This document shows, one piece after another, positions 1-34,613 of a DNA stretch of 34,613 bases. Each line of letters begins with the position of its first letter. The stretch's first letter is position 1. This DNA is from an uncultured SAR86 cluster bacterium. GTDB taxonomy: Bacteria; Pseudomonadota; Gammaproteobacteria; Magnimaribacterales; D2472. The notes below the pieces were generated by a model. The model saw only the letters and a list, made by a program, of their open reading frames with translations, ran no database searches and had not been told where the DNA came from. The position numbers were made by a program, and so were the translations under genes. The stretch is taken from positions 1 through 34,613 of the forward strand of contig CACHRR010000009.1 in NCBI GenBank assembly GCA_902582355.1, written 5' to 3'.

Positions 1-3000
1 TAACTGCAAGCGATGGAGTGAATTCAGCCACACAAAATATCACAGTTAACATAATCAACATAAATGATAATACTCCTGAAATTACCTCATCTTCTAGTTT
101 CTCAGTTGATGAAAATAACAATAGTATAGGGCAGCTAGAAGCTACAGATGCTGATGGTGATGACATAATTTATGCAGTAGACAACAATGTAGATCAAAAT
201 ATTGATGTCACAGTTGCAGCAAATAATAACGGTTCAGGCAATGTATATGTTATTAGTGGAGCTCAAAATAAATCATTAAATCTTCAAACAGGTAAAACAT
301 ATATCTTTAATCATCCAACAGGACACCCTCTGAGATTCTCAACCACAGCAGATGGCACTCATGGCGGAGGAGTTGAATATACAAATGGCGTAGACACAAG
401 TACAAACGGAATTACAAAAATAACAGTTACTGAAGATACACCTGGTACTTTATATTACTACTGCAGCATTCATTCTGGAATGGGTTCAAATGTATCAACA
501 GGTGTGAATAGTAATCCAATTTTAATTCAAGTAAATTCGAGTTCTGGGTCCTTAACTTTTAGTAGATCTCCTGATTTTGAAACCTTATCATTCTTCTCAG
601 CTAAGGCATCTGCTTCAGATGGCGAGAGAATAACATATCAGGATATTCAAGTAGATATAAATGATATAGACCCTGAAGGACCTGTTTTCACTTCATCATC
701 AACTTTTGTTGTAGATGAGAATGAGACATTTATTGGTCAGGTTACCGTTAGCAATAGTTCAAATACAATATTTTCTATTTCAGGAAACGAAATAAACATC
801 AATGAATCAACTGGCGACTTAACATTTATTGAAGAGGCTGATTATGAGGTTAAATCAAGTTATACAGCAACTGTTAGTGCTAGTGACGGAACAAATTCCA
901 CCGATCAAGTAATAACAGTAAATTTAAATAACTTAAATGATAATCGTCCTATCATTAATGAACAAACTTTTAATGTTGATGAAAATCAGACTTCTGTGGG
1001 AACTGTCATCGCTAGTGATGCAGATAATGACACATTAACTTATAGTACTAATAGTCCATATTTGAATATTGATTCAACTACAGGTGTCTTAACTTATAAA
1101 GAAGCTCCTGACTACGAAGGAGATTTCAAAAGTTATTCATTTTTTGTCAAAGTTAGTGATGGATCTTACGAAGAGAATGGATCGATGACAATAAATATTA
1201 ATAATCTTAATGATAATAGTCCTTCTTTTACATCTGGTGATTCAAGTTTCTCTGTTGATGAAAATCAAAATGCCATAGGACAAGTTTCAGCAACAGATGC
1301 TGATGGTGATACACCAATATTCAGTATTACAGGATCAGAAATAAATATTAATTCATCTACCGGTGTTTTAGAATTTGTAGATTCACCAGATTATGAGACA
1401 AAAAATCAATACTCTGAAACAATTACAGCAAGCGATGGTGAAAATTCGACAGAACTAGCAATAACCGTTTCGATTAATAATCTTGATGATAATAGGCCTG
1501 TATTCACCTCATCATCTACTTTTAGTGCTGAAGAAAATCAAAGCGCTATTGGAACTGTTCAAGCAACAGATGCAGATGGTGATACATTATCCTATTCTGT
1601 AACTTGTGGACATGATTGTGACTATGAAATGGATAGCTCAACAGGTGTTCTAACCTTTAGAAAGATTCCTAATTATGAGAGAAAAAATACATATACTGCT
1701 GATATTTATGCATACGACTCAGTAGACTCAACTCTTCAACAAGTTACAATTTCTATTACCGACGTAAATGATGTCACGCCTGTAATTACATCTTCATCAA
1801 CTTTTAGCGCAGATGAAAATCAAACTGCAATTGGAACTATCACTGCAAGTGATTGTGATGGTGTCATGTCCTGGGCATCAGATAGAGACTGTGAAGAAAC
1901 TGGACAAACTGAATTAACTTATAGTATTTCAGGTTCAGAAATTAATATTGATGCTACATCTGGAGTTATGACTTTTGTTTCAGAACCTGATTATGAAACC
2001 AACTCTAGTTATAGTGCTTCGGTTACAGTAAGTGATGGAACTTTCTCAGATACTGAAGATATTACTGTTTCAATAAATAATATAAATGATAACGGTCCTG
2101 AAATAACTTCTTCATCCACATTTAATGTTGATGAAAATGAGACTTCGATTGGAACTGTAACAGCAACTGATCTTGATAATGATAATTTGACATATAGCAT
2201 TTCAGGTTCTGAAATAAACATAAATGATTCAACAGGAGTATTGGTCTTCACTTCAGCTCCAGACTATGAAACTAAAACTAGTTACAGCGCAACAGTTACT
2301 GTTACCGATGGAGATAATTCTGATTCTCAAGATATTACAATTTCTATAAATAATTTAAATGATAACGATCCAGTAATTACTTCATCCTCAACATTTACTG
2401 TTAATGAAAATCAACTATCTATTGGAGAAATTACAGCTACTGATGATGATGATGACTCTTTAACTTATGAGCTTTTAAATAATCCTCAAAAATTTACTTT
2501 AAATGAGTCTACTGGTGCTTTGGCTTGGAGTGATATTTCATACTCTGATTGGGAGTTAGGAATGACTTATGCTGATCCTGGAGGGTTTGATAGCAGACAA
2601 AGACAAAACGATACACTTCAAATTAGAGTTTCAGATGGTGAAAACGTTTCAAATATTCAAGATATAACAGTTGTTCTTAATGATTTGAATGATGAGTTTC
2701 CTGATATAAGGAATCCAGGTCCATTTACACTATTAGAGGAGTCTGTAAACTGTAACAGTGATTACGGAGGAACAAGCACTCATTATGTTTCAATTTGGGA
2801 TGAAGATACTCGAGCTAGTAATTTAACAGCATCAATTGCAAATGAAGATCAAGCAAATTTTTCTATTGAGTCAACTTTAACTTTAGAAGGAGATTTAAAT
2901 CTAAGAGTGATACCTCAATGTGCTCAAGCATTAGATAGAGAGTCAGGAGAAACCTCTGATTTTGATTTAATTGTTTCAGATGGCATTAATTCAAGCACAA

Positions 3001-6000
3001 GAACAATTACTTATTCACTAGCTGATATTAATGATAATGCCCCTCAAATTACTTCATCTGAAACCTTCAATGTTGATGAAAAAACCACCACGCCAGATAA
3101 TCTTGGTTTGAAAGTTGCAGATATTACATTCTCCGATTTTGATAAGAATACTTATTATGATACCAGCGGAGACAGGTCTCGTTACAGTAGATGGGATTGC
3201 ACTGCGTCAGGAGCAGATGCAAATCTTGTTGCTGATACCTATTACCGTGAATTTAATGCTCTATATGTTGCTGAAAGATCCTGTGAATTACTTTTAACTG
3301 ATACAGGTGCAAATTATGAGAATAAATCGACGTTAAACTTCACATTCACAATAAGTGATGGTACTTACAGTGATTCAAAAGATATGCAAATTACTCTTAA
3401 TGATGTCAATGAAGCTCCTTCAATTACTTCAGGAAGTTCATATAATGTCACAGAAAATGAATCATATATTGGGACAGTGTCTGCTACTGATCCTGAAGGA
3501 GATTCTATAACTTGGTCAATTTCAGGATCAGAAATCACAGTTGATTCATCAACCCAAACATTAAGATTTGTAAGCGCTCCTGATTATGAAACTAAATCAA
3601 CGTATACAGCAACACTGACAGCAAGTGATGGAACGCTTAGCACTACAAAAGACATAACAATTAATATTCTTAATATCCCTGATGTAACAGGTTTAGCATA
3701 TACCTCAAGATACACAGTAATGGACAGCGACATTCCAAATACTGATTATTTCCCTTACGCAAGTAATGACACGGTATCTGATGCTCAAGCTCTAATAAAT
3801 CCTAGTCAAGTAATCGGCTTTGTTGGTGGAAGTGATACTATCGACGTATTTAGTGTTTCTACCACTTCAAGTATGTACGTCAATCTTGATGTTGTTGATT
3901 ATGTTAACGATACAAAAGAACTTAGAGTGCTTATTTATGAATCAGATGGAACTTCTAAAGACTTTAGTTATACATCCGGTTCTGTAGAAAATAATATGAC
4001 AATATTACTTCCAAGCAGTGGAGATTATTTGATTGCAGTTGATGATCTATATGGCAGTTCAAAATATATTTTAACTCTTGGACAGCGATACGAAACTTCA
4101 ACCTTAGAAAAGGCAACTGACTTTATTCCTGATTATATTCAAGACGAATTTGTAGGCTATAAATCTGAAATTTTACCGAGCATTACAGAGAATAACGAAT
4201 TAAGTACCAAACAAATCGATCAAATTAATATTAATAAAGAAATACTATTTAACCTTACTGGCACAAGGTTTGATGAACCTGGAGTTAAGAAAATTACTAA
4301 ATCAGATGTTAACACTGAAATGCTTCCATTATTTGATTCAGGAGATCTAAATCTTTCGCTTTCTCAAAGTGGGCTTGACCCGCTGCCAGCGCGTCAACTT
4401 AAGTATCTTGAAGATTGGTCCTTCTTACAAACTATTAAGTCTTTAGACAAAGATGTAATCTTCGATTTCAATTATGAATTTGAACTTGCTTCTTTCTCAA
4501 GAGATCCATTATTTTCATATCAATGGAATTTGCAAAGAGTAAATTTAGAGGCAGCCCTAAACGGTATCGGCCAAACCGTTAATGATATTGCAGTTGCAGT
4601 TATTGATACTGGTGGTCCAACACCAGGATCAACAGCTTGGAACGAAAGTAATTTGATTGATGGAGGTTTTGACTTTATGTATGGAGATAGCAATTCAATT
4701 GATTACTACGCAACATCTGACTATACAGGAAGTGACAGTTCTCACGGTACTCATGTATCAACAACTATTGCTGCTAAAAATAATGGAACAGGCATCAACG
4801 GTTATGCAGTAAAAGCATTAAATATTAATGTTTTTGATCAAAATCCTAATAAATCTAAAAGAACTGACTCAACAAAAGTTATTAATGCTATTTTATATTC
4901 AGCTGGGCTCTCGAACTCATCTGGTTCTGTAGCACCAACAACAACACCAATTAAAGTAATAAACTTAAGTTTAAAATCATCTGGATCATCTTTATATCTA
5001 AGTAATTTATGTCAAGCTGTTACTGATGCTGTTTCACAAGGTATTACTGTAGTTGCAGCTTCAGGTAACGACCAGGATACTGATCCTGGTTCAATTTCTT
5101 ATCCAGCATCATGCTCAGGAGCTATATCTGTAGGAGCATCAAACTCTAATGGAGAAATCACAACTTATTCTCAACAAAATGCTTATGTTGATATTGCAGC
5201 ACCAGGTGGAGATGTTATTGACCGAGATGGGAATGGATATGCAGATCTAGTGCCCGCATATGTTGATAATGACAGAATTGTTGGCTTGCAAGGAACTTCA
5301 ATGGCTTCACCTCAGGTTTCTGCGGCGATAGCATTAATGTATGCAGTTGATAACTCTATGTCACCAAGTAAAGTAATAACAATGCTTGAAGCTGGTGAGT
5401 TATCAGATGACAGAGGTACTTCAGGGCGGGATGATGTTTTTGGTTATGGCGAATTAAACGTTGCCAAAGCTATTGAGAATGTTCTTGAGGACATTAGTAG
5501 TTCAACAACTTATGCGTATACTTCATTGCCTTATTTAGATTTTGGAAGTAATTCTACACAGTTATCAATTGATCTTAATAAAGTTGGAGATGGAAGCTTA
5601 TCAGTTTCAAATCTTACAGCAGATAGTGCAACAGGACTAAGTTACAATAATTCAGGTGCTGACAGTAATGGCTTTGGCACCTATACAATATTTATTGATA
5701 GGTCCTCTATACCTAATGGTGAGTTTTCAAATACTATTTACTTTAATCTTTCTGATGGAGAAAAAGCAGCTGTTAGAATTTACTATAATGTAGGTACATT
5801 AAGATCTAGAGCAAATATCGGCAAAGTATACATAGGTATGTATGATGCAGATACAGGCGAGCTATGGGGCTCACTTGAATCAGAGGTAGATGGGTATATT
5901 GCTTTCATTGCTCGTGATGTTCCTCAAGGTAATTATTATATTTTAACTTCAACAGATATCGATGATGATAATACAGTTTGTGATTATGCTGAGTTATGTG

Positions 6001-6290
6001 AATATTACCCACCGCTGAATAATACCGAAGAATATTTCTCAGTTGGGAATCCTAACGCTGATGTTGAAGGTAATCTGGGAGACTACGAAATATTTCTTAC
6101 TCCTAGAGTTAGATATGGAGGTATTAATGCTGCCTCAGTTTCATCTTCTTCTAATGATGATAATGTTAAAAATAAAAGTCAAAAAATTAAGTCATTCGAT
6201 GGAAAAGGAAAAATTATCATTAATGACTTTTTAGGTTATCCTATAGAAAATAAAGTTATTAAAGGCGATAATGTCTTTGAAACTAATTAA
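1..6290 (+). CDS. Giant cadherin-repeat protein with C-terminal S8 (subtilisin-type) protease, 5'-partial
   Basis: Reading frame is open from base 3 (T-A-S-D-G, the tail of a cadherin-like repeat), so the start lies upstream; the GTG at 18 is not a likely start. Residues below count from that GTG. Residues 21-1221 are 11 cadherin-like repeats (VDEN, ATDADGD, PDYETK, ASDG and NLNDN motifs), the first split by a cupredoxin-like domain (about 61-171). Then come a PPC-like domain (about 1243-1356), an I9-like propeptide (about 1368-1500) and an S8 domain with Asp1530 (VIDTG), His1576 (HGTHV), Asn1684 (SGN) and Ser1761 (GTSMA). The tail (1835-2030) resembles C-terminal domains of other gammaproteobacterial S8 proteases and has an EF-hand-like DIDDDNTVCDYAE loop. 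All cysteines except the cupredoxin Cys149 occur in local pairs, fitting an oxidised extracytoplasmic protein. Known family role: secreted proteolysis. Inferred role: surface or extracellular adhesion-protease. Secretion route unseen because the N-terminus is missing. Confidence 0.93.
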   Translation, partial: TASDGVNSATQNITVNIININDNTPEITSSSSFSVDENNNSIGQLEATDADGDDIIYAVDNNVDQNIDVTVAANNNGSGNVYVISGAQNKSLNLQTGKTYIFNHPTGHPLRFSTTADGTHGGGVEYTNGVDTSTNGITKITVTEDTPGTLYYYCSIHSGMGSNVSTGVNSNPILIQVNSSSGSLTFSRSPDFETLSFFSAKASASDGERITYQDIQVDINDIDPEGPVFTSSSTFVVDENETFIGQVTVSNSSNTIFSISGNEININESTGDLTFIEEADYEVKSSYTATVSASDGTNSTDQVITVNLNNLNDNRPIINEQTFNVDENQTSVGTVIASDADNDTLTYSTNSPYLNIDSTTGVLTYKEAPDYEGDFKSYSFFVKVSDGSYEENGSMTININNLNDNSPSFTSGDSSFSVDENQNAIGQVSATDADGDTPIFSITGSEININSSTGVLEFVDSPDYETKNQYSETITASDGENSTELAITVSINNLDDNRPVFTSSSTFSAEENQSAIGTVQATDADGDTLSYSVTCGHDCDYEMDSSTGVLTFRKIPNYERKNTYTADIYAYDSVDSTLQQVTISITDVNDVTPVITSSSTFSADENQTAIGTITASDCDGVMSWASDRDCEETGQTELTYSISGSEINIDATSGVMTFVSEPDYETNSSYSASVTVSDGTFSDTEDITVSINNINDNGPEITSSSTFNVDENETSIGTVTATDLDNDNLTYSISGSEININDSTGVLVFTSAPDYETKTSYSATVTVTDGDNSDSQDITISINNLNDNDPVITSSSTFTVNENQLSIGEITATDDDDDSLTYELLNNPQKFTLNESTGALAWSDISYSDWELGMTYADPGGFDSRQRQNDTLQIRVSDGENVSNIQDITVVLNDLNDEFPDIRNPGPFTLLEESVNCNSDYGGTSTHYVSIWDEDTRASNLTASIANEDQANFSIESTLTLEGDLNLRVIPQCAQALDRESGETSDFDLIVSDGINSSTRTITYSLADINDNAPQITSSETFNVDEKTTTPDNLGLKVADITFSDFDKNTYYDTSGDRSRYSRWDCTASGADANLVADTYYREFNALYVAERSCELLLTDTGANYENKSTLNFTFTISDGTYSDSKDMQITLNDVNEAPSITSGSSYNVTENESYIGTVSATDPEGDSITWSISGSEITVDSSTQTLRFVSAPDYETKSTYTATLTASDGTLSTTKDITINILNIPDVTGLAYTSRYTVMDSDIPNTDYFPYASNDTVSDAQALINPSQVIGFVGGSDTIDVFSVSTTSSMYVNLDVVDYVNDTKELRVLIYESDGTSKDFSYTSGSVENNMTILLPSSGDYLIAVDDLYGSSKYILTLGQRYETSTLEKATDFIPDYIQDEFVGYKSEILPSITENNELSTKQIDQININKEILFNLTGTRFDEPGVKKITKSDVNTEMLPLFDSGDLNLSLSQSGLDPLPARQLKYLEDWSFLQTIKSLDKDVIFDFNYEFELASFSRDPLFSYQWNLQRVNLEAALNGIGQTVNDIAVAVIDTGGPTPGSTAWNESNLIDGGFDFMYGDSNSIDYYATSDYTGSDSSHGTHVSTTIAAKNNGTGINGYAVKALNINVFDQNPNKSKRTDSTKVINAILYSAGLSNSSGSVAPTTTPIKVINLSLKSSGSSLYLSNLCQAVTDAVSQGITVVAASGNDQDTDPGSISYPASCSGAISVGASNSNGEITTYSQQNAYVDIAAPGGDVIDRDGNGYADLVPAYVDNDRIVGLQGTSMASPQVSAAIALMYAVDNSMSPSKVITMLEAGELSDDRGTSGRDDVFGYGELNVAKAIENVLEDISSSTTYAYTSLPYLDFGSNSTQLSIDLNKVGDGSLSVSNLTADSATGLSYNNSGADSNGFGTYTIFIDRSSIPNGEFSNTIYFNLSDGEKAAVRIYYNVGTLRSRANIGKVYIGMYDADTGELWGSLESEVDGYIAFIARDVPQGNYYILTSTDIDDDNTVCDYAELCEYYPPLNNTEEYFSVGNPNADVEGNLGDYEIFLTPRVRYGGINAASVSSSSNDDNVKNKSQKIKSFDGKGKIIINDFLGYPIENKVIKGDNVFETN
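78..3680 (+). repeat. Array of 11 cadherin-like repeats (protein-level tandem repeat)
   Basis: Each unit is roughly 85-125 codons and follows one pattern: TSSSTF-x-VDEN, IG-x-V-x-ATDADGD, an ININ-x-STGVL strand, PDYETK, ASDG and a closing NLNDN-x-P linker. Units vary in sequence. Units 5, 6, 9 and 10 carry extra loops with one cysteine pair each, and unit 9 is the most divergent. In this fold the DEN, DxD and NDN acidic residues normally bind calcium between domains, so the array is probably a calcium-stiffened stalk. At least one further unit lies off the left edge. Unequal recombination among units could change the repeat number. Confidence 0.85.
198..530 (+). other. Cupredoxin-like domain nested in cadherin repeat 1
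   Basis: About 110 residues interrupt the first repeat between its YAV-DNN strand and its VNSSSGSLTF strand. The segment has HPLRFSTT with a candidate copper-ligand His103, then LYYYCSIHSGMGS giving Cys149, His152 and Met155. The C-x2-H-x2-M spacing equals the ligand loop of amicyanin, a type 1 copper protein. The domain resembles one I recall from virion proteins of marine phages. Copper binding is inferred; the fold could also be a copper-free cupredoxin used for binding. Confidence 0.7.
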
Positions 6291-6342
6291 TTATTTTAAA
6301 GATTTTTCTTTGATAAAAAATTCAGTTAAGTCTGTTCAAAGT

Positions 6343-9300
6343 ATGCGTAATTATTCCTTTGTTTTCATTACTTTATTTATTATCGCTGCATGTGGCGGCG
6401 GTGGTGGCGGCGGCGGCGGAAGTGGAGATTCAGCTCCAACTCCATCACCAACGGTAAATCTCTCTGCACAACCAACCTCGGTTTTACTTGGCAATACTTC
6501 TACACTCACTTGGTCTTCAACCAATGCCTCTTCCTGTTCAGCTAGCTGGACTTCTTCAACCTCTACTTCAGGTTCAGAAGCTGTAACAATAAATGAACCA
6601 GGAAATAATAATTTTTCAATTTCTTGTAGCGGAGCAGGTGGAAGTGGTTCAGCCTCTGTTACGGTTGAAGGTTACAGAAATACCGATGGCGTAGTTGTTG
6701 ATGGATATATTTCTGGTGCTGATGTATTCATCGATGAAAACGATAACTGGTCTGCCGATTCAACAGAAAGCTCTTCAACTTCTGATAATGACGGTAAGTT
6801 TACTATTCAGTATTCAAATGGAAATTTAGTTTCTTTAGGTGGAACAGATATAGATTCTCAGACTCTTTTAGATAATTTACTCTTAACTCATAAATTAACT
6901 GGTCACACTGACTTTAAAGCGGTTACTCCAGTAACTTCTGTTGTGGCCTTTATGACAGATGCTTCTCTAATAAATGTAGCATTAGGAATAGACTCATCTA
7001 TAGATGTTTTCACCTTTGATCCGGTTGCTAACAAAGGCGATGGTGGGATTAATGACTATTTATATGAGAAAGGAAATCAACTAACTGTTTTAGCTTTTGC
7101 ACTACAAAATATTACTAACAACTTAAATACAACAAGCGAAACTACCCAAGATTACTTTAAAGCTATTACCGAGGAAATTGAAAAAGAATATACTGAAACA
7201 AACACAAAAGTTAACATTGAAACCGAAGCTTTTATAACAAAAGTTTTTGATAATATTGTTGCAGCCAAATCAGCATCTATAGAAGAAACATCTAAATCAA
7301 ATACTATTACTGCTTTAGCTGGAATGCTGCCAATTATCGAGGTTAAATCCTCTGATGATTTAACCACTTCAGTTATTCGGTTTGCACTTTCAACCTTACA
7401 AACCGACATCCAGACTATCGCCAATGGATCAGCATCAGCTGATATTATCAATAGTTACACAGTGGATATCCTCAACTTTATTGCTGATGATCAGAATATA
7501 GATGTGAGGGAAATAACACCAAATGTTATTGCTATAGCAGATACTGTTACAACGCAGGAAGATACACCTATAACAATTGATTTTCTTGCAAATGATACAT
7601 ATGCACCAGCATTATCAAGCATTTCATTTGAAAGTGCATCTAATGGAACAGCTTCATTGGATCAATCTAATCCTGAGCAAATTATTTATACACCTGACTC
7701 AAATTTTTATGGAACTGATGAATTTTCATATACTATTACTCAAGGAGAAAAAACTGCTACTGCGGTCATAACTGTTTCTATTGAGTCTGTTAATGATTTG
7801 CCAACAATTGATATTGCCTCCACTCTTCAAGTTGATGAAAATCAAAAGGCTATAACAGCTATATCTATTTCAGATGATGATGGAGATGATTTAACTATAA
7901 CTCTTGGAGGTGCCGATGCAGATAGTTTTAATCTTTCAAATGAAAATGTTCTAACTTTTATAAATGCACCAGATTATGAGACTAAAACAAGTTATTCGTT
8001 TACTATTTCTGCAACTGATGGAATAGATACAGTAAGTAAGGATATTTCTGTTCTCATAAATAATCTTAATGATAATCCACCAATTTTTAACATTGGTGAT
8101 AATTTAAATATTGAAGAAAATATCAAAACAATTACCACAGTAACTGCTTTAGATGCAGATGGTGATTCTCTCGTTTATAGTCTAAAAAGTAATGTAGGTG
8201 ATAATAATCAACTTAATATATCTTCAGATGGCATACTATCTTTTATCACTGCTGCAGACTATGAAACCAAGACCTTATATACCGCAGTAATATTGGTTAC
8301 TGACGGTGTATTCAATGATGAGGTTACTATCACAATCAATATTACCGATGCTAATGATAATACTCCAGTTATAGTTACTTCAAGTTTTTCATTAGACGAA
8401 AATAAATCAACTGCCGGTTCTATAGAGGCAACAGATGCAGATACGAACACGGTGTTTTCATATTCAGTTACTGGCACCGATGCAAGCTTTGTATCGGTTA
8501 GTGAAACCGGTAATATAATTTTTCTTGAGTCACCTGACTATGAAACAAAAAGTTCTTATCTTGTGGATTTGAATGTTTCAGATGGGTTGAATACAGCAAC
8601 TAAAGAGATAACTATAGAAATAAATAATATCCTGGAAGATATTATTTCAAATTCATTTACGATAACAGATGGCACATCCTCCCAAGCCCCTATATTGAAT
8701 GTAAATTTAGTACTTGACGAACTTTCAGATGCAAAAAAAGTTTATGCAGTGTTATCTGCCATCCAAACTTTGGAGGGGTTAGAGTGTGCTGGAAGTGGTC
8801 CTGCTATGGAACTTGAAAAAACTAACTCAACAACTTGGTCATTAACTAAAGAGTTAAATAATGAATTAGCAGACATATGTGAATATAACGTAAATTATTA
8901 TTTTAATCTCTATGATGTTGAATCTGAGACAGCTCCACCAACAGCAGGGATTCATTTATCATCAGGTAATAAAAGCATGCACAAAAATTTACAGTGGTCC
9001 AATGATTACACTAGTTCTGAAACAAATAAGATTAGCATAATAAATTCTCAGGCTGTAAATACAGTAACGACTGTGGATTATAATGATCTTAGCTATGCAT
9101 ATATGATCTATGTGCCTTCAGGGGATTATTCTGAATCTTGTAATACTGATACTTTTGTAAATAATAATGGGGAATCGAGCCCACTTTTGGCATATCCAGA
9201 ATATGATTGTTTTAGAAATACAGTTACTTCAAACATTTCTGATGATTCAAATAATATTGAATTTGATTTCTATATCTATTCTTTTGATGAGTTGGAATTT

Positions 9301-12300
9301 GTTAGTGCTTATTTATTTGGCGTATTTAAAGAAGGATTTACTAACACTAATGGAAGAATGAATAGTTCTGAAATTCAAGCAGAACTTGGTGAAATTGATT
9401 CTTCAAATCCAAAAATAGCAAGATTAAGATTTGAAATTGATATTGAAGCGGCTATTCGTTCAGGCGCTGCATTTTATGGTGAATATTCTTTTGTTATAAA
9501 TCCAGTTACAAAATCTTATTTGAGTAATCAAGCTTCTTTAAGTTCTGGTAATAAAGCTGTTTACTATATAGATTCTGAAAGAGCAGATATGTTGCCACCT
9601 GAAGTTGTATCTGGATCTTTTTCAAATTATTCAAATTCATCTTATCCGCAAAGAGATTATGTGAAATTTGATTTTACTATTAGAAATGATGCTGACTCTC
9701 TTGGAAATATAACTTCAGTAAGAGATTTGTGGATAGATACCTTAGGTCCTACCTGTAATAATGAAATTTTTTATGTAAGAGATGATCTTGATGGCAAAAT
9801 TGATGTATCAACTATAAATTTGTCAGCTACTATACCTATTTTGAAAAATGAACTAGGAACCTATCAAATTGTATCAATGAATATAAATGATTTTGGTCTA
9901 GCTGAATCATACTATTCTCAAGCTTCTAGCGATTCTGTTGGTAGCCATCATCCTTTAATAGGTACAACATTTGTTGCTGGTGACGGACAAGCACCTTCAT
10001 GTCCTTTGTGGCTAAATTATAATGTCTTCGACACTATAACAATAGATGAAAATGAAACAACAGTTGGTACATTTACTGCAGAGGGATCTCTAGCAGATAC
10101 TGTAATTTATACCTTAGAAGATAGTGAGTACATATCCTCTGAAGGTTCAATAAATCAAATTTCAACAAAATTACAAATAAATGAATTAACTGGTGAGATT
10201 TCATATATCAACCCACCAGATTATGACAAATTAGAAGATCTAGATTCTGGGCATTTTCAAGTTCGTGCAACATCAGAGCTAGACAGTTCGCTCTCGAGAA
10301 TAATTCAACGTGAAATAGTATTAGTTAATTTAAATGATAATTTTCCAGAAATTATTACTACTCAGATTTCAGCTAATGAAAACTCTACTGAAATAGGTTG
10401 TATATCTCATTCTGATAAAGATGTGAATATTGAAGCAGTTTTTTCATGTTTATTTGCTATTAATCCTAATGATGGTAGCTTAAGTGAATTAGCTTATAAT
10501 GGTGATATTACTTTTTCTGTTTCTGGTGAGAATATTCTTATAAATTCTGCTACTGGATCTCTGTCATTTGAGAATGCCCCTGATTATGAGGAAAGGACAA
10601 CCTACACAGCAACTGTAAGCATTAGTGATGGTGAAAATTCTACATCTGCTGATATTACAATTAATGTTGTAGATTTAAATGACAATGCACCAGTAGTAAC
10701 ATCAAATAAATCGTATTCTGTAAAAGAAAATCAATCGTCTGGTGGAGTAATTCAGATATTTGATCCTGATACAGTAAATGATCCATTTACTTATACGATT
10801 GACGATACATATGAAGACGGCTCTATGTTTTCAATTAATTCAAATGGCGAACTAATATTTATTTCAAACCCAGATTATGAAACAAAAAATTCTTATAAGG
10901 TTAAAGTAACAATAAATGATGGTGTTTTCGATGTAACAGAGGAGTTTTCAATAACGCTTGAGGATGTTATTGCTGAGGCTATCCCAACCTATGCATCATT
11001 AAATTTATTGCCACAAGATACAAATTCCACCTCTGTTCAACTTCTTAGTTCTGTGATTGATGGCAGAACTGCGACATATTCTATTGAGAATGATCAATTG
11101 TATGGAACTGCAACACTAGATCCTTTAACAGGAATAATAAGTTATACAACTGATCATTCTGACGTTGCTGTAGAAAAAATTAGATTTAGAGTAAATGATG
11201 GTGTTATTGATGATGGTGTGGCAGATCTTACTCTTAATTTAAATACTGATCCTTTATATAAACATACTTGGTATCTTCATAATACTGGCCAAACAGGATT
11301 TGCATCACTTCCAGGTACTCCCGGCGAAGATTTAAATACTGATTTAACAATTTCAAGTGGTTTTACTGGTAAGGGTGTTGGAATTAATGTTGTTGACGAA
11401 GGACTTGAAATAGCACATGAAGATTTGATTGATAATATCAAAGAAGGTTATTCATATGATTGTCGAAATCAAGACACAGATCCAACTCTATCAACACCAT
11501 ATGGTGATCATGGTACGAGTGTTGCTGGGATTATAGCTGCAAAAGGTTGGAACAATATTGGAGGAAGGGGTGTAGCTCCTGATGCTGACTTAATTGGTTA
11601 TAATTATTTAGATTATGCAACTTCATCATGCCAAGCATGGGCGTTGGGCTATCTTGATGACTATTCAAGTACAATGGACATCTTTAATATGAGTTATGGA
11701 CGCGTACTTTATATTGGTTCAAATTCTTTCAGCTTTCCTTCACAAAATATATTAAGCGAATTAGACGACACAGTTCTTAAAAATGGAGTAAACAATTTAA
11801 GGAATGGCAAAGGAGCTATATACGTACAATCAGTAGGTAATGATTTTGATACAGGCGCTACCAATGGAAGAGGCTGTGGGGAGCCAGAAGTTGACGATCC
11901 AAGTGCAATGGGATGTAGTATTGCATTTCATGATGAGTTTACTACAGTGCCATATGTCATTGAAGTTGCGGCTTTGAAAGCAACAGGTGTTAAATCATCT
12001 TATTCTACATCTGACCCTTCTATTTGGATTTCGGGATTTGGTGGTGAATATGGTTTTACTGAGGAATATGAACCAGGTCTTATAGATCTTGGATATGAAC
12101 CAGCAATACTAACAACAGACCAAACAGGATGTGAAGCTGGGTATGTTAGCTACTACTACTATCCATCAAGTAGTTTTGAAGATTGCTGGGGCTATATTGA
12201 AGGACCACATCCAGAAAACATTAACGGAAACTATACATCGACATTTGGTGGGACTTCCTCTGCAGCACCTTCTGTTGCAGGTGGAATAGCTGTCCTATTA

Positions 12301-13230
12301 GAGGCATATCCAGATTTAACTTGGAGAGATGTAAAACATATCATGGCTAGCACTGGAAGAAAAAGCGATCCTGAAAGGGCATATTCTAAAAATGGTTTAG
12401 TACAACATGATTGGATAACTAATGCTGCTGGTTACACACATCATTATTGGTATGGATTTGGTGCGTTTGATCTTGGAGCTGCAATTGATTTTGCTTCTAC
12501 TTATACTGCGGCATCATTAGGTACTTTCAATGAATTTGGTTGGAAAAAGGCAATACCCAAAGAAACTATTACTGTAAATGTTGCTCCAAATGCAACTGGA
12601 GCTGGTAATGTATTTGTTATAGATGGTATTCAAAGAAAATCACTTATTCTAAATGTAGGAACTACATATACATTCACTCACTCAAGTGCTCATCCATTAA
12701 GATTTTCAACTACTCCAAATGGAACTCATGACGGTGGTGTTGAATATGTAGAAGGAGTTACTAAGTCAAGTGGTATTACAACAATCAAAGTAACGGAAGA
12801 TACGCCAATCTTATATTATTATTGTGAAATACATTCTGAAATGGGCTCAGATATATCCTATGAGAATAGTTTGAATCAAAACTTAAATTTATCGTTACCA
12901 AGTTTTTCATCTGTAGAAGATACTATTCCATATTTAGCAGAAACAACTGGAAATTTTACAGAGTTTATACAGATAAAAATTTACCTAGATAAGGAAATAC
13001 CAAAAGATATTGGAATGCATTTAATATCTCCTCAAGGAACTGAAATGAGTATTTTACAACCTTTTTCAAATGTATCTGGCAATCCATCTGGTGATTGGTT
13101 TGTGATGGGCGTATCAGGTTTTTATGGAGAGCCAATTAACGGAGACTGGACCCTAAAAGTTACAGACTATACAGATAACTCAGATACTGGAATTCTTATT
13201 GATTGGGAGATTAACATTTTTGGAAATTAA
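6343..13230 (+). CDS. Giant lipoprotein with Ig, cadherin repeats, kexin-type S8 protease, cupredoxin and P domain
   Basis: The start at 6343 gives a compact lipoprotein signal, MRNYSFVFITLFIIAAC, with lipobox Cys17 followed by nine Gly; an in-frame ATG at 6271 would add 24 residues and overlap the previous gene by 20 bases. Counting from 6343: Ig-like domain (about 40-108), a D-G-x-I-x-G-A-x-V-x-I-D domain (about 116-165), VCBS-like repeat (about 395-485), three cadherin-like repeats (490-765), an unassigned 455-residue region, three more repeats (1226-1541), a VCBS-like repeat (1546-1632), an S8 kexin/furin-like peptidase (about 1635-2055; Asp1685, His1723, Asn1833, Ser1972 in GTSSAAP), a cupredoxin-like domain (2075-2173) and a C-terminal P/Homo B domain (2183-2295). 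No propeptide precedes the peptidase. Probably a surface-anchored endopeptidase; substrate unknown. It is followed one base later by a gene encoding a propeptide-like protein. Confidence 0.93.
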   Translation: MRNYSFVFITLFIIAACGGGGGGGGGSGDSAPTPSPTVNLSAQPTSVLLGNTSTLTWSSTNASSCSASWTSSTSTSGSEAVTINEPGNNNFSISCSGAGGSGSASVTVEGYRNTDGVVVDGYISGADVFIDENDNWSADSTESSSTSDNDGKFTIQYSNGNLVSLGGTDIDSQTLLDNLLLTHKLTGHTDFKAVTPVTSVVAFMTDASLINVALGIDSSIDVFTFDPVANKGDGGINDYLYEKGNQLTVLAFALQNITNNLNTTSETTQDYFKAITEEIEKEYTETNTKVNIETEAFITKVFDNIVAAKSASIEETSKSNTITALAGMLPIIEVKSSDDLTTSVIRFALSTLQTDIQTIANGSASADIINSYTVDILNFIADDQNIDVREITPNVIAIADTVTTQEDTPITIDFLANDTYAPALSSISFESASNGTASLDQSNPEQIIYTPDSNFYGTDEFSYTITQGEKTATAVITVSIESVNDLPTIDIASTLQVDENQKAITAISISDDDGDDLTITLGGADADSFNLSNENVLTFINAPDYETKTSYSFTISATDGIDTVSKDISVLINNLNDNPPIFNIGDNLNIEENIKTITTVTALDADGDSLVYSLKSNVGDNNQLNISSDGILSFITAADYETKTLYTAVILVTDGVFNDEVTITINITDANDNTPVIVTSSFSLDENKSTAGSIEATDADTNTVFSYSVTGTDASFVSVSETGNIIFLESPDYETKSSYLVDLNVSDGLNTATKEITIEINNILEDIISNSFTITDGTSSQAPILNVNLVLDELSDAKKVYAVLSAIQTLEGLECAGSGPAMELEKTNSTTWSLTKELNNELADICEYNVNYYFNLYDVESETAPPTAGIHLSSGNKSMHKNLQWSNDYTSSETNKISIINSQAVNTVTTVDYNDLSYAYMIYVPSGDYSESCNTDTFVNNNGESSPLLAYPEYDCFRNTVTSNISDDSNNIEFDFYIYSFDELEFVSAYLFGVFKEGFTNTNGRMNSSEIQAELGEIDSSNPKIARLRFEIDIEAAIRSGAAFYGEYSFVINPVTKSYLSNQASLSSGNKAVYYIDSERADMLPPEVVSGSFSNYSNSSYPQRDYVKFDFTIRNDADSLGNITSVRDLWIDTLGPTCNNEIFYVRDDLDGKIDVSTINLSATIPILKNELGTYQIVSMNINDFGLAESYYSQASSDSVGSHHPLIGTTFVAGDGQAPSCPLWLNYNVFDTITIDENETTVGTFTAEGSLADTVIYTLEDSEYISSEGSINQISTKLQINELTGEISYINPPDYDKLEDLDSGHFQVRATSELDSSLSRIIQREIVLVNLNDNFPEIITTQISANENSTEIGCISHSDKDVNIEAVFSCLFAINPNDGSLSELAYNGDITFSVSGENILINSATGSLSFENAPDYEERTTYTATVSISDGENSTSADITINVVDLNDNAPVVTSNKSYSVKENQSSGGVIQIFDPDTVNDPFTYTIDDTYEDGSMFSINSNGELIFISNPDYETKNSYKVKVTINDGVFDVTEEFSITLEDVIAEAIPTYASLNLLPQDTNSTSVQLLSSVIDGRTATYSIENDQLYGTATLDPLTGIISYTTDHSDVAVEKIRFRVNDGVIDDGVADLTLNLNTDPLYKHTWYLHNTGQTGFASLPGTPGEDLNTDLTISSGFTGKGVGINVVDEGLEIAHEDLIDNIKEGYSYDCRNQDTDPTLSTPYGDHGTSVAGIIAAKGWNNIGGRGVAPDADLIGYNYLDYATSSCQAWALGYLDDYSSTMDIFNMSYGRVLYIGSNSFSFPSQNILSELDDTVLKNGVNNLRNGKGAIYVQSVGNDFDTGATNGRGCGEPEVDDPSAMGCSIAFHDEFTTVPYVIEVAALKATGVKSSYSTSDPSIWISGFGGEYGFTEEYEPGLIDLGYEPAILTTDQTGCEAGYVSYYYYPSSSFEDCWGYIEGPHPENINGNYTSTFGGTSSAAPSVAGGIAVLLEAYPDLTWRDVKHIMASTGRKSDPERAYSKNGLVQHDWITNAAGYTHHYWYGFGAFDLGAAIDFASTYTAASLGTFNEFGWKKAIPKETITVNVAPNATGAGNVFVIDGIQRKSLILNVGTTYTFTHSSAHPLRFSTTPNGTHDGGVEYVEGVTKSSGITTIKVTEDTPILYYYCEIHSEMGSDISYENSLNQNLNLSLPSFSSVEDTIPYLAETTGNFTEFIQIKIYLDKEIPKDIGMHLISPQGTEMSILQPFSNVSGNPSGDWFVMGVSGFYGEPINGDWTLKVTDYTDNSDTGILIDWEINIFGN
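6394..6420 (+). repeat. Nine-codon glycine tract (GGY)n after the lipobox cysteine
   Basis: Nine consecutive Gly codons, mostly GGC/GGT, directly follow the lipid-anchor Cys codon. The tract is a GC-rich island in AT-rich DNA. Runs of Gly after the lipobox are common in gammaproteobacterial lipoproteins and act as a flexible tether. As a near-perfect trinucleotide repeat it may change length by slippage, but only in frame. Confidence 0.8.
7798..8640 (+). repeat. Three cadherin-like repeats in the lipoprotein protease (first block)
   Basis: Three units show the same VDEN/IEEN/LDEN, DADGD, PDYETK or ADYETK, ATDG and NNLNDN or DANDN landmarks as the neighbouring giant protein. They follow a VCBS-like repeat and lead into a region with no recognised repeat. 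Confidence 0.75.
10018..10965 (+). repeat. Three cadherin-like repeats in the lipoprotein protease (second block)
   Basis: Units carry IDEN, ANEN and KEN starts, PPDYDK, APDYEE and NPDYETK centres, and NLNDN and DLNDN linkers. They are separated from the first block by about 455 residues of unassigned sequence and lead, through a VCBS-like unit, into the S8 peptidase. Confidence 0.75.
12565..12861 (+). other. Second copy of the cupredoxin-like domain, between S8 peptidase and P domain
   Basis: The segment repeats the landmarks of the domain at 198-530: GNVFVIDG, HPLRFSTT, GTHDGGVEY, VTEDTP and LYYYCEIHSEMGS. Candidate copper ligands are His2117, Cys2161, His2164 and Met2167, counting from the start at 6343. 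A hand alignment gives about 60 identical positions of some 96 with the other copy. Kexin-type proteases normally have the P domain directly after the catalytic domain, so this is an insertion. Confidence 0.7.
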
Positions 13231-13231
13231 C

Positions 13232-13906
13232 ATGAAAAAATATTCACTAAGTTTTGTTTTTGTATTAATTTATTTTATAGCTTTAAATGATATTGCGGCT
13301 CAAGAACAAAAAGATATACCAATATCTGTTTCAAAACCTATATATATAAAATCAGATATTACTTCTGATATTGAAATTGAAGAAAATATTAAGAAAAAAC
13401 AATATCGTTTATTGCCAGACTCTTTTGTATATAGAATCAATACTAATTTAAATAGAAATCAAATGGCACTAAAAATCATGGATTCAGAGAGTATAAGAGA
13501 AATTAAAAATAACAAAAATATTGTAGGAAAATATCTTTTTGCTTATTCTAATCAAGAAGCTCAAAATCTACCTGAATTAAATTCATCGAGATTAACTATT
13601 GGTAACAAAATAATAGATATCGAACCACAATTAATTAACGAATTTAGAGTTATTATTGACGAAGATGATTTAGTCTATTTTACAGACGGATCTCTTTTAA
13701 TAAAATTTAATGAAAGTGCAAACTTTGCTGAATTTGCATCTTTTAATAATTTAATGCTAAAGAAAGAATTTATTGAATTAAATATGGGTCTTTATGTTTA
13801 TGACGACTTCACTACTTTAGAAAACAAAATAACTAATTTAGAAAAAATGGAATCAGTATCTGAAGTTCAATATGATGTAATTAACCCTTATATAACACCT
13901 CATTAA
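13232..13906 (+). CDS. Exported protein resembling a free-standing S8 protease propeptide
   Basis: The ATG at 13232 lies one base after the previous stop and gives 224 residues; an earlier in-frame ATG (13199) would hide the signal peptide and is rejected. Residues 1-23 form a signal peptide (two Lys, hydrophobic core, IAA before Gln24). Residues about 148-220 read like the N-terminal propeptide of subtilases: F-T-D-G-S-L-L-I-K-F, a Leu-rich middle, G-L-Y-V-Y, then a helix and S-V-S-E-V-Q-Y-D-V-I-N-P-Y, matching the usual V-x-Y-A-E-P-N-Y end. No protease domain follows. The upstream protease lacks a propeptide and starts with D-P-L-Y, where a normal propeptide would end. Inferred role: folding helper or inhibitor acting in trans. 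Residues 25-147 are unassigned. There are no cysteines. The 3' end overlaps hisC by 26 bases tail-to-tail. Confidence 0.85.
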   Translation: MKKYSLSFVFVLIYFIALNDIAAQEQKDIPISVSKPIYIKSDITSDIEIEENIKKKQYRLLPDSFVYRINTNLNRNQMALKIMDSESIREIKNNKNIVGKYLFAYSNQEAQNLPELNSSRLTIGNKIIDIEPQLINEFRVIIDEDDLVYFTDGSLLIKFNESANFAEFASFNNLMLKKEFIELNMGLYVYDDFTTLENKITNLEKMESVSEVQYDVINPYITPH

Positions 13907-14978
13907 ACTTTTCTAAAAAAATATTATTTTCTGTCCTATTGCCGATTGTTACTCTGATGTGTGTTGGCATTTCATATAAATCAATTGGCCTTACAATAAC
14001 GCCTTTTTTCATAAGAGATTCAAAAATTTCTTTTCCACTTGATTTTGTATCTATACAAATAAAGTTACCTTGCGAGGGAATGTAATCCACACTCATGCTT
14101 TCTAATGATTTGTATAAATACAACCTTTCTTTAGTATTTTGATTAATACTTTCTTTTAGATATTCCTGATCTGATAAGGATTCAATCGCAGCTTTTTGAG
14201 CAACTGAATTTACATTGAACGGTTGCCTTACTCGGTTCATTATTTCAATAAGTGTTTCGTTACCAAAACCGTATCCAATTCTCAAGGCAGATAAACCATG
14301 AATTTTTGAAAAAGATTTAGTAAATATTACATTGGGAAACTTATCTAAAATTTCATGAGTTTTTATATAATCTGCTGCAGTTACATATTCAAAATATGCT
14401 AAATCAATTACAACTAAAACTTTCTTTGGTACTTTATTTAAAAACTCTAATGTATTTTCGTGAGATAAATATGTACCTGTTGGATTATTAGGGTTAGCAA
14501 TAAAAATTAATCTTGTTTTGTCATTTATTTTTTCAAGAAATCCATTTAGATCATGTCCCCATTGATGTGCATTAACCTCATGAAATTTTGAGCCACGGAC
14601 TTTTGATGCAAGTTTATATACAACGAAAGCATGTTTTGAAAATATTGACTCAGTATTTGGTGAAAGAAAAGTTTGAGAAATTATTTCTAATATTTCATTT
14701 GAACCATTTCCCAAAATGATTTGGTCAGAATTGATGCTTTCTATTTCCGATATTTTTGATTTCAATCTAATACCATCACCATCTGGATAAAGATGAATAT
14801 CTTTAAAATTATTAATCACCTTCAAAACTTTAGGAGAGGGGCCTAAGCTATTCTCGTTACTTGCAAGTTTTACAATTTCTTTAAGATTATACTTTTCCAT
14901 TACTTCTTCAATTGATTTACCTGGCTCATAAGGATTGATTGATTCAATGCCTGGATTAATATAGTTAAGGTAGTCCAT
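13881..14978 (-). CDS. hisC: Histidinol-phosphate aminotransferase
   Basis: A 365-residue PLP enzyme of aminotransferase class I/II. It converts imidazole-acetol phosphate and glutamate to histidinol phosphate and 2-oxoglutarate in the cytoplasm. Visible landmarks: ASNENSLGPSP near residue 39, YPDGDG at 64-69, NPNNPTG at 162-168, the D-x-A-Y segment at 192-195, and the PLP lysine Lys225 in S-F-S-K-I-H-G-L-S-A-L-R-I-G-Y. Length is normal. It is the last gene of the histidine operon, starting five bases after the hisIE stop, and its end overlaps the convergent propeptide-like gene by 26 bases. Confidence 0.95.
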   Translation of the reverse strand: MDYLNYINPGIESINPYEPGKSIEEVMEKYNLKEIVKLASNENSLGPSPKVLKVINNFKDIHLYPDGDGIRLKSKISEIESINSDQIILGNGSNEILEIISQTFLSPNTESIFSKHAFVVYKLASKVRGSKFHEVNAHQWGHDLNGFLEKINDKTRLIFIANPNNPTGTYLSHENTLEFLNKVPKKVLVVIDLAYFEYVTAADYIKTHEILDKFPNVIFTKSFSKIHGLSALRIGYGFGNETLIEIMNRVRQPFNVNSVAQKAAIESLSDQEYLKESINQNTKERLYLYKSLESMSVDYIPSQGNFICIDTKSSGKEIFESLMKKGVIVRPIDLYEMPTHIRVTIGNRTENNIFLEKFNEVLYKG

Positions 14979-14983
14979 AATCG

Positions 14984-15568
14984 TTATTTATTTCTTTTTG
15001 ATAGTTCTTTTTGTAAATCATTTAAAGTAAGATTATTTGCAATAAGTAATACTTGTAAATGATACATAAGATCTGCAGCTTCATCTAATATTCTTCCATC
15101 ATTTGACACAGCAGATATGGCTAATTCATTGGCCTCTTCTGCAATTTTTTTTGCAATCTCTTTATTACCTTTATTTAATAAATAATTAGTATAGGAATCA
15201 TTTTTAATTTTTACTTTTCTTCTATTAATTATTGATTCAAGTTTATAGAAACTAAAAATTTCATCACCAAAGCAGGAATATTTTTCAAGATGACACGTAG
15301 GCCCTTTATTGGTTGCTTGTATAAGCAATGTGTCATTGTCACAATCTATTTCGCTTGAAATATAATCTAGAAAATTACCTGATGTTTCACCTTTGGTCCA
15401 TAGACATTGCCTTGATCTACTAAAAAAAGTAACTTTTTTTATTTTTAGTGTTTTTAAATATGATTCTTTATTCATATATCCAAGCATTAATATATTTTTA
15501 TTATTCGCGTCTTGGATTATGGCAGGTACTAGACTTTTTTCGTTTTCCCAAACTTTATCTAAATTCAT
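14984..15568 (-). CDS. hisIE: Bifunctional phosphoribosyl-AMP cyclohydrolase / phosphoribosyl-ATP pyrophosphohydrolase
   Basis: The 194-residue protein joins two steps of histidine synthesis. The HisI part (about 1-105) has the metal-binding D-C-D-N-D-T and [12 protein letters not shown] motifs that hydrolyse the adenine ring of PR-AMP. The HisE part (about 108-194) has [10 protein letters not shown] and the acidic E-E-A-N-E-L and D-E-A-A-D-L-M-Y-H motifs that cleave PR-ATP to PR-AMP. This fusion is the common bacterial form. The start overlaps the hisF stop by four bases, suggesting translational coupling. Confidence 0.95.
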
Positions 15569-16332
15569 ACTCTTACCTCTATTTTATTATCATAAAGATA
15601 ATCTTTTAATTTTTTAATATTTATTTTATTATCATGGAAAACTGATGCAGCAAGAGCGCCGTCGACATCACATGACTCAAATACGTTTTTAAAATCTTCC
15701 ATTGTTCCTGCTCCGCCAGAGGCGATTAATGGTACTTTGCATGCTTCTCTAGCTAACATGAGTTGATCTAAATCATAGCCTTTTTGAACACCGTCTTGAT
15801 TCATACAATTTAAAACTATTTCTCCAGCACCACGATCTTGCACTTCATTTATCCATTCTAAAGTTTTTTTACCAACATCATATCGAGATTGAACTGAACC
15901 AGTTTTTGCATAAACAACAAAGTCTATTCCATTAAAATAACTATCAATTCCAATTACAACACATTGAGATCCAAAAACCTTGGCTAATTCTGAAATCAAA
16001 TCTGGGTTTTCAATCGCTGGAGTATTTATTGATATTTTATCAGCACCCATATATAAAACTTCTTTTGCTTTCGATATATTTTTAATTCCTCCAGCAACAC
16101 AAAAGGGGATATTGATATTCTTGGCTATTTCATTAATCCATTTTATGGATACAGATTCTGATTCAACACTTGAATATATATCATAAAAAACAAGCTCATC
16201 TGCTTGATCGATTGAATATTTCTTTGCCAATTCAACAGGATCTCCAACGTTTCTATGATTTTCAAATTTGACACCTTTTACTACTTTACCTTTTTTAACG
16301 TCTAAACATGGAATTATGCGTTTAGTTAACAT
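15565..16332 (-). CDS. hisF: Imidazole glycerol phosphate synthase, cyclase subunit
   Basis: A 255-residue TIM-barrel protein beginning [20 protein letters not shown], the canonical HisF N-terminus. An upstream in-frame ATG (16425) would add 31 unrelated residues inside hisA and is rejected. HisF takes ammonia from HisH and converts PRFAR to imidazole glycerol phosphate and AICAR. Visible motifs are C-L-D-V with the catalytic Asp, A-G-G-I-K phosphate binding, G-I-D-S with the second Asp, and S-G-G-A-G near the C-terminus. It overlaps hisA by 11 bases and hisIE by four. Confidence 0.95.
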
Positions 16333-17038
16333 TCGATAATTCCCTGAGTGTAATTTTTTTATCATAAATAGCTTTACCAACAACACATTCATCAACACTA
16401 ATTTCTTTAAGATCATAAATATCATCTATAGATGATATTCCACCAGATCCAATGATATTAATTTTTGGTGACGTTTTTTTTATTTCACTATATATTTCTA
16501 GATTTGGTCCACTCATCAAACCATCTTTATTTATATCAGTCGCTAACATATTAACTATGTCATTGCTTTTAATAAAATCATGAAGATTAATATTTGTTTG
16601 ATTTAGCCATCCTCTCGTTGCTAAAAAAGGAATATTATTTTCACTTCTAAAATCTAAAGCAATCGTAAAGTTCTTATTATTAAATTCTGAAAAGACTTCA
16701 AATAGAAAATTAGTATTTTCTACAACAGCGGTTCCCAAGATTACTCGATATACACCAAGACTAAATAAATTTTTTATTTCTGAAATAGTTCTAATGCCTC
16801 CACCAATTTGAATTTTTATATCTAGATTTATAATTTGATCAATTATTCTGTTGTTAATTCTTTCTCCCTTTTTAGCTCCATCAAGATCTATAACATGAAT
16901 AAAATCAAATCCATTATCTTTGAATAATCTTGCTTGCTCCAAAGGCGACCCACTATAAATGGTGATGTCTGAAAAATTACCTTTTTTTAATCTTACGCAT
17001 TTACCATTTTTAATATCTATTGCTGGTATAACTTTCAT
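16322..17038 (-). CDS. hisA: ProFAR isomerase (phosphoribosylformimino-AICAR-phosphate isomerase)
   Basis: A 238-residue TIM barrel starting [20 protein letters not shown], the diagnostic HisA N-terminus with the first catalytic Asp in AIDI. The second catalytic Asp is in [14 protein letters not shown] and G-S-G-G-I-S are phosphate-binding loops. It performs the Amadori rearrangement of ProFAR to PRFAR. The start overlaps the hisH stop by four bases (ATGA type) and the end overlaps hisF. Confidence 0.95.
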
Positions 17039-17610
17039 AACATACTAAAAAAACTATTCAAAAATTTCATACCATTAACAGATGATTTTTCTGGATGAAA
17101 TTGAACACCATAAAAGTTATCTTTGTTAACGCAAGAGCTAAATTTAATACCATATTTTGTTTTAGCAAATGTAGATTTACTTATCTCCGCATAATAACTG
17201 TTTGCAAAATAATAATATCCATTACAATCACTGAAACTACCATCCTCAAACATGACTTTATTCCAACCCATATGAGGAATAGTTAAATCTGAATTAACAA
17301 ATTTTTTAATTGTTCCTGGAAGTATTCCTAGACATTCAGTATCTTCTTCTTCTGAAAATTCATAAAAGATTTGCATACCTACACAAATTCCAAGTATGGG
17401 ATTAGAATAATTTTTAATACTTTCAACAAGATCTTGTTTTTTTAAATTATTCATAACATTTTTTGCTGCGCCAACCCCAGGCAAAAGAATTGCTTTAGAA
17501 TTTTTAACATCTTTTTTAGTTTTACAAATTTTGTATTCTATTTCTAATTTATCAATCGCATATGTTACTGATTGAAGATTGGCTCCACCACAATCGATAA
17601 CTGATATCAT
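17035..17610 (-). CDS. hisH: Imidazole glycerol phosphate synthase, glutamine amidotransferase subunit
   Basis: A 191-residue class I glutaminase. Visible: MISVIDCGGANLQSV (usual D-x-G-x-G-N-L-x-S form with one change), P-G-V-G-A, the nucleophile elbow G-I-C-V-G-M-Q with the catalytic Cys, and G-V-Q-F-H-P-E-K-S with the His and Glu of the triad. It releases ammonia from glutamine and channels it to HisF. It is four bases overlapped with hisDB upstream and four with hisA downstream. Confidence 0.95.
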   Translation of the reverse strand: MISVIDCGGANLQSVTYAIDKLEIEYKICKTKKDVKNSKAILLPGVGAAKNVMNNLKKQDLVESIKNYSNPILGICVGMQIFYEFSEEEDTECLGILPGTIKKFVNSDLTIPHMGWNKVMFEDGSFSDCNGYYYFANSYYAEISKSTFAKTKYGIKFSSCVNKDNFYGVQFHPEKSSVNGMKFLNSFFSML

Positions 17611-19454
17611 AATATTCCTTTTGTTGAGGTTACCACTTCAGAATTGATTTCAATACTCTCTTTAAACGCCTTACCAAGACATTTAAATAAAACTTCTATT
17701 AAGTGATGACTGTTAGAACCATCAATATTTATGTGACAAGTAAACTTTAGATTTTTAATAAAAGTATCTAAAAAGTGATTTAACATCTCTGTGGGAAAAT
17801 CTCCAACAAAGTCATTAAGTTTTGGAATATTCAAATTTAAATTACTTCTTGAGCAAAGATCAATATCTATTTTAGCGACAGACTCATCCATCACAATGGT
17901 TTGAGAGGAATACCTATTTATATTTTCTCTATCTGCTAGGCTGTCTGATATTACTTGACCCAAAATAATAGCTGTATCTTCAATAGTATGGTGAAGATCA
18001 ATTTCTAAATCGCCTTTAGACCTCAAAAATAGATTAATATTTGAGTTCTTTGCAAATTGTTCAAGCATATGATCTAAGAAATTTATTCCTGTTTGTATTT
18101 CATATAAACCCTCACCATCCAAATCAACAGAAGCATAGATTGAAGTTTCCTTTGTTTGTCTTCTTAAAAAAGAAGATCTTGAAGAAGTAGTACTATTTTG
18201 TTTTCTCATTTCAACCGACAAACCATGAGCATCTAGATTTTCGATCTCACTCAGTTTTATCACTTTGTCAGATAGATAATTGAAAGCTGTATTATCTGTT
18301 TTTTGAAATGAAAGCTTTTTCATGAAATCATTTACAGATAAGCCGGAATTAGTTTTGGCCCATCCAGATGTTGGTAAAACATGATTTGTACCAGATGCAT
18401 AGTCTCCAAATGCTACGGGTGACATATTTCCACAAAATACAGAACCAGCATTATTGATTGAGTCGATATACTTAGGAAAATCATCATCTAATAAAACGAG
18501 ATGTTCTGGAGCACAGTCATTAATTTTGTCTACGATATCATTATCTGACTTGCATTTAACCATAATAATATTTTTAAAAGCCTCATCTATAAGATCATTC
18601 CTAGTAAGTTTTTTTGATAGATCTTCAATTTCTGTTTTTATATTATTTAAGATTTTTTTTGATTTTGATAACACAAATGCACATGAATCAGTTCCATGTT
18701 CTAATTGAGATAAAGCATCTATAGCAGCAATAGAAACATTTTCTTTATTATTTGTGACAACCATGACCTCACTTGGCCCAGCATATAAATCGATAGAAAC
18801 TTTATTACTTACATATTTTTTTGCCTCAGCGACATATGTGTTACCAGGACCAAAAATTTTATCAACTTTTGGTATTCCCAGATAACCATTAGCCATAGAA
18901 AGAATTGCTTGAGCACCTCCAATTTTATATATGTTTGAAATATTTAGCTGATTTGCTAACCAAAGTATAGCAGGGTGCACTTTTCCATTTTTTAATGGCG
19001 GCGTACAAATAGTTATTTCTGAACAGTTAGCTGTTAATGCAGGAATAACCTGCATTAAAAATGATGATACTAAAGGGGCAGTGCCTCCCGGAACATATAA
19101 GCCCACTTTAGAAATAGGAACAAATTTATCCCAAATGCTTAAACCATTAATTGGGCTAATTGTTTTACTTAAAGAATTGAGTTGTGACTTAGAGACAAAT
19201 GAAATATTTTTAATTGCTTCGTACAAAGCAAATTTCTCTTTATCACTTAGATAATTAGATGATTCTTTGAATTCTTTTTTTGATACTTTGAGACTAACTA
19301 AGTTTTTTAAGTTAAGGCGTTTATTTATTTTTTTTAGGCCTATGAATGAATCATTTTTCAAAATTTCATCAAAATCTTTTACGATGCTTGAAACTTCTGT
19401 ATTTAAATTATATGTTCTCCAACAAATATTTTTTTTTGACTCTATAATTTTCAT
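17607..19454 (-). CDS. hisDB: Fused histidinol dehydrogenase - imidazoleglycerol-phosphate dehydratase
   Basis: One 615-residue frame carries two enzymes. Residues 1-415 are HisD, which oxidises histidinol to histidine with NAD. Zinc ligands and catalytic residues match E. coli HisD: Gln250 and His253 (SQLEHGTDS), Glu317-His318 (APEHL), Asp351 (GDYASGTNHVLPT) and His410 (LDAHGLS). Residues about 430-615 are the HisB dehydratase domain: D-H-M-L at 461-464, HHTIED at 488-493, NSHHLIE at 581-587 and the typical TSTKGIL end. The usual DLSGRP is DLCSRS here. A Ser/Thr-rich linker (about 420-429) joins them. There is no stop between them, and the internal ATG (18209) has no visible Shine-Dalgarno. 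No histidinol-phosphatase domain is attached. HisDB is not among the common his fusions (hisIE, hisNB, HIS4, HIS7). Confidence 0.94.
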   Translation of the reverse strand: MKIIESKKNICWRTYNLNTEVSSIVKDFDEILKNDSFIGLKKINKRLNLKNLVSLKVSKKEFKESSNYLSDKEKFALYEAIKNISFVSKSQLNSLSKTISPINGLSIWDKFVPISKVGLYVPGGTAPLVSSFLMQVIPALTANCSEITICTPPLKNGKVHPAILWLANQLNISNIYKIGGAQAILSMANGYLGIPKVDKIFGPGNTYVAEAKKYVSNKVSIDLYAGPSEVMVVTNNKENVSIAAIDALSQLEHGTDSCAFVLSKSKKILNNIKTEIEDLSKKLTRNDLIDEAFKNIIMVKCKSDNDIVDKINDCAPEHLVLLDDDFPKYIDSINNAGSVFCGNMSPVAFGDYASGTNHVLPTSGWAKTNSGLSVNDFMKKLSFQKTDNTAFNYLSDKVIKLSEIENLDAHGLSVEMRKQNSTTSSRSSFLRRQTKETSIYASVDLDGEGLYEIQTGINFLDHMLEQFAKNSNINLFLRSKGDLEIDLHHTIEDTAIILGQVISDSLADRENINRYSSQTIVMDESVAKIDIDLCSRSNLNLNIPKLNDFVGDFPTEMLNHFLDTFIKNLKFTCHINIDGSNSHHLIEVLFKCLGKAFKESIEINSEVVTSTKGIL

Positions 19455-20318
19455 TTAATTAGCAAGTTTTTCAATTGGAAGAACCAATATTGAGCTAGCA
19501 CCTCGAGATTTAAGCGACTCAATTGTTTTCCAAAAAATATCTTCTTTACAAACAGAGTGAATCGCTACCTTTGATTTATCAGCCAGAGGTATAACAGTTG
19601 GTGACTCTGCTGAGGGAAGTAGATCTATAAGATCATCAATATCCTTAGTATTAGCATTAAACATAATATATTTACTATCTTTTGCTTCAATAACAGAATT
19701 TATTCTTGAAATTATTTTCTCTATCAAAAGAGACTTTTCTGACGAAATATTATTCGAGCTAATAAGCATAGCTTCAGATTTCATAACATTATCAAATTCA
19801 ACTAAATTATTAGATTCTAAAGTTGCTCCAGTAGAGACTAAGTCAACAATAATATCTGATATGTTTACAAAAGGAGTGAGTTCTACTGATCCATGAATTT
19901 CTATAATTTCAGCATCTATATTTTTATTGCTTAAATAATTTCTTACAATTTCAGGATACGATGTTGCTATCTTAAGATTATTCATGTCTCCAACCTCAAA
20001 TCCTTGAGGTTTTGCAAACGACAACCTGCACTTTGAAAATCCAAGTTTTATTTTTTGATCAATTTTAAGAGAATTGTTAGACAACTGCTTTTCTTTAATA
20101 ACATTTTCACCAACAATACCCAAATCAGCTATGTTTTGTCCAACAAGCCTGGGTATATCGTCATCTCTTACCATTAAAAGATCAACTGACATATTGGTTG
20201 ACTTAATAAAAAGCATATTTTCTGACTCATTAAACTCAATACCACATTTTCTAAGTAAAGATAAAGAGTCGCTTGAGAGTCGTCCATTTTTTTGAATTGC
20301 AATTTTTACTCTATCCAT
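19455..20318 (-). CDS. hisG: ATP phosphoribosyltransferase, long form
   Basis: The 287-residue protein catalyses the first, committed step: ATP plus PRPP to PR-ATP. The catalytic domain starts MDRVKIAIQKNGRLS and includes D-D-I-P-R-L-V, A-D-L-G-I-V-G-E-N and the PRPP-binding I-V-D-L-V-S-T-G-A-T-L. Residues about 215-287 are the C-terminal regulatory domain (SPTVIPLADKSKVAIHSV ... GASSILVLPIEKL) of the long form, which mediates histidine feedback inhibition. A HisZ partner is therefore not needed. It overlaps the trpR-like gene by eight bases and abuts hisDB with no gap. Confidence 0.95.
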   Translation of the reverse strand: MDRVKIAIQKNGRLSSDSLSLLRKCGIEFNESENMLFIKSTNMSVDLLMVRDDDIPRLVGQNIADLGIVGENVIKEKQLSNNSLKIDQKIKLGFSKCRLSFAKPQGFEVGDMNNLKIATSYPEIVRNYLSNKNIDAEIIEIHGSVELTPFVNISDIIVDLVSTGATLESNNLVEFDNVMKSEAMLISSNNISSEKSLLIEKIISRINSVIEAKDSKYIMFNANTKDIDDLIDLLPSAESPTVIPLADKSKVAIHSVCKEDIFWKTIESLKSRGASSILVLPIEKLAN

Positions 20319-20574
20319 AATATTTTTTTATAACATTTTTATATCCATTATTACTTTCACTGAATAAAAATCTGGCTACTCTTGTCACAGTGGTAGTAGA
20401 TGCGCCTAACTTATTTGCAATTTCTCTATAAGTATATTTTTTTGATGAGAGTAATTTGGCAACTTCCCATCGTTCTATTAGTGTTTCAATTTCTTTTGGA
20501 GTACACAAATCGCTCAAGAAAGCACGTACTTGAGTCTCAGAATCTAAATTTTTTATTACTTTAAATAAGTTCAT
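20311..20574 (-). CDS. TrpR-like (YerC/YecD type) repressor, likely regulator of the his operon
   Basis: An 87-residue all-helical protein of the TrpR fold. L-C-T-P-K-E-I-E-T-L-I-E-R-W-E-V-A-K-L-L is the typical family segment, and residues about 47-70 (Y-T-Y-R-E-I-A-N-K-L-G-A-S-T-T-T-V-T-R-V) are the helix-turn-helix. Members of this family next to his genes have been proposed as histidine-responsive repressors. It is the first gene of the operon, overlapping hisG by eight bases, so it would be autoregulated. A palindrome with a TrpR-like core lies 23 bases upstream. The ligand cannot be read from sequence; histidine is the obvious guess. Confidence 0.88.
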   Translation of the reverse strand: MNLFKVIKNLDSETQVRAFLSDLCTPKEIETLIERWEVAKLLSSKKYTYREIANKLGASTTTVTRVARFLFSESNNGYKNVIKKYYG

Positions 20575-20580
20575 TTTTAA

Positions 20581-20609
20581 ATTATAATTGTTTTACTGTG
20601 TTAACACAA
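20581..20609 (-). promoter_or_regulatory. Promoter of the his operon
   Basis: Read on the minus strand: -35 TTGTGT (20609-20604), a 17-base spacer and a perfect -10 TATAAT (20586-20581), giving a short leader before the ATG at 20574. The operator-like palindrome covers the -35 and upstream spacer. A plus-strand TATAAT (20583-20588) overlaps the same -10 region, so the divergent phosphatase gene may be driven from an interlocked promoter. Confidence 0.6.
20597..20608. promoter_or_regulatory. Perfect 12-base palindrome, candidate operator for the TrpR-like protein
   Basis: TGTGTTAACACA is self-complementary over all 12 bases and lies in the 45-base gap between divergent genes. Its GTTAAC centre is the same as the centre of the E. 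coli TrpR operator (CTAGTTAACTAG). It overlaps the his promoter -35 and would sit near the start of any divergent transcript. Binding is inferred. Confidence 0.55.
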
Positions 20610-20619
20610 TGATATAATA

Positions 20620-21276
20620 ATGAAAAATAAAAAAATAGCAATATTTGATTTAGATAACACAATCTTAGAATTAGATTCAGATTACGAAATGGTAAATTAT
20701 TTAATTGATAATAATTATCTTAGAGGCGAATATAGAAAAAAAAATGAAGAGTATTTTAATTCATACGAAAACGGCTCTTTAAATATTGACGAATTTTCTA
20801 AATTTTCATTAAAACCTTTTGTTGGTCTGAATATGTCAGAGATAAATATTATTTTGGAAGATTTTTATAATCAAGTATTATCACCGAATTTTAATGATGT
20901 AATTTTAAGTTTAATTGATGATCATAGAAAAAAAGAAGATATTGTTATTTTGGCAAGTGCAACAAATAGCTTAATAGTCTCATATGTAGCGAAGAAACTT
21001 TCAATTAAAAAATTTGTTTCCTCAGAAGTCCTATTTGAAGATAAAATCTGTACGGGTAATGTAAAAAAACCACATGCTCTTGGCTTTGGAAAATTAGAAT
21101 TGGTATCAAATTTATTGACCAAAAATAACTTCAAGTTTGAGGATGCATATTTTTATTCAGATTCTATCAATGATGATCCTCTCTTAAGCAAAGTAGCATT
21201 CCCAATAGCAGTAAATCCAGACACAAACCTTGAAAAGAAATGTTCAATAATGAATTGGAAGATTATAAAAACATAA
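20620..21276 (+). CDS. HAD-family (SerB-like, subclass IB) phosphatase, candidate histidinol-phosphate phosphatase
   Basis: A 218-residue cytoplasmic HAD phosphatase. Motif I is F-D-L-D-N-T with nucleophile Asp10 and Asp12; motif II is L-A-S-A-T (residues 111-115); motif III is Lys150 (V-K-K-P-H); motif IV is Y-S-D-S-I-N-D-D-P-L with Asp181 and Asp186. The helical cap between motifs I and II fits subclass IB (phosphoserine phosphatase-like). Family members act on phosphoserine and other small phosphomonoesters. The his operon opposite encodes every pathway enzyme except histidinol-phosphate phosphatase, and the two transcription units share a 45-base gap with a palindromic operator. That makes histidinol phosphate the leading substrate guess, but sequence alone does not prove it. 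Confidence 0.85.
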   Translation: MKNKKIAIFDLDNTILELDSDYEMVNYLIDNNYLRGEYRKKNEEYFNSYENGSLNIDEFSKFSLKPFVGLNMSEINIILEDFYNQVLSPNFNDVILSLIDDHRKKEDIVILASATNSLIVSYVAKKLSIKKFVSSEVLFEDKICTGNVKKPHALGFGKLELVSNLLTKNNFKFEDAYFYSDSINDDPLLSKVAFPIAVNPDTNLEKKCSIMNWKIIKT

Positions 21277-21306
21277 TTGCTGTTTTAAATAGTATAGAAT
21301 TACGCT

Positions 21307-22584
21307 ATGAAAAATTTAATTTTTAACTTTTCTTTATTTATTTGTCTTTCATTGAGCTCTAATGAACTAATTTTGTCACCAAAGAATATTCTCGATGTTA
21401 ATAATGGTGAAATATACACTGCAGATATTTTAATAAAGGATGGAGTTATAAAAAAAATTGGTAAAAATTTATCATCTAATACAAATATTGAAGTCATTAA
21501 TTTAAGAAATATGACATTAATTCCTGGATTAATGGACGCCCATGTTCATTTAATTGGAAATAATGAATTAAACGGATATGAGTCCCTGGCTGAATCGACC
21601 CAAATGGCAACACTTTATGGTGTAAAGAATGCGAAAAATACACTAATGGCAGGTTTTACAACTGTAAGAAATGTTGGAGCAGGAGAATTTGCAGATGTTG
21701 CCTTAAGAGACGCAATTAATAATGGAATTATTGATGGTCCTAATATGTTTGTATCTGGACCAGCTTTAAGTATTACTGGCGGTCATGGAGATAACAACTT
21801 ATTGCCTTATTCTCATAATCATGATCATGGAGACCACTATATTGTTGATAGTCCATGGGAAGCCAGGAAAGCAGTTCGATTAAATAGGAAATTCGGTGCA
21901 GATTTGATTAAATTCACTGCAACTGGAGGTGTTATGTCAAAAAATACTGATGTTAACGCACGTCAATTTACATCTCAGGAAATGATTTCAATAGTAGATG
22001 AAGCCCATAGTCATGGTATGAAAGTTGCTGCACATGCTCATGGTCTCGAAGGAATTATAACTGCAATTAAAGCAGGTGTTGATTCAATTGAACATGCTAG
22101 TTATATAAACGAGGAAGGCATAAAGTTAGCTATTGAGAACGGTACATACCTTTCAATGGATATATATGTTTCAGACTATATTTTAGGAGAGGGAGCAAAA
22201 AAAGGTATTCTTGAAGAATCTCTTGCAAAAGAGAGAATAGTTGGAAAAATCCAAAGAGAAAATTTTAAGCTTGCTCAATCAAAAGGTGTGTTGATGGTAT
22301 TTGGAACAGATGCAGGAATCTTTAATCATGGTGACAATGCAAAACAGTTTAAGTATATGGTGAGATGGGGGATGACATCACTTGAGGCAATTCAGGCAGC
22401 TACAATAAATACTGCAAAGCTTTTTGGTATCGAGGAAAGAGTTGGAAAAATAGAAGAAGGATATCAAGCTGACATTGTAGGAGTATCTGCAAATCCATTA
22501 GATGATATTTCTGTTCTTGAAAGTACTCTATTTGTAATGAAAAAGGGTAAAGTATATAAAAAATACTCTGATTCTTTAAAGTAA
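21307..22584 (+). CDS. Exported metal-dependent amidohydrolase (imidazolonepropionase / Xaa-Pro dipeptidase-like)
   Basis: A 425-residue amidohydrolase with an N-terminal hydrophobic signal (residues 1-18), so likely periplasmic. Metal ligands of the family are visible: His79 and His81 (D-A-H-V-H-L), Lys202 (L-I-K-F-T-A-T-G-G), His243 (A-A-H-A-H-G), His263 (S-I-E-H-A-S) and Asp335 (G-T-D-A-G). Close relatives of this layout hydrolyse Xaa-Pro or other dipeptides and related cyclic amides. A histidine-rich loop (residues 160-177: G-H-G-D, then S-H-N-H-D-H-G-D-H) is a further possible metal site. It lies 30 bases after the phosphatase gene and seven bases before the SGNH-type gene, so co-transcription is likely. 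Exact substrate unknown. Confidence 0.88.
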   Translation: MKNLIFNFSLFICLSLSSNELILSPKNILDVNNGEIYTADILIKDGVIKKIGKNLSSNTNIEVINLRNMTLIPGLMDAHVHLIGNNELNGYESLAESTQMATLYGVKNAKNTLMAGFTTVRNVGAGEFADVALRDAINNGIIDGPNMFVSGPALSITGGHGDNNLLPYSHNHDHGDHYIVDSPWEARKAVRLNRKFGADLIKFTATGGVMSKNTDVNARQFTSQEMISIVDEAHSHGMKVAAHAHGLEGIITAIKAGVDSIEHASYINEEGIKLAIENGTYLSMDIYVSDYILGEGAKKGILEESLAKERIVGKIQRENFKLAQSKGVLMVFGTDAGIFNHGDNAKQFKYMVRWGMTSLEAIQAATINTAKLFGIEERVGKIEEGYQADIVGVSANPLDDISVLESTLFVMKKGKVYKKYSDSLK

Positions 22585-22591
22585 ATTTCAT

Positions 22592-23371
22592 ATGAGATTT
22601 GTCTTACTAATTATTTTATTTTTTACCAATAACATCTTCAGTAAAGAAGTACTTATATCAGAATTAAATAATAAAACACCTGAAAGATTTTTATATATTG
22701 GAAATAGTTATCTTTATTACAATGATAGTCTTCATAATCATGTTAGAAGAATGTTAGAAGAATATTATAAAAAAGATATTGATACTGGGAACTATAAATC
22801 AGTAACGATCAGTGGCTCAAGGCTTTCTCATCATAATATTGATTATTATTTAAACTATAAAAACATAGGTGTTGATGATCCTTTTGAGCTTGTCATAATT
22901 CAAGGTGGCAGCGGCGAGACAGACACTATTTCTGAAAGAAATATTTTTCTTAACGAAATTGATAATATGGTTAAGAAAATCAAAAAATACAATTCAGAAG
23001 TTGCTTTATATATGATTCATCCTCTAGTAAAGCCTAATGAAGGCGCATATCCAAACATGATTAATGATATTAAATCTGCATATATTGAAGCAGGGAATAA
23101 AAATAGTATTTTAGTTTTTCCTGTTGGTATTGCCTTTGAAAATGCTTACATTCAAAAACCAAATATTGCTCTACAGAAAAAAATTGATGGATCTCATCCT
23201 GATATGTTGGGAACCTATCTTGCTGCATGTGTAATTTTTGCAAGCATCACACAAGTCTCACCAAAAACACTAAGTTATGATTATTATGGAGAAATAAATA
23301 TTGAGGAAAGGAACTTTTTGCAACAGATTGCGCATGAAACGGTTGAGCAGTTTTATGAAATTCAGCTATAA
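22592..23371 (+). CDS. Exported SGNH/GDSL-like hydrolase
   Basis: A 259-residue protein with a signal peptide (about 1-17, MRFVLLIILFFTNNIFS). Block I reads F-L-Y-I-G-N-S-Y with the putative catalytic Ser, as in the DUF4886-like branch of the SGNH family. V-I-I-Q-G-G-S-G is a possible oxyanion strand, and D-G-S-H-P-D-M-L-G-T-Y near the C-terminus gives the Asp-x-x-His pair. Probably an esterase or acetylesterase in the periplasm; substrate not readable. It follows the amidohydrolase gene by seven bases and overlaps the convergent oxidase gene by six. Confidence 0.78.
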   Translation: MRFVLLIILFFTNNIFSKEVLISELNNKTPERFLYIGNSYLYYNDSLHNHVRRMLEEYYKKDIDTGNYKSVTISGSRLSHHNIDYYLNYKNIGVDDPFELVIIQGGSGETDTISERNIFLNEIDNMVKKIKKYNSEVALYMIHPLVKPNEGAYPNMINDIKSAYIEAGNKNSILVFPVGIAFENAYIQKPNIALQKKIDGSHPDMLGTYLAACVIFASITQVSPKTLSYDYYGEINIEERNFLQQIAHETVEQFYEIQL

Positions 23372-23968
23372 ATTATCTGCGTAATTGTGATTAGTTTCGC
23401 TATGACTTTCTTCATCAGCTCGCACACAACGAATTAAATCCGAAAGTTTTGAATCAGACCCCATTCCATAGTAATTTATAGCAAGTTGGGGAGCTGGAAT
23501 ATTCTCAACTTTTCCACTTTCAACTATTTCTAGATATTCTGTATAACTTTTAACTGCTTCATCCTCAAAATATCCAATCATTCTGTGAGCAGTTCTTGTA
23601 AAAAAAATATACATGAATAAATAAAAGAGACCAAAAATAAATTGTGAACATAACACAATAATTCTTTCAAAAAAATTTGGTTTTGCAATTTCAATGAAAA
23701 ACATTAAATGCATTCTTTCGTTTTCAGCCTCAGCTAACATTTCTCTTATTTGAGTGCCATATCCAGTTTTCATTTTTCTGAGACTTTTAAAGTGCATCCA
23801 AACTCCAGCAACCATACCAGGAACACCAGCAACTGTTTCAAGTACAACAGCTCTATGTCCATATCTTTTTGCAAAAAAAGTATCTGCAATAAAACGAAAA
23901 AATTTAGTCATGGAAAGGGCAAAGGTATCAGAAAGATATTCTTTATTAATTTTTTGATCGGTTTGCAT
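23366..23968 (-). CDS. aox: Alternative oxidase (cyanide-insensitive ubiquinol oxidase)
   Basis: A 200-residue di-iron membrane protein that oxidises ubiquinol and reduces oxygen to water without pumping protons. All iron-ligand motifs are seen: Glu44 (L-E-T-V-A-G-V-P-G-M), Glu84 and His87 (A-E-N-E-R-M-H-L), the E-D-E-A stretch at 135-138, and Glu186 with His189 (R-A-D-E-E-S-H). Hydrophobic segments near 48-58 and 103-124 fit the interfacial/membrane helices. R-A-D-E-E-S-H replaces the more usual R-A-D-E-A-H-H but keeps the E-x2-H spacing. Length is short but complete for a bacterial AOX. It probably has its own promoter in the AT-rich gap upstream and may also be read through from the lyase gene. 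Confidence 0.95.
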   Translation of the reverse strand: MQTDQKINKEYLSDTFALSMTKFFRFIADTFFAKRYGHRAVVLETVAGVPGMVAGVWMHFKSLRKMKTGYGTQIREMLAEAENERMHLMFFIEIAKPNFFERIIVLCSQFIFGLFYLFMYIFFTRTAHRMIGYFEDEAVKSYTEYLEIVESGKVENIPAPQLAINYYGMGSDSKLSDLIRCVRADEESHSETNHNYADNL

Positions 23969-23993
23969 GTAATATAAGTTCTGTTTATATAGT

Positions 23994-24021
23994 ATTATAT
24001 ATATATTTAATATATAAGCAA
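23994..24021 (-). promoter_or_regulatory. Putative aox promoter in a TA-rich gap
   Basis: On the minus strand, TTGCTT (24021-24016) is followed after 16 bases by TATAAT (23999-23994), with the oxidase ATG 26 bases further on. The spacer is an alternating TA run, which may favour easy melting. No ribosome binding site is evident in the leader. Confidence 0.45.
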
Positions 24022-24033
24022 ATATATTTGTAC

Positions 24034-25401
24034 TTATCTTTTGGATTCTATATCTTGAATGACAAGCTTTGTTTGTTCAATTGCAAGACCAATATAAGTT
24101 TCTGGGTTCAGTAATCTATCTAATTCTAATTCTGAAAAATAAATTGATATTTTATCATTATCTTTAATTGCTTTTTTAAGGGTAATATTATCCTCTAATG
24201 CCTTCATTGAAACATCATGCATTACTTTATCTGCAGTATCTTTTCCAATTTTATCAGCAAGGAAGAATGTGACTCTTTGAGAGAGAATTAAGCCCTTTGT
24301 CATATCTAAATTTTTTCGCATTTGCTCTTTATCTACTTCAAGTTCTTCAAAAAGTTTTTTTGCTGTATTTATCATTAACTCTGAGGTAATAGAAATATCT
24401 TTAATGCTGACGTCACTTCTTGGCTGATCCCTTTCAAAGCTATTAACCATATCATCTAGAATAATCTCAGCATATCTTGGAATGATTCTTGAGTAATTAA
24501 TAAGATTTCCAGGACCCCTAGGATTTTTTTTATGAGGCATCGTGCTGCTTCCAATTGCCTTGAAACCAAGATTTTCAAGAGTTTCACCAATTTCAGTCAT
24601 TTGTAATAAAGTTAGTTCATCTCCAATTCTTCCAAAAGATTTTGAAATTAATGCAAGAGTAAGAGCATATTCTGCAAACACATCTCTTATACCATGCCAA
24701 TCTGCAATATAAGGTTTTGATAAACCAAGTTCTTTTGCCATCAGCTCTTCGGTTTCAATTGCCATTTCTCCAAGACCTAGGTATGTGCCAACTGCACCTT
24801 TTAAAATTACTGATTGATTAATTTTAATTTCAACAGTCTTTAATCTTTCGATGTTTCTCCTATTTTCTGCTAACCATGTACTTGTTTTTTTTCCAAAAGT
24901 CATGGGAAGTGCATGTTGTCCAATAGTTCTTCCAACCATATAAGTATCAATGTGATTTTTTGTGAGCGCTAGCAATTGAGATTCAATATCTAATAGACTT
25001 TCTAAAAGTATATCTATTGATTGCTTTACTTGAAGAACCAAAACAGTATCAAAAATGTCTACAGTAGTTGCACCAAAATGAAGATATTCCTCCGCTCCTA
25101 AATCTAATGATCTTTTCCATACATTTAACCTTGATACTAGCCTATGTCTTACTAGTTCATTTTCTTTATTAATTTCAACTTGAGGCATATATTTAACGTC
25201 AGCTTTAGCAGTAATTTCATTTGCAGCCCACTCAGGGATAATACCTTGAGAAGATTGAGCTCTCGCGAGAGCCGCTTCAATATCCATAACAAGTTGATTA
25301 GTGTTATTGGTGCTAAATATATACTTAATTGTTTGATTATCATCAGAAGAAATAACATTTGTTGAAATAAAAATAAAACTAATTAAAAGTGTTCTTATCA
25401 T
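24034..25401 (-). CDS. PcaB/adenylosuccinate lyase-like enzyme with a secretion signal
   Basis: A 455-residue member of the fumarase/aspartase superfamily, which cleaves C-N or C-O bonds with release of fumarate-like products or, in PcaB, cycloisomerises muconate. Visible: I-F-S ... D-I-E-A-A-L-A-R-A-Q (28-49), G-A-T-T-V-D-I-F-D-T (110-119), G-R-T-I-G-Q-H-A-L-P-M-T-F-G (157-170) and the signature G-S-S-T-M-P-H-K-K-N-P (284-294). These resemble PcaB/PurB rather than true fumarase. The family's usual N-terminus corresponds to residue 27 onward. Ahead of it lies an extra segment, MIRTLLISFIFISTNVISSD, that looks like a signal peptide, so the enzyme is probably periplasmic. Its substrate is unknown. 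Divergent from the PhzF-like gene with only 18 bases between starts. Confidence 0.85.
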   Translation of the reverse strand: MIRTLLISFIFISTNVISSDDNQTIKYIFSTNNTNQLVMDIEAALARAQSSQGIIPEWAANEITAKADVKYMPQVEINKENELVRHRLVSRLNVWKRSLDLGAEEYLHFGATTVDIFDTVLVLQVKQSIDILLESLLDIESQLLALTKNHIDTYMVGRTIGQHALPMTFGKKTSTWLAENRRNIERLKTVEIKINQSVILKGAVGTYLGLGEMAIETEELMAKELGLSKPYIADWHGIRDVFAEYALTLALISKSFGRIGDELTLLQMTEIGETLENLGFKAIGSSTMPHKKNPRGPGNLINYSRIIPRYAEIILDDMVNSFERDQPRSDVSIKDISITSELMINTAKKLFEELEVDKEQMRKNLDMTKGLILSQRVTFFLADKIGKDTADKVMHDVSMKALEDNITLKKAIKDNDKISIYFSELELDRLLNPETYIGLAIEQTKLVIQDIESKR

Positions 25402-25419
25402 GATTTAATTATATGAGTT

Positions 25420-26205
25420 ATGATTAAAAAAATGAAATTTGATATATTTTATGTAGACGCATTTTCTAAAGAAGTGTTTTCTGGCAATCCAGCAGCTGTG
25501 ATTTTTAAACATTTCGAAGATGAAAAAATGCAATCAATAGCTTCGGAGAATAATCTATCTGAGACAGCATTTATTGACCTTGAAAACAATTACATAAGGT
25601 GGTTCTCTCCAAAGTGTGAGGTTGATTTATGTGGACATGCAACATTAGCCGCAGCACATGTTTTTTTTGAATATATTGATAATAATTCAAGTTTAATTAC
25701 TTTTAATTCAAACAGTGGTGAACTGAAAGCATATAAAAAAGATTCAATTATTTATCTAGATTTTCCAAAGGATAACTTTAAACAAGTAGATGAAATTGAA
25801 TCAGTATTTAAAGCAACAAATATTCGTCCTGTTGAGACTTATTTAGGAGACATAAATCTTTTTGCAGTATTTAGTTCAGAAAATCAAATATCCAGCATTA
25901 GACCAAACTTTAATTTATTGGAAAAACTTCCTGGACAAGGCTTAATCATCTCTTCATCAGGAGATAAATATGACTTTGTTTCTAGATATTTTTGTCCAAA
26001 ATTTGGAATTAATGAAGATCCAGTAACAGGGTCTGCTCATACTACTCTCATACCATATTGGTCATATAAACTTAAAAAAAACTCCCTTCATGCAAAGCAG
26101 ATATCTAATAGGGGTGGTGAATTATTTTGTTCAAATGAAGAAAATAGAGTCTTGATAGGAGGAAATGCTGTACTTTATATGAAGGGTGATATTAAGATGA
26201 ATTAA
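25420..26205 (+). CDS. PhzF-family isomerase/epimerase-like protein
   Basis: A 261-residue protein with two pseudo-symmetric halves typical of the PhzF / diaminopimelate epimerase-like fold. Seen: D-A-F-S ... F-S-G-N-P-A-A-V (13-27), the catalytic Glu48 in N-L-S-E-T-A-F, C-G-H-A-T-L-A-A-A-H in the first half and E-D-P-V-T-G-S-A-H-T-T-L in the second. The cysteine pair of DapF is absent, which excludes diaminopimelate epimerase. Most such proteins have no defined substrate. The start could instead be the ATG at 25432 (MKFDIF). The end overlaps the convergent reductase by four bases. Confidence 0.9.
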   Translation: MIKKMKFDIFYVDAFSKEVFSGNPAAVIFKHFEDEKMQSIASENNLSETAFIDLENNYIRWFSPKCEVDLCGHATLAAAHVFFEYIDNNSSLITFNSNSGELKAYKKDSIIYLDFPKDNFKQVDEIESVFKATNIRPVETYLGDINLFAVFSSENQISSIRPNFNLLEKLPGQGLIISSSGDKYDFVSRYFCPKFGINEDPVTGSAHTTLIPYWSYKLKKNSLHAKQISNRGGELFCSNEENRVLIGGNAVLYMKGDIKMN

Positions 26206-27215
26206 ATTTCTATAATTTGTTTACCAAAGTTTTTGCCAGTTAAAACATCTCTTAAAGCTTGAGGTGAATTCACAAAACCTTTAGTGATAGTTTCTTTGTA
26301 ATTAATTTTACCTTCCACAATATGTCTTGATAATTCTTCAGTTGCTTTTGTCCATTCATCCATCCATTCTGTAACTACAAAAAATCTATGTTCTGGTTTT
26401 GTATCTAAGGAGCCAAAAATTTTAAATGGAGTGTCTGAGTTTAGGACATCATCTTCATTATACTGAGATATAAAACCGCATATTGGTACTCTAGAATTAT
26501 AATTTAAGTGTTTAGCAACACTTCTCGACACCATACCGCCAACGTTTTCAAAATATATATCAATACCATCTTTACAAGCTTCACTTAATAATTCAATAAA
26601 ATTATCTGACTTATAATCTATACAATCATTAAAATTTAATTCCTCTTTAACATAAGTCGTTTTTTCAGACCCACCAGCAATACCAATAACATTGCATCCT
26701 TGTAATTTAGCAAGCTGTCCAACAATTGAACCAACTGCTCCAGATGCAGCTGAGACAACAACTATATCGTTTTCTTTAGGTTTGCCAACTCTATTTAGTC
26801 CAAAGTAAGCAGTCCTTCCTGGCATACCAACTGCGCCAAGATAAGATGAAAGAGGAATATTTGAATCAGGAACTTTATATATAGATGGATCAGTATCTTT
26901 TGCTTTTATTAAAGTTTGCCATCCTTTATGAATGCAAAGCTTATCTCCAACATTATATATATCAGACTTACTTTCTATTACAGTTCCAACTGTTTCACCA
27001 GTCATTGGTTGTCCAATTTTTACCGGAGCTGCATATGACTTCGAATCGTTCATTCTTCCACGCATATATGGATCAATGGAAAGATACTTAACTTTAATTA
27101 ATATCTCATTTTTATTTATTTGATTAATAATTTCTTCATTCATCTTCCAACAATCATCCTCCGGCATCCCAGATGGTCTTTTATTTAAAAGGTATTGATT
27201 ATTAATATAATTCAT
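26202..27215 (-). CDS. NADP-dependent zinc-free MDR reductase (CurA/leukotriene B4 dehydrogenase-like)
   Basis: A 337-residue medium-chain dehydrogenase/reductase. Y-L-S-I-D-P-Y-M-R-G-R-M-N-D near the N-terminus and P-M-T-G-E-T-V-G are diagnostic for the prostaglandin reductase / CurA branch. The nucleotide site reads V-S-A-A-S-G-A-V-G-S-I-V-G-Q-L-A-K. F-E-N-V-G-G also fits. No zinc-ligand cysteine set is present. Relatives reduce double bonds of alpha,beta-unsaturated ketones and aldehydes, so detoxification of lipid-derived enals or enones is a reasonable role. It ends in a four-base overlap with the PhzF-like gene and starts seven bases after the tdk stop, so tdk and this gene may be one transcript. 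Confidence 0.92.
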   Translation of the reverse strand: MNYINNQYLLNKRPSGMPEDDCWKMNEEIINQINKNEILIKVKYLSIDPYMRGRMNDSKSYAAPVKIGQPMTGETVGTVIESKSDIYNVGDKLCIHKGWQTLIKAKDTDPSIYKVPDSNIPLSSYLGAVGMPGRTAYFGLNRVGKPKENDIVVVSAASGAVGSIVGQLAKLQGCNVIGIAGGSEKTTYVKEELNFNDCIDYKSDNFIELLSEACKDGIDIYFENVGGMVSRSVAKHLNYNSRVPICGFISQYNEDDVLNSDTPFKIFGSLDTKPEHRFFVVTEWMDEWTKATEELSRHIVEGKINYKETITKGFVNSPQALRDVLTGKNFGKQIIEI

Positions 27216-27222
27216 AAAATTT

Positions 27223-27798
27223 TTATACTAGATTTGTTAATTCTCTAAAGTGCTTTCTACAAACACTTTTATATCTTTCATTTCCACCAATTAAGACTTT
27301 TTTTCCTTTTAGCAATACATTACCATTTTCATCAAGCCTTACAACCATAATTGCTTTTTTATCACACATACTACAAATAGTTTTCAACTCTATTAAATTG
27401 TCAGATATTGACAAGAGTTCTTTACTTCCCTCAAATAATTCCCCTCTAAAATCAGTTCTTATCCCATAGCACATGACTGGAATATTTAATAAATCTGTAA
27501 CTTTAGCTAACTCTCTTACCTGATCTTTTGATAAAAACTGCGATTCATCTACAAACACACATTTTAAATCTTTAGATTGCTCAATCTCCGTATAAAAATT
27601 ATATTTTTTATCAACAACAATCGCGTTTGCAGTTAAACCAATTCTTGAGATAATTTTTCCATTAGATTTTTTTCCAATTTCTTTTGGAATAAATAGCTTG
27701 GTATTCATTTTACTTTCAATATAGTTATGATTCGATTGCAATAATGATGTTGACTTGCCAGCATTCATTGTTGAATAGAAGAAATGTAATTTTGCCAT
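27223..27798 (-). CDS. tdk: Thymidine kinase, type II
   Basis: A 191-residue salvage enzyme phosphorylating thymidine to dTMP. The P-loop is S-T-M-N-A-G-K-S-T (9-17); the catalytic Glu85 is in D-E-S-Q-F; Y-G-I-R-T-D-F follows at 111-117; and zinc is held by Cys142, Cys145, Cys180 and His183 (C-S-M-C and V-C-R-K-H-F). G-G-N-E-R-Y near the C-terminus forms part of the lasso loop that binds thymidine. The sequence follows the E. coli-type enzyme closely along its length. Confidence 0.96.
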   Translation of the reverse strand: MAKLHFFYSTMNAGKSTSLLQSNHNYIESKMNTKLFIPKEIGKKSNGKIISRIGLTANAIVVDKKYNFYTEIEQSKDLKCVFVDESQFLSKDQVRELAKVTDLLNIPVMCYGIRTDFRGELFEGSKELLSISDNLIELKTICSMCDKKAIMVVRLDENGNVLLKGKKVLIGGNERYKSVCRKHFRELTNLV

Positions 27799-27829
27799 AT
27801 AATAATTATATAGTTTTAGATTATCGATT

Positions 27830-28063
27830 ATGAATGTTTTTGAGGAAAATGGAATTACCCATTTAGATTTACATGGTGTTAGACATAATGATGTTGATGA
27901 TGAAGTAATAAATTTTATTTATATTTATCAACAAAGTATTCCACTTAAAATAATTTGTGGTAATTCTAACAAAATGATTCAAATTGTTGAGTCTACTCTT
28001 AACAAAAATACTATTCTGTTTTCAACGCCAAGATTTGGTATTATTAGAGTCGAAAAAATTTAA
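27830..28063 (+). CDS. Small Smr-like (DLHG-motif) protein
   Basis: A 77-residue protein with H-L-D-L-H-G-V-R-H near the start and [12 protein letters not shown] in the middle, which fit the two conserved patches of the Smr nuclease fold. The usual H-G-K-G-x-G of the second patch is C-G-N-S-N-K here, so nuclease activity is doubtful. Similar short DLHG proteins occur, as I recall, in marine T4-like phages. It diverges from tdk across 31 bases and sits five bases before gcdH, so is probably co-transcribed with it. Role unknown. Confidence 0.75.
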
Positions 28064-28068
28064 TTATT

Positions 28069-29226
28069 ATGAATAAGCAAGACATTTTACTTTTTGAAGA
28101 TCAGCTAAGTTCAGAAGAGCTTGCTATTAAAAGCTCAGCTCATGATTATTGTCAAAAAGAATTATTACCAAGAATAGTTCATGCAAATAGAGAGGAGCAC
28201 TTTGATAGAGGAATATATTCTGAAATGGCACAAATGGGATTTTTGGGTGCTCCAATAAAAGGATATGGATGCTCTGGTGTAAATTATGTTTCATATGGAT
28301 TAATTGCAAGAGAAATAGAAAGTATTGATTCAAGTTATAGGTCGGCATACAGTGTTCAAACATCTTTAGCTATGCATGCAATATATAAATTTGGCTCGGA
28401 GGATCAAAAAGAATTTTATCTCCCTAAAATGGCAAAGGGTGAACTGATTGGGTGTTTTGGATTAACTGAATCTGATGCTGGTTCAGATCCAGACTCGATG
28501 AAAACAATTGCTAAAGAGCAAGATGATGGTTATGTATTAAACGGATCTAAAACTTGGATAACAAACTCACCAATTTCTGATGTTTTAATCATATGGGCAA
28601 AGGATGAGCAAAGTATTTTAAGAGGTTTTATAGTCGAGCGAGACTCAAAAGGTTTAACAACTCCTGAAATACAAGGTAAATTTGCTTTAAGGGCATCTGT
28701 TACAGGACAGATTTTTTTGGATAATGTATTTGTTCCTAAAGATAAAGTTCTTCCAGAAGTTCAAAGTTTTAAGGGTCCTTTTTCATGTCTCAATATGGCA
28801 AGGTATGGAATTGCTTGGGGCTCGATGGGAGCTGCAGAGTTTTGTTTAAATGCAGCTTACATATATTCTATGGAAAGAAAACAATTTGGAAAGCCGATTG
28901 CTGCAACACAACTTGTTCAAACAAAGTTAGCTGACATGCAAACAGAAATTACCCTTGGCCTTCAATCTGTATTAAGAGTTGGAAGATTAATAGATGAAAA
29001 TAAAATGAAGCCTGAAATGATATCACTGGTGAAGAGGAATAATTGTCAAAAAGCACTTAGTATTGCAAGAGAGTCCAGAGATATCCATGGAGGAAACGGA
29101 ATAAGTGATGAATACCATGTTATTAGACATTGTATGAATCTAGAAGCAGTGAATACTTACGAGGGAACTGAAAGTATCCATGGCTTAATTCTTGGTAAAG
29201 CGCTTACAGGATACTCAGCCTTTTAA
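28069..29226 (+). CDS. gcdH: Glutaryl-CoA dehydrogenase
   Basis: A 385-residue FAD acyl-CoA dehydrogenase. Arg91 in [10 protein letters not shown] matches the glutarate-binding arginine that sets glutaryl-CoA dehydrogenase apart from other family members. [12 protein letters not shown] and W-I-T-N-S are FAD/substrate motifs, and Glu365 in N-T-Y-E-G-T is the catalytic base. D-Q-L-S-S-E-E near the start and [11 protein letters not shown] are also typical. It converts glutaryl-CoA to crotonyl-CoA and CO2 in lysine and tryptophan breakdown. It follows the Smr-like gene by five bases and ends one base from the convergent peptidase gene. Confidence 0.94.
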
Positions 29227-29227
29227 T

Positions 29228-31378
29228 TTAATTTTCTAAATATCTTTTTAGGAATGCTTCTTGAACGTCATAATGTTCAAGATTTGCTAATTCTCCGAAA
29301 AAACCATGACCTTCATATGCTTGCATATGCCATTCATAGGTTTTGCCATACTTATCCATCTCACTTCTCAGGCTTCTGGCATGTTCTACAGGAACGACAT
29401 AATCATTAGAGCCATGTGAAATTAAAACAGGAGCTTTTATGTTTTTAACATGAAGAAGTGGGGAGATCTCACTTATGTATTTATCAGCACCAGGGCCTTT
29501 GTCACTTCCCCATTCAAGTCTACCTTCATCTTCCCAAGTATTAAATCTACTTGATCTTGACCCAAAACCCTTTAGAAGGTCTCTCATATCAGCAACACCA
29601 ACAAAATTTATAACACAACGATACAGATCAGGAGTGAAAACAGCACCAGCCATTGCTGCATAACCACCATAACTTCCGCCAGCAATACATACTCTGTCTG
29701 CGTCAGCATAGCCATTTTCAATTGCCCAAAGCACTCCATCAGTTAAATCATCTTGCATTGCCTTACCCCATTGACGATTTCCTTTCATGTAGTGTGATCT
29801 TCCGTATCCTGTTGATCCTCTATAGTCTGGTTGAAGTACGTTATAGCCTCTATTAGCGAAAAACTGTGTCCATCCATCATATCCAAAACCTTCCTTTACA
29901 TTTGGACCGCCGTGAGGAAGTATCACTAAATAGTTTTTATCAGTTTTCTTTTTTGTTTTTGATAGATATGCTGTAATCATCAATCCATCGCGAGCTTTGT
30001 AATTAATCACTTCCTTTTTAACAAGCACATCTCTATCTAACCATGGCTTAATTTGATAAAGCATAAAGACTTGACCTTTCAAAAGATCAAAGTAGTAGTA
30101 ATCGCCAGGATTATTAGAGTTATATACCCTGAAAACACCTTTAGTGTTATTGTTATCAGTTGTACTCAAAGCTACCCAATCATTTGGAAATAAACTTTCT
30201 AATGACTCTCGAAGCTGTCTAGTTGTAAACTTTATTTCATCAGATTCTTCATCTTCATCAGCATAAAGATCATCAAAATATATTCTTTTTGGCTCCTCGG
30301 CAACGTAAGTAAGCTCTGTTAATCTTTTAGTATCAGGATCAACTGTAGCTGATATCCCACCTGAAGGTCTGCAACCGCCTGTATAACCACCGACATCATA
30401 TCTGTCGTCTTTGTAAATAGTATCGCTAAACTCTTTTGTTTCAGGATCGTACAAATAAAGTGAATTAGTATCATTGTCTTCAATTACGTTTCTTTGTTTA
30501 TCAAACTTCTGTCCAGAAACCAACCAAAGTCTCTTATTTTCTTTTTCATCATCAACTATAACGACTGGTGTGAAATGTGGGTATTGACATGTATACCTAT
30601 AATGTTCAGACCATTTTTTTGAATCTACATCATATGTATAAATTACTCTTTGTAGACCAACGTCTGTCATTAATGCTTCCGGCATACCATCCTTGTCTGT
30701 CCATACGTTATAGATAACTTCCCTACTATCTAAATCAGGCCCTCTTGCAACCAACTTTGGAACTCCTGTTTTGATATTTAATTTATACATATCTGGAACT
30801 CTAGGCCTTCTATTATTCCAAAAGACATATACTGTATCATCATCATCACTATTCATGTTGTATATTGAAAAACCTCTAAGACCTTCAGCACCAAATTTAT
30901 ATTCTAAAAGTGCCTTTCTGCCAGAACCATCTGCGTTCATTGCAAATGTTTGTAATGCATTTATACTTCGACCGACTTCATTAAATGCTTGTGGTTCATA
31001 AACAAACCTTTCATCAGAAAGCCAATCAAATGAGCGTGGGTCAATACTGTTTCCTGGAGAACCGTTAAGAAGCACTTTTCTTTCCATGGTTTCCATAGTC
31101 ATCATGGAAAGGCTCATTTGGCCCCATTCATCTTCAACATATGATCGTTTTTCAGGATGAATGTCACAAACATCCTCTCTTGGAGATGACATTATTGCAA
31201 GATATGTTCCATCAGGCGACATTGAAAATCTATAGTTGTTGCTTTTACAAGAGAATTCTTCATTAGATATTTTTTTATACTCTGCATTTAAATTAATACT
31301 CAAAGTAATAAATAATGATGAAAACATTATTAAATTAGTTAAAAAAATTAATTCCGATTTCTTTTTAAGATTTGTCAT
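29228..31378 (-). CDS. Exported S9-family (prolyl oligopeptidase-type) peptidase
   Basis: A 716-residue protein with a long signal sequence (hydrophobic core about 11-32, cleavage likely near L-N-A). The middle is a beta-propeller-like region with repeated Asp/Trp motifs, and the last about 230 residues form the alpha/beta-hydrolase domain. The catalytic triad is Ser569 (G-G-S-Y-G-G-Y), Asp659 (H-G-S-N-D-Y-V-V-P) and His691 (Y-E-G-H-G-F). H-G-G-P-N supplies the oxyanion site. Family members cleave short peptides, often acyl-aminoacyl or dipeptidyl substrates. Location is probably periplasmic. An AGGA six bases before the ATG is a likely ribosome binding site. It diverges from the TonB-dependent receptor gene. 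Confidence 0.93.
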   Translation of the reverse strand: MTNLKKKSELIFLTNLIMFSSLFITLSINLNAEYKKISNEEFSCKSNNYRFSMSPDGTYLAIMSSPREDVCDIHPEKRSYVEDEWGQMSLSMMTMETMERKVLLNGSPGNSIDPRSFDWLSDERFVYEPQAFNEVGRSINALQTFAMNADGSGRKALLEYKFGAEGLRGFSIYNMNSDDDDTVYVFWNNRRPRVPDMYKLNIKTGVPKLVARGPDLDSREVIYNVWTDKDGMPEALMTDVGLQRVIYTYDVDSKKWSEHYRYTCQYPHFTPVVIVDDEKENKRLWLVSGQKFDKQRNVIEDNDTNSLYLYDPETKEFSDTIYKDDRYDVGGYTGGCRPSGGISATVDPDTKRLTELTYVAEEPKRIYFDDLYADEDEESDEIKFTTRQLRESLESLFPNDWVALSTTDNNNTKGVFRVYNSNNPGDYYYFDLLKGQVFMLYQIKPWLDRDVLVKKEVINYKARDGLMITAYLSKTKKKTDKNYLVILPHGGPNVKEGFGYDGWTQFFANRGYNVLQPDYRGSTGYGRSHYMKGNRQWGKAMQDDLTDGVLWAIENGYADADRVCIAGGSYGGYAAMAGAVFTPDLYRCVINFVGVADMRDLLKGFGSRSSRFNTWEDEGRLEWGSDKGPGADKYISEISPLLHVKNIKAPVLISHGSNDYVVPVEHARSLRSEMDKYGKTYEWHMQAYEGHGFFGELANLEHYDVQEAFLKRYLEN

Positions 31379-31474
31379 AAATATTCCTAGTATTTTTAAA
31401 ATTATAGTTTTGAAGAAAACTAATTGATTATATAGGGTTTTTTTATGTTTTTGGACTATTTATTTCTATTTATT

Positions 31475-31502
31475 TTGCCTTTTTTAGGTTTTTTACTATA
31501 AA
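31475..31502 (+). promoter_or_regulatory. Putative promoter of the TonB-dependent receptor gene
   Basis: In the 162-base gap between divergent genes, TTGCCT (31475-31480) and TATAAA (31497-31502) are 16 bases apart; a second TATAAA lies at 31505-31510. The rest of the gap is AT-rich, with T-runs and a TATAAT-like box on the minus strand for the S9 gene. No convincing operator palindrome or riboswitch fold was seen. Confidence 0.4.
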
Positions 31503-31527
31503 ATTATAAAACATTAATCTTTTTACG

Positions 31528-31533
31528 AAGGGG
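31528..31533 (+). promoter_or_regulatory. Strong Shine-Dalgarno site of the TonB-dependent receptor
   Basis: AAGGGG lies seven bases before the ATG at 31541. It is the clearest ribosome binding site in a window where most genes have none visible, which suggests high expression of the receptor. Confidence 0.65.
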
Positions 31534-31540
31534 ATATCGT

Positions 31541-34500
31541 ATGAATATAAAAAATTTGTTCTTATTATTTGGATTAGTTTTAATTACTAACACGATCTAT
31601 GCTGATAATCCAGGTGAAATTGCTGATGATTCAGAAGAGGCATCTGAAGTTGTTGAGGAAACTGTTCAAGAAGAGGTTGCTGAAGATTCTGCTCCGGTAT
31701 CATCTTCTGATGATGAAGTTGTTGAATTAGAGAAAGTTGTTGTAACTGGATCAAGAATTAAGAAAACACAAGTTGTTGGACCACTTCCCTTAATTGTTAT
31801 TACAAAAGAAGACATTGATAATAAAGGTTTTAGAAATTTGACCGAAGCTCTTCAAACAATTCCAACTGCAAATGCGAGTACCCAAAATGAATCACTAACC
31901 AGTAACTTTACTCCAAATGCCAACGAACTTGACTTAAGAAACTTAGGACCTGGAAGAATCTTATATCTTGTAAATGGAAGAAGAACTGCTGACTATCCAA
32001 TTCCTTTCAATAATGCAGGTAATATTGCAAACATAGGTATTATTCCTAACGGATTAGTTGATAGAGTTGAAATTCTTTCACAAGGTTCATCAGCTATTTA
32101 TGGTTCAGACGCTGTTACAGGGGTAGTCAATGTTATTACTATTAAGGGAAAAGACTATCAAGAATTAGATTTTGATATTTCCCAAACAGAATACGAACAA
32201 AAAAATATATACTCACTTTCTTATACTGCAGGTGGTTTTTTTGGAAATACTAGTTGGACAATAGGTGCAGACTTTTCACATGTTGATCCAATGACATACG
32301 CAGATAGACCTGGACATGACTCTTTCGTAAATGATCCTGATTATGGAGTCGCATATACAGCACCAAGGTATGGACTGTATTGGAGAACCGGTGCTTTTGG
32401 TGGTGACCAGAGAGGTTGGTACGGAAGTGAAGAATTCCCCTCAACTCCAACTTGCTCAGAACTTAGTGGTGGGGAGTACTTTGATTTTGATAAACAAGAT
32501 CCTGAATGGTTGTATGCTGGATCATACCCAGGTAGAGGATGTGGCTGGGACTATGGTAGTGCAAGATTCGGAGGTAGTTCACAAACAATTGTAAACGAAA
32601 GAGATGACATCGCTCTTATGGCTACTCTTACTCATAACTTCGATAATGGTATTGAACTAAACGCAAGGCTTTATTCATATTATGACGAAGCTTTTTATAG
32701 AGGATATCCAAGATATTTTCAAACTAATGCGACTATTTTAGATCCAGGTAGAATTGAGGCATTAACTGCTACATCAACAGATCCTAACAATGTATTGACA
32801 GGTTACCAGAGAGGAGTTGCATATGGATTAAGATTCTTTGCTCCATCTCAAGGTGATAATTTTGATGCAAGAAATGATATTACCGAAGAAGTAAATGATG
32901 TATTTATAGGACTAAATGGATTTTTTAATAATGGTTTTGAATGGGAATTTGGAATCAACAGTACTACATATGATTATGAAAATGAATCATTTACATTCAC
33001 CACAGATCTATATGATTATATGTATGGTGTTGGTGCTGTAGATGAAAATGGAAATTTATTAACAGGTACTTACTATAGCTGGCTTTATGATGGTGAAGAC
33101 AGACTTGCCTTTTTAAATAGCATTGGATACTTTGATGACTTAGGGAGAGTTGCAACTGCAAATGATGCTCTAAGTGCATATGGACTTCCAACAGATCCAG
33201 CTTGTGGTCAATACGCATATTTTGGTGCATACCATTCTTGTTTCATGGCTGATAGATTTATGGGTGTCATGACAAATGAACAAATTGGTTCGTTTTTAGG
33301 TGATGATACTTTAACAGCTGACTCATCACAGACGACAGTTGACTTTGTTGTAAGTGGAGAATTTGAATTAGCAGGTAGATTTGTAGGTATGGCAGCAATT
33401 CTCGAACATTCAACTCAAGATTATACCGTAGGACCTAACAGACAAGACCCTAATGTAAATTTCATTCAAGGTGTTGGTTATGAAGGTGGTGGTGACAGAG
33501 ATAGGACCTCAATGGGAGTTGAGTTTTTATTCCCAGTTACTGATAAGTTAGAAATGACACTTGCTTCAAGATACGATAGTTATGACGATGCATCGTCTAA
33601 CGTTGGTTCAAGAATGTCAAATATGATGAATTTTGCTTATAGACCAACTGATAACACTCTAATTCGTGGTTCTTACTCTATGACATTTAGAGCACCAGAT
33701 ATGAATTATTTATTTGCTGGACCAAGTAGTGGTTACTATAACGGAGTTCTTGACTGGGTTGCCTGTTATTTAGCTGCAAGTCCTGGCCAAGACCTTACTG
33801 ATTGTGAGTTAGGTGGCGGAAGTATCCAAGCATTCTTTGAAGGAAATACAGAGCTTGAGGAAGAAGAGGGTGAGAACATTCAACTTGGATTTGTTTGGGA
33901 TATAAATGATAATTGGGATTTTTCACTTGATTTATACCAGGTTATTCTTGAGGATGTTATCGGAAGAGAAAGCTACAGAACTCTCAATATATCTGAAGGA
34001 TATTGTCTATATGGCCAAGCTTTTTCAAACTATATCGGTTCAGAAAATCCCGAGGTAAGAGATTGTGAGCTTGTTTACTCAAAAATTGGAAGAGGAGAAA
34101 GAACACCAGACCCAATATCTGGAGTAACTCCTGCTATAGGCCCATGGGAAGAAGTATACCCAGACTTTATTAACCAGTCTTTTAGAGAGTATCAAGGACT
34201 TGATTGGACTTTAAACTATACAATTGAGACTGAGAATGCTGGTGATTTCTCTTTAGGAATTCTTTCATCTCATATTATTGCCTATTATGCTAAAACTGAT
34301 GATACATCTGAAGAAATTGAGTATCTTTCCTACTATACTTATGAGCCTAGATCTCAACAAAATATGTCACTAAATTGGAGATATCAAGATTTCAGTACAA
34401 CACTATTTGTTGACAGGCTAGGACATATGGAGCTTGGCTCAAGAGGAAAAACTGATCCTCATATCACAGCCAACTTAACAACTTTCTATAATTATAGTGC

Positions 34501-34613
34501 AAGTTTAAACTTATACTTAAGTGTAAGGAATTTAGAAAATAAAATGCCGCAGACTGATTCTGCTTATGGTTATCCGTACTATAACCGATACTATTTCTCA
34601 GCATTTGGTAGGT
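31541..34613 (+). CDS. TonB-dependent outer-membrane receptor, 3'-partial
   Basis: The frame is open to the window edge (1024 codons visible). Residues 1-21 are a signal peptide (I-Y-A then Asp22). Residues 22-64 are strongly acidic, then K-V-V-V-T-G-S-R-I marks the TonB-box/plug junction. The plug shows L-D-L-R-N-L-G-P-G-R-I-L-Y-L-V-N-G-R-R and S-S-A-I-Y-G-S-D-A-V-T-G-V-V-N-V-I-T. Barrel landmarks include S-M-T-F-R-A-P-D-M, G-N-T-E-L-E-E-E-E-G-E-N-I-Q-L-G and the late V-R-N-L-E-N-K-M-P followed by Y-P-Y-Y-N and A-F-G-R. That last motif normally lies about ten residues from the C-terminus, so only the final strand is missing. Eight cysteines fall in four local pairs, probably loop disulfides. 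Such receptors take up siderophores, sugars or peptides; the ligand here is unknown. Confidence 0.93.
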   Translation, partial: MNIKNLFLLFGLVLITNTIYADNPGEIADDSEEASEVVEETVQEEVAEDSAPVSSSDDEVVELEKVVVTGSRIKKTQVVGPLPLIVITKEDIDNKGFRNLTEALQTIPTANASTQNESLTSNFTPNANELDLRNLGPGRILYLVNGRRTADYPIPFNNAGNIANIGIIPNGLVDRVEILSQGSSAIYGSDAVTGVVNVITIKGKDYQELDFDISQTEYEQKNIYSLSYTAGGFFGNTSWTIGADFSHVDPMTYADRPGHDSFVNDPDYGVAYTAPRYGLYWRTGAFGGDQRGWYGSEEFPSTPTCSELSGGEYFDFDKQDPEWLYAGSYPGRGCGWDYGSARFGGSSQTIVNERDDIALMATLTHNFDNGIELNARLYSYYDEAFYRGYPRYFQTNATILDPGRIEALTATSTDPNNVLTGYQRGVAYGLRFFAPSQGDNFDARNDITEEVNDVFIGLNGFFNNGFEWEFGINSTTYDYENESFTFTTDLYDYMYGVGAVDENGNLLTGTYYSWLYDGEDRLAFLNSIGYFDDLGRVATANDALSAYGLPTDPACGQYAYFGAYHSCFMADRFMGVMTNEQIGSFLGDDTLTADSSQTTVDFVVSGEFELAGRFVGMAAILEHSTQDYTVGPNRQDPNVNFIQGVGYEGGGDRDRTSMGVEFLFPVTDKLEMTLASRYDSYDDASSNVGSRMSNMMNFAYRPTDNTLIRGSYSMTFRAPDMNYLFAGPSSGYYNGVLDWVACYLAASPGQDLTDCELGGGSIQAFFEGNTELEEEEGENIQLGFVWDINDNWDFSLDLYQVILEDVIGRESYRTLNISEGYCLYGQAFSNYIGSENPEVRDCELVYSKIGRGERTPDPISGVTPAIGPWEEVYPDFINQSFREYQGLDWTLNYTIETENAGDFSLGILSSHIIAYYAKTDDTSEEIEYLSYYTYEPRSQQNMSLNWRYQDFSTTLFVDRLGHMELGSRGKTDPHITANLTTFYNYSASLNLYLSVRNLENKMPQTDSAYGYPYYNRYYFSAFGR

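Follow-up and report, generated by a model that had tools for sequence, protein, structure and literature searches.

S8 proteases are almost always made together with a folding helper in cis, and a 2022 survey presents the Aeromonas sobria protease ASP as the exception (PMC9549277). The arrangement of ASP with a separately encoded partner, ORF2, was established by the reports of Okamoto 2000, Nomura 2002, and Kobayashi 2015. ORF2 is described as being required for ASP maturation and as placing its C terminus (Gln-Pro-Lys) at the catalytic site, in contact with the catalytic center, with an IC50 of 84 nM; further holders of pairs of this type are named in Vibrio, Shewanella, Chromobacterium, and Pseudoalteromonas (PMC5638518). 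A further likeness is found in the PopC-PopD pair of Myxococcus xanthus, where a subtilisin is likewise held by a separate, complex-forming protein (PMC6434023).

The window analyzed here is one entire contig (CACHRR010000009.1; 34,613 nucleotides) of the 966-kb, 80%-complete genome of an uncultured SAR86 cluster bacterium (assembly GCA_902582355.1). It encodes two large S8 proteins in tandem on the forward strand, the first in an open reading frame (ORF) at 3-6290 that is truncated by the contig start and the second in an ORF at 6271-13230 (2,319 amino acids); their S8 domains are the two found in a search of this 80%-complete genome. The TAA stop codon of the second protease is followed by a single base and then by the ATG of an ORF at 13232-13906, also on the forward strand, which predicts a protein of 224 amino acids counted from that ATG. 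An earlier note, made from the sequence alone, had drawn attention to this order and one-base spacing, and both ORFs are present as it described. The best reading is that this pair belongs to the already published ASP-ORF2 arrangement. Like the A. sobria system (PDB 3wqb), it combines an S8 domain and a P-domain in a protease with no propeptide detected in cis and a partner directly downstream, and the two partners share a similar fold (predicted for that of the window) and a tail with a penultimate proline. The differences lie in the protease, which here is a lipoprotein of giant size that carries cadherin repeats and a cupredoxin-like insert, whereas ASP is reported as a secreted extracellular protease (PMC5638518), and in the partner, which on its own sequence falls below the ORF_2_N model of the ORF2 family. 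Canonical S8 propeptides (PF22148; 1spb_P) resemble the window partner in predicted fold and topology, and four of its relatives pass the PF22148 cut-off, but they are cleaved N-terminal segments, whereas the partner is a separate exported protein whose gene lies behind that of the protease. PopC, unlike the window pair, is described as having no signal peptide and as being held back from secretion by PopD (PMC6434023).

The 2,319-amino-acid protein (6271-13230) begins with a lipobox (...FIIAAC, recognized by eye), continues with cadherin and Ig-type repeats (Pfam Cadherin and Big_9), and ends with the S8 domain, an insert, and the P-domain. The S8 catalytic domain extends over 11248-12510 (the latter limit being approximate) as judged from Pfam, a PDB match, and the family alignment A2, with the Peptidase_S8 match itself covering residues 1700-2032 (11368-12366; E value of 1.9e-33), and the P-domain (proprotein convertase P) occupies 12964-13215 (P_proprotein, residues 2232-2315; E value of 1.7e-12). 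The nearest solved relative by sequence is ASP (3hjr/3wqb; E value of 2.7e-55), followed by furin (8.8e-32), and the predicted structure of a SAR86 relative (L091) likewise has ASP as its top Foldseek match (4.2e-43), with a structural alignment Z score of 45.7 over 508 residues and a root mean square deviation of 2.1, compared with a Z score of 41.7 over 453 residues for furin. On the basis of these matches, we assign the window protease to the ASP subgroup of S8 enzymes with a P-domain. The insert of about 100 amino acids between the two domains (12560-12870, limits approximate) is present in 2 of the 15 rows of alignment A2, those of the window and L034, and looks cupredoxin-like by eye. 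A segment of this appearance, with the pattern HPLRFST...YYYC.IHS.MG, is present in both giant S8 proteins (12560-12870 and within ORF 3-6290), and look-alikes precede the S8 domain in three relatives (L037, L038, and L040), of which L040 and L037 match Pfam Copper-bind with E values of 0.034 and 0.11, both below its cut-off. A copper site beside the protease is possible.

The catalytic domain opens with D-P-L-Y-K-H-T-W immediately after an Ig-like repeat, and no Pfam propeptide family matches the 2,319-amino-acid protein. The repeat that leads into the catalytic domain also yields no propeptide match in Pfam; it resembles Big_9 (E value of 0.0017, below the family cut-off). The claim that the S8 domain is entered from a repeat without an intervening propeptide agrees with the Pfam search. 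The relatives show a similar picture. Of 20 relatives retrieved from the order, 18 have a readable catalytic start of the form D-P-x-x...W, which is preceded, as judged by eye, by an Ig-like or cadherin repeat, a proline-rich linker, or almost nothing; in one of the relatives (L036), a proline-rich linker of about 25 amino acids is all that separates the lipobox from the catalytic start. The precatalytic stretches of 10 of these relatives matched no Pfam propeptide family at an E value of ≤1. In the wider survey described below, the N termini of the loci cited were assessed by eye, and several proteins of Xanthomonas and Lysobacter begin about 28 to 50 residues ahead of the catalytic domain, a length that includes the signal peptide, so that an S8 propeptide of about 75 residues would find no room there. 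No fusion of a propeptide with the protease was noticed in the N-terminal stretches inspected by eye for part of the loci. The window protease is predicted from its sequence to lack an N-terminal propeptide.

The partner (13232-13906) starts with a signal-peptide-like N terminus, recognized by eye, in line with its having been noted as an exported protein. An AlphaFold2 model from 24 rows predicts a domain with beta-alpha-beta-beta-alpha-beta topology for residues 148-215 (13673-13876) with block pLDDT values of 91 to 97, while the part between the signal peptide and residue 140 has values of 46 to 85 and the last residues have a low value of 58. In a Foldseek search of the PDB, the prosegment of subtilisin BPN' ranked first (1spb_P; E value of 0.0089, TM score by target of 0.68) and ORF2 second (3wqb_B; E value of 0.012, 20% identity), and further down the list came more prodomains of subtilases and furin, interspersed with unrelated folds. 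VIA-align gave middling Z scores, 7.3 for pro-subtilisin E and 5.7 for ORF2, and unrelated ferredoxin-like folds appear in the same Foldseek and VIA lists as the prodomains (VIA Z scores of 5.7 to 7.3). The earlier note had found residues 148 to 220 propeptide-like and had named a structure unrelated to the I9/subtilase propeptide fold as an outcome that would speak against its reading; instead, the domain is predicted to have the S8-propeptide fold over residues 148 to 215. On its own sequence, the window partner matched no Pfam propeptide family, neither ORF_2_N (PF18492) nor PF22148. Its PDB sequence and profile matches (BamA/YaeT, SWI1, TriTu immunity protein, and a terpenoid synthase) were at chance level, and a COBRA1 match in Pfam with an E value of 0.064 was dropped.

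Conservation is unevenly distributed along the partner. The N-terminal half shows little conservation, and the length before the propeptide-like domain ranges from 85 to 159 residues across the 24 rows of profile A5. In 65 of 70 partners, the stretch from the alignment column of Val208 of the window partner to the C terminus is 16 residues long, and 36 of the 70 have proline in the penultimate position. The window partner itself ends with Thr-Pro-His (tail I-T-P-H). Given the near-constant length of the tail, the penultimate proline, and the analogy with ORF2, residues 216-224 (13877-13903) are a candidate active-site plug.

A profile built from nine partners (A1) was searched against 203 genomes of the order at an E value of ≤0.01 and gave 22 matches, 21 of which are encoded immediately after an S8 protease of this type; the genes further out differ between these 21 loci. 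The remaining match (L032; E value of 0.0076) falls inside a gene resembling ketol-acid reductoisomerase and is spurious. The reverse search used a protease profile (A2) that spans the S8 domain and P-domain and was built from 15 proteases taken from beside partners. It gave 21 full-length matches in the 203 genomes, in exactly the 21 genomes that carry a partner, along with a fragment at a contig end whose neighbor would lie beyond the contig (G118) and eight remote S8 matches (E values of 4e-13 to 9e-11) from genomes in which no partner was matched. In one of the loci (L039/L074, G095), the protease match starts late and contains one in-frame stop near its beginning while the partner is open, and this protease copy may be frameshifted. 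In 369 genomes of the class, the window aside, profile A5 gave three matches outside the order, two of them directly behind an S8 protease; the third (L173) is weak, lies inside another gene, and is spurious, as are the weak matches within other genes in L010 and L011. A second outcome that would speak against the earlier note, homologues that never adjoin propeptide-less S8 genes, is likewise not what was observed: homologues do adjoin S8 genes in which no propeptide is detected.

Loci were also picked by a protease-only profile alone, and the best 80 of 210 relatives, corresponding to 79 loci, were surveyed; the best-matching named relatives among these 80 are SAR86 cluster bacteria. In 69 of the 79 loci, an ORF of 151 to 262 amino acids with a hydrophobic N terminus lies directly downstream, starting at −20 to +30 bases from the protease stop in 65 of the 69. 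The downstream ORF of L113, a 70th candidate, is unrelated by eye. Within the same loci, the ORF test was passed by 69 of the 76 proteases with enough downstream sequence and by 65 of 207 other large ORFs, and with the start restricted to −20 to +30 bases, it was passed by 64 of 76 and 27 of 207, respectively. The downstream-ORF test alone is lax, yet the excess at the proteases is clear, and the case for pairing rests mainly on the profile searches. An iterated profile (E value of <1e-3) ties 25 downstream and 3 upstream partners to the SAR86 set. The other downstream ORFs are supported by position, size, hydrophobic N terminus, and a common tail, with weak profile-profile scores, and we therefore do not claim homology for all 69.

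Several loci depart from the usual gene order. In three Bdellovibrio-type loci (L104, L113, and L114), a homologous partner lies upstream and overlaps the protease start; that of L114 was found with an E value of 1.2e-4 before it joined the profile, and those of L113 and L104 were found with E values of 6.3e-7 and 5.4e-6, respectively, with L114 already in it. This reversed gene order seems to be new. A partner-like ORF lies only upstream in L136 and L142, lies behind the second of two tandem proteases in L123, L132, and L148, and is cut by the contig end in L125. L143 has no partner-like ORF, and the region of its catalytic aspartate looks degenerate by eye. In Xanthomonas arboricola (L123 and L132, approximately 6965-8776), the second tandem protease opens with a segment reminiscent of the signal region in ORF2-type partners, by eye as if a deletion had joined partner and protease.

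The partners of the order are also connected by sequence to known families. PF22148, the fervidolysin N-terminal prodomain, gave five matches in the 203 genomes. Four of these, in G159, G067, G095, and G101, exceed the curated cut-off and are partner proteins at sites found with profile A1; the fifth (L167), below the cut-off, sits inside acetolactate-synthase-like genes and is spurious. One partner (L103, of the same genome contig type as L023) matches PF22148 with an E value of 7.9e-6 (26.6 bits; cut-off, 21) and ORF_2_N with an E value of 4.8e-6 (27.2 bits; under the cut-off of 29.2), and both matches cover the same residues, 110-170. A Shewanella partner (L126) matches ORF_2_N above its cut-off (2.3e-10), and that of L085 matches it below the cut-off (1.3e-5). 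At a lax limit (E value of ≤1), ORF_2_N is matched by 16 and PF22148 by 11 of the 70 partners. ORF_2_N (PF18492) has no match in the genome of the window, and in 274 genomes of the class it gave a single match (L033), below the cut-off, a level that 2 of 14 control genomes also reached. Comparison of the SAR86 partners with Xanthomonas, Burkholderia, and other partner ORFs by hhalign was weak (E values of 0.003 to 0.012, probabilities of 3.5 to 11.4%). The 2015 paper on ORF2 reportedly found no sequence relation of ORF2 to known propeptides. From the profile matches, the SAR86 partners seem to bridge the ORF2-type chaperones and ordinary S8 prodomains, a point that looks new, and such a link opens the origin of external chaperones to experimental test.

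The placement of the partner on the protease was modeled with AlphaFold2 as a read-through chain, in which the protease and partner of L091 were joined in frame, with the stop codon read as glycine (22 rows). The chain reached a pTM of 0.86, a value to be read with the fact that 3wqb (ASP-ORF2) may be in the AlphaFold2 training set, and block pLDDT values were 89 to 96 for residues 681-740 of the partner domain, dropping to 72 over the final ten positions. An undocked partner would give a pTM of about 0.73 or lower by rough estimate, and the higher value therefore hints that the partner has a defined placement on the L091 protease in the model.

Taken together, we consider it probable (roughly 0.85) that the 224-amino-acid protein is a trans-acting S8 propeptide of the protease encoded upstream, forming a pair of the ASP-ORF2 type. 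A role as chaperone and inhibitor is supported by the likeness to ASP-ORF2 and would run as follows. Both proteins would reach the periplasm via Sec, where the partner may bind the S8 domain in the manner of cis propeptides and aid its folding, and its tail, I-T-P-H, may act as a product-like inhibitor by filling the active site. Release or degradation of the partner would activate the protease, probably at or after outer-membrane anchoring. Since the protease is a lipoprotein whose catalytic domain sits atop a long stalk of repeats, a delay of activity until surface display is plausible.

A narrower role would be that of an immunity-type inhibitor, which shields the periplasm and is dispensable for folding. 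The near-constant tail length is what would be expected of an active-site plug, and free-standing inhibitors with the propeptide fold exist (POIA1, 1v5i_B, with a Z score of 5.8 to the partner). S8 enzymes usually need a folding step, however, and since none of the propeptides expected to provide it was detected in cis, another source of that step is expected; ORF2, moreover, is reported to do both jobs, chaperone and inhibitor, for ASP. We regard inhibition alone as unlikely. A role of the partner as a structural subunit or a substrate of the protease, with a ferredoxin-like domain by chance, would fit the commonness of the fold, the scores of unrelated ferredoxin-like proteins being close behind, and the N-terminal half with its poor conservation and no known role. 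Yet the proteins that exceed the PF22148 cut-off in the 203 genomes are partners exclusively, which makes this explanation very improbable. A partner that serves another enzyme could do so for the neighboring ORF 3-6290, which carries the one other S8 domain found in the 80%-complete genome, but with all but one of the partner matches in the order directly behind ASP-type proteases amid differing outer genes, such a service, or a coincidental adjacency, is barely credible.

The loci surveyed suggest that a detached propeptide is the rule rather than the exception for the ASP subgroup, uncultured SAR86 marine bacteria included. Among the top-ranked matches of a literature search, with most subscription papers outside its scope, no paper describes pairs of this type from SAR86, Xanthomonas, Lysobacter, or Bdellovibrio. 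A broader proposal, to which we would give even odds, is that ORF2-type chaperones are ordinary S8 propeptides that have turned into separate genes, and that Pseudomonadota and Bdellovibrionota share a kexin-like subfamily whose detached propeptide can be encoded upstream or downstream of the protease. In SAR86, detachment would allow a giant surface lipoprotein to carry the catalytic domain at its distal end, inactive until display.

The neighboring subtilisin-type protein (ORF 3-6290) had been credited with a cis propeptide at residues ∼1368-1500 (4110-4592), a stretch that has no Pfam match. The two PDB alignments listed for this protein cover the catalytic domain alone, and its relatives align mainly next to that domain. 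By eye, the stretch before the S8 domain is plausibly propeptide-like. The partner ORF overlaps a convergent his-type gene with its final 26 bases. Further downstream, a 615-amino-acid ORF on the reverse strand (17607-19454) reads by eye, from its translation, as a HisD-HisB fusion, with histidinol dehydrogenase first, followed by imidazoleglycerol-phosphate dehydratase.
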